The position numbers and the translations under genes were made by a program. The notes beneath the pieces were generated by a model. That model saw nothing but the letters and a program-made list of their open reading frames with translations. It was not told where the DNA came from and did no database searches. This document shows positions 1 to 64,000 of a stretch of DNA of 64,000 nucleotides, piece after piece; the first letter of the stretch is position 1, and every line of letters starts with the position of its first letter. The stretch is from the NCBI GenBank assembly GCA_937951625.1, contig CALFBP010000045.1:1-64000 (forward strand), read 5' to 3'. This stretch comes from an uncultured Thermoguttaceae bacterium. GTDB lineage: Bacteria; Planctomycetota; Planctomycetia; Pirellulales; Thermoguttaceae.

Positions 1-92
1 CGGTTTAGCGGACGCGCCGGGACACCGACCCGCTGAATCGGTTTGGGTTGCCGCCGCGGACCGCGACGCCGGGGCTGTCGGAAGCTGGGGCG

Positions 93-584
93 TCAAGCCT
101 CGAGCGACAAGGGGCCATAGGACGGGCTGGGAGCCGTTGGCCCCAGAAACTTCGGGGCCGAGACGGAAGTGTGTTGCGGCCCAGAAGAGGGTTTGCCGGT
201 GGGCTGCTCTGTCCCGATCCTGCGGCAGAGTTCGGACCAGGTCTCGCGCTCGATTTCCAAGACGCGCAGGGCATCGGCCAGTTTGGCGTTGTCGCGGAGC
301 ATCGAGCCTTCGATCAAACGCCGCAACACAAAGCCGTACACCCCCGCGACTTTGCCAACGAGTTCGGGATCGAGGTCTCGCTTGAACCCGGCGAGGACCT
401 CGCCCACGATTTCCTCCGCTCGGGTCAACGCCTCTAATGCCTGCTCGTCTTCCTTGGCCGTCCAGTGCTGTTGGGCTTTGTGGATGAAGCGGATGGCCCC
501 TTCCACGAGCATGAGAAAGAGTTTTTGAGGCGGGGCGGTCAAAACCTGGTCGGCCAGATAACGCTGTCTCGCTTGCAGGTTCAT
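93..584 (-). CDS. fliS: Flagellar export chaperone FliS
   Basis: FliS binds the C-terminal tail of flagellin in the cytoplasm, keeping it unfolded and monomeric until export. The 163-residue product is all-helical with the family pattern: an N-terminal YLADQVLTAPPQKLFLMLVEG segment, then helices around IRFIHKAQQHW and GVYGFVLRRLIEGSML. It is somewhat longer than the usual ~130 residues because of a Pro/Ser-rich C-terminal tail of about 35 residues with no recognisable fold. The ATG is preceded by AAAGGA at good spacing. It lies 57 bp downstream of fliD on the same strand, the usual fliD-fliS order, so the two are probably co-transcribed. No flagellin gene is in view. Confidence 0.9.
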   Translation of the reverse strand: MNLQARQRYLADQVLTAPPQKLFLMLVEGAIRFIHKAQQHWTAKEDEQALEALTRAEEIVGEVLAGFKRDLDPELVGKVAGVYGFVLRRLIEGSMLRDNAKLADALRVLEIERETWSELCRRIGTEQPTGKPSSGPQHTSVSAPKFLGPTAPSPSYGPLSLEA

Positions 585-641
585 CCGTGGTTCCTTTCGC
601 GGCGCGAGGAATGGAGGAGGGACGGTTCTTTATTGGTGCTG

Positions 642-3431
642 CTATTGTTTATTGCTGCTGCTATTGGAGTTGGCGGAGTTCTTATTGGGCATGGCCTGGC
701 CGGAGAGCATCGCGTTGAGCATCGACAGGCTGTTTTGCATCTTGGCCACGGCGGTCTCGACGCGAAGGAATTCCTTTTCCAAACGTTCGCGCTGCCGGGC
801 CAGGCGGGCCGTCATCGCGTCGATGGCGGTTTGATTGCGGCTGATCGTGGCGTCGAGGGCCTTGAATCGTTGGGCCAGCATCGACACGTCCTTGCCTGAA
901 ATCTGTTCGATGAGGGCGGAAATCTTCGCGGCGAACCCCTTTTCCGCCTTGGCGAAGAAGTCCTTCACGGCGTTGGGGTCGGCGGCGAAGCGGGCCTTGA
1001 GCGTAGTCGCGTCGAAGGACAGCGTGCCGTCGTTCTTGAGGCGGATGCCGACGTCGGCGAGGGTTTGCACCGATCCCAGCCCAGTCAACCGCCCGGTGAA
1101 CAGGGCCGAGAAATCGTTGTCCATCCGCAGCGCGGCCCCGTCGCCGAACAAGAGTCCTGCCTCGTTGGTCAAGGTATCGTACTTGGTGTATTCGTTGTAT
1201 TTCTGCCGGAAGCGATTGTAGTTGTCGACCATCGCTTGGGTGCTGGCCACGACGTCGGCGTCGCTCGTTTCCACCGCGACGACCACCGGTGTGGCCGAGG
1301 GTTGGCGAACCTCGAGGACCGCGCCAGGCAAGGCGGTTTTGAATTGGTTGGTGGATGAGGCCAAGAGCAAGCCGGCGTTCGCCCCGCCCGAGGCCACGGC
1401 CAACAAGGCGTCGCGTCCTCGGGCGGTTTCCGTGAACGCCAAGGCGCCGATCTGCGAGGCATCGACCACGAACTGGCCAAGCCTGCCCGATCGCTGGCTC
1501 GTCAATGCCAGGTGATACGGCCGGGTGGAGCCATCGTCCATCACGCTCGCCCTGACCCGCACCCCGGACGCCGCGATCTTGTTTTTCAAGGATTCCAAGG
1601 TATCGTTGGCATTGAGCTGGATTTTATAGGTCGTCGTGCCGTCGATCATGTTGGCGGGCGAGCCGCCGTAGTCGGCGACAATCGCGGCGCGGGCAAGGCC
1701 TAAATCTGCGGCGGTGGTCGAGTTCACGTCCGCGACCGTGAAGGCGCCGCTGCCGTGTTCGAGGTCCACCAGCAGGATGCCATCGCCGGAGTCATTGATC
1801 TTTGCCAAGGTCGTGTGGCTGAATTGGTTGATGAGCTTGATCACGTCGCCCACGGTTTGGGCCTTGTTTTGGGCAAGATCGATCTCGGCGCGGTGTCCGC
1901 CGCTGGAGGTGATGGCGAACCTGCCCAGCGCCACGCCTGCCCCGCCGTTCAGGTCGCTCAGCTTGGTGTTTTCCGAGACGACTTGCAGCCGGAGATCGCC
2001 ACTGTTGACGATTCCCGCGGTGGTGTTGGCCGCGATCTGGAGTTTTGCGGCGGTGCCGGAGGCGTCGGCATCGGCGATGATCATCGGGCTGGCTGAGCCG
2101 CCGGTAACGTCGGCGAGCAGGATTCCGTTTCGGGCGTCGTTGACTCGGGCGGTGATTCCCGCGTTGGCGGCTTGGATCGCGGCGACCACGTCCTCCAAGG
2201 TTTCCGCCCCGCTGAGGTTCACCACGGTCGAATCGCCGTTGCGGTTGGTCAGTTGGAGCTGACCGAGGGCACCCAATCCCTTTCCGCCGTTGAGGCTGGA
2301 AAGCAGGACGGTGCGGAGTCCGCCCAACACCGCGCGGCCCGTCACCGTCCCACCGACAGCGCCGGTGTCGAGCCCCAAATCCGCCAGCGTCGGAAGGCCA
2401 TACTGGGCTTGGAGCGAAAACGTCCCGCTTCCTGTCGTAAGATCGGTGACGACAAGCCGTTTTCCGTCGGAAGCGATTTCGGCCCTGAGCTTGCCGGGGG
2501 CCGCGGAATTGATCACTTCGAGGATGTCGCCGACGGTGGTTTCCCGCGGGGGCTTCTCCCCCTCGCTACCCAAGGGCGAAAAATCGATCGAACCGTTCGT
2601 GCCGTCGCGGAGCGTAAAGGCGATGTCGGGCAGGACAGTCGAGAGGCGGATGCCGCGTCCGTCGTTGAGTTGCGCCAGCGGGGTGTCGGCCGAGAGCCGC
2701 AGCACGTCGGCGCCTTCGGCCACGGCCGCTGCCACATCGATTCCCGCCAGCCCCAGCGAAGCGGCCGTGGTCCCGCGACCGACCTCCTGTACTTTGAGAT
2801 TGGAAAGCGTCTGACCGGTCTGATCGGTGAGCCGGATTTTGCCGCCTCGGGTGCTGGCCGTGACATTGATGCCCGAGGCGTTGTTGATCGCGTCGAGCAC
2901 GTCGTCGATCGTCTGAACGGCTGAAAGGTCGATTTCGCTGCTTGCGCCGCTGCGATCGGTGATGCGGATCTTGCCGCGCTGGAAGCCCAAGCCGCCGTTC
3001 AAACCGTCGAGCGTTGCCGCCCTCTCCACGTGATCGCCGAATCGAATGGTCAGCGTTCCGGCCCCGAGTGGGCTGGTGCTGCTCCGAAGGCCTGCGCTGA
3101 GAAATTGCTGCGGGTGGGCAGTGCGAACTGGGGTGAATTGATAGTAGCCCGAGGTGGGGTTCCCCACCACGGTGGCTTGGAGCACCGCCTCGTTGCTCGT
3201 GGAGACCTTGGTTTTTTGGTAAATCTCGGACTTGGCCAGGTTGTCCGAGGCATAGCGGACCGCTAGCAGATAGGCCGAAAGCTCGGTGACGGCCACCTGT
3301 TGTTTCTTGAGGGTTTCGTTACGGCTGGTGAGCTGATCGACGGGCCGGCGGGACAAGGCCACGAGCTGATCGACGATCTTGCCGTAGTCGATCCCACTGA
3401 TCAGCCCAACGGTGCTCTGGATGCGTCCCAT
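642..3431 (-). CDS. fliD: Flagellar filament capping protein FliD (HAP2), long form
   Basis: FliD forms the cap at the distal end of the flagellar filament and guides flagellin polymerisation. The N-terminus (TVGLISGIDYGKIVDQLVAL) is the FliD_N signature, and the C-terminal ~150 residues form the coiled-coil-like FliD_C region ending in a Ser/Asn-rich tail. At 929 residues it is longer than common FliD proteins (roughly 450-700). The extra length comes from repeated hook-IN-type modules, each with a (L)NGG.G start and a TVGD/TIDDV-I-IN helix, at about residues 139-235, 250-350, 377-465 and 489-580. The start ATG has GAGG about 8 bases upstream. It is followed by fliS. Confidence 0.93.
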   Translation of the reverse strand: MGRIQSTVGLISGIDYGKIVDQLVALSRRPVDQLTSRNETLKKQQVAVTELSAYLLAVRYASDNLAKSEIYQKTKVSTSNEAVLQATVVGNPTSGYYQFTPVRTAHPQQFLSAGLRSSTSPLGAGTLTIRFGDHVERAATLDGLNGGLGFQRGKIRITDRSGASSEIDLSAVQTIDDVLDAINNASGINVTASTRGGKIRLTDQTGQTLSNLKVQEVGRGTTAASLGLAGIDVAAAVAEGADVLRLSADTPLAQLNDGRGIRLSTVLPDIAFTLRDGTNGSIDFSPLGSEGEKPPRETTVGDILEVINSAAPGKLRAEIASDGKRLVVTDLTTGSGTFSLQAQYGLPTLADLGLDTGAVGGTVTGRAVLGGLRTVLLSSLNGGKGLGALGQLQLTNRNGDSTVVNLSGAETLEDVVAAIQAANAGITARVNDARNGILLADVTGGSASPMIIADADASGTAAKLQIAANTTAGIVNSGDLRLQVVSENTKLSDLNGGAGVALGRFAITSSGGHRAEIDLAQNKAQTVGDVIKLINQFSHTTLAKINDSGDGILLVDLEHGSGAFTVADVNSTTAADLGLARAAIVADYGGSPANMIDGTTTYKIQLNANDTLESLKNKIAASGVRVRASVMDDGSTRPYHLALTSQRSGRLGQFVVDASQIGALAFTETARGRDALLAVASGGANAGLLLASSTNQFKTALPGAVLEVRQPSATPVVVAVETSDADVVASTQAMVDNYNRFRQKYNEYTKYDTLTNEAGLLFGDGAALRMDNDFSALFTGRLTGLGSVQTLADVGIRLKNDGTLSFDATTLKARFAADPNAVKDFFAKAEKGFAAKISALIEQISGKDVSMLAQRFKALDATISRNQTAIDAMTARLARQRERLEKEFLRVETAVAKMQNSLSMLNAMLSGQAMPNKNSANSNSSSNKQ

Positions 3432-3764
3432 GGTGTGACCTCAGCGCACAACTGACCGCTCGCGAGGCGCGCGGCCCGCCTCGCCATGCATCGGTTGGCA
3501 AAATGGGTAGGATTGAGCAATTCTTCAAACCATAATCTCTTTTTTCCGGTAAAACGCGACACGTTTTCGCAACGCCGCTCACTTCGGATCGGGGTCACCG
3601 AAGCGTAAACTGCTACCACTGAAAGGATATGTCGCGAGCTGCTAGCATGAGGACCTCCCACCAGAGTTAACGTAGGCTGGGCAACGCCTAGCCAAGTGAA
3701 TTTCGGGTTGCAACGTATTTAGGGGGCAATGCGGCGATGCAAAACTAGACGATTCAACGGGCCG

Positions 3765-3793
3765 TTGATGGAATAAACCGTCTGGGGTATAAA
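3765..3793 (+). promoter_or_regulatory. Sigma-70-type promoter for the small basic protein gene
   Basis: TTGATG at 3765-3770 and TATAAA at 3788-3793 are separated by 17 bases. Transcription from here would give a leader of about 150 nt that contains the 3889-3907 hairpin. Sequence match only; not tested. Confidence 0.5.
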
Positions 3794-3888
3794 GAAAGGG
3801 CTGCGGGAGCCGCGTTTGGCGGCTTTCGCGTGTTGATGGACAACCCCTGGCTAGTAATCCCTGTGCGTGCCGTATGCGGATGTTGTGG

Positions 3889-3907
3889 CGATAGTGTTGC
3901 ACTATCG
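3889..3907. promoter_or_regulatory. Perfect 8-bp inverted repeat in the leader of the small basic protein gene
   Basis: CGATAGTG-TTG-CACTATCG: eight perfectly paired bases around a three-base spacer, ending 44 bases before the ATG. There is no T-run after it, so it is not a classical terminator. It could be a leader RNA hairpin or an operator for a dimeric regulator. Confidence 0.5.
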
Positions 3908-3951
3908 TCTGGGTTGCAGCCGTTGGCCGCGTCGGAGGGAGACCCACTGAA

Positions 3952-4191
3952 ATGACGATGGACAAAAGCCTTAAGGTTCATCAAGGGCTCGTGCGGAGTC
4001 GCAGCGTACTCACCCGGGCCGAGCGGATCGAGCGTTTGAAAGCCTCAGACCGTTGGAAGGAAGGCGACCCCCCCGTGGGACTGGCAAAGGTCCGTGTCTA
4101 CAAGATCACGATGAAGAAGAAAAAGAAGAAGAAGGAAGGAGAAGAGGGGGCTGCCGAGGGCGGGACGGCCACGGGTGGCGAGAAAAAGTAA
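3952..4191 (+). CDS. Small basic protein (PVC-superphylum family, TIGR04137-like)
   Basis: A 79-residue protein with the recognisable family core DKSLKVHQGLVRSRSVLTRA followed by ERIERLKASDRWKEGDPP and GLAKVRVYK, then a Lys run and a Glu/Gly-rich tail. The family occurs in Planctomycetes, Verrucomicrobia and Chlamydiae. Its function is unestablished, although its size and charge suggest a nucleic-acid or ribosome partner (inference). A strong GGAGGGAG ribosome site precedes ATG 3952; the ATG at 3958 is an alternative. The Lys tract is encoded by a long polypurine run (about 4110-4152). The next gene begins 18 bases after the stop, so the two may share a transcript. Confidence 0.85.
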   Translation: MTMDKSLKVHQGLVRSRSVLTRAERIERLKASDRWKEGDPPVGLAKVRVYKITMKKKKKKKEGEEGAAEGGTATGGEKK

Positions 4192-4209
4192 ACTTTGGGG
4201 GGACGGGCG

Positions 4210-5484
4210 ATGCGCGTCCGCCTGGAGTATGGCCGGTCAGGGTTGGAGGTCGCGCTGCCGGACCAGAACGTGGTCAAGTGCCTTGGTTATCGGGCAGCCG
4301 CGCCCCTTGCCTCCCCTGAACACGTGGTGCGCGAGCGACTTGCCCGGCCCTTAGGCACCCCGCCTTTGGCCGATTTGGCCCGAGGCCGCTCCAGCGCCTG
4401 CATCGCGATTTGCGACATCACGCGCCCCGTCCCCAATTCGATCCTGCTACCCCCCATTCTCGAAACCCTCGAGGCCGAAGGCATCCCGCGCGATCGCATC
4501 TTGATCCTTGTAGCCACGGGGATGCATCGGCCCAATCATCGTGACGAGCTCCGCGAGATGGTGGGCGAGGCAATTTTGGAACGGTATCGCATCGCCAACC
4601 ATCATGGGCGAGATCGCTCGGAACACGCCTTTCTCGGCACGAGTCCCCGGGGCGTACCGGTTTGGATCGACAATCGCTACCTCAGCGCTGAGCTGAAGAT
4701 CGCGGTTGGGCTGATCGAGCCGCACTTCATGGCCGGGTTTTCTGGTGGTCGAAAGGTGATCTGCCCGGGCCTGGCGGGGATCGAGACGGTCCGCGACTGG
4801 CACAGTCCGCGTTTTCTCGAGCACCCCAACGCCCGAACCGCCGTGCTCGAAGGCAATCCGGTTCATGAGGAGAACACGTGGATTGCCCGCCGCGCCGGCT
4901 GCGACTTCATCGTCAACGCGGTGATCGACGACCATCGTCGGATTTTGGCCGTGGTAGCCGGAGACATGGAAGCGGCTTTCGCGCAGGGGGTCGACTACGT
5001 GCGAGGCGTGGTGTCCGACACCGTGCCGGAGCCTGTCGACATCGTGGTGACCACCTCGGCCGGCTACCCCCTGGATGCCACCTTTTATCAGTCGGTCAAA
5101 GGCATGGTGGCCGCCGTGGATATTGTCAAGCCCGGCGGGACGATCATCCTTGCGGCGGGCCTGAGCGAGGGCATCGGCAGCCCGGAGTTCCAGAGCATCT
5201 TTCAAGAATATCCCTCCGCCGAGGCCTTCATGGACCGCCTGCTGCGCACCGATTATTTCAAGATGGATCAGTGGCAGGTGGAGGAATTGGCCCGCGTGCT
5301 TCGCAAGGCCCGGGTCGTGGTCGTCAGCGACGGCATTCCCTGCGATGTCCTCCAGCGCCACTATGTCGAGACCGCCCCGAGCGTCGAGGAGGCAGTGGCC
5401 GGTTGCTTGGCCCGATATGGCAACCACGCCACCATCGCCGTGATCCCCAAGGGACCTTACGTGGTCGCCAACGTAGCGGCGTAA
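4210..5484 (+). CDS. LarA-family nickel-pincer racemase/epimerase (DUF2088)
   Basis: LarA-type enzymes interconvert 2-hydroxyacid stereoisomers using a covalently held nickel pincer nucleotide. The 424-residue product has the N-terminal DUF2088 region ([31 protein letters not shown]) and the signature [13 protein letters not shown]. The residues matching the Lactobacillus plantarum set H108, H174, K184, H200 are H106, H172, K182 and H198 here, all with the same offset of two. The maturation genes larB, larC and larE are not in the window, so they would have to be elsewhere. Substrate is unknown; many LarA homologues do not act on lactate. ATG 4210 is chosen over an upstream TTG at 4195. Confidence 0.85.
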
Positions 5485-5601
5485 AGTCGATCCGTTCGTC
5501 GTGTCGTCCCGAGGGCCGCCAGCCAACTCCGTGGCCAGGCAACGTGCGAATCAGGTCTGCAACGAGATCGGATTCAAACCTAACTCGAAGCGGCCGCGGT
5601 T

Positions 5602-6051
5602 TCATGGGGCGGGATTTCGATGGGTCGGGCTGCCAAAGCCTTGGGGCGGCGGGCCGTCGACGAAATAGACGTCGCGGTCCGGGCGGCAGCCGGGCACCTG
5701 AATGTCGAGCATTTCCAGAGCCTCGGCGTCTGTAGCGAAGGCGTGGGTCGTTCCCGGCGGCAGCCGAAGCATGTCGCCCGCCGAAAGCCGATACTCCCGG
5801 CCGTCGAGAATGGCCGTCCCGCTGCCAGAAATCACGTAGTAGAACTCCTCCGCGATGCGATGATAGCTGGTGCTGGTCCGCTGACGTGGGGCCACGACGA
5901 CGCGATGGATCACGCCCGCCCCTTCCTCCTCGGGATCGATCAGCGTCTCCAAACCGTATGGCCCCAGTTGTTGCGTCCGCTGCGGATCGCCGCTGCGGCG
6001 GTGAATGATCTTCAAGGTCGATTTGCGTTCGTTCGGCTCAGGGTGGTTCAC
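5602..6051 (-). CDS. Single-domain cupin protein
   Basis: A small (149-residue) one-domain cupin, a beta-barrel that usually binds one metal ion. The core is visible at residues 49-119, with motif 1 near H64 and E68/E69 (SYHRIAEEFYYVISGSG) and motif 2 around PPGTTHAF (H103). The family includes mannose-6-phosphate isomerase-like sugar-binding and small-molecule-metabolising cupins; substrate cannot be assigned. The GTG at 6051 is preferred because GAGGG lies about 9 bases upstream; an internal TTG at 6015 has no such site. It is divergent from the lactonase gene, about 80 bases apart, so they may share regulation. It converges with the LarA-like gene. Confidence 0.75.
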   Translation of the reverse strand: MNHPEPNERKSTLKIIHRRSGDPQRTQQLGPYGLETLIDPEEEGAGVIHRVVVAPRQRTSTSYHRIAEEFYYVISGSGTAILDGREYRLSAGDMLRLPPGTTHAFATDAEALEMLDIQVPGCRPDRDVYFVDGPPPQGFGSPTHRNPAP

Positions 6052-6131
6052 GGCAGCAAGCCCTCTTGTGTTGGCGATAGGGGAATGATACGTTGCCCGA
6101 CAAGAACCGTTCAATTCAGGCAGGTGATGAC

Positions 6132-7304
6132 ATGACGCCACAGTGGATGATATGGATGGGCGTCGCCGCGTGCAGCGTCGCGGCTGTGCTCGGCGGTACG
6201 ACAGTCCAAGGCAACGAAGCGGTGCAATCTGACAACGCTTGGGTTTACATCGGCACATACACCCAGCGGGGGAGCAAGGGAATTTACCTTGCTCGACTGG
6301 ACCTCGCGAGCGGCAAATTGAGTCTGGAAGGTCTGGCCGGAGAGGTGGTGAATCCATCCTTCTTGGCGTTGCACCCAAGCGGCAAGTACTTGTATGCCGT
6401 AGGCGAGGTCGGTCAGTTTGCCGGCGGCATGGGCGGGGCGGTGAGTGCATTCGCCATCGATCCGGAAACCGGCAAGCTCGCGCTGCTGAACCAGAAGTCG
6501 TCGCGCGGCGCTGGCCCGTGCCACATCGTGATCGACCGCACCGGCAAAAATGCCTTGGTGGCCAACTATGGCGGGGGGAGCGTGGCTTGTCTGCCCATTG
6601 GGGACGACGGTCAATTGGGCGACGCGACTTCCTTTTTCCAGCACGAAGGCTCCAGCGTGAACCCCAGGCGGCAGGAACGCCCCCACGCGCATTCGATCAA
6701 TCTGGACCCGGCAAACCGCTTCGCCATGGCGCCGGACCTTGGCATCGACAAGATCATGATCTACCGCTTCGACGCGGCGGCCCATCGACTGGAGCCGAAC
6801 GATCCCGCGGCAGCGGCCGTCGCGCCTGGTTCCGGGCCGAGGCACTTCGCTTTTCACCCCACCGCCCGCTACGCCTATGGCATCAATGAACTGGCCTCGA
6901 CGATCACCGCCTTCGAGTACGACGCGGCCCGAGGCGCGCTGACAACGCTCCAAACCATCTCGACCTTGCCCGAGGGCTTTCAGGGCAACAACACCACGGC
7001 CGATATTCATGTGCATCCCTCGGGCAAGTTCGTCTACGGCTCCAACCGCGGCCACGACAGCATTGCGATCTTCGCCGTGGACTTGGCTACAGGCAAGTTG
7101 ACCGCCGTGGGCCACGAGCCGACGCAGGGCAAGACCCCGCGGAACTTCGGCATCGACCCCAGCGGCACGTTCCTCTTGGCCGCCAATCAGGACTCGGACA
7201 ACGTGGTGGCGTTCCGGATCGACCAAGCCACGGGAAAGCTGGAGCCGACGGGCCAATCGATCCGCGTGCCGATGCCCGTGTGCGTGAAATTCTTGCTCCG
7301 GTAA
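6132..7304 (+). CDS. Secreted lactonase-type seven-bladed beta-propeller (6-phosphogluconolactonase-like)
   Basis: The 390-residue product has an N-terminal signal peptide (hydrophobic stretch up to about residue 24) and then the lactonase-7-bladed fold (PF10282). It opens with WVYIGTYTQRGSKGIY and has recurring blade motifs such as FLALHPSGKYLYAVGE, HVHPSGKFVYGSNRGHDSI and NFGIDPSGTFLLAANQDSDN. Cytoplasmic relatives (Pgl/YbhE) hydrolyse 6-phosphogluconolactone. Secreted planctomycete relatives are usually annotated the same way, but export makes the phosphosugar substrate unlikely, so a different extracytoplasmic lactone or a binding role is possible. ATG 6132 follows AGGCAGG and gives a proper signal peptide; an in-frame TTG at 6093 is rejected. 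Confidence 0.8.
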   Translation: MTPQWMIWMGVAACSVAAVLGGTTVQGNEAVQSDNAWVYIGTYTQRGSKGIYLARLDLASGKLSLEGLAGEVVNPSFLALHPSGKYLYAVGEVGQFAGGMGGAVSAFAIDPETGKLALLNQKSSRGAGPCHIVIDRTGKNALVANYGGGSVACLPIGDDGQLGDATSFFQHEGSSVNPRRQERPHAHSINLDPANRFAMAPDLGIDKIMIYRFDAAAHRLEPNDPAAAAVAPGSGPRHFAFHPTARYAYGINELASTITAFEYDAARGALTTLQTISTLPEGFQGNNTTADIHVHPSGKFVYGSNRGHDSIAIFAVDLATGKLTAVGHEPTQGKTPRNFGIDPSGTFLLAANQDSDNVVAFRIDQATGKLEPTGQSIRVPMPVCVKFLLR

Positions 7305-7335
7305 TGCCCTTGGTTAATGCCCTGGCCGTGCGGCC

Positions 7336-8370
7336 TTACCTCGCCGCCCGACGCTCGAACGTAGGTTCCGGTTGCCAGAGATACAGGAAGGTGGGGAGCT
7401 GGCTGCGGTCCAAGCCTGGGATGCTCATGGGGAACAACCCGCCTTGCACGGGGGCGTTGGGCGTGGTGGCGTAGGGCGATCGGGCCGGCTCATGGGCCCT
7501 GCGGAGGAGCACGGCCCGGGCCGAGGGACATCGGCCCAGTTCCCTCGCCGTGGCCAGGGCGTCGTCGAGATAGCCGATGGAGTCGATCAAGCGACGCTCC
7601 AACGCCTGGGAGGCCGTGAACACGCGGCCGTCGAAATCCTCTTGACGCGAGGCATCGTGCTGCGGACGCGACTGCCGAACGACTTGCCGAAATCGAGCGT
7701 GGAACTCGTCAGCGACTTGCTGGAGGATCGCCCGACCTTCCTCGGGCATGGGTTCCACCGGCGAGCCGAGGTCCGTGAATCGGCCCGACTTGATGGGCAC
7801 GGCCTCGACGTTGAAATAGGCCATGGTGTCCTTGAGATTGTACAGGTTGAGGATCACGCCCATGCCGCCGGTCACGGTGGTGGGATGGGCCATAATGTGG
7901 TCGGCCGCCGTGGCCAGGTAATAAGCCCCGCCCGTGGCCAGATCCATCAAGCAGGCCACCACCGGCACGCCGGTCCGCTCGCGGAACGCCAAGAGGTCGT
8001 GCCGCATGATGTCGCTAGCGGTCACGCCGCCGCCAGGACTGTTGATCCGCAACACGACCGCGCGATAGCAGCGGTCGGAAGCCACGGCGTCGAGCTTTTC
8101 CCGGAACAACGCCACAGGGTTCTCGCCCACCGAACCCAAACCGATCAGGCCACTGTTAACCAAGAGCCCATCTACATCCACGATGGCAATCTTTTGATAC
8201 GGCTCGCCTTCGTCGGGAACGACGTCTTTTTCCACCAGCGGGCCACGGTCTTCGACCGGGGAGCTAAACATGGTCACCCGGCTCTGCGTGACCGCTTGGA
8301 GCGGACCTCGGCAGCCAGCCGCCACCGCGATAACCAATAGCACACCGGCGCGCCACGCCATCCGCTGCAT
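7336..8370 (-). CDS. S49 (SppA-like) peptidase-family lipoprotein, catalytic serine not evident
   Basis: 344 residues with a lipoprotein signal peptide (VAAGC, cysteine at position 20), so it should sit lipid-anchored outside the cytoplasm. The S49/ClpP-fold region covers about residues 58-290: RINSPGGGVTASDI, then LMDLATGGAYYLATAADHIM and TTVTGGMGV. SppA enzymes cleave signal peptides with a Ser-Lys dyad. The lysine-bearing motif PIKSGRFTDLGSP (K194) is present. The serine motif (ASGGYY in active enzymes) reads ATGGAYY at 145-151, with Thr or Gly where Ser is expected. It may be inactive, use Thr, or be a structural paralogue. It lies tail to tail with the lactonase gene. Confidence 0.75.
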   Translation of the reverse strand: MQRMAWRAGVLLVIAVAAGCRGPLQAVTQSRVTMFSSPVEDRGPLVEKDVVPDEGEPYQKIAIVDVDGLLVNSGLIGLGSVGENPVALFREKLDAVASDRCYRAVVLRINSPGGGVTASDIMRHDLLAFRERTGVPVVACLMDLATGGAYYLATAADHIMAHPTTVTGGMGVILNLYNLKDTMAYFNVEAVPIKSGRFTDLGSPVEPMPEEGRAILQQVADEFHARFRQVVRQSRPQHDASRQEDFDGRVFTASQALERRLIDSIGYLDDALATARELGRCPSARAVLLRRAHEPARSPYATTPNAPVQGGLFPMSIPGLDRSQLPTFLYLWQPEPTFERRAAR

Positions 8371-8617
8371 CAGTTACGTCCCGCAAAAACCGTACTCCCC
8401 CTATTTCCGTATCGACACGAACTACGCTGGGAATCAGGAGAGGATTCTCTCTGAGGGCAAGGCTGGCCAAAACTGCCCGCATAGTTTCCGCAACCGGTTC
8501 GGATTCCCAAAGGCGTAATTCCGTGCTAGTTTACGGGCAAGCGATTCCCCCGGGGCCTTTCCGCGATTCATCCACTTGCTGAAGCCCGAATTGTTTTTCA
8601 CGTGGTTCGGTGGGCAC

Positions 8618-9508
8618 ATGTTGAAGTTTTTTGTGATTGCCGCGGTTGTCAGCTCGGCAACAAGTTCACCTGAGAATCCCGTGCTCAAGCAGCTTATCGA
8701 GCACGGGATATCGATGGGCGATGGTCAGGTGGTGAAATTGCCCCCGCCGACGATGCGCGACGGGCTGGACGTTTCGGGCCAGCAGGAGGTTTTGACCCGG
8801 ATCGCCGCCCCGAGCCGTCGCGTGGCCGATCTTGTGCGAAAGTCGGTGGTCAGTCCCTTCGTGCTCAAGTTAGACGACGCGACAGGCACGGACCCCAAAC
8901 ATCTGGTCCGCTCGATCGACTTGTGGTTCGTTGCTTACGGGCGTTTGGAGTGGTTTAGCCAGCAGGAATTCTTGCAGCGACTGGTGGAGACGGCGGAAGC
9001 AAGCAAACAAGGCCGCTTGCCCTTCGAAAAAGGCATTCTGGACCACAATGAGATGAAACGGCTGGGCTTGTCGTTCGAGGACGGTCCGGAGCGCTTGGAG
9101 CGATATTTTTTTAGTACCTTCGGCCTGTTCGATCGCGTGCTGGTCAGCGCGACCCGTCGCGTGGTCGTCACGCGAGGCCCCGAGTCGGTGGTGGTGGCTG
9201 CGGTCATCGACCCGCGGTTCACGAAATCGACCACCCACCCCAATCAGTGGCGGCCGGTGCAGCGCGACGAAGGCGGCGAACTGAAGCTCGGCCCACCCCA
9301 CGATTATGAAGCGGCCGGCTTGTATGCCAAGGTTACGCAGCTCAAGGAACCGTCGGGGGCGTTGTTCATTGAGTATCACCACGTGTTCGAGGAGCCGGAG
9401 GCCTGGTTCAAGGGCACGGCCCTTTTGCGTTCCAAGCTTCCCATGGTGGTTCAGGACGGGGTACGGAAACTCCGCCGCCGCCTGCTGGAGATAGAGAAGC
9501 CGGAATAA
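8618..9508 (+). CDS. Secreted protein of unknown function
   Basis: The 296-residue product starts with a short basic-hydrophobic signal-like segment (MLKFFVIAAVVSSATS), suggesting export. The rest is a soluble mixed alpha/beta protein containing a DLWFVAYGRLEWFSQQEFLQ segment, and it ends in a basic helix (VRKLRRRLLEIEKPE). No recognised domain, active-site motif or repeat was seen; it resembles the many lineage-restricted exported proteins of planctomycetes. ATG 8618 is chosen because it gives the signal segment; a TTG at 8576 adds 14 residues with no support. A plausible terminator (9591-9620) follows. Confidence 0.6.
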   Translation: MLKFFVIAAVVSSATSSPENPVLKQLIEHGISMGDGQVVKLPPPTMRDGLDVSGQQEVLTRIAAPSRRVADLVRKSVVSPFVLKLDDATGTDPKHLVRSIDLWFVAYGRLEWFSQQEFLQRLVETAEASKQGRLPFEKGILDHNEMKRLGLSFEDGPERLERYFFSTFGLFDRVLVSATRRVVVTRGPESVVVAAVIDPRFTKSTTHPNQWRPVQRDEGGELKLGPPHDYEAAGLYAKVTQLKEPSGALFIEYHHVFEEPEAWFKGTALLRSKLPMVVQDGVRKLRRRLLEIEKPE

Positions 9509-9590
9509 AGCTGACTGAATTCCGAATCCCCTATTTCTCCTATTCTTCCTGCTCAACAAGTGTAAACCTTTTTGTGCCCTTTTCTCGTGT

Positions 9591-9620
9591 GGGGGTTATG
9601 GGGACACCCCCTTTGTTTTG
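9591..9620 (+). terminator. Putative rho-independent terminator
   Basis: GGGGGT (9591-9596) pairs with ACCCCC (9606-9611) around a nine-base loop and is followed by TTTGTTTTG. It lies 83 bases after the preceding plus-strand gene and before the lysS promoter. Confidence 0.45.
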
Positions 9621-9665
9621 GTGCAAATTATCCCCAAAACCTAGGAGATTAATGTTCAGCCTGAC

Positions 9666-9693
9666 ATTGACGCCCAAGCCGCTTTCACTAAAA
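9666..9693 (+). promoter_or_regulatory. Sigma-70-type promoter for lysS
   Basis: TTGACG (9666-9671) and TAAAAT (9688-9693) with a 16-base spacer, 45 bases before the lysS ATG. The same two hexamers, with a 17-base spacer, precede ispE. Confidence 0.55.
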
Positions 9694-9738
9694 TGTTGCG
9701 ACTTATTGGTTTAGAAGAAAGCGATCGACCTGCGACCG

Positions 9739-11268
9739 ATGACGAAACCACGCGGCCAAGAACCGACCGGCAGCGGAGAAATGTTGGAGGCCTCGCGGCG
9801 TGAAAAGCTGCGGAAGATACAGGCCCTCGGGCTAGATCCCTGGGGCAGCCGCTTCGATGGCCATATGTCCTTGGGCGAGATCCGCGCGCTGGAAAAACAG
9901 ATCGAAATGGTTCCCGCCGGCGACTGCGAGATCGGCAAACCGCCGGAAGAACGGGGCCCCAAGGTCCGCGCCGCAGGGAGGATTTTGCTTCAACGCCGTG
10001 CGGGAAAGTTGATCTTTCTTACCATTTGGGATTGGACCGGCCGTATCCAAATCTTGATCGGCAAGGCCCAGGTCGGACCGGAGAATTGGGCCTTGGCCGA
10101 GTGCCTCGACCTGGGCGACATCATCGGGGTCGACGGCGAACTGCGGCACACGAAGACCGGGGAACTGAGCATTTTCGCCGAAAAGCTCCATTTTCTCGCC
10201 AAGGCGATCGAGACCCCGCCCTCGAAACACAAGGGGTTGGTCGACGTCGAGCTCCGCCAACGGATGCGCTACTTGGACTTGATCCATACAGAAGGAGTCC
10301 TGGAGCGGTTCCTCCGCCGCACGCGGATCGTCCAGTCGATTCGCAACACGTTGGCAGCAGAAGGATACGTGGAAATCGAAGGGCCCACGCTCCACGCGAT
10401 TGCAGGCGGGGCGGCCGCTCGCCCTTTCAAGACCCATCATAATGCCCTGGACATCCCCTTGTTTCTCCGCATCGCCCTGGAGCTGCACTTGAAACGGCTG
10501 TTGGTGGGCGGCATGGAAAGGGTCTATGAGCTCGGTCGCGTGTATCGCAATGAGGGGATCAGTCCCAAACATAATCCCGAGTTCACCATGCTCGAAGTGT
10601 ATCAGGCCTATGGCGATTACCAGACGATGATGGACCTGACGGAAAAGCTCATCGTCGAGGCGATTCGGGCCACGGGCCAAGACTTGAAGCTGACTTGGGG
10701 GGGCCGCCCGATCGACTTCACGCCGCCCTTTCAGCGGAGGACCTACGACGAGCTGCTCGCCGAAGCCACCGGCTTGGACCCGAACGATGTCGAAGCCCTC
10801 AAAGCCCTGGCTGCGCGCACCGGAATCGAGACCTCGGGCAAGCACCCGGACGTCATCAAGAACGAACTATTCGAACGCCAGGTGGCGGATCGGCTGGAGG
10901 GACCGATCTTCGTCTACGACTACCCGGCGAGCATCTGCCCGCTGACCAAGCGCAAACGGGGCCGTCCTGAAATCGCCGAGCGTTTCGAGCTCTTCGTGTG
11001 CGGCATGGAGCTTGCCAACGCCTATACGGAACTGAACGATCCCGATTTGCAGGAGGCCCTCTTCAGCCAGCAGCTTGAAGGCCTGGCCGAAGAGGAATCG
11101 ATGGCGAGGATGGATCGGGACTTCATTCGAGCCCTGCGGCATGGGATGCCGCCGGCCGGGGGCTTGGGAATCGGCATCGATCGTTTGGTGATGTTGCTGA
11201 CCGACAGCCAAAGCATCCGCGATGTGATCCTATTCCCACTTCTGCGGCCGGAGGCGGAGGTTGGGTGA
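9739..11268 (+). CDS. lysS: Class II lysyl-tRNA synthetase
   Basis: Charges tRNA-Lys with lysine in the cytoplasm. The 509 residues match the family length (about 500). An N-terminal OB-fold anticodon-binding domain covers about residues 70-160 (RILLQRRAGKLIFLTIWDW). The class II catalytic core follows: motif 1 around residues 207-219, motif 2 at about 262-286 (VYELGRVYRNEGISPKHNPE) and motif 3 near the C-terminus (GGLGIGIDRLVMLL). The ATG is 46 bases downstream of a good promoter. The stop overlaps an in-frame GTG of the next gene, but that gene's likely start is 20 bases on, so lysS and the following ABC genes probably form one transcript. Confidence 0.97.
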   Translation: MTKPRGQEPTGSGEMLEASRREKLRKIQALGLDPWGSRFDGHMSLGEIRALEKQIEMVPAGDCEIGKPPEERGPKVRAAGRILLQRRAGKLIFLTIWDWTGRIQILIGKAQVGPENWALAECLDLGDIIGVDGELRHTKTGELSIFAEKLHFLAKAIETPPSKHKGLVDVELRQRMRYLDLIHTEGVLERFLRRTRIVQSIRNTLAAEGYVEIEGPTLHAIAGGAAARPFKTHHNALDIPLFLRIALELHLKRLLVGGMERVYELGRVYRNEGISPKHNPEFTMLEVYQAYGDYQTMMDLTEKLIVEAIRATGQDLKLTWGGRPIDFTPPFQRRTYDELLAEATGLDPNDVEALKALAARTGIETSGKHPDVIKNELFERQVADRLEGPIFVYDYPASICPLTKRKRGRPEIAERFELFVCGMELANAYTELNDPDLQEALFSQQLEGLAEEESMARMDRDFIRALRHGMPPAGGLGIGIDRLVMLLTDSQSIRDVILFPLLRPEAEVG

Positions 11269-11288
11269 AATGTGGTAAAGGATTGCCG

Positions 11289-12834
<1,546 letters not shown>

Positions 12835-12842
<8 letters not shown>

Positions 12843-13863
12843 TGAGCTGGCTGAAATGTTTGCCCGGCCCGCGGCGACTTTCCGTCCCGCCGTCATGATC
12901 CGTTCCAGGGTCGCGGCAGGCACGGCGCGCGGTGAACCGAGACCGACAGCGGCCGCAACCTCCGCCCCTCCGCCCTTGGCCCCTGCGGCGGCGGATCGGC
13001 AAAGCCGCCCAACCTCGGAGGCCGACAGCACGGCGGAAAAGATCACTCCGATTTTTGAACCAAGGGCCGACCAACCCGGCCGTTCGGAACCGCCTCACGC
13101 TGTCCATGAGCCTGGTCCTACCGCCTCTCCCCACGCTGAGGCGGCTTCCCACGCCTCCCCTGCTCCGAACGATTACCAACTTCAAGCCGTAGGCTTGGCG
13201 AAAAGCTATCGCAAGGCGTCCGTCGTGATTCCGGTACTCCGCCACGTCGATTTGGGAGTTCGCCGCGGCGAATTCCTCGCCATCGTGGGCCAAAGCGGTT
13301 CAGGGAAGAGCACGCTGCTCCACTTGCTGGGCACTCTCGATGCCCCGGACGCTGGAAGTCTCTTTTTCGACGGCCAGCGGATCGACAATCTTCCCACCGC
13401 GGATCGCGACCGGCTCCGCAACCACTGTTTTGGCATGATCTTTCAGTTTTATCATCTCCTTCCCGAACTGACCACGCTGGAAAACGTGCTCACGCCGTTG
13501 ATGATCGGCAAAAGCGTGTGGCAATTTCTTCGCCGTCGTCGGGCCTATCGCCAGGCTGCGGAGCAGTTGCTTGAACTCGTGGGGTTGTCGCACCGCTTGA
13601 AGCACCGACCGAAGGAACTGTCGGGCGGGGAGATGCAACGGGCGGCGATTGCCCGGGCGTTGATCACTGGGCCCGACGTCTTGCTGGCCGACGAGCCCAC
13701 CGGAAACCTCGATCGGGCAACCGGCCAAGCGATTCTGGACCTTCTTTGCTCCTTGAATCGGCAGGAAAACCTGACTATAGTCATGGTGACTCACGATCTG
13801 GCCATTGCCGAACGAGCCAATCGCATGGTTCGCTTGGTGGATGGTCAGATCGAGGAATGTTGA
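12835..13863 (+). CDS. LolD-like ABC transporter ATP-binding protein with long N-terminal extension
   Basis: The ATPase partner of the upstream permease. The nucleotide-binding domain starts at about residue 113 and shows Walker A GQSGSGKST, the signature LSGGEMQRAAIARAL, Walker B LLADEPTGNLD and the switch histidine in VMVTHDLA. This is the LolD/MacB/FtsE type, usually 220-240 residues. Here 342 residues are predicted because of a Pro/Ala-rich, probably disordered N-terminal extension of ~112 residues. The ATG overlaps the end of the permease gene by 8 bases, and no better start is visible next to the core, so the extension is probably translated. Confidence 0.88.
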
Positions 13864-14130
13864 GAAGGTTCCGGCCGTCAGTCGCCCACTGGCAGCTATT
13901 TGTAGGTTGTCCAAAGAGTTAGGTCAGACCCCACGGGGAACGCGATCGAAGCGAATCCGCCGGAATCGGCAGGTCGGTTCCAGCGGTCAGCTAACGTCAA
14001 AAACCGCAAACAGCAATCCCCGCAGCCGTTCCCCTGCTCAGGCAGATAGCTGACATGGCAATCTGGAGGCCGTTGGTTGACCCGTGTGCCCTTAAATTTT
14101 CCCCTCCACCCCATCCCATCACGCGCTCCC

Positions 14131-14988
14131 ATGGCTCTGAAGGTCTACATCAACGGAAAACTCTACGACAAAGACGAAGCGAAGATCAGCGTCTATGACC
14201 ACGGTCTTTTGTATGGCGACGGGGTGTTCGAGGGGATTCGCAGCTACTCGGGCAAGGTGTTCCGGCTCCGCGAGCACCTCGACCGCTTATGGAACTCGGC
14301 CAAGGCCATTTGGTTGGAAATCCCCATGACCAAGGAGGAAATGGCCCAAGCGATTCACGACACGCTCTCGGCCAACGGCATCTTGGACGGCTACATCCGC
14401 GTGGTGGTGACGCGAGGCGTGGGCACCCTGGGTCTCGATCCTAACCGATGCAGCCAACCCCAGGTGATCATCATCACCGACCTCATCGCCCTGTATCCCG
14501 AGGATTACTACCGCAACGGGCTGGAGATCATCACCGTGAGCACGACGCGGAACCACCCCGCCGCGCTCAATCCCCGGATCAAGTCGCTCAACTACCTCAA
14601 CAACATTCTCGCCAAGATCGAGGGTCTTCAGGCGGGCTGCATCGAGGCCCTCATGCTCAATCACAAAGGCGAGGTGGCGGAGTGTACGGGCGACAACATT
14701 TTCGTCGTGCGTCAGGGCAGGATCGCCACCCCGCCCATCGACGCCGGGATCCTGGAAGGCATCACGCGCGATGCGGTCATCGGGCTGGCCCGCCAGTCGG
14801 GGATCGAGGTGGCGGAAATCCCCCTCACCCGACACGACGTCTATATTGCCGATGAGTGCTTCTTGACAGGCACCGCCGCCGAGGTCATTCCCGTCGTCAA
14901 GGTCGATAGCCGCACGATTGGGGACGGAAGGCCCGGCCCCATCACCCGCGACCTCATGCAACAATTCCACAAGCTCACGCGGAGTTAA
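14131..14988 (+). CDS. ilvE: Branched-chain amino acid aminotransferase (class IV PLP)
   Basis: Transfers amino groups between glutamate and the 2-keto acids of leucine, isoleucine and valine. The 285-residue product shows the class IV fold: VYDHGLLYGDGVFEGIRSY near the N-terminus, the PLP-binding lysine in RIKSLNYLNNILAKIEG (K151), and the phosphate-binding region EVAECTGDNIFVVR. The length is typical (about 285-310). D-amino acid aminotransferase and aminodeoxychorismate lyase share this fold, but the N-terminal motif and overall pattern favour IlvE. ATG 14131 aligns with the family start; an upstream TTG frame is ignored. The dedA-like gene starts 5 bases after the stop. Confidence 0.88.
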   Translation: MALKVYINGKLYDKDEAKISVYDHGLLYGDGVFEGIRSYSGKVFRLREHLDRLWNSAKAIWLEIPMTKEEMAQAIHDTLSANGILDGYIRVVVTRGVGTLGLDPNRCSQPQVIIITDLIALYPEDYYRNGLEIITVSTTRNHPAALNPRIKSLNYLNNILAKIEGLQAGCIEALMLNHKGEVAECTGDNIFVVRQGRIATPPIDAGILEGITRDAVIGLARQSGIEVAEIPLTRHDVYIADECFLTGTAAEVIPVVKVDSRTIGDGRPGPITRDLMQQFHKLTRS

Positions 14989-14993
14989 AGCTT

Positions 14994-15659
14994 GTGGATT
15001 GGATTCAATACGCTTTCGATCTGTTTTTGCACCTCGACAAGCACTTGGCCGAGGTGCTGCGCGACTATGGTACGTGGACGTACCTGATCCTGTTCACCAT
15101 CGTTTTTTGCGAGACGGGGCTAGTCGTCACGCCCTTCCTGCCTGGCGACTCGCTCCTTTTCGCAGCCGGGGCCTTGGCCGCCGTGGAGGGCCTCGGCGAG
15201 ACACTCGACCCGACCGTCCTCTTCGTCCTCCTTTCGGCCGCTGGCATCCTCGGCGACACGGTAAACTATTGGATCGGCGCCTACGTGGGGCCTCGGGCCT
15301 TCAGCGGCGACATCCGCTTCCTAAAAAAAGAGTATCTCGACCGCACCCATCAGTTCTACGAGAAGTACGGCGGCAAGACGATCATCATCGCCCGCTTTGT
15401 ACCGATCATCCGCACCTTTGCCCCGTTCGTGGCGGGCATTGGGGCGATGAATTACCGCCGCTTCATCATCTACAATGTGGTGGGCGCGATCTGTTGGGTA
15501 GGCCTGTTCGTTTACGGCGGCTACTATTTCGGCAACATGGAATTCGTCAAACGCCGCTTCTCGTTGGTGATCGTCGCCATCATCTTGATCTCGATCATGC
15601 CCATGGTGGTCGAGTTCCTTCGCGCAAGGCGCGGTAAAGAAGATTCCAAAGGCGGGTAA
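14994..15659 (+). CDS. DedA-family membrane protein
   Basis: A 221-residue polytopic inner-membrane protein of the DedA/SNARE-associated family, members of which act in membrane homeostasis and lipid-carrier flipping. The family signatures are visible: FCETGLVVTPFLPGDSLLFA with its re-entrant-loop Pro-Gly-Asp, and ARFVPIIRTFAPFVAGIGAM. There are about five hydrophobic segments and a basic C-terminus (RARRGKEDSKGG). The start is GTG, 5 bases after ilvE, so it probably depends on ilvE translation. Its exact lipid substrate cannot be deduced. Confidence 0.9.
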   Translation: MDWIQYAFDLFLHLDKHLAEVLRDYGTWTYLILFTIVFCETGLVVTPFLPGDSLLFAAGALAAVEGLGETLDPTVLFVLLSAAGILGDTVNYWIGAYVGPRAFSGDIRFLKKEYLDRTHQFYEKYGGKTIIIARFVPIIRTFAPFVAGIGAMNYRRFIIYNVVGAICWVGLFVYGGYYFGNMEFVKRRFSLVIVAIILISIMPMVVEFLRARRGKEDSKGG

Positions 15660-16098
15660 AAAAAGCTCGGTTGGGGAATTGGACGCTACCCCGGAACATG
15701 CGAAATCTGGGGTACATAACAAAATAGGGACAATGAGGACATTGTTTCGCCTTTCGCCTCACTCTTCATCTCCTCCCAGTGCGAGTCCTGCTGCTCGTCC
15801 GTCTGCTGATCGGGTAGTTGTGGCGCGGAAAGTTTCGAGGCAGAGCTTTTCGGTCTGCGATTTTCAGGCCGCCTAAGTGTCAAGCTGCTGGAAAAGCCCT
15901 CTGGCTCCAGTGTTGGTCGCCGTTTGCGATAGCCCGCTTTTCCCAATTGTATAAGATTAAATTGAACGTCTGATTGACGGGTAGCACCGATGGTGTTAAA
16001 ATCACCTCCGTCTTAGTGGGCAGTTTCATGTCCCCGGTTATTCGACGGAAGTGAAGCGGTCGGTCTCGGGAAATAGGAGTCCCGCCGGGTTCTAGAAG
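15660..16098. other. Intergenic region upstream of ispE
   Basis: About 440 bases with no supported gene. The right part is AT-richer than its surroundings and contains the ispE promoter at 15974-16002. The left part shows nothing recognisable. Confidence 0.6.
15974..16002 (+). promoter_or_regulatory. Sigma-70-type promoter for ispE
   Basis: TTGACG (15974-15979), 17-base spacer, TAAAAT (15997-16002), lying 97 bases before the ispE ATG. Confidence 0.6.
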
Positions 16099-17004
16099 AT
16101 GCACCTTCAGCAGTGCGGCGCCCAGGTCGTAGTTCACGCGCCGGCGAAGCTGAACTTGTTCTTCGAGGTGCTCGGCAAGCGTGAGGACGGATACCACGAC
16201 ATCGAGACGCTCGTCGTGCCAATCGCATGGTACGACACCCTGTACTTTGAGGGAGACGCGACGGGAAAGTTGAGTTTTCGCTGCGATCGGGTGTCGGGGC
16301 CTTGGGGTTCCGATCCGAAGTGGCTGGGCGACTTTCCAGAAGGCGATCAGAACTTGGTGGTCCGGGCCGTGGATTTGCTTTGCCGCCGAAGTGGTGTGCG
16401 GCGTGGCGGCCGGATTCGGCTGGTGAAGCGGATTCCCACGGCGGCCGGCCTCGGAGGAGGCTCGAGCGACGCTGCGGCCGCCCTGGCGGCGGCCAACGCC
16501 AGTTGGGCTCTGGGGTGGTCGTGGCAAGAGTTGGCGCAACTAGGGGCTGAACTGGGGAGCGACGTGCCGCTATTCTTCGCCAAAGGTCCGGCGATCTGCC
16601 GCGGCCGGGGAGAACGCGTGACCCCGCTTGCCGCACGGGGACCCTTGCATTTCGTCCTGGTGCGACCTCCGGCGGGCCTGGCCACGGCCGAAGTTTACCG
16701 CGCCTGCCGCCCGCCCGAGCTACCTGTCAGTCTCCAGCCGCTGCTTGACGCCTTCGAGCGTGGGCGGTTGGACGAGCTGGGAGGGCGACTCTTCAATCGC
16801 TTGGAGCCAGCCGCCCAAACCCTTTCGCCGTGGATTCGTCGCCTTCGGGAGGAGTTTCAACAGACCGATTGCGTCGGAAGCCAAATGAGCGGCAGCGGAA
16901 CATGTTACTTTGGGGTTTGCCGTCACGCGCGTCATGCCCGGCGCGTCGCGCGTCGCCTGCTAGCTCGCGGAATAGGAGTTGTCTTGGCCGTCCGAGGATG
17001 CTGA
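16099..17004 (+). CDS. ispE: 4-diphosphocytidyl-2-C-methyl-D-erythritol kinase
   Basis: IspE phosphorylates CDP-methylerythritol in the non-mevalonate isoprenoid pathway, which supplies the precursors for squalene and hopanoids made by genes elsewhere in this window. The 301-residue GHMP kinase has the N-terminal APAKLNLFFEVLGKREDGYHD motif and the ATP-binding loop PTAAGLGGGSSDAAAAL (residues 113-129). The C-terminal MSGSGTCYFGV motif is also present. Length is typical. The downstream spoVG-like gene begins 18 bases after the stop, recalling the association of ispE with spoVG in other bacteria. Confidence 0.95.
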   Translation: MHLQQCGAQVVVHAPAKLNLFFEVLGKREDGYHDIETLVVPIAWYDTLYFEGDATGKLSFRCDRVSGPWGSDPKWLGDFPEGDQNLVVRAVDLLCRRSGVRRGGRIRLVKRIPTAAGLGGGSSDAAAALAAANASWALGWSWQELAQLGAELGSDVPLFFAKGPAICRGRGERVTPLAARGPLHFVLVRPPAGLATAEVYRACRPPELPVSLQPLLDAFERGRLDELGGRLFNRLEPAAQTLSPWIRRLREEFQQTDCVGSQMSGSGTCYFGVCRHARHARRVARRLLARGIGVVLAVRGC

Positions 17005-17022
17005 AATGCAAGGAGAACCGCC

Positions 17023-17598
17023 GTGGAAATCACCGAAGTCCGCATCAAGCTTATGGAGGAGCCCGGCGAACGCCTGAAGGCCTTCTGTTCGATCACCTTC
17101 GACAACGCCTTTGTCATTCGCGACTTGAAGATCATCGAGGGAGCCAACGGTCTGTTCGTGGCAATGCCCAGCCGCAAACTGACCGCCCATTGCCCCAATT
17201 GTCATAGCAAGAATCACCTCCGCGCGGCATACTGTAACCAATGCGGGGTGCGACTCAAGGAGGGGTCGGCGCTTCGCGACAACGACGGCCGGGCACGGTT
17301 GTATGCCGATATCGCTCATCCCATCCATTCCGCGTGTCGGGAAGCAATCCAGGCCCGTGTACTCGAGGCCTACGAGCAGGAAAAAGCACGTGCCAAGCTG
17401 CCGGGCTATGTGCCGAGCTACGACGATTTCGACGAGGACGGGGCCGTAGCAGAAATCCGCGAGGAGAGCCCTCCTTCGGTGGCCCCGGCCCGCGTCCAGC
17501 CCCCAGAAAAGCCCCGTGGTCCGCATCGGCCCCCCGCCCAGCATTCCCAGAGAATCGCTTCGGAGAATAACGAGTTCGGGGCCGGCATCTTCGACTGA
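17023..17598 (+). CDS. spoVG: SpoVG-family protein with an inserted zinc ribbon
   Basis: SpoVG proteins are small RNA/DNA-binding regulators. Residues 1-52 (MEITEVRIKLMEEPGERLKA onward, including NGLFVAMPSRK) and 95-120 (ADIAHPIHSACREAIQ, then ARVLEAYEQE) match the SpoVG core. Between them, at the usual loop position, lies a Cys4 zinc ribbon: C57-x2-C60 and C71-x2-C74, from CPNC to CNQCGVRL. The C-terminal ~70 residues are acidic then Pro-rich and look disordered. Ordinary SpoVG proteins are about 85-100 residues; this one is 191. The GTG start has AAGGAG at good spacing. It is probably co-transcribed with ispE. Confidence 0.85.
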   Translation: MEITEVRIKLMEEPGERLKAFCSITFDNAFVIRDLKIIEGANGLFVAMPSRKLTAHCPNCHSKNHLRAAYCNQCGVRLKEGSALRDNDGRARLYADIAHPIHSACREAIQARVLEAYEQEKARAKLPGYVPSYDDFDEDGAVAEIREESPPSVAPARVQPPEKPRGPHRPPAQHSQRIASENNEFGAGIFD

Positions 17599-17635
17599 AC
17601 CACGTCGCGGATTCCAGCACGGGAAACAACCGCGA

Positions 17636-18526
17636 TCAAGGTGACTTGTCCCCGAACAACGTCACCCGGTATCGCAGCTCCAAGGGTTTGCCCGGCGTTA
17701 ACGTCACAGGCTGAAGCCCGGGGTACGAGACGTTCAAACAGCAGAGCTGATGCCGCATGAGCCAGCCGTTTCGCGGGTAGCCGGGGTTCGACGGTTGGTC
17801 CTCTATCCGAGCCCCAGCCGGCCGCCCCTGGTACGTCCCAGAAAGCTCCGCCCAGGCATGACGCGCCATGACGCCATCCTTTCGGGCAACGCCCTCTTCG
17901 GTGACGATGACTGGTTTTCCGCCATCGGGCCGGGCGAACTTGAAGCAGAAACCGCTGAAGCCCTTCTTGCCTTCGGACGTGCCTGCGATCTCCACAGGCT
18001 GGCGGATCGCCTCCCAACGCAGCGTGAACTCGAGCACTCGGCGTCCACCCTCGGCTCGGTGCGTAACAATCTCCACGTCTTCCTTCACGAACTTTCGGTC
18101 GCCGTCGAACCAGCCGTTTTCAACGGCAAGCCGGGCCGTCGTGTCGGTCGTTTCTCGGGCCTTCCAGGCGACGAATCGGTTTTGAAACGGCCCTTTGACC
18201 GTCCACATGTCCCCCTTCTTGCCATCCACCGTGACGTCGGTCCACGCCCAGAAGATGCCGCGATGGTGCGGATGGTCGGGATTGAAGTCGTCGGTCAGCG
18301 TCACCCCATTCGGCGCATAGACCGGATGGAGATACGACGATCGCCGCATCGATTCGGGAAAGCCCTTGCCTAAAATCATGCCGAAGTTGTAAACGAAAAC
18401 TGGCGATCCGCCTTCTGAAAGCTCCAGCCCCGTGGACGACACCTCCCGAAAGACGAACGCGCCGCGGGATTCGGCCCCAGGCAAAACGAGCGAGGCAACC
18501 AACAAGACCAAAGTCGAGTTCATCAT
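17636..18526 (-). CDS. Secreted DUF6807 (PF14100) protein
   Basis: The 296-residue product has a signal peptide (about residues 1-20) and the DUF6807 fold, a beta-sandwich formerly labelled PmoA in databases without relation to methane monooxygenase. The family hallmark DHPHHRGIFWAWTDV is at about residues 85-100, and the region GFCFKFARPDGGKPVI is also typical. These proteins are abundant in planctomycetes, often near glycoside hydrolases and oxidoreductases, and are thought to act on extracellular carbohydrates. The reaction is not known. It converges with the spoVG-like gene. Confidence 0.8.
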   Translation of the reverse strand: MMNSTLVLLVASLVLPGAESRGAFVFREVSSTGLELSEGGSPVFVYNFGMILGKGFPESMRRSSYLHPVYAPNGVTLTDDFNPDHPHHRGIFWAWTDVTVDGKKGDMWTVKGPFQNRFVAWKARETTDTTARLAVENGWFDGDRKFVKEDVEIVTHRAEGGRRVLEFTLRWEAIRQPVEIAGTSEGKKGFSGFCFKFARPDGGKPVIVTEEGVARKDGVMARHAWAELSGTYQGRPAGARIEDQPSNPGYPRNGWLMRHQLCCLNVSYPGLQPVTLTPGKPLELRYRVTLFGDKSP

Positions 18527-18931
18527 TCGTTCCTGGATGCAAGTTCACTTGAAGGAATCATGGGTTGGCCTTTCCCGTGCCCGTCCCCTTCGGAGACACC
18601 GAACAGGAGTCGAACGACGCGCCTTCACGCGGTCGGCCAACGCCCCGGGCTTCGAAAGGCTCGTCCTCCGATGAAACCTTCGTCATTCTGGCCAGCTTTC
18701 GCGAGCAATTCAAGAAACAGGTGAAGCAAAGCGGCCACCGCCAGGCTCTTGCCACCGAACCCGGCGAATGCGAAAATAACAATCCCTGAAAGGCAGGTTC
18801 TTGTTGAATCGCCAAATTTCGGGCCATAAGCTGGAACAAGAGTAGGCGATTGTTCACGGAGATCGGTCTTCGTATGTGAACGCCTACTGAAAACGAAAGA
18901 ATAGATAGCATTCGCAGCCAACTTACCGGAA
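18527..18931. other. Intergenic region between DUF6807 gene and tRNA-Leu
   Basis: About 400 bases. A short open frame (18565-18789, plus) has no family resemblance or clear ribosome site and is not called. Nothing else recognised. Confidence 0.5.
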
Positions 18932-19014
18932 GCCGGAGTGGCGGAATGGCAGACGCGCTGGACTCAAAATCCAGTGGGCTTCGGCCCATGAGGGTTCAAG
19001 TCCCTCCTCCGGTA
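18932..19014 (+). tRNA. tRNA-Leu (anticodon CAA)
   Basis: Class II tRNA. The acceptor 5' strand GCCGGAG (18932-18938) pairs with CTCCGGT (19007-19013), including one G-U pair, and the discriminator is A19014. The anticodon stem CTGGA/TCCAG encloses loop CTCAAAA, giving anticodon CAA (reads UUG). There is a long variable arm (GTGGGCTTCGGCCCAT) and a T arm GAGGG-TTCAAGT-CCCTC. CCA is not encoded. It borders an integrase remnant, consistent with use as an integration site. Confidence 0.95.
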
Positions 19015-19016
19015 CT

Positions 19017-19847
19017 TTAGCAACCCATTTGTGGAAAAGGACTTGCGGCCAGATGGCTGCAAGTCCTTTTTTGCTTGCATTTACCAACTTCCACAACACT
19101 TCCACAACTTTTCTCTCGGGTGACTCGGGACGTTGCGCAATCAGCCATCATTTGGAGCATCACCTTTCGGCTCATCATCCTCCAGCCGCACCGTCCGGGT
19201 GTTGGCGGCAGCCTTAGGGCAGGCTTGGTGTTGACGTAGTAATTCTCCATGGTTGCAACAGTGGCACGGCCGAGGACGCCCTTTACGACGATCGTCGGAA
19301 CTTTCGCCGCGATCAACTCCGAGGCACAGCTTGACCGGCAGTTCTTGGGAACATAGTGCTCCCCATCCTTGATGCCAGCCGCCTTCTGGATCGCATGCCA
19401 GTCCTCGTAGATATGGTAGGCGTCGCAAGGCCAGGGGAACACCGGGTCGCTTCCCTTGGCATCCGGCTGTCTCTCCCGCCATTGTCGCACCACAATGCCA
19501 ATTTCGGGTGGTATGCCAATAACCCTGTCCTTCCTCGACTTTGAGCTTGAAGCCACGACGTGGACTTCCAGCGTATCCAGGGAGACTCGATCCCAGGTGA
19601 GGCCAAGAATCTCGCCCTGGCGGAGGCCCAGGTAGTAGGCGACGTACAAGAAGACCCGCCACCATTCGGCCGGCCTGTACTTGAGGACCAACTGCGGATT
19701 CCTGAGTGCCTTCACCATCTCCATGAAGTCCTCTTCAGGAATGATGACGGGCTGCTTCCGATCTTCCCGGATGAAGACACCCTTGAAGTCCGGCACCTCG
19801 GAGATATAGCCTCTTCGTTTGGCCCACCGAAGGGCTGCCTTAACATG
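19017..19847 (-). pseudogene. Tyrosine recombinase (phage-type integrase), N-terminus lost
   Basis: The C-terminal catalytic domain of a site-specific tyrosine recombinase, about 276 codons. Visible residues: Arg in YLGLRQGEILGL, Lys in SSKSRKDRVIGI, the second Arg in NCRSSCASEL, and the C-terminal tyrosine in TMENYYVNT. The usual first His of HxxR and the His of LGH are replaced (KNCR, LGRAT), so activity is doubtful. The N-terminal DNA-binding domain is missing: before AALRWAKRRGYI the DNA becomes an IS1380-type transposase remnant in another frame. The reading frame ends next to tRNA-Leu, the typical place of an integrase in a tRNA-borne island. Its last ~20 codons overlap a terminator and may not be original. 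Confidence 0.75.
19035..19072. terminator. Strong terminator after tRNA-Leu (potentially bidirectional)
   Basis: AAAAGGACTTGCGGCC and GGCTGCAAGTCCTTTTTT form a long stem with one mismatch around AGAT, starting 20 bases after the tRNA. Flanking A and T runs allow termination on either strand. It lies inside the last codons of the minus-strand integrase frame. Confidence 0.8.
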
Positions 19848-19849
19848 CC

Positions 19850-20523
19850 GACGGCCTGGTTGAACTCTCCCAGCCGATCCTCGAACGTGCCGCGACGCCG
19901 ATAGTGTTCCAAGCACGCCGGGCCATCCATTTCTTCCTCCCGCCAGCCCGCCACCAGAAAGAAATAGTCCGGCTCCAAAAACAACTGCCCCGTCTTCGGA
20001 TCGGGCGGATCGAGGATGACCAACAGCACCCGTTGCGGGAACTCCCACGACTTGGCCTGATAGAATCCCAGTTCCACAACCGTCTCGTATCCTCCCTTCG
20101 GAGGCCGACCCGGCGGGCGTCGGATGTGCGGCTCCTATGATAATGGCCGTGGTAGGCGGCCCCCGCTTGATCGCCAAAGACTTCCAATGGAAAACTGTCG
20201 ATGTCGATCGTCGCCCGCCGCACCGCGTGATCGCTGCGGGTCCGCAGGTGCCGCGGGACCCAGTCTCCCGGCGCCCGCCGCACCACCTCCAGATTGTTCC
20301 CCACGTGCGCCACGATATCCAACAGCCGCGACTGCGTGGGCTGGCTCGCCAGCCGTTCCCCCAACACCCGCCGGCACGGACGATCCCAGGTCGCCATCCG
20401 CAACGCCGGATCATGGGCCAAGCGATCGAGATCGTCTTGGGCCCGATAGCCCAGTGCCAACCCATAGATCCGCTCCCGCAACAACTCCGAGATCCGATAG
20501 CGGATCAAGTCCTGGTTCCTCAT
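19850..20523 (-). mobile_element. IS1380-family transposase remnant
   Basis: Two pieces of a DDE transposase in different frames. The first (from ATG 20523) reads LIRYRISELLRERIYGLALG and continues to ATIDIDSFPLEVFGDQ and AAYHGHYH, the typical IS1380 segment around the first catalytic Asp. After about 20140 the frame changes and the later part continues as GGYETVVELGFYQAKSWEFP, then EHYRRRGTFEDRLGEFNQ, the C-terminal hallmark of the family. Most of the middle of a ~450-residue transposase is missing, so it is inactive. It joins directly to the integrase remnant at about 19850, as if the insertion destroyed the integrase N-terminus. Terminal inverted repeats were not identified. Confidence 0.75.
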
Positions 20524-20633
20524 GATTCCGGGAGGGTTTCGGCGTGCCTTTCGCGTGGATTGATTTGAGGCGACAATGGAAACTGCGTTGAGCTGAAAAC
20601 CGAGGACACGACCGCGCGAAAGGAAGGTGTGCG

Positions 20634-23600
20634 ATGACGAAGCTGCTGTGGCCAGTGCTGATGAGCGTGGCGGTCTTTTGGTTGGCCTTCAGCCTGGTCG
20701 AGGCGGCGGCCCCGGTCCCACGTTGCGAGCCGTGGGAAAGCGAATACTCGGGCCAGGACGCCACCGGCGAGCACGTCATCGCCTTGTGGCAGTTCACCTC
20801 CGGCAAGGAGACCGAGGATTCGTCGGGCCACGGACACATGCTGAAGTTTGAGGGCGTGCAGCCCAATCCAAACGGTCGTTTTGGCGGGTGTCTGGAGTCG
20901 TTCCGCGGCTGGCCGGTGGAGGACAAGCGGCACGCGGCCCTCGCGAAAAACCATCCGGCGCTCAGTCCTCAAGGGGCCTTTACATTGGAAATGTGGATCC
21001 AGCCTGGGCCGGAACTCGATGCCCACTACCCTTCGGCCTTCTTGCTCGACAAGAAGTACGTCGCGCATGACGATTACCAGCTCCTCCTCGGCGCCCCGGA
21101 CAAACAAGGCGCCCGAGTAATTCAGGCGGTGCTCGGGTTTGGCGACAGTTCGTCGAGCTTCCATTCCAAGCCGGTGAAGTTCGATCCGGGCCGATGGTAT
21201 CACGTGGCCATGACCTACGACGGGGCGGGGACCGTGAGTTTCTTCGTCAACGGCAATCCCTGGGGCTCCAGCCGCGCGAGCGGCCGCGGATCCATCAGTC
21301 CCGGCAAGCACGTGCTCTCGATTGGCGACCGTGTGGGCAGCCTTTATCACGGATTTCCCGGTCGGATCGACCAGGTCCGCATTTCCCGCGGCGCGCTGGA
21401 GTTTCAACGGCTCAAGGTGGTTCTGCTCTCCGATCGCACCTGCTTTGTACGCATGGAAAAAAACGTGGCACCCCGGCTGCAACTCCAGAATTTGCAACAG
21501 GAGGCAATCGCGGAGGGCGTGGTGACCATGTCGCTGGGGAATCGCGCGGTGAAACAGGCGAAGATCGCGGACCTGGCGGCGGGGGCGACGATGGACTTGG
21601 ACTATCCCGTGGACAGTAGCCTCCGGCCGGACTTGTATTCCTTGAAGATCGAGGTGAAAACTAGCCGTCCCCGGGCGATCGGCGTCGAGCAGTCGTTTCC
21701 TTTGCGGATTGTGCCGCGGCAGCCGCCGCAGTTTCCCGTCGTCATGTGGGGGATCTATGATCCGACGGGCTTGATGAAAGAAATAGATCGACTCCAAGCG
21801 ATCGGCTTCACGCACGTGCTCGGCGTGGGGGCAGACTACGAGGCGATTTGGAAGGCCGGTAAACCGACTCAAGCCACCACGCCCCAGCGCGAGGCTGAGA
21901 CGCGGCAGATGCTCGACGCGGCCCTCGCCCGGGGGCTGTCGATCGCCGCCAGCCTTTCGCCCGGCTCGGCCATGGAGGGCAAGCCGGAGTTGCATCGCGT
22001 CAACCGCAAGGGAGAGCCGCAGAAGAAGAACGGCATCTGTGGGCTGCTGCCGGCAATGGAGGCCTATTGCTTCAACGTGGGGGCCTCGGTGGCGAAGAGC
22101 TATGGGGAATTTCCCGCCTTCCAGGCGGCGCTGGTCCATACGGAGGTTCGCGACGCGGCCCAGCCGTGCTTCCACAAAGAGGACATCGAGGCGTTTCGGC
22201 AGGCAACGGGAATCGACGTTCCTGCCGAAATCGTCAGCAAATGGGGCGTCGACTGGCGAAAACTGAAGGACTTTCCCGTCTCGCGGGTCGTGCCCGACGA
22301 CCATCCGATCTACCGCTATTATCACTGGTATTGGAAGTCGGGCGATGGTTGGAACGGCTTGAATACGGCGGTGGTGCGGGGGCTGAAATCCACGGGCCGG
22401 AAAGACCTCTGGACTTGGCATGACCCGGCCGTGCGCGTGGCCAGCGTCTATGGCAGCGGCGGCGAGGTGGACGTGGTCTCGCAATGGACCTACTCCTATC
22501 CCGATCCCATCCGCATCGCCGTGGCGACCGACGAGTTGTTGGCGATGGCCGCCGGCGCAGGTCGGAAGCAAGAGGTGATGAAGATGACGCAGATCATCTG
22601 GTACCGCAGCCAGACCGCGCCGGAACCCAAGCCCGACGCTCCTCGACCGGCGTTCCAAGCCCCGTGGGAACTGGAGCAGCCCGACGCCCCCTTCATCACC
22701 ATTGCTCCCATGCACCTGCGCGAGGCCTTCTGGACCAAGATCGCCCGACCGATCCGCGGCATCATGTACCACGGCTGGCAATCGCTGGTGCCTTGCGACG
22801 AGCTTGGGAGCTATCGCTACACACACCCCGAGACGCAACACGAACTGGCTCGGCTCACGCGACGCGTGATTCAGCCCCTGGGTCCGACGTTGTTGAACGT
22901 GCCAGGCGCAAAAAGCGATGTGGCCTTCCTGGAGAGTTTTGCATCACAGGTATTCGCCTCGCGCGGCACTTATGGCTGGGGCGGCAAGTGGCTGGGCGAT
23001 GCGTACCACGTGATGCTCTATGCCGGGCTCCAGCCGGAGATCGTCTTCGACGAGACCATCGTCCAACGCGGGCTGGAAGGCTTTCGCGTCCTCGTCATGT
23101 GCGATTGCGACGTAATCACGGAAAAGATGCTCGAGCGGATCAAGGCCTTCCAGTCTGCGGGAGGGATTGTGGTTGGGGACGAGCGCATTTGCCCCGCGAT
23201 CCGGCCCGACATCCGCCTCCAGCCCTATCAGCGGACCGGCCGGGCCGATCAGGACAAAGCGGCTTTGGTCGCCCTGGCCGCCGAGCTGCGCAAACAGCTC
23301 GATAATCGCTATGCGCGGCCGCTCGATTCCAGCGATGCTGAAGTGATTCCTTATCGCCGCCAGTATCAGGCAGCCGACTATGTGTTCGTGGTCAACGATC
23401 GGCGGGAGTACGGCCACTACGTGGGCCAGCACGGCTTGGTGATGGAAAATGGGCTGCCATCGGATGCCACCCTTTCGCTCCGCACGCCAAGCGAGGCGAT
23501 CTATGACTTAGTCGAGGGCCGACCCATCCGGGGGCGGCGGGAGGGCGATCGGCTACTTTGGGACGTGCATCTTGGCCCTTGCGACGGCGGTTTGTTCCTC

Positions 23601-23984
23601 GTCGCTCCGAAACCAATCCGCGGCGTGTCGGTCGACGTACCCGACCTCGTGGAACCCGGCGCCGCGGCCGTCTGCTCCGTGAAAATCGTCGATGCCGAGG
23701 GTCAGCCGATCGAGGCCGTGATCCCAGTGCAATTGACGATTCGCGACGCGGAGACCCGGGTGGCCGAACTCAGCGGCTATCATGCGGCGGTCGGCGGAGA
23801 ATTGAAGCTGACGATCGACGTTGCCGCGAACGACCCGCCGGGAATCTGGCAAATCGAGGCCCGCGAACTAGCTTCCGGCCGGAAGGCGATCCGCGAGTTC
23901 CGCGTGCGTGGGCCGGAGCCTTGGCCGCCCAGTCCAAAACCGCCATCGAAAGACGCCGCTAATCCGGTGCAGCCTCAAGGCTGA
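20634..23984 (+). CDS. Large secreted LamG-domain protein with glycosidase-like barrel
   Basis: A 1116-residue exported protein (signal peptide about residues 1-25). Residues ~45-265 form a concanavalin/LamG lectin-like domain (ALWQFTSGKETEDSSGHG; FTLEMWIQPGPELDAHYP; WYHVAMTYDGAGTVSFFVNG). A linker beta-domain follows, then a region of about residues 365-760 that reads like a TIM-barrel hydrolase (VVMWGIYDPTGLMKEIDRLQ; DLWTWHDPAVRVASVYGSGG). Next comes a GATase-like domain resembling the trimerisation domain of GH42 beta-galactosidases (VLVMCDCDVITEKMLERIKA; AGGIVVGDE), and C-terminal beta domains. Catalytic residues were not assigned. Polysaccharide binding and cleavage is the likely role. 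It starts 110 bases past the IS remnant. Confidence 0.75.
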   Translation: MTKLLWPVLMSVAVFWLAFSLVEAAAPVPRCEPWESEYSGQDATGEHVIALWQFTSGKETEDSSGHGHMLKFEGVQPNPNGRFGGCLESFRGWPVEDKRHAALAKNHPALSPQGAFTLEMWIQPGPELDAHYPSAFLLDKKYVAHDDYQLLLGAPDKQGARVIQAVLGFGDSSSSFHSKPVKFDPGRWYHVAMTYDGAGTVSFFVNGNPWGSSRASGRGSISPGKHVLSIGDRVGSLYHGFPGRIDQVRISRGALEFQRLKVVLLSDRTCFVRMEKNVAPRLQLQNLQQEAIAEGVVTMSLGNRAVKQAKIADLAAGATMDLDYPVDSSLRPDLYSLKIEVKTSRPRAIGVEQSFPLRIVPRQPPQFPVVMWGIYDPTGLMKEIDRLQAIGFTHVLGVGADYEAIWKAGKPTQATTPQREAETRQMLDAALARGLSIAASLSPGSAMEGKPELHRVNRKGEPQKKNGICGLLPAMEAYCFNVGASVAKSYGEFPAFQAALVHTEVRDAAQPCFHKEDIEAFRQATGIDVPAEIVSKWGVDWRKLKDFPVSRVVPDDHPIYRYYHWYWKSGDGWNGLNTAVVRGLKSTGRKDLWTWHDPAVRVASVYGSGGEVDVVSQWTYSYPDPIRIAVATDELLAMAAGAGRKQEVMKMTQIIWYRSQTAPEPKPDAPRPAFQAPWELEQPDAPFITIAPMHLREAFWTKIARPIRGIMYHGWQSLVPCDELGSYRYTHPETQHELARLTRRVIQPLGPTLLNVPGAKSDVAFLESFASQVFASRGTYGWGGKWLGDAYHVMLYAGLQPEIVFDETIVQRGLEGFRVLVMCDCDVITEKMLERIKAFQSAGGIVVGDERICPAIRPDIRLQPYQRTGRADQDKAALVALAAELRKQLDNRYARPLDSSDAEVIPYRRQYQAADYVFVVNDRREYGHYVGQHGLVMENGLPSDATLSLRTPSEAIYDLVEGRPIRGRREGDRLLWDVHLGPCDGGLFLVAPKPIRGVSVDVPDLVEPGAAAVCSVKIVDAEGQPIEAVIPVQLTIRDAETRVAELSGYHAAVGGELKLTIDVAANDPPGIWQIEARELASGRKAIREFRVRGPEPWPPSPKPPSKDAANPVQPQG

Positions 23985-24170
23985 TGGTGCGGGTTTAGGG
24001 GCAATGGTCCAGATTCCGGAAACAAAGACAGTGAACAGGGCAACGTCCTGAGTTTAAACCGGGTTTCCCGCCCTGTTTGCCGGGCGGCAGAACGATGTGC
24101 CCTCGATAGGGCGCGCAGGGGACAATTGTTATGCGGGCGTGATGACGAGCGGGTTGGGCGGGCCAATCGC

Positions 24171-24389
24171 CTATCGCTCGCGATAGATGATTCGCCCTTT
24201 TTCGAGATCGTAAGGCGATAATTCGACCGTCACGCGGTCGCCGGGTACGATGCGAATGAAGTTCTTGCGCATTTTGCCTGCCACGTGGGCCAGCACCATG
24301 TGCCCGTTATCCAGTTGCACGCGAAATCTCGTGTTGGCCAACGCCTCGGTCACCACGCCAGCGACTTCCAACGCACCTTCTTTCGGCAT
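24171..24389 (-). CDS. infA: Translation initiation factor IF-1
   Basis: IF-1 binds the A site of the 30S subunit during initiation. The 72-residue product is a single S1-type OB fold: [20 protein letters not shown], then [20 protein letters not shown] and [20 protein letters not shown]. The chosen ATG at 24389 gives MPKEGALEV, matching the family start, and is preceded by GGAG at 6 bases; 11 extra upstream codons are possible but unlikely. It is a single-gene unit, divergent from metK. Confidence 0.95.
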
Positions 24390-24553
24390 AAACGACTCCG
24401 CAAGGCCCCAAGAATTGCCCACGACGCCACTCGACTAGCTATCCTAGCACTTTCCCGTTGCGGCTCCAAGGGCCGGGGCCGGAGAATTACCAAGCTGGGC
24501 AGACGATTTCGAACCTCAACTTCACAAAGCAGTTACGGAAATGTTAGAGTTCC

Positions 24554-24583
24554 TTGCAGGCCGCGGCCCTATTTGACTAGAAT
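24554..24583 (+). promoter_or_regulatory. Possible metK promoter
   Basis: TTGCAG (24554-24559), 18-base spacer, TAGAAT (24578-24583), about 50 bases before the metK start. Moderate match. No SAM-riboswitch-like structure was recognised in the leader. Confidence 0.3.
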
Positions 24584-24632
24584 AGAGTTTTTGCAGGCCG
24601 TGTTAAATGAGGCAATCTAGGAGGACTGTTCC

Positions 24633-25817
24633 GTGGCAAGGGGGAAGTATCTGTTTACGAGCGAATCGGTGAGCATGGGCCACCCGGACAAACTGGCGGA
24701 CCAGATTTCCGACGGAGTCCTGGACGCGCTGTTTGCTCAAGACCCCTTGAGCCGCGTTGCCTGCGAAACGATGGTCACCACGGGCATTGCCATCATTGCT
24801 GGCGAGATCACCACGCAAGCCGTGATCGACTATGCGGCCGTCGCCCGCGACGTGATCGAAAAAGTCGGCTACGTGGACGACGAGATGGGCATTTGTGCCC
24901 GAACTTGTGCGGTGATGCTCTCCCTCGATCGACAAAGCCCTGACATTGCCCAAGGCGTGAATGCGGACGAGGCGTCGGGCAAGGACATCGGGGCGGGGGA
25001 TCAGGGTTTGATGTTCGGCTACGCCATCAACCACACTCCGGAGCTGATGCCCCTGCCGATTGCCTTGGCCCATCGCATCCTCGCCCGGCTCACGGAGATC
25101 CGCCAGAAGGGCGAGATTCAATGGATCCGGCCCGACAGTAAGAGCCAAGTCACGGTCGAGTTCGAGGGCGATCGGCCGGTCCGCATCGACACCGTGGTCG
25201 TTTCCACGCAGCACAGCCCGGACGCCACCCAATCCCAGATCCGCGAGTTCGTGATCGAAAACGTAGTCAAGCCAGTTCTGCCAGAGGAGTTGGTGAACGG
25301 TAAAATCACGTATCATGTCAACCCGACCGGCCGGTTCGTGACCGGCGGCCCGCACGGCGACTGCGGCTTGACGGGCCGGAAGATCATCGTCGACACCTAC
25401 GGCGGTTGGGCGCGGCACGGCGGCGGGGCCTTCAGCGGCAAGGACCCGACCAAGGTGGACCGCAGCGCCGCATACATGGCGCGGCACATCGCCAAGAACA
25501 TCGTGGCCGCGGGCCTGGCCGACCGTTGCGAGGTCCAATTGGCTTACGCCATCGGCGTCTCCGATCCCGTGAGCGTGTTGGTCGATACCGATGGCACCGG
25601 CAAGGTCGAAGACGAGCGCCTGTGCGAGGTCGTGCGCGAGCTGTTTCCCTTGAAGCCCAGCGGCATCATCAAGTACCTCGACCTGCGGCGTCCGATTTAC
25701 CGCAAGACCGCGGCCGGTGGACATTTTGGCCGCTCTGAGCCGGAGTTCACCTGGGAGAGGACCCACCGCACGGCGGAACTCTTGGATGCCTGTGGCATGG
25801 CCGCGGCTGCCCGCTGA
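24633..25817 (+). CDS. metK: S-adenosylmethionine synthetase
   Basis: Makes S-adenosylmethionine from methionine and ATP. SAM is also the cofactor of the radical-SAM enzyme HpnH encoded 5 kb away. The 394-residue protein has the three signatures: [32 protein letters not shown], and [19 protein letters not shown]. Length is typical. The start is GTG with a strong TAGGAGGA ribosome site 8 bases upstream. Confidence 0.97.
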
Positions 25818-25888
25818 AAGATCCTCGGCCGCCGTTTCGCCTTCCCCTCGGGGAAACTCGGCAACCGACGGCCGAGTGGGGAAATGCT

Positions 25889-28060
25889 ATGCCGCTGCCG
25901 ATGCGCCGATCTCGTGCCTGGCTGGCAATCGTCGGGGTGGCTGGCTACTTCCTTCTGTTTTACGCCGCCGAGATGCCCAGCCTGACCCAAGCGACAGGCA
26001 AGCCGTTTCTCCGCGCACAGATCCTACTGCACTACCTGCTCCTTCCCGAAGAGCTATTTGAAATCTGGTTCGGCACGCCCGCCGAGCTGTCCCTGCTGGA
26101 TCGGTTGCCAGTGCTGCTTCTAGCCGTTGGTATCTTCGCCTGGTCGGCGGCGGCGGGCTGGCTTCTGCTGAAATGGCTCGGGCTCGACCACAGCCTGACG
26201 CGGATCGAACTCATCGTCTTCGCCGCCGCGGTCGGTTTGAATCTCGTCTCGAGCTACGTCCTGGTGATCGGACTGTTGGGTTGGCTCGTCCGGTTGGTGT
26301 TCGCTGTGCCTGCGGCTGTCATTTTTGCGATTGCCTGGTGGATTTGGCGGAAACGAAAACGGCTGGCTCCCAGGCTGGTTCGTGAAAATGAAACGTGGTC
26401 GCCGATCCTGTTTTCGGGCATCCCCTTTGCGGCGATACTCCTGCTCGGCGCCATGCTCCCGCCCTTGGATTTCGATGTACGCGAGTATCATCTCCAGGCG
26501 CCAAAGGAGTTCTTTTTGCAGGGCCGCATCGGCTTCTTGCCGCACAACGTCTACGCCAACATGCCGCTGGGAACCGAAATGCACGCCTTGCTGGCCATGG
26601 TGCTGGCGGGCGATTGGTGGTGGGGGGCGCTCGTGGGAAAGACGATCCTTGCCTCGTATCCAGTGCTCACGGCCTTGGGACTTTGGGCCGCTGGACGACG
26701 GTTTGCGTGTCCGACGGCCGCGGCAGTGGCCGCCGTGGTTTACCTTTCGATTCCCTGGGTGATTCAGGTCTCGACGCTGGGGTTGGTGGACGCCGCGCTC
26801 GGCACTTACCTGTTTCTCGCCATCTATGCCCTGGCGATTGCCGGGCACAGCGACGCGGGAGGTGATAAGAGCTTAACCGGCGGGAGAAGGAATCAGGACA
26901 AGGCGCCATCGCAAAAGGAAGCTAATCCCGACCATCGCTCCCGGGGGGTGGATGCAGGCGGATTATCCAACGCGAAGCCGCTCGCCTCGTTCCTTCTGGT
27001 TGGCTATTTGGCGGGCAGCGCGGCGGCGTGCAAATATCCCGGCCTGTTGTTTGTCGTGGTGCCCGTGACGGCTTGGGTTTTCCTCGCGTTTCCCGACCCT
27101 GCCCGACCATGGTGGCGATTCGCCTGGAAGCCAACCGTGGCGGTAATTGTGGCCGCGGCGGCGGCCTGCGGGCCGTGGTTCGTGAAGAATGCCGCGCTGA
27201 GCGGCAATCCCACCTACCCGCTTTTGTATTCGATTTTCGGCGGCAAGACGTGGACGCCGGAGAAGGACCGCCAGTGGAACGCCGTTCATCGGCCGCACGA
27301 TTTCTCGTTGGCGACTTTGGGCAAGGACCTGGGCCGTGTGGCCCTGACCAGCGAGTGGCACAGTCCGCTGGTCATCCCACTGGCCGTTTTGGGCTTTTTC
27401 GCGGCGCGAGCGCGCCGTTGGGCCGTTGGCTTGGGGGCGTACTTGGCCTTGATCATCGCCTTGTGGTGGCTGCTGACGCACCGCATCGACCGGTTCTGGA
27501 TTCCCGCCTTGCCGCTGGCCGCGATGCTGGCTGGCCTGGGCGCGGCGTGGAGCCAGGAGCGACCCTGGCGAATCGCGGTGATTGCGTTTTTGATCGCCGG
27601 CCTGGCGGGCAATTTCCTCATCGCCGCTTCGGTCGGCGGGGGATATAACCCCTATTTCGTCTCGCTCGCCCGACTTCGGCACGATCCGCAGCGCGTCGAC
27701 GCTTGGCATCGGTTTCTCAATCGCGAGGCGAAGCACGGCCGGGTGCTGCTGGTCGGCGATGCCCAGCCCTTCGACTTGGAAATGCCGGTCTTTTACAACA
27801 CGTGCTTCGACGACTCGATTTTCGAGCGGCTGGCCAAGGGCCGATCGCCCGACGAAGTTCGCGCCGCCTTGACCGAGCTTGGCATCACGCATGTCTATGT
27901 CCATTGGGGCGAGATCGCCCGCTATCGCCGCACTTACGGCTTCACCGACTTCGTTCAACCAGCGGTGTTCGACGCTTTGGTGGCCAGCGGCGTGCTCCTA
28001 CCGCTGCCGGAGATTCGCGACCACTCGGGCCGGGGTTATCAGGTGGCGGGCGTCCCCTAG
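25889..28060 (+). CDS. Polytopic membrane protein, GT39/ArnT-like glycosyltransferase superfamily
   Basis: 723 residues with about 11-13 hydrophobic segments. Between early segments an acidic motif DFDVREYHLQAPKEFFLQGR (about residues 195-215) recalls the Asp/Glu-containing first extracytoplasmic loop of GT-C enzymes, which move sugars or other groups from polyprenyl-phosphate carriers. The C-terminal ~130 residues form a soluble domain (VLLVGDAQPFDLEMPVFYNT). A polar low-complexity loop around residues 330-370 interrupts the membrane region. Donor and acceptor are unknown. It lies 71 bases after metK and 255 bases before the squalene-hopene cyclase gene on the same strand, so a link to hopanoid or envelope lipid decoration is possible but unproven. 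Confidence 0.65.
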   Translation: MPLPMRRSRAWLAIVGVAGYFLLFYAAEMPSLTQATGKPFLRAQILLHYLLLPEELFEIWFGTPAELSLLDRLPVLLLAVGIFAWSAAAGWLLLKWLGLDHSLTRIELIVFAAAVGLNLVSSYVLVIGLLGWLVRLVFAVPAAVIFAIAWWIWRKRKRLAPRLVRENETWSPILFSGIPFAAILLLGAMLPPLDFDVREYHLQAPKEFFLQGRIGFLPHNVYANMPLGTEMHALLAMVLAGDWWWGALVGKTILASYPVLTALGLWAAGRRFACPTAAAVAAVVYLSIPWVIQVSTLGLVDAALGTYLFLAIYALAIAGHSDAGGDKSLTGGRRNQDKAPSQKEANPDHRSRGVDAGGLSNAKPLASFLLVGYLAGSAAACKYPGLLFVVVPVTAWVFLAFPDPARPWWRFAWKPTVAVIVAAAAACGPWFVKNAALSGNPTYPLLYSIFGGKTWTPEKDRQWNAVHRPHDFSLATLGKDLGRVALTSEWHSPLVIPLAVLGFFAARARRWAVGLGAYLALIIALWWLLTHRIDRFWIPALPLAAMLAGLGAAWSQERPWRIAVIAFLIAGLAGNFLIAASVGGGYNPYFVSLARLRHDPQRVDAWHRFLNREAKHGRVLLVGDAQPFDLEMPVFYNTCFDDSIFERLAKGRSPDEVRAALTELGITHVYVHWGEIARYRRTYGFTDFVQPAVFDALVASGVLLPLPEIRDHSGRGYQVAGVP

Positions 28061-28315
28061 GCTCGCTTTGAACCTGGCGTGCCAACGGCCGGAAACGTTC
28101 CAACGGCCCGGCGTTGCCCGCATTCTCTCGATCTGCCGAGGCACGCGGCCGCAACCCCGGAGCCTCAAGCGGCCTGGCGTGTGTCCGGCGGTCCGGCGTT
28201 GCCAACGACAAACGGCCTTGTCGACCATTGGCGAATCGCGTAAGCTGGTCAACGGGGGTTGCGCGTCCGCGCTATCCCTGACGGATCGCTGCGAAAACAT
28301 GGAAAGGCGCTGGCC

Positions 28316-30451
28316 ATGGAAACCTTGGGGAAGGGATCCCAAATCAGGGAGGTCGAAGAGGCGATTGCACGCACGCGGCAGTGGCTCCTCAGCCAGCAAC
28401 ACGCCGAGGGCTATTGGGTCGCTGAGCTGGAAGGCGACTCGATTCTCCAGAGCGAGACGATCCTGCTCTTGGCGTTTCTTGACCACAATGATTCGGAGTT
28501 GATTCCGCGCCTTGCCCGGCGCTTGTTGGAGACGCAACTCGCGGACGGTGGCTGGGCCATGTATCCCGGCGGGGGCGTCGAGATCAGCGCCAGCGTGAAG
28601 GCGTATTTTGCCTTGAAACTCGCAGGCCACGACACGGACTCGGAACCGATGGTCCGTGCCCGGCGTGCGATCCTGGCCCACGGCGGGGCCGACGCCGTGA
28701 ATAGTTACACTCGGTTCTTTTTGGCCCTGCTCGGCCAGATTCCCTATTCCTGTTGTCCGGCGGTCCCGCCTGAAATCGTGCTCCTGCCGCGATGGTTCCC
28801 GGTGAATCTTTACGCCGTCAGTTCGTGGTCGCGGACGATCATCGTGCCGTTGTCGATCGTCTCCGCCTTGCAACCGGTGCGTCAGCTCGAGCCAGAGCGA
28901 GGGATTCGCGAGTTGTTTCTGAAAGACCCGCGGGATTGGCCGCCGCTGCGGTCGCCGGGGACGCGGAAGGCGAGCGAGGGTTGCCCTGAGGCCAGGGGCT
29001 CCGAAGCCCCGGCAGCGGACTCCCCTTCCCGCCAAGCCCGGCCTCCAGCGCCGCGCGAGCCGCTTCTCGGCTGGACTCGCTTCTTCCGCGTGGTCGACCA
29101 GGCGCTGAAATGGTATCAGCGGTCGCCCTGGCGGCCGACGCGTCGCCGCGCACTGCGTGCGGCCGAGCAGTGGATGTTGGCCAGGTTCGAGCGGAGTGAC
29201 GGTCTCGGCGCGATCTTTCCGCCGATCGTGTTCAGCCTCGCGGCGCTCCGCGCTATGGGCTATCCCGACGATGGTCCCGAAGTCCAATACTGCCTGCGAC
29301 AGTTGCATGATCTGGTGCTTGAGGATGCCGACTCCGGATCGGCCCGCGTGCAGCCCTGCAAGTCGCCGGTCTGGGACACGGCGATTACGGTTCGGGCGTT
29401 GGCGGCCGTGGAAGCGGACTTCGACGAACCAACCATGCAGCGGGCCGTGGAATGGCTCTTGGACCAACAAATCACGCGGCCCGGCGACTGGTGCGAAAAC
29501 GTGAACGCCGAACCGGGCGGTTGGTGCTTCGAGTTCCACAACGATTTCTACCCGGACGCGGACGACACGGCCATGGTGCTCATGGCCCTGGCCGAGGCCT
29601 TCCGGGTCGGCGGTGCGGCAAGGCCCGCCAACCCGAAAACCGAAGAGCTTCTAACCCGAGCCGCCGCGGCCATCGACCGGGGCATGAACTGGCTGGTGGC
29701 GATGCAGAACGACGACGGGGGCTGGGGCGCCTTCGATCGGAACAACGATCGCCAATTCCTCTGTCACGTGCCCTTCGCCGACCACAACGCGATGATCGAC
29801 CCGAGCACCCCCGACCTCACCGCCCGGGTCCTCGAAGCCCTCGGCAGGCTGGGCCGTCGGCTCGGGGATGCGGTGGTGGATCGCGCCGTGGCATATCTCC
29901 GCGAAGCTCAAGAGCCGGATGGAGCCTGGTTCGGACGCTGGGGAGTGAACTACATCTACGGCACGTGGCAATCCTTGGTGGGCCTGACTGCCGTCGGCGT
30001 GCCACGCGAGGATCCCGCCGTCCAAGCGGGCGCCCGCTGGCTGTTGGCCCATCAACAGCCGTGCGGGGCTTGGGGCGAATCGCCCGACACGTATGAGCAA
30101 CCGCAGCGCCGGGGTCAGGGACCGGCCACGCCGTCGCAGACCGCTTGGGCCGTGATGGGACTGCTCGCCGCCGGTTTAAGTGAGCATCCGGCCGTGGCGC
30201 GAGCCGTCCAATGGCTCGTTGACCAGCAGCGAATGAACGGAACGTGGAATGAACCGGAATTCACCGGTACGGGGTTCCCCTGCGTGTTCTACCTCCGCTA
30301 CCACTCTTACCCCATCTATTTTCCGTTGATGGCCTTGGGGCTGTGGAAGCAATCGCAGGCCGTAGCGGAAACAGCCAAGCAGTCTGCGGCTCGGGCGGTC
30401 GCCGAGCCCAGCGAAAGCGGTCCCGCGCGGCCAGCGGTGGAGGTCTGGTAA
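28316..30451 (+). CDS. shc: Squalene-hopene cyclase
   Basis: Cyclises squalene to hopene/hopanol at the inner membrane, the committed step of hopanoid synthesis. The 711-residue protein shows the catalytic DxDDTA motif (PDADDTAM, D414-D417) and several QW repeats (for example QQHAEGYWVAELEG, QLADGGWAMYPGG, QNDDGGWGAFDRNND, EPDGAWFGRWGVNYIYGTW). A Pro/Ala/Arg-rich stretch at residues ~209-249 appears as an insertion and looks disordered. ATG 28316 is preferred over an upstream TTG (28259) because AAAGGCG lies in front and the product starts like the family. It is followed 62 bases later by hpnH. Confidence 0.95.
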   Translation: METLGKGSQIREVEEAIARTRQWLLSQQHAEGYWVAELEGDSILQSETILLLAFLDHNDSELIPRLARRLLETQLADGGWAMYPGGGVEISASVKAYFALKLAGHDTDSEPMVRARRAILAHGGADAVNSYTRFFLALLGQIPYSCCPAVPPEIVLLPRWFPVNLYAVSSWSRTIIVPLSIVSALQPVRQLEPERGIRELFLKDPRDWPPLRSPGTRKASEGCPEARGSEAPAADSPSRQARPPAPREPLLGWTRFFRVVDQALKWYQRSPWRPTRRRALRAAEQWMLARFERSDGLGAIFPPIVFSLAALRAMGYPDDGPEVQYCLRQLHDLVLEDADSGSARVQPCKSPVWDTAITVRALAAVEADFDEPTMQRAVEWLLDQQITRPGDWCENVNAEPGGWCFEFHNDFYPDADDTAMVLMALAEAFRVGGAARPANPKTEELLTRAAAAIDRGMNWLVAMQNDDGGWGAFDRNNDRQFLCHVPFADHNAMIDPSTPDLTARVLEALGRLGRRLGDAVVDRAVAYLREAQEPDGAWFGRWGVNYIYGTWQSLVGLTAVGVPREDPAVQAGARWLLAHQQPCGAWGESPDTYEQPQRRGQGPATPSQTAWAVMGLLAAGLSEHPAVARAVQWLVDQQRMNGTWNEPEFTGTGFPCVFYLRYHSYPIYFPLMALGLWKQSQAVAETAKQSAARAVAEPSESGPARPAVEVW

Positions 30452-30513
30452 TTGGGCCTCGGCACGCACAAGGCCCGTGACCGCGTTCAACTCAACATCA
30501 GGCGGTGTCTTTT

Positions 30514-31530
30514 ATGCGATTTCCTCTCTCGCTCACCCGCTCCATGGCCACCTATCTGCTCAAGCAGCGACTGGCAGGTCGGGAGCGGTTCCCCTTGGTG
30601 CTGATGCTCGAACCGCTGTTTGCGTGCAATCTTCGGTGCGAAGGTTGTGGGCGTGTCCGCGAGTATGCCGACGCCGAGCGAGATCGACTGTCGATCGAGG
30701 AATGTTTGGCCGCGGTCGAGGAGTGCGGTGCGCCGGTGGTCAGCGTTTGCGGCGGCGAGCCGTTGCTTTATCCCGGTATCGAGGAGCTTATCGAACGTCT
30801 CTTGGCGCGACGCAAGCACGTCTATCTTTGCACCAACGGCCTGCTTTTGCAAAAGAAACTCCCTGGGCTGCGGCCGAGCAGCCGGTTGCTGATCAACGTC
30901 CACTTGGACGGCATGGAGGCGACCCACGATCGGCTGGCCGGTCGGCCCGGGGTTTTTCAGGAGGCGTTGGCCGGGATCCAGGCCGCGCGGCAGGCCGGGT
31001 TTCGGGTCTGCACCAACACCACCATCTACCGCCAAACAGATATGCACGAGATCGCCGTGCTCTTGGAGCTGCTCACCTGCCTGGGCGTGGACGGCTTCCT
31101 GCTTTCGCCTGCCTACGGCTACGAAGCGGTCCAGGTGTCCGATCCCGAGGCAGGACGCCTCTTCATGACCCGGCAGGAATGCCGCGCGAAGTTCCGCGAG
31201 GCCCGGCCGATCCTCGCCCGATTCCGACTGACCGCCTCGCCGATCTACCTGGATTTCCTTTGCGGCGAGCGGGAGTTGCCGTGCGCCGCCTGGGCCACTC
31301 CCACGCGAAACGTCCGCGGCTGGAAAGGCCCATGCTATCTGATCACCGACCGCCATTACGCGACCTACCAAGAGTTGATGGCGTCGACGCCGTGGGAAAA
31401 GCTCGGGCCGGGCAAGGACCCCCGCTGCGAACACTGCCTGGTCCACTGCGGCTTCGAGCCCGCGGCCGTGTTGGCGGCCAACCGCCGCGTGCGTGACGCC
31501 GTGGCCATGGCCCTTTGGCAGTTGACTTAA
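30514..31530 (+). CDS. hpnH: Adenosylhopane synthase HpnH (radical SAM)
   Basis: HpnH adds the 5'-deoxyadenosyl group to diploptene, giving adenosylhopane, the first step to C35 extended hopanoids. The 338-residue product has the radical-SAM cluster motif CNLRCEGC (Cx3Cx2C) following FPLVLMLEPLFA, a SAM-binding CGGEPLLY motif, and the family sequence NVHLDGMEATHDRLAGRPG. The C-terminal cysteine-bearing section (KDPRCEHCLVHCGFEPAAVL) is also typical. ATG 30514 has AGGCGG 8 bases upstream; a GTG three codons earlier is possible. It is directly downstream of shc, the expected pairing. Later hpn genes are absent from the window. Confidence 0.92.
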   Translation: MRFPLSLTRSMATYLLKQRLAGRERFPLVLMLEPLFACNLRCEGCGRVREYADAERDRLSIEECLAAVEECGAPVVSVCGGEPLLYPGIEELIERLLARRKHVYLCTNGLLLQKKLPGLRPSSRLLINVHLDGMEATHDRLAGRPGVFQEALAGIQAARQAGFRVCTNTTIYRQTDMHEIAVLLELLTCLGVDGFLLSPAYGYEAVQVSDPEAGRLFMTRQECRAKFREARPILARFRLTASPIYLDFLCGERELPCAAWATPTRNVRGWKGPCYLITDRHYATYQELMASTPWEKLGPGKDPRCEHCLVHCGFEPAAVLAANRRVRDAVAMALWQLT

Positions 31531-31627
31531 CCGCGACGCGCGGGCCATATACATTGGCCGCTAAGGCTCGCGCTTCATGGCCCGACGCAAAACCCCGGCA
31601 AGCCTTTCCCATCTTCAAGGAATCGCT

Positions 31628-32944
31628 TTACTGACAACGAATCCCGCTCTCGACCAATGGCAACAAGCGATCCACCGTGCGGTCGGTCGCGCCGAGTTGG
31701 GAGGCGACGAGGGCCCTCGCTCGCTCTCCCAAGGCAGCGGCGAACTCCGGTTCAGCAAGGCAGCGGCGTACAAACCCGGTCAGCTCCTCGGAGTTGCGCA
31801 CGACGATCGCTGCCCGATGGTCGAGCATCGTGGCCACGATGTCGCGGAAGTTCCACGTATTTGGGCCGAAACAGACGGCGGCGCCATAGGCGGCCGGCTC
31901 GATCATGTTCTGTCCGCCGCGGTTGCCGAAGCTGCCGCCGACAAAAGCGATGTGAGCCGTACCCCACCAGCCCCCCAACTCGCCGACCGTATCCACCAAC
32001 AGGATACGGCTGGCAGAGGATGCCTCCGGGGCGCCACCGTTCAAGCCTTTCTCCTCGAGCGTGGTTCGTCTCTGCCAAGGCAGGCCGGAATCATCGAGCA
32101 ATCGGGCGACGGATTCGAAGCGGTCGGGGTGGCGGGGCACCAGCACCAGTCGCAGCTTGGGCCATGTGTCCTTCAGGGCGCAGAACGCGGCCAAAGCGGC
32201 CTCTTCCTCGGGAGCTTGCGTGCTGCCGGCCAGGAATACGACATCGTCATCGGCGAATCGGGCCAGACGCCGCAAACGCTGGGTGGCCGGATTATTGCGG
32301 TCGGTTTGCGCGCCGTCGTACTTCATGGAGCCGGTCACCACCACCGTCTCCGGCCTGGCGCCCAGCGAGCGGAATCGCTCGGCGTACGTGTTGTCCTGGG
32401 CAGCAATCAGATCAATGTGCCTTAGAACCCGGCTTATCAGCGGTCGGATACGGCGGTACCCATGGAAGCTGCGTTCCCCCAAGCGTCCGTTGACCAGCGC
32501 GACCCGGGCCCCAGATTCCCCGGCCGCTCGAATCAGGTTCGGCCAAAGCTCGGTCTCGGCCAGCACCAGCAGTTGCGGCTGGATCCGCCGCATGGCGGTT
32601 CGCGCGGCCCAACTGAAATCCAGGGGGCAATAGAAGACCGTGTGCCCAGGGTATTTCTTCTTCGCCAGGGCCATGCCGGTCGCGGTGGTGGTCGAGATCA
32701 CGCATTCCCACTCCGGCCTGCGTCGAGTCAAGACCTGAAGCAAGGGGGCAAGCAGATTCAGTTCGCCGACGCTCACCGCGTGCAGCCAGATGCACGTTTG
32801 ATGCGAGGTGCGTCGCGGCACGATCCCTAGGAACTTGGCGGCGAATCCCTCGCGGTACTTGCCCTTGCGGATCGCCTGCCAGAGGAGCCACGGCAGGCTC
32901 AGTAGGATCAGGAGCACGTAGATGAGATTGAGCAGATAGGGCAC
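31628..32944 (-). CDS. waaA: 3-deoxy-D-manno-octulosonic acid transferase (WaaA/KdtA)
   Basis: Transfers Kdo from CMP-Kdo to a lipid A precursor at the inner face of the inner membrane; its presence implies an LPS-type outer membrane. The 438-residue protein has an N-terminal membrane anchor, the catalytic Glu in HAVSVGE (E61), the acceptor-side motif AETELWPNLIRAA, and the GT-B C-terminal half with VGGSFGNRGGQNMIEPAAYG. The start is GTG with AAAGGA upstream. It lies 135 bases downstream of secA on the same strand and converges with hpnH. Confidence 0.93.
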   Translation of the reverse strand: MPYLLNLIYVLLILLSLPWLLWQAIRKGKYREGFAAKFLGIVPRRTSHQTCIWLHAVSVGELNLLAPLLQVLTRRRPEWECVISTTTATGMALAKKKYPGHTVFYCPLDFSWAARTAMRRIQPQLLVLAETELWPNLIRAAGESGARVALVNGRLGERSFHGYRRIRPLISRVLRHIDLIAAQDNTYAERFRSLGARPETVVVTGSMKYDGAQTDRNNPATQRLRRLARFADDDVVFLAGSTQAPEEEAALAAFCALKDTWPKLRLVLVPRHPDRFESVARLLDDSGLPWQRRTTLEEKGLNGGAPEASSASRILLVDTVGELGGWWGTAHIAFVGGSFGNRGGQNMIEPAAYGAAVCFGPNTWNFRDIVATMLDHRAAIVVRNSEELTGFVRRCLAEPEFAAALGERARALVASQLGATDRTVDRLLPLVESGIRCQ

Positions 32945-33079
32945 TCGCGGAATCCTTTCCCGACCTCGAATTGTTCCCGCTGCCTCCGGCCCATCTTCAC
33001 CCTATGGAGTTGGCAAGTTTTTCCAGCCCGAGCGATAGCGAGTCCCGAAAAGCTTCGACGCCGCCGTCCTGCCTTCGGC

Positions 33080-36000
33080 TTATTTCCCTTTACCGCAGCA
33101 GTGTTTGTATTTCTTCCCGCTGCCGCAGGGGCAGGGATCGTTGCGGCCGACGCGTTCTTGACGGTTGCGGATAGGCTCGGGCTTGAGGTCGATCTGGGTG
33201 CCGTCGATGGCGGCCTGTTGCTGCTGGGCGATTTGGCTCGCCGAAGGGGCGGCCTCGTGCTTGGCCTCGGCCTCCTTCCACGTGGAGCCGATGAAGCCCT
33301 CGTCGAGCTGCTCGACCCGATAGATGAGGTCCGTCACCCGCTGCCCCACGCTGGCCCACATCGACTCGAAGGCCTTCATGCCCTCGCGCTTGTACTCGAC
33401 CTTGGGATCGACTTGAGCGTAACCCCGCAGGCCGATGCCAGATCGCAAGTGATCCATCACGAGCAGGTGGTCTTTCCAAGCGGAGTCCAGGATTTCGAGC
33501 AGCAGCGTGCGTTCCAGGCGACGCATTTCGGGCCGGAAGCGCTCGGCCAGGGCGTCGCTGACACGGTTTTGGATTTCCTCGGAGGAGAGGCGGTTCAGTT
33601 CCGCGGGGGGGAGTTGGAGATGGACGTTTTCCGCGAGCCACTGGGCCAACGACTCCAGTTCGCCGTTGCTGGTCGTGCGTCGTCCCAACACGGCGGCCAC
33701 GTAGCGTTGGGCCTCCTCGATCTTTTGCCTCGCGGCCAAGGTGGCGCGGCGGCTGTGTTCCCTCAGCAAGTCCTGGATTTCGTGCCTTTGCTTGTTGCGG
33801 AGGTCCTCGACGGACAATTCGACACCGAACCGTTCGCGGGCCCATTCCACAAGTTTTTCTCGATCGTAGCGCTTGTGGCCGGAGGCGTCTTTGGTCGTAA
33901 AGTGGTACAGCCCGGCCATGACCGGGAACACGATCTCTCTCTCCTGATAGGCCTCCTCTGCCCGCGCCCGAACCATCTGCTTCAAGGCCGCCGGTTCCAA
34001 ATCGCGGACTTCATCCATGTCGAGGGTGATGCCGAATTTGTGTTGGACCCAGGCGCATGCCGTGGCCAGACCGAAGTCGGGATCCAGCAGCCTTGCCCCT
34101 TCGGAGAGGTCGGTTTTCTGGATCGACTCGCGGGCCTTTTCGAGGAGGAATTCCGCGACACCCTCGCGGCCCAGACGCCGCAGGTCGCGGTCGCGGAGAC
34201 TGAGCCGCCAGCGGCTATTGGCGGCCTTGGCAAGGGCCTCCCAATTCCAGTCCTTGGGGTCTTCTTCGGAGGGGAGGTTTTCCTCGATCATTTCGAAGAC
34301 CTGGGTCTCGGCCGCGCGCTCGGCGGCGTCCCGGGCGTGAAGGTCCGCGGTGGGGAAATCCATGCCCCGGAACTCGCGGGGCTCGAACTCCACGCCAAGC
34401 TGTTTGCTCACCCATGCGCAGAAGGACTCGGTGCCGTAGTCCCGGTCCAGAAACTGATCCAGATGTCGGTCGATCTCGCCGTAGATCATCTGGAGGATGA
34501 GTTGTCGGCAGTCGGCGCCATTGAGGATCCGCTGGCGATAGCCGTAGACGCGCTTCCGCTGCTCGTCCATGACCTCGTCGTATTCCAATAGGTTCTTGCG
34601 GATCTCGAAGTTGCGTTCCTCGACTTTTTTCTGGGCCCCTTCGATGCGACGGGAGACCATGCGGCTCTCGATCGCCTCGCCTTCCGCCATGCCCAAGCGG
34701 GTGAGTACGTTCTTGACCCACTCGCCCGCGAAAATCCGCATCAAATCGTCTTCGAGGGAGAGATAGAAGCGGCTGCTGCCGGGGTCTCCCTGGCGACCGC
34801 ATCGCCCGCGAAGCTGCAAGTCGATGCGCCGCGCCTCGTGCCGTTCGCTGCCGATGATGTGCAGGCCTCCCATGGCCGCCACCTCGCGGCCCTCGGCCTT
34901 CATCTGTTCGCGCTGCTCGATCTGCTGGACGAGGGCATCCCACTCCGCGCGCGGGACATCGAGGCGGGTCGGATACTTCTCTTGAAGCATGGCCCAGGCC
35001 ATGGCCTCGGGGTTGCCGCCCAGGATGATGTCGGTCCCTCGTCCGGCCATGTTCGTGGCGATCGTCACCGCTCCTTTCCGTCCCGCCTGGGCGATGATCT
35101 CGGCCTCGCGTTGATGGTGCTTGGCGTTGAGCACTTGGTGGGGGATGCCTCGGCGTTCGAGCATGGAGGACAGCAATTCGCTCCGCTCGATGGAGACGGT
35201 GCCGACCAAAATCGGACGGCCCCGCCGCTGGATGGCGACGATGTCCTTGCGGGGGATCGACTCCTTGTGTTTTTCGTCGCGGGGTTGGAACTCGATCGCG
35301 TCGTCGGTCTCGCGGACGATCGTGCCCCACAGTTCGCGATTGCGATCCAGCACGAGCACGTCCCATTTGTGCATCCGCTCGATCTCGTCCACGATGGCGT
35401 TGTATTTCTCGCGCTCGGTACGGAAGATCACGTCGGGGTAGTTGATGCGACGGAGGGGCTTGTTCGTGGGAATGGCGATCACGTCGAGCTTGTAGATTTT
35501 CCAGAACTCGGCGGCCTCGGTCATGGCGGTGCCGGTCATGCCGCAGATTTTGTCGTAGAGCTTGAAATAGTTCTGGAGCGTGATCGTGGCCAGGGTCTGG
35601 TTCTCCTCCTTGATGGGGACGCCTTCCTTGGCCTCGACCGCCTGATGCAGCCCATCGCTCCAATGGCGGCCAGGCATCAACCGGCCGGTGAACTCGTCGA
35701 CGATCACCACCTCGCCTTCCTGGTTGACGATGTAGTTCACGTCGCGTTTGTAGAGGTGATGGGCCTTCAGGGCGTTGTCGATGAGGTGGGGCCATTCCAT
35801 GTTGCCGGCCGTGTAGAAGCTTTCCACCCCGGCCAATTCCTCGGCCTTGCGCACCCCCTCATCAGTCAGATGGGCGCTATGCTCCTTTTCGTTGACTTCG
35901 AAATGGACGCCCTTTTTCAACTGCCGGGCGATGCGGTCGGCGCGGCGGTAGCGGTCGATGTCGTCGTGGGCCGGCCCGGAAATGATGAGCGGCGTTCGGG

Positions 36001-36742
36001 CCTCGTCGATGAGGATGTTGTCCACCTCGTCGATGATGGCGTAGTGCAACGGACGTTGCACTTGTTGCCATTCCTTGGGAAAACGATCGTCGTTCCTCGC
36101 CGCCGGCCGCATGTTGTCGCGGAGATAGTCGAAACCGAACTCGTTGTTCGTGCCGTAGGTGATGTCGCAACCGTAGGCATGTTGCCGCTCGGCCGTCGAG
36201 GAGCTGTGTTGAATCACGCCGATCGAGAGGCCCAACGCCATGTAGAGCGGGCCCATCCACTCGCTGTCGCGTCGGGCGAGGTAATCGTTGACCGTCACCA
36301 CGTGGACGCCCTTGCCCTCCAGGGCGTTGAGATAGGCCGGCAAGGTGGCCACCAAGGTCTTGCCCTCGCCGGTGACCATCTCGGCGATGGCCCCGGAGTG
36401 CAACACCATGCCGCCCATCAGTTGCACGTCGAAGTGCCGCATCCCCAGCACCCGGCGGCTCGCCTCGCGGCACACGGCGAAGGCTTCGATGAGCAAATCG
36501 TCCAGCGTCTCGCCCGCCGCCAATCGCTTGCGGAACTTGTCGGTCTGTTCCCGCAGTTCCGCGTCGGTCATTTGCTGATAAATCGGTTCCCGCGCGTTGA
36601 TCGCCTCGACTTTCGGCTGCAACCTGCGGAGGTATCGCGCATTGGAGGAACCGAAGATGCTGGTCAGCCCTCGTTCTACACCTCGGGCCAGACCGCCGAA
36701 GACGGTGCTCAAGATATCCCAAATCCGCTCAAGAACGTCCAT
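33080..36742 (-). CDS. secA: Protein translocase ATPase SecA, enlarged form
   Basis: SecA is the motor that pushes preproteins through SecYEG. Clear motifs: MVTGEGKTL (Walker A, ~124-129), IIDEVDNILIDEART (DEAD-like box, ~236-250), GRLMPGRHWSDGLHQAVEAK, GRPILVGTVSIERSE, and NMAGRGTDIILGGNP with RGRCGRQGDPGSSRFYLSLE (motif VI). The C-terminus is a zinc-binding SEC-C motif (RNDPCPCGSGKKYKHCC; the last R of VGR precedes it). At 1220 residues it is about 300 longer than the E. coli protein. Extra sequence lies at ~457-506 (between the DEAD core and GRPILVGTV) and especially at ~770-1070, where a ~40-residue unit recurs five times within the helical wing/scaffold region. ATG at 36742. Confidence 0.97.
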   Translation of the reverse strand: MDVLERIWDILSTVFGGLARGVERGLTSIFGSSNARYLRRLQPKVEAINAREPIYQQMTDAELREQTDKFRKRLAAGETLDDLLIEAFAVCREASRRVLGMRHFDVQLMGGMVLHSGAIAEMVTGEGKTLVATLPAYLNALEGKGVHVVTVNDYLARRDSEWMGPLYMALGLSIGVIQHSSSTAERQHAYGCDITYGTNNEFGFDYLRDNMRPAARNDDRFPKEWQQVQRPLHYAIIDEVDNILIDEARTPLIISGPAHDDIDRYRRADRIARQLKKGVHFEVNEKEHSAHLTDEGVRKAEELAGVESFYTAGNMEWPHLIDNALKAHHLYKRDVNYIVNQEGEVVIVDEFTGRLMPGRHWSDGLHQAVEAKEGVPIKEENQTLATITLQNYFKLYDKICGMTGTAMTEAAEFWKIYKLDVIAIPTNKPLRRINYPDVIFRTEREKYNAIVDEIERMHKWDVLVLDRNRELWGTIVRETDDAIEFQPRDEKHKESIPRKDIVAIQRRGRPILVGTVSIERSELLSSMLERRGIPHQVLNAKHHQREAEIIAQAGRKGAVTIATNMAGRGTDIILGGNPEAMAWAMLQEKYPTRLDVPRAEWDALVQQIEQREQMKAEGREVAAMGGLHIIGSERHEARRIDLQLRGRCGRQGDPGSSRFYLSLEDDLMRIFAGEWVKNVLTRLGMAEGEAIESRMVSRRIEGAQKKVEERNFEIRKNLLEYDEVMDEQRKRVYGYRQRILNGADCRQLILQMIYGEIDRHLDQFLDRDYGTESFCAWVSKQLGVEFEPREFRGMDFPTADLHARDAAERAAETQVFEMIEENLPSEEDPKDWNWEALAKAANSRWRLSLRDRDLRRLGREGVAEFLLEKARESIQKTDLSEGARLLDPDFGLATACAWVQHKFGITLDMDEVRDLEPAALKQMVRARAEEAYQEREIVFPVMAGLYHFTTKDASGHKRYDREKLVEWARERFGVELSVEDLRNKQRHEIQDLLREHSRRATLAARQKIEEAQRYVAAVLGRRTTSNGELESLAQWLAENVHLQLPPAELNRLSSEEIQNRVSDALAERFRPEMRRLERTLLLEILDSAWKDHLLVMDHLRSGIGLRGYAQVDPKVEYKREGMKAFESMWASVGQRVTDLIYRVEQLDEGFIGSTWKEAEAKHEAAPSASQIAQQQQAAIDGTQIDLKPEPIRNRQERVGRNDPCPCGSGKKYKHCCGKGK

Positions 36743-37134
36743 GGTCGTCCGCCATTGGAATTGGCTTGGAAAGGCAAACCCCCTCGTGGCGAACCCAACG
36801 TGGGCCGCTCAAGACTCGGTTTCCTGGGCATAACATGTTCCAGCTAAAAAGCTTACAAATAGTACGGGGGATGGTCAAGCACGTCTGGCCATAGTCCACG
36901 TGACCCTACAGCTCGCCCCCTTTCGTAAAGGCGGCATTCCTATCGGTACCAAGGTCTCACGCTTCGACGGAAGCACCTTTTGCCCCCCCAGTGTTGTGGG
37001 TTACTTAGGCAACCAATCGTCGCCTCGCCCTATGAAAAACTGGCGCCCCGAACGGCGACTTTGCGTCTGTCAACTTGCTATGTCTCGGGTGCCAAATCAT
37101 AATCCTTTCGTGGCATTCCAAAGGAGTTCAGGCC
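36743..37134. other. Divergent intergenic region secA / NagX-like gene
   Basis: About 390 bases. Contains a candidate secA promoter (36850-36878) and the AAGGAG ribosome site of the plus-strand gene. No gene supported. Confidence 0.6.
36850..36878 (-). promoter_or_regulatory. Candidate secA promoter
   Basis: On the minus strand TTGACC, 17-base spacer, TAAGCT, about 108 bases before the secA start codon. The -35 is good and the -10 is weak. Confidence 0.35.
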
Positions 37135-38331
37135 ATGACTACGGCACCCCAATCGGCAAAGGATCCGGCGGTTGCCCGGATCGCCTCGATCGACGCGTTG
37201 CGCGGCTTCGACATGTTTTGGATCGTCGGGGGCAAGACGGCCCTGGTCGCCGTGCTGGCGATCTTCGTGTCACCGCTGCCCGACTGGTTGCAATACCACC
37301 TTAATCATCCTGCGTGGGAAGGGTTCTCCGCTTGGGATTTGATCATGCCGCTTTTTTTGTTCGTCGTCGGTGCTGCCATGCCTTTCGCCATGGCCAAGCG
37401 GCGGGAGCAAGGCGCGACGACAGCATCCATCTACGGCCGGGTCCTTCGCCGCGTCTTCGTGCTTTGGATTTTGGGCATGGCCGTGCAGGGCAATCTCCTC
37501 GTCGCCGATCAAAAGGGAATTTTCCTGTTTTCGAATACTCTCCAAGCGATCGCCGTCGGCTATTTAGTGGCATCGATCCTCTTGCTGCACACGTCGGTGC
37601 GGGTACAGGCGATTGCCGTGGCTGTGCTTTTGATCGGATACTGGTTGCTGATGCTGCTGATCCCCTTTGGCGACCATCCTGCCGGCACCCTTGAACCCAA
37701 GGCCAATCTGGCCCGATTTATCGACGAGTGGGTCTTGGGGTCGTTTCGCGACGGCACGACTTACACGTGGATCCTTAGCAGCATGAGCTTCGCCGCGACC
37801 GTGCTCTTGGGCGTGTTGGCGGGCCACCTGCTGCGTTCCTCGTGGTCGAAGGGGATGAAGGTGCTCTGGCTCGTCGTGATCGGCGGCTTATGCCTGGCGC
37901 TGGGCTGGTTCTGGGCGGGTGGATTCGACGGCCTGCCCTGGTTGGGCGGCGCGACGCTCGTCGGTTCCTGGCGGTTTCCCATCATCAAGCACATTTTCAG
38001 CAGCTCGATGGTCCTTTGGGCCGCCGGTTGGAGCTATCTGCTTTTGGCACTGTTTTATTTGCTGATCGACGTGCTCCGCTTACGGCGGGTTTTCTTCGTG
38101 TTCGAAGTGATCGGCGCCAACGCGATCTTTGCTTATGTCGGTTGGCATCTGTTCAGCGGCAGCTTCGAAAACGTGGCCAGCAAGCTGCTCGGGGCCCTGG
38201 CAAGAACTTTCAAGACCATGGACGATCCCCTGCCCGCGGTAGGACAAGCCCTGACGCCGGTCGGTGCCGTGATCGTCCTCTGGCTGGTGCTTTACTATAT
38301 GTACCGTAAAGGGACATTCCTGCGGGTGTGA
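37135..38331 (+). CDS. NagX-like membrane acyltransferase (DUF5009 / heparan-alpha-glucosaminide N-acetyltransferase type)
   Basis: A 398-residue inner-membrane protein with about 10-11 hydrophobic segments. The family start is clear: RIASIDALRGFDMFWIVGG, followed by FSAWDLIMPLFLFVVGAAMP. Relatives include human HGSNAT, which acetylates terminal glucosamine of heparan sulfate across a membrane, and bacterial NagX proteins near amino-sugar genes. The likely job is acylating a sugar or cell-wall fragment on the extracytoplasmic side; the substrate is unproven. ATG 37135 has AAGGAG at good spacing; an upstream in-frame start is rejected. The convergent neighbour encodes a ROK glucokinase. Confidence 0.85.
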   Translation: MTTAPQSAKDPAVARIASIDALRGFDMFWIVGGKTALVAVLAIFVSPLPDWLQYHLNHPAWEGFSAWDLIMPLFLFVVGAAMPFAMAKRREQGATTASIYGRVLRRVFVLWILGMAVQGNLLVADQKGIFLFSNTLQAIAVGYLVASILLLHTSVRVQAIAVAVLLIGYWLLMLLIPFGDHPAGTLEPKANLARFIDEWVLGSFRDGTTYTWILSSMSFAATVLLGVLAGHLLRSSWSKGMKVLWLVVIGGLCLALGWFWAGGFDGLPWLGGATLVGSWRFPIIKHIFSSSMVLWAAGWSYLLLALFYLLIDVLRLRRVFFVFEVIGANAIFAYVGWHLFSGSFENVASKLLGALARTFKTMDDPLPAVGQALTPVGAVIVLWLVLYYMYRKGTFLRV

Positions 38332-38383
38332 AGTGGTCAGGCGGCGAACGTCGGCTAGCACACGGTCGAGTCTTGAGCGAAGA

Positions 38384-39421
38384 TTAGGGGCGATGGTGAC
38401 GATAGTCGCTTCGGGCGATGCCGGCCGCGCCAAGGTATCCCGCGTCGCCACCCAGGGAGGCGAAATCGATCACCGTGCGCTCGGCAAGGAACCGATAGGC
38501 ACGGCGACCGACTTCTTCGCGGATTCGGTCCAGGAAGCGACGCCCCAAGGGCGATTGGTGGCCGCCGAAGGTCATAGCGCCGCCGATGAGGATGATCTCC
38601 GGGTCGATCGTGTGCATGAGGTTGACGATCCCCACGCCCAGGTAAGCGGCCGTCTCCAAAATGATTTCCATCGCCAAGGCGTCGCCGGCCTCGGCCTCCT
38701 GGGCCACGAGCTTGGGTGAAAGCTCGGCCCCCGAGGCCAATCGTCGAGACAGGGAACTGGCCCGCCCGGCGTCGAGGGCCTCTTGGGTCCTGGCGATGAC
38801 CGCCGTGGCGCTGGCATAAGCCTCGAAGTGGCCTCGCTTCTTGCAGCCGCAGAGTCGGGCGTTGTCGTGGTAGTCGATGATCGAATGGCCGAATTCGCCG
38901 CCGTGGCTATGGGCCCCGTCCAAGATCGTGTTGCCAACGATGATCCCGCAGCCAATCCCCGTACCCAAGGTCAAAAGGATCAGGCTCTGGTAGCCTCGGC
39001 CCGATCCCAGCCAAAGCTCGCCGAAGGCCGCTGCTCGGGCGTCGTTGGCAAAGCTGACTGGCAGGCCGCAATGGTCGCGCACGCGATCGCGGAGGGGGAA
39101 ATCAACCCAGCCGGGCAGATTGGCCGGATCGACGAGTTTGCCTGCCGGGATATCCATCGTGCCCGGCGAGCCTAGGCCGACGCGCGCCACATTGGTGGGC
39201 GAGAGCTTCGCCTCGCGGATGGCCGCGTGGATTGCTTCCCCCAGTCGCCGCGCCCCCTCCTCTGGACCGCGCTCCACCTCCGTCGGGAAACTCAAATACG
39301 AAAGGGTCCGGCCCTCATCGTCCACCACGCCCACTTTGATATTGGTGCCGCCGAGGTCCAACCCCACGAATAGCGGGGGTTTGGCTTCGTCCTTCGAGAT
39401 CAATTTACGGGCTTGCGCCAT
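38384..39421 (-). CDS. ROK-family glucokinase
   Basis: Phosphorylates glucose or a related hexose using ATP in the cytoplasm. The 345-residue product has the ATP-binding GLDLGGTNIKVGVVDDEG near the N-terminus, the sugar-binding/catalytic NLPGWVDFPL and SFANDARAAAFGE regions, and the ROK zinc motif region CGCKKRGHFEAYAS. In that motif the third Cys of the classical CGCxxxGC is His. No DNA-binding domain is present, so it is a kinase rather than a NagC-type repressor. ATG 39421 has GAGGAG 6 bases upstream; 41 extra N-terminal codons are rejected. It could use glucose released by the secreted hydrolases. Confidence 0.9.
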   Translation of the reverse strand: MAQARKLISKDEAKPPLFVGLDLGGTNIKVGVVDDEGRTLSYLSFPTEVERGPEEGARRLGEAIHAAIREAKLSPTNVARVGLGSPGTMDIPAGKLVDPANLPGWVDFPLRDRVRDHCGLPVSFANDARAAAFGELWLGSGRGYQSLILLTLGTGIGCGIIVGNTILDGAHSHGGEFGHSIIDYHDNARLCGCKKRGHFEAYASATAVIARTQEALDAGRASSLSRRLASGAELSPKLVAQEAEAGDALAMEIILETAAYLGVGIVNLMHTIDPEIILIGGAMTFGGHQSPLGRRFLDRIREEVGRRAYRFLAERTVIDFASLGGDAGYLGAAGIARSDYRHHRP

Positions 39422-39723
39422 TCCAGGCTCCTCAAACCGCTCGCTGACAAGAAAGGTTGAATATATGGTCCGCGTGATTAGACCGCAATGAACGCGAAAC
39501 AAGGAATTCTGCGGAGGAAGCTGAACTTTCGCGGGTTTTACCACGGGTCACACCCATGCTGGGGTGGTATTCAGGACCGTGCTGCCAAGCTACCATAGTC
39601 CTTAAAGACGGCTGATTGAATCACACGCGATCGCTTTGAACCGTGGAAGCTTCACAAGCCGGAATGTGGCCAAGCGCAGGTTGTAGGAGGTTTCCAAGCG
39701 TCCATCCCACGAGGAGCTTCGCT
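39422..39723. other. Divergent intergenic region
   Basis: 302 bases between the ROK kinase and the small plus-strand gene, AT-richer than its flanks. No gene or clear promoter identified. Confidence 0.5.
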
Positions 39724-40167
39724 ATGCCTAATGACTTCCATGGAATGGGAATCTCTTTCCAATATCCCGACAATTGGAGCCTCCACGAAGAGGAAAACGA
39801 AGGGCGGCACGGATCGGTCACCATCTACAGCCCAAGTGGGGCGTTCCTCTCGGTAGGCGTGTATCCTCGGGCCATCAAACCGTTGGACCTGGCCCGCGGA
39901 GCGGTGGACGGCATCTTGGAGGAGTATGCCGATGTCGATGTGGAAGAGGTCCAGCAAGAGGTCTTGGGGCAGAAGCTGGTAGGATTCGACATCAACTTCT
40001 TTTTCATGGATTTCGTCAACACGGCCAGGGTCCGTTGTTTGCGAACCCGGGATGCGACCTATTCGGTCTTCTGCCAGGCGGAGGACCGGGATTTCGAGCG
40101 ACTGGCCGCGGTGTTTGATGCCGTGACCGCGAGCTTATTGGGGTCAATAGCGGAGCACCTTGCGTAG
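39724..40167 (+). CDS. Small protein, PsbP/DcrB-like fold suspected
   Basis: A 147-residue soluble protein beginning MPNDFHGMGISFQYPDNWSL, followed by a beta-rich segment (GSVTIYSPSGAFLSVGVYPR) and an alternating pattern ending in an amphipathic helix. The opening YPDNW motif and layout resemble the PsbP/DcrB/DUF1795-type fold seen in small bacterial proteins of unclear role. No signal peptide is visible, so it is probably cytoplasmic. ATG 39724 has GAGGAG 8 bases upstream. Its last 24 bases overlap the 3' end of the opposite-strand LptF/G gene. Function not known. Confidence 0.7.
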   Translation: MPNDFHGMGISFQYPDNWSLHEEENEGRHGSVTIYSPSGAFLSVGVYPRAIKPLDLARGAVDGILEEYADVDVEEVQQEVLGQKLVGFDINFFFMDFVNTARVRCLRTRDATYSVFCQAEDRDFERLAAVFDAVTASLLGSIAEHLA

Positions 40168-41328
40168 GAGCCAGGTTCCCCAAACCACGAGCAACAAGTT
40201 GCCCGCCCAGACCGAAATCGGCGGAATCGTGCCGTTTTTCGCCCCGCTGATGCCGTATGCCAGCAGGGGATAGTAAACAATCAGGATAGGCGCGAAACAC
40301 ACGAAGAAACTGGTGAGGAAGTCGCGGTTGCGAAGCCAGATCGCCATGGGGGCCCCGACCCAGACGAAGCACAAGCAACTGAAGCCGGCTGACCAGCGTC
40401 GGAAAGGCTCCAGCCGCAGCTCACACAGTCGGAGTTGCATCAAACGGCCCTGAGCAGTCCGCCGGGCCCAATCCGCTCCGCCTAGGCGGTCGAATTCGCC
40501 CATCAGGAGTTGTTCCGCGGCGGCCGCGGCCAGATGCTCGCGATGCTGCTCGATCGCTTGACGTTGCCGCACGGTTTCCGATGGAATGCGCCACAGGGGC
40601 AGGTTCGCTGGCCGGATGCCGCTTTCGCCCTCCGCGCTCGGATCGCCCAACGGCATCTCGTATTTGTACGTCGAAAAGAACACGCGGCCACGCCCCTCCA
40701 CCTCGATGGCCCCGTGGACCGCCTCGATCTGGAGCACGTTCTCCCGATGGTCGACCGCCAACACTGCCGACTCGGCGTCGAGCGTGATGCTGGGGGAATT
40801 GCCCCGGGCGTTGATCGTGACCACGGGTTGGATCAGCGTCCGCCCCTCCACGCGTTTCACGTTGATGGTGAAGTAGGGCGACGAATAGCAACGTTCCGAC
40901 CGGAGCATGCTGTAGGCGATCTCTTCCATCGCATTCACCACGACGCGACGCACCCCCTGCCGCCCCCAAGACACCGCCACGTCGTTGAGCCACACCGTCG
41001 CCAGACTCACGAGAAACGCCAAAATGAAGGCTGGCCATAGAATCGCCATGGGCGAAATTCCCAGGGCCTTCAAGGCCACCACCTCGTTCGCGCCAGACAT
41101 CCGGGAGTAGACCGTGGTCGTCGCCAGCAGCAGGGTCACCGGCACGGAGTAACGCAAGGCCTCGGGCAAGATATACGGCAACAACGAGGCTATCTGGAGC
41201 AGCGGCAATCCCTCCTTGAGCAACTGCTTGACCAGGATCCCCACCTCGAACAGTCCGGTAACCACGACCAAAGAAAAGATGAACACCTTGAGCAGTTCGG
41301 TCAAGACGTGGCGAGGCATGATCCGCAT
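40144..41328 (-). CDS. LptF/LptG family permease (YjgP/YjgQ)
   Basis: LptF and LptG are the membrane subunits of the LptB2FG transporter that extracts LPS from the inner membrane. The 394-residue product has the family topology: N-terminal membrane segments (HVLTELLKVFIFSLVVVTGL; the proline-rich PYILPEALRYSVPVTLLLAT), a periplasmic beta-jellyroll (~130-290) and C-terminal segments. F versus G is undecided and no partner permease is in the window. With waaA nearby it supports LPS assembly. The ATG at 41328 is used; a second ATG three codons later is possible. Confidence 0.85.
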   Translation of the reverse strand: MRIMPRHVLTELLKVFIFSLVVVTGLFEVGILVKQLLKEGLPLLQIASLLPYILPEALRYSVPVTLLLATTTVYSRMSGANEVVALKALGISPMAILWPAFILAFLVSLATVWLNDVAVSWGRQGVRRVVVNAMEEIAYSMLRSERCYSSPYFTINVKRVEGRTLIQPVVTINARGNSPSITLDAESAVLAVDHRENVLQIEAVHGAIEVEGRGRVFFSTYKYEMPLGDPSAEGESGIRPANLPLWRIPSETVRQRQAIEQHREHLAAAAAEQLLMGEFDRLGGADWARRTAQGRLMQLRLCELRLEPFRRWSAGFSCLCFVWVGAPMAIWLRNRDFLTSFFVCFAPILIVYYPLLAYGISGAKNGTIPPISVWAGNLLLVVWGTWLLRKVLRY

Positions 41329-41530
41329 AGCGCGCTAGTGTGGGAAACCGGCTGGCCTGCGTCAAGACCGATCCCTACGATCCCGCAAATCGGGCGTATC
41401 AACGGCGCACCGCGGGGCTGCGAGTCTTTCGCTCCATCGCGGGCGGCGATTTGCCAAGATGCAGGTATTCCTCCGCCGAGGTGGAAAAAGACTCCCGCCC
41501 CCTGCCGATCCCCCTTCCGAATACAAAGGT

Positions 41531-43741
41531 TTACCGAAGAAATCGGTCGAGGAACGCGAAAGACTCCTCGCCGTGGACCTCATGGACGCCGTCGAACTGG
41601 GCCAGCACGATCCGGTCGCTCAGCCCCAGGTGATCGCGCACGGCGGCGAGTTGTTTCCAAGCCCGGGCCGTCCATTCGGGTGTGGTGATTGCGTCCCGCA
41701 CGCCGTATTCGATGCACACACCCCGTGGCGCTACCATGGCCACCAGTTCCACGTGCGTAAAACGGTGCAGAACGTCCCAGGTGTAGAAATCTTCGTCAGG
41801 GTGCAACAAGTAGCTCGTGGTGGTTGCGTCGGAAGTGATCTTGGATCGCCAATCGTTGAAGTGGCCCGAGACCACCACGGCAGCCAGGCGGTCTTCCAGC
41901 GGCGAGATCCACAGCGCCGAATAGCCGCCGTAGGAAAGCCCGTAATAGCCAATCCGCGTGGGGTCCACGAAGGGAAGGCCTTGGAGGAAATCGACCACAC
42001 GCCGGGTTTGGGCCACGGCCAGGGCCACGCGCATCATGCCGACCGCATCGGCCATGCGGGCCTGTTGGTTGGTCCATTCGACCGGATGATAATGAAGAAC
42101 CAGCGGCGCGAAGACTACGTAGCCCCGTTCGGCCAGACGACGCCCGAATTCGTGATACGGCGTGTCCTCCTTTTGGCCGAGGCCGGTAATCATCTCTGGG
42201 GTGCCGCTTAAGCCATGTTGGCAGACGACCGCGGCGGTCCGTCCGCGAATCCCCTCGGGCACGAGCAGGTTGCCATAAACCTCAAGCCCCTGGGTCACGT
42301 CAAGCAAGACGCGATAGGCGCGGTATTTTGGTGTCGCCAAGGCCAACGCGCTTCGCGGACGCAAGGGAACGCCGCTCGTTGCCACTTCGCCGACCATGCG
42401 ACGGTACTCGTCGAGCATTTGCTTCTGGACGGTGGGGAATTCGTGGGCCGGGCGGCCGGTGAGCTTCCATCGTGCCTGGCGTCGGGCTTCGCTGTCCGTG
42501 ATCCGCTGGCGGAGGGCTTGGAGACGCTCCTCGAAATGCCGGTTCCGAACGGATTGGACCTCGGCCTTGCTGATCCGCCGCTCGGGGATTCCCCCCTCAC
42601 CGCCCGGCGGCGGCAAGGCAAGCTTGTCGGCGAGGAGCGACGTAACCTTCGCTTCTAGTTCGGCTTGCGGGACATCGGTAAGGACCGCGAATTCCGACTG
42701 GCAGTGGAGTTTCTCGTAATATTGTCGGGCGCGGGCCACTTCGCCGGCAAGGCTCGTTGCGGCGATCGGCGATCCCTGACTCGTGACGACGCACAGACTC
42801 CGCGGGGCGACCAAGGCCGCCAATTCCGCGTCGCCGCCCAGCAAGAGTTGGCTGGGCAGGCGCCGGTCGACCGGCTCCGCCCAGCAGCGATCCCGGCGAT
42901 CGAAATAGTCGGCGACCACGGCCGCCCGAACGCGGCAGTCCAGCCCCGCGGCATACAGGGCCGTCATGCCTCCTTGCCCAATGCCGGCCACGCCGATTCG
43001 CTCGGGATCCACATCGCCACGGTGGCTGAGATACTCCACCGCCGCCAAGGTCTCATACACGTCGAGTCCCGCCATGGTGCGCCCCACCGGATAGCCAAGT
43101 CGGTAAAGGACCATGCGCCGGTCCTTACCCCTGGTCACCGTGCAATAAGGATGGTCAGCGATCCGCTCGATGGACTGGGGCACATAGACGACGGCTCCAC
43201 GGCGCATGAGCTGCGTCAACCAAGGCGCCGGCGACTCTCCCTCCATCAGACCCAAGAAATGTTCGGGCCAGGTATTGGCGTCCGGACAGAGGATCATCGC
43301 CGCGGTGCGGGCAGGCGAGTTGGACGCGAGGACGAGCCCTCGGGCGAGTGTTCCATCCGCCAAGGGGAGGGCAACGCGCTCGACCCGGCAACTTTTATCG
43401 GCACTTAGCTTCTCAACTCTCGCCGGTCCCGAAGGAGGTCCCATGTCCTCTATGCCCAGCATGGCCCGGCACTGCCGGCGGTTTCCTTCCAGGGAGAGAT
43501 GATAGGCGGCCTGCGAGGAATAGTCGGGAAGCCACGTTTTCTGGTACGCCTCTTCGGCGGCGGCTATTCGCCCCTGAAGATAGCCAAACGTCTGCTTCAA
43601 TTGGATTTGCACGATCTCCGCCACCTCGGAAGTCAGCGCCAACGGCTCGGTGCCAGGCAGGCAGTCCGCGGCGGCCCCGGCGCCGCTGGCGTTCCATGTC
43701 AAGGAGGCGATTGCGGCGCAGGCGAAAAGTCTTTCGATCAT
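41531..43741 (-). CDS. Secreted tandem alpha/beta hydrolase (acetylxylan-esterase-like), first domain degenerate
   Basis: 736 residues: a signal peptide (about 1-23), then two alpha/beta-hydrolase regions. The N-terminal one (~130-330) has the elbow GIGQGG (near residue 252), where the nucleophile Ser of GxSxG is replaced by Gly. The C-terminal one (~430-736) has an intact YYGLSYGGYSAL elbow (Ser near residue 600), an acidic residue after APRGVCIEYGVRD, and a late His in DGVHEVHGEES. Such planctomycete proteins are usually annotated as acetylxylan or carbohydrate esterases or dienelactone hydrolase relatives. Probable role: removing acyl groups from polysaccharides outside the cytoplasm. ATG 43741 follows GGGGGAG. 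Confidence 0.8.
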   Translation of the reverse strand: MIERLFACAAIASLTWNASGAGAAADCLPGTEPLALTSEVAEIVQIQLKQTFGYLQGRIAAAEEAYQKTWLPDYSSQAAYHLSLEGNRRQCRAMLGIEDMGPPSGPARVEKLSADKSCRVERVALPLADGTLARGLVLASNSPARTAAMILCPDANTWPEHFLGLMEGESPAPWLTQLMRRGAVVYVPQSIERIADHPYCTVTRGKDRRMVLYRLGYPVGRTMAGLDVYETLAAVEYLSHRGDVDPERIGVAGIGQGGMTALYAAGLDCRVRAAVVADYFDRRDRCWAEPVDRRLPSQLLLGGDAELAALVAPRSLCVVTSQGSPIAATSLAGEVARARQYYEKLHCQSEFAVLTDVPQAELEAKVTSLLADKLALPPPGGEGGIPERRISKAEVQSVRNRHFEERLQALRQRITDSEARRQARWKLTGRPAHEFPTVQKQMLDEYRRMVGEVATSGVPLRPRSALALATPKYRAYRVLLDVTQGLEVYGNLLVPEGIRGRTAAVVCQHGLSGTPEMITGLGQKEDTPYHEFGRRLAERGYVVFAPLVLHYHPVEWTNQQARMADAVGMMRVALAVAQTRRVVDFLQGLPFVDPTRIGYYGLSYGGYSALWISPLEDRLAAVVVSGHFNDWRSKITSDATTTSYLLHPDEDFYTWDVLHRFTHVELVAMVAPRGVCIEYGVRDAITTPEWTARAWKQLAAVRDHLGLSDRIVLAQFDGVHEVHGEESFAFLDRFLR

Positions 43742-44042
43742 GAAACTCCCCCATGGATCAAGAGGGGCAATTGGGTGTCCCAACCCCGCGACGACCATCA
43801 CCAGCTTGCCTGGCAGGGCTGCGAAAATCAAGGGCTGACGCAAGCGCTTTCGAGTTTTCCGAAGGTTCCTTGCCTGGTTTGCTGATGTTGGGAGACTGAT
43901 GGGGCGTCCGACTCCTTGCCTGGGCGCGAGGAACAATGGGTCCCTGGGCCGCCTTCGCTTTCGCCTAGCCCTCCTTGGCCAAAGGCCGGTGCGCCGCTAC
44001 GATGAGGCAAAGCAGTCACAGCAGCAAAAGGAGCCCCGCGGA

Positions 44043-44828
44043 ATGGCGGACGACTTGTTTTCGGTAAAGGATCAGATCGTTTTGGTTTCCGGCGCAAGCC
44101 GGGGGATTGGCCGCGGGATCGCCCAGGGGTTCGCCGATCGCGGGGCGGTGGTGGTGATCACCGGCCGGGTCGCGGAGACGCTGGAAGAAACCGCCAGGCA
44201 ACTCAGCCGATCGGGCGCCCAGGTCCATGCCAAGGTCTGCGACGCAAGCGACGCCAAGGCACTCCAAAAACTCGCCGACGACGTGGTCGCCCAGTTCGGA
44301 CGGATCGACACCCTGGTCAACTGCGCCGGGGTGAATAAACGGATGCGGGCGGAGCAGTACGATGAAGCGACTTATGATTACATTACGAACATCAATATCC
44401 GCGGGGCGTTCTTCTTGTCGCTGGCCGTGGGCCGACACATGATCCAGGCCCGAAGCGGAAACCAGATCAACATCGACTCCATCAACAGCCATCGGCCCTT
44501 GCGCCGCGTGGCCCCTTACGCCATGAGCAAGGCCGCCATGAGCCACATGACGCGGAGTCTGGCCATGGAATGGGGAGAGTATGGCATTCGCGTGAACGCC
44601 GTGGCGCCGGGCTTCATCGCGACCGACTTGGCCAAGCCGGTCTTGGCCAACCCCGCCATTGACGAGTGGCGACGCAAGAATACGCCGCTTGGTCGCGTGG
44701 GCACGCCCGAGGACATCGCCGCGGCCTGCATCTTCCTCGCCTCGCCCGCGGCTAGCTACATCACCGGCCAAGTCCTCTACGTCGATGGCGGCACGACCTG
44801 CGGCTTGTTCTGGCCGTTGGAGGTCTGA
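44043..44828 (+). CDS. Short-chain dehydrogenase/reductase (gluconate 5-dehydrogenase-like)
   Basis: A classical 261-residue SDR, an NAD(P)-dependent oxidoreductase of alcohols or sugars. Motifs: cofactor-binding SGASRGIGRGIAQGF, NAG-type motif NCAGVN, catalytic Ser in INIDSINSH and the YAMSK pair of catalytic Tyr and Lys. The C-terminal SYITGQVLYVDGGTT is also typical. The closest functional groups are gluconate 5-dehydrogenase and 2-deoxy-D-gluconate 3-dehydrogenase, but substrate cannot be read from sequence. ATG 44043 is preceded by AAAGGAG; an upstream in-frame start is rejected. It ends one base from the end of the convergent small gene. Confidence 0.88.
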   Translation: MADDLFSVKDQIVLVSGASRGIGRGIAQGFADRGAVVVITGRVAETLEETARQLSRSGAQVHAKVCDASDAKALQKLADDVVAQFGRIDTLVNCAGVNKRMRAEQYDEATYDYITNINIRGAFFLSLAVGRHMIQARSGNQINIDSINSHRPLRRVAPYAMSKAAMSHMTRSLAMEWGEYGIRVNAVAPGFIATDLAKPVLANPAIDEWRRKNTPLGRVGTPEDIAAACIFLASPAASYITGQVLYVDGGTTCGLFWPLEV

Positions 44829-44829
44829 C

Positions 44830-45096
44830 TCAGCGATCCTTACGTTTCAGCTCGGCCTGGTGCTCCTCGATGAACTTGCGCAATTCATCGGAGAAGGCCA
44901 AGAGCCGCTCCCACTGCTCGACATAGAGCGTGACCGGCATCCGCTGCAAGCCGTAGAGACTGAGCGCTCCCTTCGGGCTTACCTTGCAGTACAACTGGGG
45001 GCGCCGCGTTTGCTCCACCTCGTCCAAGAGCTTGGATGCTTGCTCGACGGGGAGCTCTCCGCTGGCCACCTTCGCCAAGATCTCTTCTTTCTTCAT
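44830..45096 (-). CDS. Small protein with SHOCT-like N-terminal helix pair
   Basis: An 88-residue cytoplasmic protein. The first ~28 residues (KKEEILAKVASGELPVEQAS) resemble the short SHOCT/YvlB-type helix pair often found at ends of regulatory or membrane proteins. The middle is a short beta-region (YCKVSPKGALSLYGLQRMPV) and the end is a charged helix. The ATG has GAGGGAG about 9 bases upstream, so it is likely real. Function unknown; similar small proteins are widespread in planctomycetes (recollection, not a search). Confidence 0.65.
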   Translation of the reverse strand: MKKEEILAKVASGELPVEQASKLLDEVEQTRRPQLYCKVSPKGALSLYGLQRMPVTLYVEQWERLLAFSDELRKFIEEHQAELKRKDR

Positions 45097-46111
45097 GATC
45101 GATTCTCCCTCGCACGCGATCTCCCCAACTCGTCACCCTGTAGGGATTCGCTTCAAGCCTTGCGCCGGTCATGCCCTGAAGCATAAGATAACCACCGCCT
45201 ACGGACGCACAAGCCCAACGTGGGCCGAATCCGGATTCAGCGCGTGCGACCGGTGGATAGTTGCCAAAATGAATCGCCAAGGCAAGCAAGGCAAGTGCTA
45301 CGAAGCTACGTAAGGCATTGCTGCCCTTCGGGGCTTTGAATTTTCTTCGGTGGAACCGCAGGCAGGCTGGAATTGTTTCCATGACCGAGCCTACTTCCGT
45401 AGAGGTGGTCGTGAACCCTTAAGCCGTCGCCTTTCCTCCGCCCGAGGCCCGCCGCCCTAGAATATTTCGAGGCAGGTGTCACCCGAATGGATTTGCGGCC
45501 CAGCGCGGAGTTATCCGCTCTCACGTCGAACAACGCCGGCTCGGCCCGGGCGGGCGGCGCGGTGCTGAGGGCCGGAATCAGACCTGGCAGACCGGTCCGC
45601 AACCTGCCCCCCTCAAAACGCTTGGAGACAACGATTCGCTTGGCTGCGGTTTTACTTTTCGCGCGGGGCAACCGCTGCTGGCTTGTCCAGAAGTTTGAAC
45701 TGCGAGCCGAGCGCGACCAGCGTACCCTGCTCGGCTACACGAAACAACAACATGCAAGCTCTGACCCTAGGTTTCCCATCCAACGATTTCCCGGGCCAAC
45801 TAATTCTCTTCCATATTGACGCCATTTGTTCTAGAATTACAAGAACAAACTCGAAGTCCCTCGCGTGATAATGTATCAACATGGCCTGATGCCGAGGAGG
45901 GTCGGGGAGTTCCCAACTCGCGAGCTGGTTCATCTGGCCACTCACGTTCCAACGGAGTGTAAAATCGTCAAAAAGTCGGGATCGTGCTTTGAGATCCTGC
46001 GGAAGGACAGAACCTGCTTTGGCGGCAGGTTTTGATAAAGGTGAACGACACGGGATTCGGATGGAACGACAGTTCTGGGGCAAGAGGTGTTTTTGAAGGA
46101 GAATTGGTCTC
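45097..46111. other. 1-kb stretch without a convincing gene
   Basis: The longest unexplained gap. Open frames on both strands (for example 45652-46113 minus, 153 codons) lack a ribosome site and family resemblance. The DNA is less GC-rich and more irregular than its neighbours, as expected for decayed sequence. A hairpin AACCTGC/GCAGGTT at 46011-46031 followed by TT lies 80 bases before the FmdB-type gene. Confidence 0.5.
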
Positions 46112-46336
46112 ATGCCGATCTACGAATATACGTGCAGCGACTGCGGTCACCATTTCGAATGGCTTGTCCGTGGCGGCGAGAAACCAGTGTGTCCCACGTG
46201 CAACAGCGTTGCGCTCACGAAGCGTTTAAGTGTACCGGCCGCCCACGTCGCCGCCTCGAACAACTCCTGCCCGGTGCAGCAGAGCTGCGGCGTGACGAAC
46301 TGTTGCGGCAAAGGCTGCGCGATGTCGGAGTGGTGA
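46112..46336 (+). CDS. FmdB-type zinc-ribbon protein with Cys-rich tail
   Basis: A 74-residue protein with the FmdB/CxxC_CxxC_SSSS family start MPIYEYTCSDCGHHFEWLV and zinc-binding cysteines C8, C11, C27 and C30. The family is often called a putative regulatory protein from a gene near formamidase operons; no enzymatic role is known. The C-terminal part (NSCPVQQSCGVTNCCGKGC) adds five more cysteines, which is unusual and could bind metal. The ATG has AAGGAG upstream. It is an isolated gene between the 1-kb gap and a convergent esterase gene. Confidence 0.85.
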   Translation: MPIYEYTCSDCGHHFEWLVRGGEKPVCPTCNSVALTKRLSVPAAHVAASNNSCPVQQSCGVTNCCGKGCAMSEW

Positions 46337-46560
46337 GTCTGGGGGCGGCCTTTCAAAGTTCCAAACGGGCGGTTTGGACGGCACCGGTGAGCGAGGTGGC
46401 CGCCCTCCCATGATGTTAGCCCATCCTTCGCTTTCGGATTCAAGCCATCTAAGCCCGCATTCATCGCGGTGGGCGGGTTGTTGCATGGAGCATTCAGCTC
46501 CAGACGTTTTCAGCAACGTAGGCATAATCCGGGATTCAACGAGATTGCGGGGGGTATCCT

Positions 46561-47730
46561 TCACGGTGTGGACCGGGGGGCGCTGTCTTTCAGCCAGCAG
46601 GTGAGGAATCGCACGCCACTCTCCACCCGGGCTTCGTGGCCGCCCTCGTGGAGGTCCATTTCTATCCGCTCGGCTATGCCTAGCTTTTTATAATGTTCGC
46701 GTGCCGCCTCGAACTCCTCGATCACTTGCGGCCAGTGGGCGATCTTGTCTTCCTTGCCGGTCTGGATCAGCAGGGGTCGCGGGCAGATCAAGCTCACTAG
46801 GTCGGCGTCGCTGAATTCGGTGAGCCAGCCGTGGAAGAAAGCATGTTCTTCCTTGGTCTCCAGGAAGCAGCTATAGCGGGGATCGGGGACGGCCATCTTG
46901 TTGCGGCGGTGATTGAACCAGGCGCACACCACGCCCGCCTTGATCCGCGGCTCTAACGGCATCCAAAACATCGTGGCCAAACCGCCGAGCGACACACCCC
47001 ACATGCCGATGCGGTCCTTGTCGATCCGCGGATCTTGCGTCACTTCATCCAATAGTCGTTGCAAACGGGCCAATTCGATGCCCGGTAGGCTCGTCTCGGC
47101 CAGGCGGCAAAGCCGCTCGACGCGATTGCGGCGATCCATGCCCAACAGGTTCATCGGAGCTAAAACCGCGAAGCCCGACTTGATCAATTGGCGGGCGAAG
47201 CTGTGGTAAGCGTCGCCTTCGTCGGCCAGCCCGAAGGTCCGCTCGGGAAAACTGCTAATGCCGTGCTGGGCAATCACCAAGGGCACGGGCCGTTCGGCAC
47301 TGGCCTCGCCCGGCACGGCCAACACGGCCTCCGCAGTCAGTGGTCCCAGCGGCAGCGTCAGCCATTCGGCCTTCAGGTCGGCCAGCGGTTCGCACGGCCG
47401 TCGGCCGAGGGGGCCACTCTTGGTCAGCGGCGGCGGGTTGAGGACCCGCAGCCAGCGGGCCCGATTCGGGGCCACGCTCTGCACCAAGGCTTCAGGGCTC
47501 GAGTAGTCCCGATGCCATGCCTTCGCGGCACGCGCGGGATAGTCCTCGACCAGCCAACGCCGCAGGTAGCCCTCCAACTGCTTGGCGTAGGCGTCGCTTC
47601 GCACCTCGATGGCCTTTTTGAGATCGCCACCAGGGGCGGGTCCGTCCGCGTGAGAAAAGCAAGCAACGCCGGCCGCAAACATGACGACGCCAAGAGCGAA
47701 CATCCCCAATGTTCTCACAAGCCACATCAT
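46561..47730 (-). CDS. Secreted alpha/beta hydrolase (acetylxylan-esterase / dienelactone-hydrolase-like)
   Basis: The 389-residue product has a signal peptide (MMWLVRTLGMFALGVVMFAA...). The alpha/beta-hydrolase core has an oxyanion-region VPLVIAQHGISSFPERTFG, the nucleophile elbow GMWGVSLGGLA, a later acidic residue after PLLIQTGKEDKI, and His in EGGHEARVE. It matches the second, intact half of the tandem hydrolase at 41531-43741 in style, but the two are distinct. Probable substrate: ester groups on polysaccharides or other extracellular esters. It is divergent from the GH5-like gene. Confidence 0.8.
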   Translation of the reverse strand: MMWLVRTLGMFALGVVMFAAGVACFSHADGPAPGGDLKKAIEVRSDAYAKQLEGYLRRWLVEDYPARAAKAWHRDYSSPEALVQSVAPNRARWLRVLNPPPLTKSGPLGRRPCEPLADLKAEWLTLPLGPLTAEAVLAVPGEASAERPVPLVIAQHGISSFPERTFGLADEGDAYHSFARQLIKSGFAVLAPMNLLGMDRRNRVERLCRLAETSLPGIELARLQRLLDEVTQDPRIDKDRIGMWGVSLGGLATMFWMPLEPRIKAGVVCAWFNHRRNKMAVPDPRYSCFLETKEEHAFFHGWLTEFSDADLVSLICPRPLLIQTGKEDKIAHWPQVIEEFEAAREHYKKLGIAERIEMDLHEGGHEARVESGVRFLTCWLKDSAPRSTP

Positions 47731-48147
47731 CGCAACTCCCTCCCAAACAAGTCGTGAACTGACATTTCGTTGCCGCCAATGTAGGGCCTAAGAAGCTGAG
47801 CCGCCACCATGCGAAGCGGACCTCAAGGGTACATCGCGGTGGCGGAGTCGCAAGGCGAGCCGGTCAAGGGATAAAGCCCGAGTCCCGGAGATGATCACCG
47901 CACGATGGCAAGCCGCCCATTGCGTGGGGGCTCAGCCAGGCGTATCTTCGCAAATACTTCGGGAATGGCATGCGCCGATGCTCACCTGCCGGCAGGGTGT
48001 CGCATCGAAAATCCTCGCAATAGACAAGTAGAGCAAAGACACGCAGCCAGTCAGCCGTCTCGACGCGAGGCGAGATAGCCTGCCGAGGTCGTGTTGGGGG
48101 TTCGACGGTAGGCCGATTTCAAGGTCGTGACCACGGGAGACGACGGC
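47731..48147. other. Divergent intergenic region, esterase / GH5-like gene
   Basis: 417 bases expected to hold the promoters of both secreted-enzyme genes; no strong hexamer pair or operator recognised. Confidence 0.5.
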
Positions 48148-50982
48148 ATGATGGCAAGATCGCGGGAAATGCTTGGAATCGTCACGCTGCTGGCCATCCT
48201 GGGCAGCCGTGGGTTCGTGAGAGCAGGTGAGACCCGACCGTTCATCGTTTACGGGGCCGGAAAAGCTGATCTGGTCGTGACCCGCGATGGAGAGGAATAC
48301 TTGCGATTCGGTCTGGCCGCCTGGGGGCCGAACTGGGCCTGGGCCGGCTTGGAAGGCACGGCGAAAAGCGACCAAGGCGCCGCGGCTACCTCGCTCACCG
48401 CGAAAATCCGCGGCACGGCAACGCCCGTGCGGATCGACTTCCGTGCCTCGCAGCCCGCTGTCAACCGGATTCAGCTTGAGTATGCGGTTCGGGCCGAGGC
48501 CGACCTGAGTTTGACGCTGATCGCTGCGGAATTGACGCCGGGCAAGCAGTTCCACGGCCGCGAGGTGGTGGTCCTCTCCGAGGGGCGCGAGGGCCGCGTC
48601 CCGTGTCCTTTCGGCCGACGCGGATTGGGAAATCAAGTGGAAACGGTCCGCCTGAGCGACCCGCACGGTGCGACGGCCATTCTCCGATTCGACCCGCCAT
48701 GCGAGATCGCCTCGGATGGCGCCGCACGCATCATCCTGGCCAAAGACAAGCTCTCCGCAGACCAGCCGCGGCGATTAACCATCACGGTCGAGTTGCCTCA
48801 GCCCGCCCAGTTTTATCCCACCGCCGCGGAAGTTCCCGACGAACCGGGAATCGAGGCGTGGTATCCATGGCGGGCTACCGGCGATCCAGGACCCAGCGTG
48901 ATCGGCCTGGAGGACTGGCTGGATCGTCCGGCGGGCAAGCACGGGAGGATTCAACGCCGCGGCGACGCGCTCGTTTACAACGACCGGCCGATCAAGCTCT
49001 GGGGCCTCAATCTCTGCTACCAGGCCTGCGCCCCGGAAAAGGAGCTGGCCGAGCGGCGCGCGGCGTTCTACCGCAAGTACGGGATCAACGCGGTTCGGCT
49101 CCATAAGTTCGCCGATGGACCAGGTTGGGCGGGAATCCAAGCCAAACACAGTTGCGTGGAGTTCGATCCCCAGGCCCTGGATCGCATGGATTACCAAATC
49201 GCCAAGTTCAAGGAGGCAGGCATTTTCGTCAAATTGTCCGCGCATTTCGGCACGCTGAAGCTCGGCCCCGCCGACAAGCAATATGTTCCTTATCTCGAAG
49301 AATTCGGCGACCCGCGCGGCAACAATCAGCGGGTCGAGACGCCTCACAGTGCGATCCATTACTCGCCCGAACTGCAACGCCTCCAGGCGATGCAAATGGT
49401 CAATCTGCTAAGGCACAAAAATCCATACACCGGCCTGACCTACGCCGAGGAGCCGGCCATCGCCTTCATCGAAATCATCAACGAGCAGAGCATTCTGTTT
49501 TTCACCTCGATGGCGCCGCTGAAAGCCAGCCCGACGCTCCGCAAACAGGTCGGCGAGCGATTCTGCAAGTGGCTTCGGCAGCGCTACGGCGATCAGGCCG
49601 GTCTGGAAAAGGCTTGGGGACGGCAGGCCCTCGACAGTTTCCAAGGCGATGGCTTCGACACTGGCGGCGAACGACTCGACAAGAACAACATCCTCCCGCT
49701 TGGCAATCCGTGGTTTTGGGACCCCCACCAGCTCCAAAGCTCCCAGGCTTTCCGTAAACGACGCCTCCTCGACACGTTGGCGTTTCTCTACGAACTTCAG
49801 GTCGAGTTTTACCAAAATTACGTGCAGACCCTCCGCGAGGCCGGATACCAGGGCGAGTTCGTCAGTTCGAATTGGCAGGCGGGTCGGGCGTTCAGCCATT
49901 TCGCCAACCTGCACGCGGATTGGCTGGTGGGAACGATTGATCGCCACAATTACTTCGGCGGCAAGCGGGCCAACGCCTCGATGCTCGCTCGGGCCGGGTC
50001 TGGAATGCTCAGCAGCGGCATGCAACAGGTGGCCGATCGCCCCTTCATGCTCTCGGAATGGATTCACGTGTTTCCCAACGAGTGGGGCGCAGAGGGGCCT
50101 GCGATCATCGCAGCCTATGGCCTGGGGCTGCAAGGTTGGGATGTCTCGTTCCTCTTCCAAAATGGCGACGACGGACACTTCAGCGATCGGCTGGGGCGTC
50201 AGGCCTGGGACGTAATGGTCCCGCAAATCCTCGGCCTCTTTCCTGCCGTGGCGCGCCAAGTCCACCGCGGCGACGTTCTCCAGGCCAGTAAAGTCGCCGA
50301 GCGTCGCGTCCACGTGCCCTCGCTGTTTGAAGGAAAGCTGGGCTTCGACGACCGCGTGGCCCAAGGTTACGACGACAAGGAATTGGACAGCGGTCAAGTC
50401 CCTGCCCGGTCTTTGGCGGTCGTGAGAAGCGTCGTCGCCTTTACCGACGCCTACGCCGATACGCCATCTTTCGATCTGAAACCTTACGAAACCCAAGGGC
50501 AAATGGTCGCGTCTACGGGTCAGCTTCGTTGGAAAGAGGCGGAGGGCTCAGGGGGAGGATTTTTCACCATGGACACCCCGGGCACCAAGGCCGTGGTGGG
50601 CTTCGCCGCCGGCCAGAAGGCCCAGCTCGATCCGGTGGTCGTCGAACCGCAAAGCAAGTTCGCCGCGGTGTATGTCACGGCCCGCCAACGTGACGCCACA
50701 ATAGATTCTGCACGAGAACTGTTGATCGTGGCCATCGGTCGGGCACGAAACACGGGCATGAAGTTCTCGCCGGACGGCGACCAGATGCTTGACCCTGGCA
50801 ATCCCCCGATCCTCATGGAACCTGTCAAGGCCGTCATCACGCTCCGCAAGAGCGGCGTCCCGAGAGTTTTTGTCCTCGATCACGACGGCAAACTGACCGA
50901 TCGGCAAATCCCCGTGGAAAACAGCACGATCACGATCGACGGAGGGCGTGACAAGAGCCCCTATTACTTGATACGATACTGA
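48148..50982 (+). CDS. Large secreted glycoside hydrolase, GH5/GH-A clan-like barrel
   Basis: A 944-residue exported protein (signal peptide about residues 1-26). Residues ~30-240 form an N-terminal beta-domain. A TIM-barrel-like region follows (~270-680), with RPIKLWGLNLCYQAC at its start, HKFADGPGWAG, FIEIINEQS (candidate acid/base E446) and FMLSEWIHVF (candidate nucleophile E637), the pair expected of clan GH-A enzymes. The C-terminal ~250 residues are beta-rich. The polysaccharide substrate is unknown. It is the first gene of a probable three-gene unit with the sialate O-acetylesterase-like and malectin genes (gaps 33 and 113 bases). ATG 48148 with GGGAGA upstream. Confidence 0.75.
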   Translation: MMARSREMLGIVTLLAILGSRGFVRAGETRPFIVYGAGKADLVVTRDGEEYLRFGLAAWGPNWAWAGLEGTAKSDQGAAATSLTAKIRGTATPVRIDFRASQPAVNRIQLEYAVRAEADLSLTLIAAELTPGKQFHGREVVVLSEGREGRVPCPFGRRGLGNQVETVRLSDPHGATAILRFDPPCEIASDGAARIILAKDKLSADQPRRLTITVELPQPAQFYPTAAEVPDEPGIEAWYPWRATGDPGPSVIGLEDWLDRPAGKHGRIQRRGDALVYNDRPIKLWGLNLCYQACAPEKELAERRAAFYRKYGINAVRLHKFADGPGWAGIQAKHSCVEFDPQALDRMDYQIAKFKEAGIFVKLSAHFGTLKLGPADKQYVPYLEEFGDPRGNNQRVETPHSAIHYSPELQRLQAMQMVNLLRHKNPYTGLTYAEEPAIAFIEIINEQSILFFTSMAPLKASPTLRKQVGERFCKWLRQRYGDQAGLEKAWGRQALDSFQGDGFDTGGERLDKNNILPLGNPWFWDPHQLQSSQAFRKRRLLDTLAFLYELQVEFYQNYVQTLREAGYQGEFVSSNWQAGRAFSHFANLHADWLVGTIDRHNYFGGKRANASMLARAGSGMLSSGMQQVADRPFMLSEWIHVFPNEWGAEGPAIIAAYGLGLQGWDVSFLFQNGDDGHFSDRLGRQAWDVMVPQILGLFPAVARQVHRGDVLQASKVAERRVHVPSLFEGKLGFDDRVAQGYDDKELDSGQVPARSLAVVRSVVAFTDAYADTPSFDLKPYETQGQMVASTGQLRWKEAEGSGGGFFTMDTPGTKAVVGFAAGQKAQLDPVVVEPQSKFAAVYVTARQRDATIDSARELLIVAIGRARNTGMKFSPDGDQMLDPGNPPILMEPVKAVITLRKSGVPRVFVLDHDGKLTDRQIPVENSTITIDGGRDKSPYYLIRY

Positions 50983-51015
50983 ACTTGGTTGGACTCCCTC
51001 GGTGAAAGGACCTCG

Positions 51016-52368
51016 ATGATGAAACGCCTCGTACAAATTTTAGTGATTGGTGTAATCGGCTGGGCGGGATCGGATGCATCGTTGGTTCGGGCCGACGTCA
51101 AGCTTCCCGCGGTATTCAATCACCACATGGTACTTCAGCAAGGGCAACCCCTGGTGGTGTGGGGTTGGGCCGATCCCGGCGAAGCGGTGAGCGTGGCTCT
51201 GGACTCGCACAGCGCCCAGGTCACCGCGGATGCGAGCGGCGACTGGAGAGTCACCCTGCCTGCCGTCCAAGCCGACGGCAAACCGCACCGGCTGATCGTT
51301 AGCGGCAAAAACAAGATCGAGTTGGACGATGTCTTGATCGGCGAGGTCTGGCTAGGTTCCGGTCAATCGAACATGGAATGGCCGTTGGCTGCGACTCACG
51401 GGGCCCAGGAGGCGATCGCCGCCGCCCAACATCCTCAAATCCGCCTGTTCCATGTACCCAAGGTCCAAACCGAGGAACCGGCCAAGGACGTGAAGGCGGA
51501 ATGGAAGGCTTGCACTCCGCAAACGATCCCCCATTTTTCCGCCGTGCTGTACTATTTCGGACTGCGGCTCCATAAGGAGCTGAACGTTCCGGTGGGGCTG
51601 ATCAACGACTCGTGGGGCGGCTCGCCGATCGAGGCGTGGCTGGCATCGGGGGGGCAGTCGGGCAAGATGTATAACGGCATGATCGCCCCCGTGAAGCCGT
51701 TCGCCCTGCGCGGCGTGATCTGGTATCAAGGCGAGTCCAACGTCTCCAACGGCCTGGCCTACTTCAACAAGATGCAGGCGCTCATCGAAGGCTGGCGCAA
51801 GGCCTGGGGATACGATTTTCCCTTCTACTTCGTGCAGATCGCTCCTTGGTCGGGCTATGCTCCCGGCGCGTTGCCGCCGTTGTGGGAGGCCCAGGTGGCG
51901 AGTCTCAAGATCCCCGGCACGGGCATGGCCGTGGTCACTGACCTGGTGGACGACATCAAAGATATTCACCCGCGGAATAAGTTGGACGTGGGCAACCGCC
52001 TGGCCCTTTGGGCCCTTGCGAAGACCTATGGCAAGAAAGACCTCGTTTTCTCCGGCCCGCTCTACCGCTCGATGACCATCGAGGGGAATAAGATACGGCT
52101 GAGTTTCGCCCACGTGGGCAAGGGGTTGAAATCCCGCGACGGCAAGCCGCTGTCCGAGTTCGAGATCGCCGGGGCCGACGGGAAGTTCGTGCCGGCCGAA
52201 GCCGTTATCGACGGGCCGACGGTTGTGGTCCAAAGCAAGGACGTGGCTGAGCCGAAGCACGTCCGCTTCGGCTGGCACAACACGGCCAATCCCAATCTGG
52301 TGAATTCGGAGGGCCTGCCCGCCTCGCCATTCCAAAGCAACAACTGGCAGGGGGGCACTGGCGAGTAG
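51016..52368 (+). CDS. Secreted sialate O-acetylesterase-like SGNH hydrolase
   Basis: Removes O-acetyl groups from sugars; this family (PF03629-like) was first described on sialic acids but many bacterial members act on plant or algal polysaccharides. The 450-residue protein has a signal peptide (1-26), then a beta-domain starting VKLPAVFNHHMVLQQGQPLV. The SGNH blocks are WLGSGQSNMEW (block I, S118), NDSWGGSPIEAW (block II), GVIWYQGESN (block III) and the late His in DIHPRNKLDVGNRLAL. It lies between the GH5-like and malectin genes, as an accessory enzyme would. The ATG at 51016 follows AAAGGA; the next codon is also ATG. Confidence 0.88.
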   Translation: MMKRLVQILVIGVIGWAGSDASLVRADVKLPAVFNHHMVLQQGQPLVVWGWADPGEAVSVALDSHSAQVTADASGDWRVTLPAVQADGKPHRLIVSGKNKIELDDVLIGEVWLGSGQSNMEWPLAATHGAQEAIAAAQHPQIRLFHVPKVQTEEPAKDVKAEWKACTPQTIPHFSAVLYYFGLRLHKELNVPVGLINDSWGGSPIEAWLASGGQSGKMYNGMIAPVKPFALRGVIWYQGESNVSNGLAYFNKMQALIEGWRKAWGYDFPFYFVQIAPWSGYAPGALPPLWEAQVASLKIPGTGMAVVTDLVDDIKDIHPRNKLDVGNRLALWALAKTYGKKDLVFSGPLYRSMTIEGNKIRLSFAHVGKGLKSRDGKPLSEFEIAGADGKFVPAEAVIDGPTVVVQSKDVAEPKHVRFGWHNTANPNLVNSEGLPASPFQSNNWQGGTGE

Positions 52369-52481
52369 ACAACTCGGCCCGCCCCCCCCACGCTGGCTCA
52401 CGGCTTCGCCGCGTGTCGGTTGTTGGGAAGAACCCCGCCCGTCGGGGAACCCTTTCTTTTTCCGACTTAGGAGCAATCGCC

Positions 52482-55400
52482 ATGAATAGCAAAGCTGTTT
52501 TCATCTTGGGCTGTCTGACGTGGATGGCGACGCCGGGCCTTTCGGCTCTGGCCGCTGAACCTGTCGCCCCGGCCGCCGTGGTTGCGGCAGCGGACAAAGA
52601 GGCCACCTTCGCCGAGCGACTGGCCGCTCAAGAGATCCGGCGTTATTACTATGTCCGCACTGGCCGCCTCGTGCCGATCGTGGAGAGGCTCGACGGAAAT
52701 GCCGAGGGGGCTTTCGTGGTGGTTGCCACGAAGTCGCGGGCCGTAGTGCAAGGTTTATTAAGCGAGAACGACCTGAGGTCTGCTGTTGCAGGCCTGGGAC
52801 CGGAGCAGTACCTGATCCGAGTCATCCGCCGCCACCATCCCGCGGAGGGCACGCAGCGAGCCGCGACGGTTGTGTTGGTGGTGGGCGGCGATCCTGTAGG
52901 AACGCTCTACGGGGCCTATCGGCTGGTCGAGCAGATGGGCGTTCGGTTCTACCTGCACGGCGACGTGATTCCTGACACCCCCTTGCCGCCCGCCTTCGCG
53001 GTCTCGGAGGAGCACGGCAAGCCTTTGTTCGACCGCCGCGGCATCCAGCCGTTCCACGATTTTCCCGAAGGCCCCGATTGGTGGAATGTGGACGGCTACC
53101 GGGCCGTGCTCAGCCAATTGCCCAAGATGCGGATGAATTTCTTCGGCCTGCACACCTATCCCGAGGGTGGGGTTGGCCCTGAGCCGCTCGTTTGGATCGG
53201 CCCGCCCGACGACGCCTGGTACGATGTCTTCGTCAGACACTCCTATCCCGCGCGCCATTTCACGACCCTGAATGGCACGTGGGGCTATCGGGCGATGAAG
53301 ACGGGCGATTACCTCTTCGGCGCTTCCGCGATGTTCGACCGGAACGCCTTTGGCGTGGACTACATGCGCGGCATGTCCCCCTGGCCGAAAACGCCCGAGT
53401 CGGAAAATGAGTTATTCCATCGCATGGGCGTGGTATTGAAGGATGCCTTCCGCTGGGCGAAGTGGCTGGGGATCAAGACCTGCATCGGCACCGAAACTCC
53501 GCTCACCATCCCTACGCCGGTCAAGGAGCGGTTGAAGGCGGCGGGGAAGGACCCGGCCGATCCCGCCGTCGTGCAAGAAATTTACGAAGGGATGTTCCAG
53601 CGGATCATGAACGCCCATCCCTTGGACTATTATTGGTTCTGGACGCCCGAGGGCTGGACCTGGGAGCAGGTCACTCAGGAGCAAATCGACGCCACCTTGG
53701 CGGACCTGCGTGTGGCCATGGCGGCAGCCAAGAAGGTCAAGGCCCCGTTCACGTTGGCCACGTGCGGCTGGGTGCTTGGCCCACCCCAGCAACCGGCCCT
53801 GTTCGACAGCTTCTTGCCCAAGGACATGCCTATGAGCTGCATCAATCGGCAGGTGGGCCACGCCCCGGTTGAACCGGGCTTTGCCAAAGTTCAGGGCCGG
53901 CCAAAGTGGGCCATTCCGTGGCTGGAAGATGATCCCGCCCTGACTTCCGTGCAGCTTTGGGTTGGGCGGATGCGCAAAGACGCGGCCGATGCCCTCGCCT
54001 ACGGCTGCACCGGCCTGATGGGCATTCACTGGCGGACGCGGATTCTCGGTCCCAACGTGGCCGCCTTGGCCGCCGCGGCCTGGGACCAAACGACTTTCAA
54101 CCCGGCGCTCAACAGGGCAATCCAGCCGCCGAAATTGCCCGAGGGGCCGATCGGCGGCCAATTCGCGGCCTTCCCCAATAACCCCATCGCCGATACGGAG
54201 GATGACCCGCTCTATCAGACCGTGCGCTACAACACCGGCGGCTATGTGTTCGAGGTGCCGAACGGGACGTACACCGTCACACTCAAGTTCTGCGAGCCGT
54301 TCTATGATCGGCACCTTGCCCGAGTTTTCGGAACGAAGATCCAAGGCAAGCCAGTGATCGACACCCTCGACGTGTTCGCCGCGGTGGGAAAAAACAAGGC
54401 GTTGGATAAGACATTTCGGGACATTCCGGTCACCGAGGGTCGACTCCAAATCGAGTTTACGTACCAAATCGAGTTCCCCTGCATCGCGGCGATCGTGGTG
54501 GAAGGGCCGGTCACGAAAAAGATCAATTGCGGCGGCCCGGCTTACAAAGACTATCAAGCCGACTGGCCGCCGTCGTCGCACGATGGGCGGCCCGACCGGT
54601 ATCTGCCCGCCGACGACTTCTACGCCGATTGGTGCCGGGCGGAGTTTGGACCTGAGGTCGCCGAGGCGGCTGCCGCGCTTTTTGCCAAGATCGACTGCCA
54701 CATGCCCCGACCGATCGATTGGACCGACGGGCCCGGCGGGGTCCGTCCCGACTCCCGGCCGTGGGAAATCGTCAGCAAGGACTACGCCTTCGTCGACGAA
54801 TTCGCCCAGCTTCAGCAGCACGTGGTGGGCCCCGGCCAACGCGAGCGGTTCAACTATTGGCTGAACAACTTCCGGTATCTTCGGGCCGTGGCCCAAACCA
54901 ATTGCACCTGGGCCCAATTCAATGCCGCCATGGCCGAAGCCAAGGCCGAGAAAGACCCCGCCAAACAAAAGCAATTGGCTCGCGAAAAGGCCTTGCCCCT
55001 CCGCAAGACGTTGATCGCCCAGGTAACGGAGGCCCAACGGCACCTCTTTGCCACGGTGAGCAACATGGGCGAGTTGGGCATGGTGACCAATTGGCAGCAG
55101 CACAACTTCCCGGTCTTGCTTGGGCAACCGGGCGAAGAACTGGCCAAGCTGCTTGGCGAACCTTTACCGCAGGACGCCATGCCACCCAAAGGGTATCCCG
55201 ACCTCGAGCCGCACTTGTTCGTGCCTTACGTCCGCACCGCGATCGCAGAGGGCGAGCCGTGCCACTTGACGGCAATCTTGGTGGGCGTGCCTGAAAACGC
55301 GACCGTTCGGAATGCCCGCGTTCACTGGCGGACCTTGGGGACTGGCGCGTTCGCCGAACTGCCGCTGCGGCACGTTGCCCGGGCCGTGTATGAGGTCACT

Positions 55401-55538
55401 CTTCCGCCCGAGGCCTCCAAGGCCGACTTCGAGTATTACATCGAGGCAACGGTGGAAAACGCCCCGTCGCTGCGTTTCCCGGTCACCGCGCCCGCGAGGG
55501 CCCAGACGGTGGTGGTGATAAAAGACGGCAGAAATTGA
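52482..55538 (+). CDS. Large secreted alpha-glucuronidase-like (DUF4838-type) protein with malectin-like domain
   Basis: A 1018-residue exported protein (signal peptide about 1-24). Residues ~30-170 resemble the N-terminal domain of GH67/GH20-type enzymes (AAQEIRRYYYVRTGRLVPIV; VGGDPVGTLYGAYRLVEQMG). A DUF4838-like barrel with YYWFWTPEGWTWEQV follows (~185-560). A malectin-type carbohydrate-binding core is at ~577-675 (YVFEVPNGTYTVTLKFCEPF; VGKNKALDKTFRD). The family opening motif INCGGPAYKD comes after it (~681), an unusual order. Further helical and beta regions follow. Likely role: binding and cleaving uronic-acid-containing glycans. ATG 52482 has TAGGAG upstream. Confidence 0.7.
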   Translation: MNSKAVFILGCLTWMATPGLSALAAEPVAPAAVVAAADKEATFAERLAAQEIRRYYYVRTGRLVPIVERLDGNAEGAFVVVATKSRAVVQGLLSENDLRSAVAGLGPEQYLIRVIRRHHPAEGTQRAATVVLVVGGDPVGTLYGAYRLVEQMGVRFYLHGDVIPDTPLPPAFAVSEEHGKPLFDRRGIQPFHDFPEGPDWWNVDGYRAVLSQLPKMRMNFFGLHTYPEGGVGPEPLVWIGPPDDAWYDVFVRHSYPARHFTTLNGTWGYRAMKTGDYLFGASAMFDRNAFGVDYMRGMSPWPKTPESENELFHRMGVVLKDAFRWAKWLGIKTCIGTETPLTIPTPVKERLKAAGKDPADPAVVQEIYEGMFQRIMNAHPLDYYWFWTPEGWTWEQVTQEQIDATLADLRVAMAAAKKVKAPFTLATCGWVLGPPQQPALFDSFLPKDMPMSCINRQVGHAPVEPGFAKVQGRPKWAIPWLEDDPALTSVQLWVGRMRKDAADALAYGCTGLMGIHWRTRILGPNVAALAAAAWDQTTFNPALNRAIQPPKLPEGPIGGQFAAFPNNPIADTEDDPLYQTVRYNTGGYVFEVPNGTYTVTLKFCEPFYDRHLARVFGTKIQGKPVIDTLDVFAAVGKNKALDKTFRDIPVTEGRLQIEFTYQIEFPCIAAIVVEGPVTKKINCGGPAYKDYQADWPPSSHDGRPDRYLPADDFYADWCRAEFGPEVAEAAAALFAKIDCHMPRPIDWTDGPGGVRPDSRPWEIVSKDYAFVDEFAQLQQHVVGPGQRERFNYWLNNFRYLRAVAQTNCTWAQFNAAMAEAKAEKDPAKQKQLAREKALPLRKTLIAQVTEAQRHLFATVSNMGELGMVTNWQQHNFPVLLGQPGEELAKLLGEPLPQDAMPPKGYPDLEPHLFVPYVRTAIAEGEPCHLTAILVGVPENATVRNARVHWRTLGTGAFAELPLRHVARAVYEVTLPPEASKADFEYYIEATVENAPSLRFPVTAPARAQTVVVIKDGRN

Positions 55539-55700
55539 GAGGCAAGACCGGATTCCCACTAAAAACGCAGAAGCCGGTCAACCTCGCAAATTGCGGCGAC
55601 GCGATGTCAGCTTGGGAAACGACAGGGCGTGCGAACCTGGGGCGACTCGGTTCGCCAAATGAAAGACGTTCTGCGGTTCGTTTGACCCATGGATAGTGCG

Positions 55701-56351
55701 TCAGGCCGGGGCGCCGATGTCAAGGACGTGGACTTGCCCGGTGAAAAGTTGGGCGTGCGGGGCCTGAAAGCCGATCTTGGGGGCCACGAAGGTGCAGGTG
55801 TGGGCGGCGCGGATGGTATGAACGGAGGCCAGGCCCGTGTCGCAATCCAGCCCGCTGGGCAAGTCAATGGCCAATTTCGGCGCGGCCGCGGCGTTGAGTT
55901 GATCGATCACCGAGTCGAGCGGCGGTCGGGGCTCGCCGCGGGCGCCGGTGCCCAGCAAGGCGTCGACAATCCATGCCGCGTCCCGCAAGGCGGCATCCAA
56001 CGTCTCGGCGGAGTGCCCCTGCCCAAAGACCGTCATGGGGATTTTCATCTTCTCGACGATGCGGAAATTCACTCCCGCGTCGCCCGTCAACTCCTCAGGC
56101 CCCGCCCACACGAAAACGCGGACCGTGTAGCCCCGAAGGTGGAGGTGCCGGGCGACGACGAACCCGTCACCGGCGTTGTTCCCTTTGCCGCAACAGATCA
56201 CCACCGGGCCGGAGATACCGAGACGCTGTAGATGGTCCGCCACCCCGCGGCCAGCGTTTTCCATCAGCACCACGCCTGGGATTCCGTAATAGTCGATGGC
56301 GCGGCGGTCGATTTCGCGCGATTGCTCGCGGGTAACGTATCGGGTTGTCAT
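55701..56351 (-). CDS. nnrE: NAD(P)H-hydrate epimerase
   Basis: Repairs damaged NAD(P)HX by converting the R to the S epimer. The 216-residue product corresponds to the YjeF N-terminal domain alone: VVICCGKGNNAGDGFVVARH, WIVDALLGTGARGEPRPP and KLAIDLPSGLDCDTG. The dehydratase domain (NnrD) usually fused in E. coli is absent. The ATG at 56351 has GAGGAG at about 8 bases. It is a single gene set among secreted-enzyme genes, divergent from the GH172-like gene. Confidence 0.92.
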   Translation of the reverse strand: MTTRYVTREQSREIDRRAIDYYGIPGVVLMENAGRGVADHLQRLGISGPVVICCGKGNNAGDGFVVARHLHLRGYTVRVFVWAGPEELTGDAGVNFRIVEKMKIPMTVFGQGHSAETLDAALRDAAWIVDALLGTGARGEPRPPLDSVIDQLNAAAAPKLAIDLPSGLDCDTGLASVHTIRAAHTCTFVAPKIGFQAPHAQLFTGQVHVLDIGAPA

Positions 56352-56758
56352 CACGAAAGCTCCTCAAAAAAACGATCATGCCCATTGTAGCAACCGCCTT
56401 CTGTTCAAGGCACGGAGCGATCGCCTTGGACGGCACGGTGTCCTTGGGGGCGAATGGTGCGTCTGAGGTAAGACAAAAGAAGAAGGCATAGCGCTTGGGC
56501 TGGGCAAGCTCGGGATTTCGCAGAGGATGACCTGTCGGTTCGCCGACGTGGCTGGTTCGTCGCCTGGCGTAGCGCCGCCTTTACCGAGGTCTTGCCTTCG
56601 GCTATCATGACTTGGCTCGAAAAGGCGAAATGCGGTGTAACCTGACCATTTGCCGACGAACGCGAGGGCTACCCTTGACAAGATCCAAGGCTGCCAAAGC
56701 GGGCACCATCGTTGGGATACCGCCTCGCTGGAAATTTAACTTCAACCTAAGGAGACCA
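56352..56758. other. Divergent intergenic region nnrE / GH172-like gene
   Basis: About 400 bases. A TTGACA occurs at about 56676 but no -10 element lies at the right distance. No gene supported. Confidence 0.5.
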
Positions 56759-57874
56759 ATGAACATGCGAAGGCACACGATGCGATGGGCGGTTGTGGTG
56801 TTGGTAGTCGTGGGCGCGGCCGGGGGATTGGCCGAGGCTCTCGGACAACACCCCGACGTCATCCACCAGCCATATCGCTTGGATACGGGGCTTGTCTCGC
56901 GGTCCATTTCGTTCGAGAATCCCACGGGTGCGCCGGGCGAAGGGGGCAAGGCAGCGAGCAATCTCGGCGTGGGCCGGAAGGGCCTGGCCGCCAAGCCGAT
57001 CAAGCCCGGCGAGACGCTCGTGCTTTGCGACATTCAAGGCAAAGGCACCATCCGCCATATTTGGCTGACTACCGATCGAAGTCCCCAAAACCTCCGCAGC
57101 CTGGTGATTCGCGCCTGGTGGGACGGCCAGGAACATCCCAGTATCGAATGTCCGGTGGGCGATTTCTTCGGCTTTGCCCACGGGAAAGTAATGCCATACT
57201 TCTCTGCGGTCCACTCGGTGGGGCCCACGGCCGGGATGAACATCTGGCTGCCCATGCCCTTTACAAAGCAGGCGAAGTTCACGATCACCAACGAGGCGGA
57301 CGAGTCCGCGAAAGTCCCGCCGATCTATTACCAGATCGACTACACCCTCGGCGACCAGCACGCCGAGGACGTCGGCCGGTTGCACGTGCTCTTCCGTCGC
57401 GAGAATCCCACAACGCTCAAGCAAGACTTCGAACTTTTGCCTGAGCGCCAGAACAAAGGCCGCTTCATCGGCTCGGTGATCGGCGTCCGAAATCTCCACC
57501 CGGACCAGTGGTGGGGCGAAGGCGAGTTCAAAGTCTATATGGACGGTGACAAAGAATTTCCCACCATCTGCGGTACCGGAAGCGAAGACTACGTCGGTCT
57601 GGCCTGGGGTATGCAACAGACGCCCTTTTTCTACAACGGGTGCAGCCTGAACCAGAAAAACTTCGTCTCGATGTATCGCTGGCATTTGCCCGATCCGATC
57701 GCGTGGCAGAAGCAATGCCGGATCACGATCCAGCAAATCGCCTATAAGAACGGGTTGCAGGAGACGCAAGACGACTGGTCCTGCGCCACCTTCTGGTACG
57801 AGCCGCTGCCCAGCGCCGCCCTGCCGAAAATACCGGACGTGAAGGCCCGCACAGCCGATATCTGGACGGATTGA
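56759..57874 (+). CDS. Secreted GH172-family (DUF2961) protein
   Basis: A 371-residue exported protein (signal peptide about 1-29). The DUF2961 fold, a double beta-jellyroll, is evident: ISFENPTGAPGEGGKA, GTIRHIWLTTDRSPQN, CPVGDFFGFAHGK and the hallmark CGTGSEDYVGLAWG, which carries a conserved acidic residue. Characterised members (GH172) act on fructofuranosides or arabinofuranosides, so a furanoside-containing glycan is a reasonable guess. Many planctomycetes have several copies. ATG 56759 follows AAGGAG closely; ATG 56765 is an alternative. It converges with glpK. Confidence 0.88.
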   Translation: MNMRRHTMRWAVVVLVVVGAAGGLAEALGQHPDVIHQPYRLDTGLVSRSISFENPTGAPGEGGKAASNLGVGRKGLAAKPIKPGETLVLCDIQGKGTIRHIWLTTDRSPQNLRSLVIRAWWDGQEHPSIECPVGDFFGFAHGKVMPYFSAVHSVGPTAGMNIWLPMPFTKQAKFTITNEADESAKVPPIYYQIDYTLGDQHAEDVGRLHVLFRRENPTTLKQDFELLPERQNKGRFIGSVIGVRNLHPDQWWGEGEFKVYMDGDKEFPTICGTGSEDYVGLAWGMQQTPFFYNGCSLNQKNFVSMYRWHLPDPIAWQKQCRITIQQIAYKNGLQETQDDWSCATFWYEPLPSAALPKIPDVKARTADIWTD

Positions 57875-57937
57875 ACAGGGGTGGTCCCAACGAAAAGGCC
57901 CGCAGCGCCTTCGCCGCATCCCAGCGTGGGTCGGCCG

Positions 57938-59431
57938 CTAGGCCTCGATCCAGCGATGCGATCGCCGCACGGCCTCGGCCCAGCGGCGAAGGAGGCGGTG
58001 CCGGCTCTCAAGATCCATGTGGGGGACAAAAGATCGATCGAGCTTCCATTGTGAAGCCAGCTCGGCGAGATCGCGCCACACACCGACCGCCAGACCGGCT
58101 AGGTAGGCCGCGCCCAGCGCCGTCGTTTCGGCAATGACTGCCCGGTGAACCTCAACTCCGAGCAGATCGGCTTGGAATTGCATCAGCAGGTCGTTGACCG
58201 CAGCGCCGCCATCGACCTTCAATACCCGAAGCGGCGTGCCCGCATCGAGTTGCATGGCTTCGACGAGGTCGCGGGTCTGAAAGGCCATGGCCTCTAAGGC
58301 GGCTCGGGCGAGATGGCCAGCCTTCGTCCCGCGCGTGATGCCAAGGATTGCGCCCCGCGCGCACGGATCCCAATGCGGTGCGCCTAACCCAACGAGAGCA
58401 GGTACAAAGTACACGCCGCCATTGTCGGGCACGGTGGCGGCCAGCCGCTCGACGTCGGCCGAGCGCTGGATAATGCCCAGCCCATCGCGGAGCCATTGCA
58501 CCGCCGCACCGGCCACAAACACTGAGCCTTCCAAGCAATATGTGACGCGATCTTCTAACTGCCAACCAATGGTGCTGAGCAACTGGTGGCGTGACTCGAC
58601 CGGCCGATCACCGGTGTTCCATAATAAAAAACAGCCTGTGCCATAGGTGTTTTTGGCGGTGCCCGGCTCGAAACACGCCTGGCCAAACATCGCGGCTTGC
58701 TGATCGCCGGCCACGCCCATGATTGGAATCGCCCGGCCGAACCATTCCTCCAAGGACTGGCCGAACAAGCCGCTGGACGGCCGTACCTCGGGCAACATGG
58801 CGCGGGGAATGTCGAGAATTTTTAGCAGTTCGTCGTCCCAATCCAGGCTGTGGATGTTGTAAAGCAAAGTACGGCTGGCGTTGCTCGGATCGGTCACATG
58901 ACAGCGGCCCCCGGTCAGACGCCAAATGAGCCAACTATCGACCGTGCCGAAGAGGATTTCTCCCTTCAAGGCCTTGGCGCGAAGGCCCTCGTGCGTGTCC
59001 AACAAGTGTTTGATCTTGGTGCCGGAGAAATAGGCGTCGAGCACGAGACCGGTCTTCTGGCGGAAGACCGGCTCAAGTCCCTCTCGTTTGAGCTGATCGC
59101 AAATCCCGGCACTGATGCGGCTTTGCCAAACCACGGCGTTGGCCACGGGACGCCCGGTGGCGCGTTCCCAGAGGACCGTGGTTTCCCGCTGATTCGCCAA
59201 CCCAATCGCCGCGATGTCTTCGGCCGTTTTGCCGGATCGGGCGAGGGCCTGGCGGGCCACACGGAGTTGGGAGGCCCAGATCGTCTCGGGATCGTGCTCG
59301 ACCACCCCTGGCGCAGGCAGGATCTGTTCGAATTCTTCCTGGACGCTGGCGAGCGGCTTGCCGGCGGAGTCCCAGACGAAGGCCCGGCTCGACGTGGTGC
59401 CCTGATCCAAGGCGAGGATGCAGTTCGGCAT
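57938..59431 (-). CDS. glpK: Glycerol kinase
   Basis: Phosphorylates glycerol to sn-glycerol 3-phosphate. The 497-residue FGGY-family kinase begins [20 protein letters not shown] and has [40 protein letters not shown], and the C-terminal FGGY signature region [20 protein letters not shown]. Length matches the family (about 500). No glpF, glpD or glpR is adjacent, so uptake and oxidation must be encoded elsewhere. The ATG has GAGGAG upstream. Confidence 0.96.
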
Positions 59432-59817
59432 GGATTCTCCTCGAAAGTGACGCGCTCGGCCAACAGTTTATACCGATCCATGGAGAAAACGAAACCCGCG
59501 GGGATGCGGGCTCGATGCGCAAGGAGGGGCTGTCTCGGGCAATTCCGCTCGAGGGCAAGTGAAAGCGCCGCACCCGGTGGAAAGGCGGGAACTGTGGCAC
59601 AAGGCACTGCGATAGCAGCCGGGCCGAAGACGATGTCCGGTAGAAGAGCTTGCCGACCGGATAACGGCTGCGTCGCTACTCGGCCGAACGCAGCGGGGGG
59701 GCTCGCGCCCACATCGGAGTGGAGTGGGGCGAATGTCGGCGGATGCTAGCAAAGCTAGCATATCCCTCTTTGACGACGGGACACTGCCGCAGTGAAGAAT
59801 GAAAAGCCTTCCGCGGC
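59432..59817. other. Region between glpK and the first BON gene
   Basis: 386 bases that should hold the glpK promoter. It carries the perfect inverted repeat at 59743-59761. No gene supported. Confidence 0.5.
59743..59761. promoter_or_regulatory. Perfect 8-bp inverted repeat
   Basis: ATGCTAGC-AAA-GCTAGCAT, same 8-3-8 geometry as the repeat at 3889-3907 but with a different sequence. No T-run on either side. It lies 57 bases past the end of the first BON gene and 312 bases before glpK. Operator or RNA hairpin are both possible. Confidence 0.4.
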
Positions 59818-60108
59818 TTAAGAAATGACCTCGATCCCGTTGGTCAGCTCTCCGGTCCCCGAAAGCTCCATGGCGGCGTGCTGCGCCTTCTGTTTTGTGT
59901 AGAACGACGTGCAACGTCCGGTGAGCCGGATGCCACTACCGCTGACTTCCACACGCAGATTGCGCACACCGCCACAGGTCTCGCGAGAAACGGCTCGCTC
60001 GATCGAAGCGGCAAGTTGCTCGGCCTCCGCCAAGGTTTCGGGCAAAGGATGGGGCTGCCTAGCAAACCTACCAACGACCGGCGAACTACCGCTCACCCGA
60101 TGGCTCAT
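59818..60108 (-). CDS. Small BON-domain protein
   Basis: A 96-residue protein whose C-terminal ~65 residues match the BON fold, a small alpha-beta phospholipid-associated domain: IERAVSRETCGGVRNLRVEV then GIRLTGRCTSFYTKQKAQHA and a final strand. There is no signal peptide or membrane segment, so its place is uncertain; BON domains are often periplasmic. The ATG has GAGGAGG 5 bases upstream. A second gene of the same type lies 185 bases upstream on the same strand. Confidence 0.7.
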   Translation of the reverse strand: MSHRVSGSSPVVGRFARQPHPLPETLAEAEQLAASIERAVSRETCGGVRNLRVEVSGSGIRLTGRCTSFYTKQKAQHAAMELSGTGELTNGIEVIS

Positions 60109-60293
60109 GAGTCCCTCCTCGCGGACGGCCTAGCGAGCGCGTCGTGCGTCGCCATCCACGATCCACTTTGGGGCGCTTCCGTGCGTCCAGCGCCTCCTGA
60201 TCGGGCCATCGCCAGTCCTCCCGACTCCTAGTTTCTCCGAGACTCCAGCGGTGTTGCCCAGAGGGATTTAGGAGAGCTGTCTCCGGCCTTTTT

Positions 60294-60557
60294 CTACTCG
60301 CCTATCGTTCCGTCCATCCGGCACTCGCGCACACGAATGGAGTTGTTCAGCTCGATCTCACACTCCTTACAAACTGACCGCACCACTTCCTGAGCCAATT
60401 GCTTGTGATAATAGCTCGAAACGATACCCCTAATCACCAGCCCGTTCTCGCACTGCTCCACACTTAGCTTCCGTAACTCGCTTACCGGACTATTCCGAAG
60501 GGCGGCTTGGGCCCGCGGTTGAAGCGTATCGAAAACCGATACGGTGGCCGTCAACAT
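60294..60557 (-). CDS. Second small BON-domain-like protein
   Basis: The 87-residue product (MLTATVSVFDTLQPRAQAAL at the start) has a single BON-like unit: a helix, then LSVEQCENGLVIRGIVSSYY and HKQLAQEVVRSVCKECEIEL. It is shorter than and only distantly similar to the neighbouring BON protein, but the helix-strand order is the same. The ATG at 60557 is chosen because AAGGGAG is just upstream; a longer in-frame start has no ribosome site. A promoter candidate lies about 215 bases upstream. Function unknown. Confidence 0.6.
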   Translation of the reverse strand: MLTATVSVFDTLQPRAQAALRNSPVSELRKLSVEQCENGLVIRGIVSSYYHKQLAQEVVRSVCKECEIELNNSIRVRECRMDGTIGE

Positions 60558-60946
60558 AGGACTCCCTTCTCCCATTACGAGGCCAGCTTCCACTGGTCTG
60601 TATGACAAACCAGCGACGCGGCGCTCAAACGAATGAACCTAACGCCGATACGACACAGCCCCCAGCGCGATGTTCCGTCTCAGAAGCCAGAAATCCGCAG
60701 AAGACCTAATCCGACGGACTTCGCAAGATCGGCACAATTTCTTCCTGCGCGCTTCTAGAACATTCGGCTGTTAAATGTAAACCGTTTTTATTCGTTGAGT
60801 CAACCCCCCAACGGTAAAATTCTTGGAGAAACGAACGACCTTTTTCGTAGATCAGAGCAGGGCGGTAAGAGGACAGCGAACTCCTGAACGCTCTTCCGGC
60901 GCGAGCTGGTAGAAGCCGTGCGTAAGAGTTTACGAAATTTTGGGAT
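60558..60946. other. Intergenic region upstream of the second BON gene
   Basis: About 390 AT-richer bases between the apgM-cysC operon and the BON genes, containing the promoter candidate at 60774-60803. No gene supported. Confidence 0.5.
60774..60803 (-). promoter_or_regulatory. Candidate promoter for the BON genes
   Basis: On the minus strand TTGACT, 18-base AT-rich spacer, TACATT. Leads toward the second BON gene with a leader of about 210 nt. Confidence 0.4.
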
Positions 60947-61609
60947 TTAATTCGCTATCTTACCCAGAGCCCGCAAAGCATCGATTACTTGCTCCGCGAG
61001 TACCCCTGGCGGGTTGTTTACCGCGTCCAAGCGAATTTCAGGGTTCAGAGGCGGCTCATAAGGGTCATCGATTCCGGTAAAACCCTTCAATTCCCCGGCC
61101 CGGGCCTTTTTGTAAAGCCCCTTGGGATCTCGGGCCTCACATACCTCGATCGGAGCATCGACGAATACCTCGATAAAGTCGCCTTCTTTCATCGAGGCCC
61201 GCACGCGGTCACGGTCTGCGCGATAAGGACTGATGAAGGCCGTAATTGCAATCAGGCCCGCTTCGGCGAATAGCTTTGCGACCGCCCCAATACGGCGGAT
61301 ATTCTCCTCGCGATCTTGGGCCGAAAACCCCAAACCAAAGCGTCTGGCGAACTCTTCCCCATGGACTGGCCGAAGCATGGCCGGCGAGGCATTCAAGCCG
61401 TGACGAATGTTGTCGCCATCCAGGACAAAACTATGCACTCCCAAGGCGTGCAGTTTGTGATCCACCAAGTTGGCTACGGTGCTTTTGCCGCAGGCGCTAA
61501 GTCCAGTGAACCATACTACACACCCTCGATGACCATTCAGGGCTTCGCGTTCTTCCCGGGAAACAGCGTGATCGTGCCAATGAACTTGTACTTGGGCGTC
61601 TTGTGTCAT
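60947..61609 (-). CDS. cysC: Adenylylsulfate kinase (APS kinase)
   Basis: Phosphorylates APS to PAPS, the sulfate donor for sulfation and one route of sulfate assimilation. The 220-residue product has the P-loop GLSACGKST (a variant of GLSGxGKST), the motif [46 protein letters not shown], and [20 protein letters not shown]. No cysD or cysN is next to it. It follows a glycosyltransferase gene by 30 bases, so PAPS may serve polysaccharide sulfation (inference). ATG 61609 is used; in-frame GTG and TTG lie just upstream. Confidence 0.92.
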
Positions 61610-61639
61610 GGTCGCTTTCACCAATGGTTTGAAAGGTAA

Positions 61640-62776
61640 TCATGATACGCTTGATTGCCGGTGTTGGCAACCGAGTTTCGCCATCAAGGCCTCCCATTGA
61701 TCCAAGATCGGGTCCAGGGCGAATCGCTTCGCCGTTTCAGCGGCGTTCTGGCCCAAGCGGCGCCGTAAGTCGGCGTCGCGCATCAGTTCGGTCATTGCCG
61801 CAGCCAGCTTGGACACGTCTTCGAGGGGCGTGAGAATCGCATTTTTTCCAGGTTGAAGCCACTCGGGCTGGCCGGTCATGCAGTGGGTGACCACTGCCGG
61901 CAGCCCACAGGCCATGGCTTCCAGCAGGGCCATGGGCAGGGCTTCCCAACGGGAGGAAAGCACAAACACGTCGGCCTGTTTCAGGGTGGCTCCTGGTTGA
62001 GGAATCTTGCCTGGCAGCAACACCCGATTGGTCAGCCCCCGCTCGGCGGCCAATGCCTCCAACTCGCCGCGGAGCGGCCCTTCGCCAAGGATCACCAATC
62101 CCCAGTCGGGAAACGAGTCGGCAAGCGAGGCGAAGGCCTTAATCAGTAGATCGAATCCCTTTTCAGGGACCAGCCTGCCCATGGCGATGATCGCGTGGGG
62201 CCAAGCCCAATTCACCGGGACGGCAGGCTCCGCAAGTTCGGCGAAGTCGACGGGATTGGGGATCACCGTGCGTCGCTCGGGCGGAATCCAGGCGAAATAT
62301 CCGTCCATCGCTTTGCAGACACTTACCACCCCGGCCGCCCAGCGGTAGGCGATATGGCGGAGCCGTTGCCAGGGTTGGGGCAGGGGTTCACGGATCGGGT
62401 CCGTGTGTTCGGTCACAAGGACCGGCAGCGAGAGCCCAACCGTCGCCAAAACAGCCAAGACGTTCGTCCGGCTAAGAAAGGAAATCACCACGTCGGGCCG
62501 GGCTTGGCGGATCGCGCGGCGAAGCCCCGCCAGGCGACGGAGATTCGACCACAATTTATCTGCCAACCCCTCGGTGTCCCAACCCAAATCGAGGGCCACA
62601 CGCTGGACGTCCTTTGGCAATTGAAAAAAGTCGGCCTCCAAGCCGTAGATCGAGACAACGGTTACTCGGTGACCGCGGCTAGCGAATCCCTTGGCCAGGG
62701 AGACAAGCACCCGCTCGGCTCCCCCTCCGGAAAGCGATGGGATGACCAAGGCCAATCGCATGGTGGGCGAAGCCAT
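61640..62776 (-). CDS. Glycosyltransferase family 4-type
   Basis: A 378-residue GT-B glycosyltransferase. The N-terminal domain starts RLALVIPSLSGGGAERVLVS, the loop typical of GT4. The C-terminal domain has VIPNPVDF, AMGRLVPEKGFDLLIKAFAS, and the nucleotide-sugar-binding SRWEALPMALLEAMACGLP with the E-x7-E pattern. It would add a sugar to a polysaccharide or lipid acceptor at the inner membrane; donor and acceptor unknown. Its ATG immediately follows the stop of apgM, so the two are translationally coupled, and cysC follows 30 bases later. Confidence 0.9.
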   Translation of the reverse strand: MASPTMRLALVIPSLSGGGAERVLVSLAKGFASRGHRVTVVSIYGLEADFFQLPKDVQRVALDLGWDTEGLADKLWSNLRRLAGLRRAIRQARPDVVISFLSRTNVLAVLATVGLSLPVLVTEHTDPIREPLPQPWQRLRHIAYRWAAGVVSVCKAMDGYFAWIPPERRTVIPNPVDFAELAEPAVPVNWAWPHAIIAMGRLVPEKGFDLLIKAFASLADSFPDWGLVILGEGPLRGELEALAAERGLTNRVLLPGKIPQPGATLKQADVFVLSSRWEALPMALLEAMACGLPAVVTHCMTGQPEWLQPGKNAILTPLEDVSKLAAAMTELMRDADLRRRLGQNAAETAKRFALDPILDQWEALMAKLGCQHRQSSVS

Positions 62777-63982
62777 TCAGGCCCCGAATTTGGCCAGCCG
62801 GCCCGCGTGGGCCAAGGCCAGCGGCATCAAATACACCGCCTCGAACTGCCCCAAGCCGCCACGAAGGGCCTCGGTCTCGCCAAATGCTTGGCAGGCGTCC
62901 GGCCGACACGTGGCGGCCGAGAGGAGCACGGGCACCGGATGCCAACTGTGGCTGGCCAGTTTAGCGGGGGTGCTATGATCGCCGGTGACGATCAACACGT
63001 CAGGCTTGAGGGCCTCGACCCGGGGTACGATCCTGTCGAAGGCCTCGATCATCTTTACCTTTTCCGCGAAATTCCCATCCTCCCCGCGGCTATCCGTGTA
63101 TTTGAAGTGGACAAAGAAGAAGTCGAAGTCATTCCAGGCCTGCTCGAGCACGTCGATTTCTTCGTCGAGCGATTTCGGTGCGCCGATGACTTGCATCCCC
63201 ACGAGGCGAGCCAGCCCTTTGTACATGGGATAAACGGCGATGGCCGCCGCCTTGAGGCCGTAGACCTCTTCATACGTGGGCAGGGCTGGCTTCACCGAAA
63301 AGCCGCGCAATGTCAGGCCATTGGCCTTGGGCTGCCCGGCCAAGATTTTTTCGGCTTGGGCCACGAATTCCTTGGCGACCTCGGCGGTGCGTTGGCTGTC
63401 GGGATGGGTGGCGACGGGATCGAGGGGAGGAACGCCGGTTTTTTGGGGGTCGGTGTCCTCGACGTTCCCCCCAAGCCCCTCCCCACGGAAAATCACCGCA
63501 AAGCGGTGCTCTTGCACCGGCTCGACGAACACCTCCACACCCGGGATTTTGACCTGCCGCAACGAGATGGCCAGCGGGGCACTCTCCTGGGTCGGAATTC
63601 GTCCCGCCCGACGGTCCTTGATCACCCGATCCGGTCCCAAGGTGCAGAAGTTGCAGCGAATCGCCACGTCCTTGGGCCCCACTTCGAAGCCGATGCCGGT
63701 CGCCTCCAAGACCCCCCGGCCAATCACATATTTCAAGGGATCGTATCCGAACAGGCCCAAATGTCCCGGACCACTTCCGGGGGTGATGCCGGGCTTGATG
63801 GCCACCATGCTCCCCAAAACGCCGGTCTTGGCCAGGCGGTCCAGATTGGGCGTTTGGGCGGCCTCCAACTCGGTGGGTCCACCCGGTTCCAGCGGCAGGC
63901 CACCGATCCCGTCCGCAACCAGAAGCACGATTTTGGAGTTATTTTTTTCGATCAGACTGCGAACTAAGTCCTGAATATCCAT
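62777..63982 (-). CDS. apgM: 2,3-bisphosphoglycerate-independent phosphoglycerate mutase, archaeal type
   Basis: Interconverts 3- and 2-phosphoglycerate in glycolysis and gluconeogenesis. The 401-residue protein belongs to the ApgM branch of the alkaline phosphatase superfamily: KIVLLVADGIGGLP with a metal-binding Asp, the nucleophile Ser in TPGSGPGHLGLFGYDP, HFKYTDSRGEDGN, and VLIVTGDHSTPA with the second metal site. ApgM is widespread in archaea and several bacterial groups including planctomycetes. It is the first gene of the apgM-glycosyltransferase-cysC set in this window; the DNA upstream of 63982 is cut off 18 bases later. Confidence 0.93.
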   Translation of the reverse strand: MDIQDLVRSLIEKNNSKIVLLVADGIGGLPLEPGGPTELEAAQTPNLDRLAKTGVLGSMVAIKPGITPGSGPGHLGLFGYDPLKYVIGRGVLEATGIGFEVGPKDVAIRCNFCTLGPDRVIKDRRAGRIPTQESAPLAISLRQVKIPGVEVFVEPVQEHRFAVIFRGEGLGGNVEDTDPQKTGVPPLDPVATHPDSQRTAEVAKEFVAQAEKILAGQPKANGLTLRGFSVKPALPTYEEVYGLKAAAIAVYPMYKGLARLVGMQVIGAPKSLDEEIDVLEQAWNDFDFFFVHFKYTDSRGEDGNFAEKVKMIEAFDRIVPRVEALKPDVLIVTGDHSTPAKLASHSWHPVPVLLSAATCRPDACQAFGETEALRGGLGQFEAVYLMPLALAHAGRLAKFGA

Positions 63983-64000
63983 GAGCTTAATTCCTTGAGT

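Follow-up and report, generated by a model that had tools for sequence, protein, structure and literature searches.

A predicted zinc ribbon inserted in the core of SpoVG in Planctomycetota and Omnitrophota, with copies on viral contigs

What is a four-cysteine segment doing in the core of a SpoVG protein? The question is raised by a gene at positions 17023..17598 of the window (the whole 64,000-nucleotide stretch analysed here, from an uncultured Thermoguttaceae bacterium), which encodes 191 amino acids on the + strand, as do all the features of this gene given below. Its GTG start codon is supported by homologues opening with M-[ED]-I-T-E-V, and a ribosome-binding site, AAGGAG, can be read directly 7 nt 5' of it (17010..17015, +). 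The initial annotation had described a SpoVG core split by a Cys4 insertion, and the family and structure comparisons bear this out. Pfam SpoVG (PF04026) matches residues 1–119 (E 4.4e-29; 100.9 bits, cut-off 29.6; model positions 1–82), and canonical SpoVG structures align with residues 1–52 and about 94–120, with a gap between. The first part of the core (17023..17178, residues 1–52) ends in the basic pair R51-K52 (17173-17178), which aligns with the K-R of 2I9Z. The inserted segment follows (17179..17262, residues 53–80) and splits the core with the pattern C57-x2-C60-x10-C71-x2-C74, beginning four residues after the Arg-Lys pair; the reading frame and the four cysteines are where that annotation had placed them (Cys57 17191-17193, Cys60 17200-17202, Cys71 17233-17235 and Cys74 17242-17244). 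A variable linker (17263..17304, residues 81–94) leads back to the second part of the core (17305..17394, residues 95–124), containing the ADIAHPI motif and the C-terminal helix (103–124). The protein shares core sequence, fold, basic pair, HPI motif and C-terminal helix with the SpoVG structures from B. subtilis (2IA9) and S. epidermidis (2I9X and 2I9Z), but its loop is about 35 residues longer and holds the Cys4 ribbon, and it has a long tail with a distinctive tip. The NCBIfam equivalog for septation regulator SpoVG (NF009749) matches in two stretches and scores 94.7, below its cut-off of 108. There is one clear SpoVG in the window genome, a second match being under the cut-off (E 0.56). 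We regard it as all but certain that the window protein is a genuine SpoVG carrying an inserted Cys4 ribbon.

The position of the gene after ispE is shared with spoVG loci elsewhere, as the initial annotation had suggested. In Bacillus, ispE, spoVG, glmU, prs and rplY lie in one stretch. In the window, ispE (16099..17004, +; TIGR00154, 179.6 bits against a cut-off of 138.7) ends 18 bp upstream of spoVG and the two are probably in one operon. Across 129 loci an ispE homologue was found in 108, and it lies directly upstream on the same strand in 105/105 loci where both genes were kept by our procedure. A promoter-like site with an extended -10 (TTGACG-17-TAAAAT; 15974..16002, +) precedes ispE; it is weak, a single site found against 0.5 expected by chance. 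Downstream of spoVG there is a convergent DUF6807 gene, and a search of 15600-18700 gave no terminator-like site. One contig (JABMRB010000358.1, L037) bears the title Candidatus Nealsonbacteria, probably by mislabelling, and carries a SpoVG that is 62% identical to that of the window and likewise adjoins ispE.

The initial annotation had left it to structure prediction whether both a SpoVG fold and a ribbon form. An AlphaFold2 model of the window protein (61 aligned sequences; mean pLDDT 77.2, pTM 0.55) has ten-residue pLDDT means of 81–93 over residues 1–80, falling below 50 at residues 92–100, on the way back into the core. The strand order is the same in a second model, made for the short Omnitrophota form L094 (mean pLDDT 73.9), with values of 76–82 for the ribbon blocks and below 50 for residues 83–101. 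Thus, in models from two phyla, the SpoVG fold and a RanBP2/eL40-like ribbon are both predicted to form. The placement of the modelled ribbon against the core is not fixed by these single-chain predictions, in which pLDDT is below 50 at the return of the chain. For both models, Foldseek ranks 1–10 are SpoVG chains. In the VIA comparison with the window model, SpoVG chains score Z 10.7–11.9 and finger rows Z 2.7–3.5, the latter low, as expected for about 30 residues. By Foldseek, the ribbon superposes on archaeal eL40 (9znf) with an rmsd of 1.0 over 25 columns, and on RanBP2/NZF fingers with an rmsd of at best 0.8–1.2 over 25–27 columns, others being worse; the E-values of these matches are high (0.6–5) because the ribbon is so short.

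Assigning the ribbon to a family is less straightforward. The window ribbon barely reaches the cut-off of the double zinc ribbon model PF12773 (DZR; 27.4 against 27.3 bits), the best stretch covering 24 of its 45 positions and so one ribbon of the double model. PF00641 (Zn_ribbon_RanBP) is absent from the Pfam matches of the window protein at E 1 or better. Among the 61 aligned relatives, a set drawn partly with ribbon peptides, DZR matches 54 and PF00641 matches 18 at E 0.01 or better (best PF00641 value, 9.9e-6); the generic DZR profile fits better than the RanBP one. The consensus for RanBP2-type fingers, C-x2-4-C-x3-N-x6-C in the passages available from PMC6384913, is followed in its spacing and its Asn (N64 in 199/200 of the planctomycete genes described below), but the Trp expected two residues before the first Cys is Ala55 in the window, and we do not count the ribbon as a member. 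What it has in common with these fingers (PF00641; ZRANB2, NZF) is the arrangement C-x2-C-x3-N-x6-C-x2-C and the fold, with a best rmsd of about 1 over 26 columns; unlike them, it lacks the Trp before the first Cys, usually has His at the stacking-aromatic position and keeps no more than one of the two RNA-binding Arg. With the eL40 zinc ribbon it shares C-x2-C-x3-N-x-[IL]-R-A-x2-C-x2-C-G as well as the fold, although the sequence match (E 0.086) is not significant alone and eL40, unlike SpoVG, is a ribosomal protein of archaea and eukaryotes. A ribbon-only profile run against PDB sequences returned mostly short CNQCG matches (best E 0.016) and was uninformative. Taken from the models and the cysteine pattern, the insert is probably a Cys4 zinc ribbon.

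We then turn to how general the insert is. A SpoVG-family search gave matches in 172 of 294 Planctomycetota genomes and in 34 of 40 near relatives, 31 of them new, making 203 genomes. The DNA of at least one match was read in each of the 203, some further weak matches being left out (among them the second ones in G012 and G062). A core profile kept 211 gene rows from 202 genomes, with a weak G173 match and the weak loci L350, L354 and L356 falling below it. This search for SpoVG made no use of the ribbon, so the census is free of probe circularity. The insert is present in 203 of the 211 rows, from 199 genomes, and 200 of these 203 genes have exactly C-x2-C-x10-C-x2-C starting four residues past the basic pair. 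The three exceptions are L116 (first Cys replaced by Phe, leaving three Cys), L232 (C-x-C) and L343 (C-x4-C). Of the other eight rows, three are pieces of broken orthologues showing part of the ribbon or its flank (two from one G325 gene, where a contig ends inside the ribbon after three Cys, and one from G084, whose reading frame breaks within the ribbon). The remaining five are short, divergent SpoVG-like genes (L349, L351, L352, L355 and L357), which stand beside an insert-bearing gene in the same genome, except in G096. Among the rows read, the only full-length planctomycete genes that lack the insert are these divergent ones. The presence of the insertion throughout the planctomycete orthologues read and the conservation of its cysteines, which the initial annotation had named among the points to be checked, are both upheld. 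Neither of the tests that it had set as refutations, of ribbon formation in the models and of Cys conservation in homologues, refuted the insertion. Chance or a local oddity is ruled out as the source of the insert by the exact spacing in 200/203 genes, and a sequencing or frame artefact of the window genome by an equivalent insert being open in 203. Four genomes hold two ribbon SpoVG genes each: G023 (L319/L328), G058 (L133/L353), G110 (L203/L264) and G141 (L259/L292). An earlier mixed set had the pattern in 126/128 relatives, L048 and L116 each lacking one Cys; L102, counted among them, is no SpoVG, and the invariance of this set is partly circular, with two ribbon peptides among the probes.

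Several residues besides the cysteines are held in place. Among the 200 exact genes, K63 is kept in 198, G75 in 199, N72 in 177 and R67 in 153; position 68 is Ala or Ser in 200, position 70 is Phe, Tyr or His in 198 and position 65 is His in 146. From C57 to G75 the mean net charge is +2.3, with values of +1 or more in 195 of the 203 insert-bearing genes. The linker that follows drifts, whereas hardly any change is seen at the four Cys, K63, N64 or G75. It is this contrast that makes it highly improbable that the insert is a neutral ancestral insertion, a lineage marker without a function of its own, to which the single genes with the first Cys lost, with C-x-C and with C-x4-C would otherwise lend themselves.

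The insert has been seen before as just such a marker. Gupta and colleagues (2012) described a signature indel of 32–36 amino acids in all planctomycete SpoVGs detected, 'specific for Planctomycetes' (PMC3444138). This is the same insert; the passages of that paper dealing with it present it as a marker for phylogeny, with no mention of a zinc ribbon or of a function. Its presence in all planctomycete orthologues agrees with our census, where 203 genes bear the insert and the other rows are broken or divergent. Its absence outside the phylum does not hold: a scan of genome contigs brought up ribbon SpoVGs from Omnitrophota (L094, L096-L101), and among 145 Omnitrophota genomes searched, with 115 giving a SpoVG match, 95 have one of insert length (339–393 nt). 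A high-scoring short SpoVG (243–279 nt) was found in eight, other genomes having weaker matches only. The Cys4 spacing is exact in 29/29 Omnitrophota genomes whose insert-bearing gene was read; N64 is not universal there, being Ile in L196 and Val in L197. Many Omnitrophota also hold a separate short, divergent SpoVG. Those of L240, L249, L251, L253 and L257, commonly beside the ribbon form, are without the DIAHP motif, as are the occasional five from Planctomycetota listed above. In the phylum to which a Nitrospirae MAG belongs, a match was obtained for 32 of the 148 genomes. Full-length matches number 31, each of 240–246 nt and so with no insert, and the other is a fragment; this absence is borne out in the 20 sequences read. 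Phylum names for the Omnitrophota and Nitrospirae sets are those of the record titles. In the open-access literature we found nothing on SpoVG in Omnitrophota, and a search for SpoVG with a zinc ribbon gave a match that, by its title, is about tcaA. New here are the probable zinc-ribbon identity of the insert, its occurrence in a second phylum, its probable loss in one branch, its absence from the Nitrospirae phylum sample and its copies on viral contigs. The published marker is thereby corrected, in that the insert is not specific to Planctomycetes, and is given a probable nature.

The history of the insert was approached with a tree of 116 core sequences from which the insert had been cut out (79 columns), in which many forks are left open. 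Its 35 planctomycete rows are the window and 34 taken at random, and the viral rows L410, L417, L419 and L422 were left off, since their cores could not be cut by pattern. Eight ribbon-less Omnitrophota orthologues (L169-L172, L180, L182, L187 and L190) nest inside the ribbon-bearing Omnitrophota (branches 99/94 and 97/86), and are therefore read as a loss. In AU tests, a single clade of every ribbon row had p = 0.25, against 0.45 when the ribbon-less Omnitrophota were added; for ribbon Omnitrophota p was 0.375. We call the loss in one Omnitrophota branch probable because the alternative is left unrejected (p 0.25), and such a loss would count in favour of a neutral insertion. The ribbon may have been inserted into the SpoVG loop anciently and perhaps once, the AU values of 0.25–0.45 neither showing nor rejecting a single origin. 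Seven of the ribbon-less Omnitrophota read FVVMPSRK; L180 and most ribbon forms read FVAMPSRK or FIAMPSRK. The loop of the ribbon-less L254 is 11 residues longer than in other short forms, that of L180 is also longer, and these are perhaps remnants of the ribbon. Gene order in ribbon-bearing Omnitrophota is transketolase halves, ispE, spoVG, glmU, prs, rplY and pth, as far as the loci reach. In five ribbon-less loci with wide flanks (L242, L243, L244, L254 and L255) ispE also lies directly before spoVG; glmU, which directly follows spoVG in the ribbon forms, comes after two other genes, then prs where the locus reaches it (3/5). With ispE before and glmU after, the ribbon-less forms therefore occupy a common locus with the ribbon forms.

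Ribbon SpoVGs are also found on viral contigs. A scan of IMG/VR with the alignment of relatives gave 21 loci, eight with the ribbon and 13 ordinary. Seven of the eight are distinct, as L383 and L384 share one SpoVG sequence and nearly identical flanks. Scanning again with the phage forms brought up no additional ribbon contig, the further loci being ribbon-less. Three contigs carry phage hallmarks upstream of the gene. In L381 (spoVG at 5001-5414) these are a head maturation protease (1.4e-40) and a T4-type Gp23 major capsid gene (6.8e-79), the end of the latter being separated from spoVG by 1.5 kb and two ORFs; in L382 (3144-3557) the same capsid gene (3.5e-83) is found in the corresponding place; and L386 (5001-5402) has a terminase large subunit gene (1.8e-59) 1.4 kb upstream. 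The contigs L379 (1917-2372), L380 (5001-5459), L383 (5001-5459) and L385 (5001-5408) had no firm phage hallmark among the few genes tested, and are viral by IMG/VR calling. No ispE was detected in the flanks covered for 45 viral loci (L379-L423), with 7/7 control loci positive.

The four cysteines are kept in 7/7 phage forms, which again argues against a neutral insertion, and R67 is Ile or Gln in 3/7. Three phage forms tested against NF009749 scored 95.6, 77.4 and 97.9, all under the cut-off of 108. TIGR02996, a model whose name points to Gemmata obscuriglobus, exceeds its cut-off in a gene of L383 and in a gene of L386; these matches fit planctomycete hosts for the phage contigs, and are no proof of them. 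On the tree, six of the seven phage forms fall in the mainly planctomycete half, several on long branches. Their scatter needs five changes, of which well-supported branches force just one, and repeated capture of ribbon SpoVG by phages is likely, not firm. Among plasmid and annotated-phage collections, 11 and 13 records respectively are of ordinary length (231–258 nt) or shorter, none with the insert. Ordinary SpoVG genes on human-gut phages are already known, and are discussed as sporulation genes in the passages available from PMC10294663; the two cases have carriage by phages in common, and it is the ordinary viral loci in our set that are without the ribbon.

What might the ribbon do? In the parts of PMC3688583 that bear on this, SpoVG of S. 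aureus and of B. burgdorferi cannot do without the equivalent basic pair for DNA binding, and a section of the helix beyond the insert site contributes to sequence specificity. Listeria SpoVG is described as binding RNAs, and DNA weakly and with no specificity (PMC4959528, in part), and some RanBP2 proteins as contacting RNA through the finger (PMC6384913, likewise). The ribbon is inserted in the loop that joins the Arg-Lys pair, which contacts nucleic acid, to the specificity helix. In the mechanism that we propose, each protomer of the SpoVG dimer would carry a positively charged ribbon beside the binding groove. The eL40 zinc finger touches RNA. The ribbon could then make a second contact to one nucleic acid. 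Single-stranded RNA is a likelier ligand here than duplex DNA, and the contact might raise the affinity or narrow the targets of a post-transcriptional regulator. We favour a second contact because a basic finger of an RNA-touching type lies between the two binding elements, and because K63 and N64 are conserved besides the cysteines in a basic ribbon. Phage copies without ispE in their flanks are as expected of a self-sufficient regulator.

Other features speak against an RNA contact. By our own matching of the ribbon to the RanBP2 RNA-contact positions, Ala or Ser takes the place of the second RNA-contacting Arg in 200/200 genes, and the stacking-aromatic position, 65, is usually His. R67 is replaced in 47/200, N64 is not kept in L196 and L197, and one Omnitrophota branch appears to do without the ribbon altogether. 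RanBP2-type fingers also bind proteins (Ran, ubiquitin), and such fingers are among the closest structural matches, equally near in fold. Because the RanBP2 Trp is absent, the aromatic is His, one Arg of the pair is present and protein-binding fingers are equally near, we put the chance that the ribbon gives SpoVG a second contact to nucleic acid, probably RNA, beside the Arg-Lys pair at about even.

The same structural matches give some weight to a different reading, in which the ribbon is a protein-docking module tethering SpoVG to a partner such as RNA polymerase, the ribosome or an RNase and the core alone binds nucleic acid. Many of the nearest matches are NZF/RanBP fingers that bind Ran or ubiquitin, and the best family match is the generic DZR. 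The ribbon is nevertheless basic and its placement beside the nucleic-acid-contacting pair is constant (200/203 with the exact pattern), and we think docking a possible but doubtful role. That a Cys4 site of such exact spacing (200/203) lies in the loop joining two binding elements could also point to a stabiliser or a zinc/redox switch, locking the loop and dimer and tuning binding on zinc loss or oxidation. A mere clamp would have no need of K63, N64 or basic charge, and the core is intact in relatives that lack the ribbon, both in the Nitrospirae phylum and in one Omnitrophota branch; this role seems rather improbable.

A second candidate docking element exists at the C-terminus, which bears on the docking reading in its turn. 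The proline-rich tail (17395..17574, residues 125–184) precedes a tip, FGAGIFD (17575..17595, residues 185–191), that does not feature in the initial annotation. The tail had been called disordered and acidic. AlphaFold2 predicts no structure over residues 125–191 except one short helix (134–137); the acidity of the tail is only mild, at 9 K+R against 12 D+E over residues 121–191, and is concentrated in a patch at 133–150 (8 D+E against 1 K+R). Tail length differs among relatives. The end is conserved over a portion of the phylum, the pattern F-[GSA]-x-G-[IVLM]-[FLWYVI] closing 45/51 complete genes in the class of the window and 33/147 in other classes, and a slightly different tip pattern gives 77/198 overall. 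The six in-class misses include the near relative G167. In the form F-[GSA]-x-G-[IVL]-[FL], the tip also ends many other planctomycete SpoVGs, L007, L015 and L030 among them. Docking peptides are commonly recognised by conservation at the very end of a disordered tail that otherwise varies, and for this reason we read FGAGIFD as probably being one. We asked whether the tip might end other proteins of the window genome, and a strict pattern (F-G-x-G-[codon NTN]-F-[codon GAN]-stop) matched spoVG alone. The tip is absent from the aligned Omnitrophota and phage forms, which have the ribbon without the tip, a point against docking as the role of the ribbon. To return to the second-contact mechanism, the disordered tail in planctomycetes might present this peptide and recruit a partner protein to the bound RNA, a weaker part of the proposal.

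More broadly, and only tentatively, ribbon-SpoVG may be a distinct class of bacterial RNA-binding global regulator in which the groove and a RanBP2/eL40-like finger read one RNA. It would be the default SpoVG of Planctomycetota and most Omnitrophota, captured, perhaps several times, by tailed planctomycete phages as a means of redirecting the RNA of the host; in one phage lineage it would do so from a place next to the cluster of head genes. Gene regulation in these two phyla is little known, and a phylum-wide zinc module on a global nucleic-acid regulator offers a testable handle: one gene, four cysteines, natural ribbon-less relatives as controls and phage versions for comparison.

An Rfam search of window positions 12000-22000 at gathering scores returned a single tRNA and nothing else. 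A tRNA next to a tyrosine recombinase is the usual mark of the end of an integrated element; here the tRNA gene (18932-19014, +) adjoins an ORF (19017-20465, -) that by eye is tyrosine recombinase-like.
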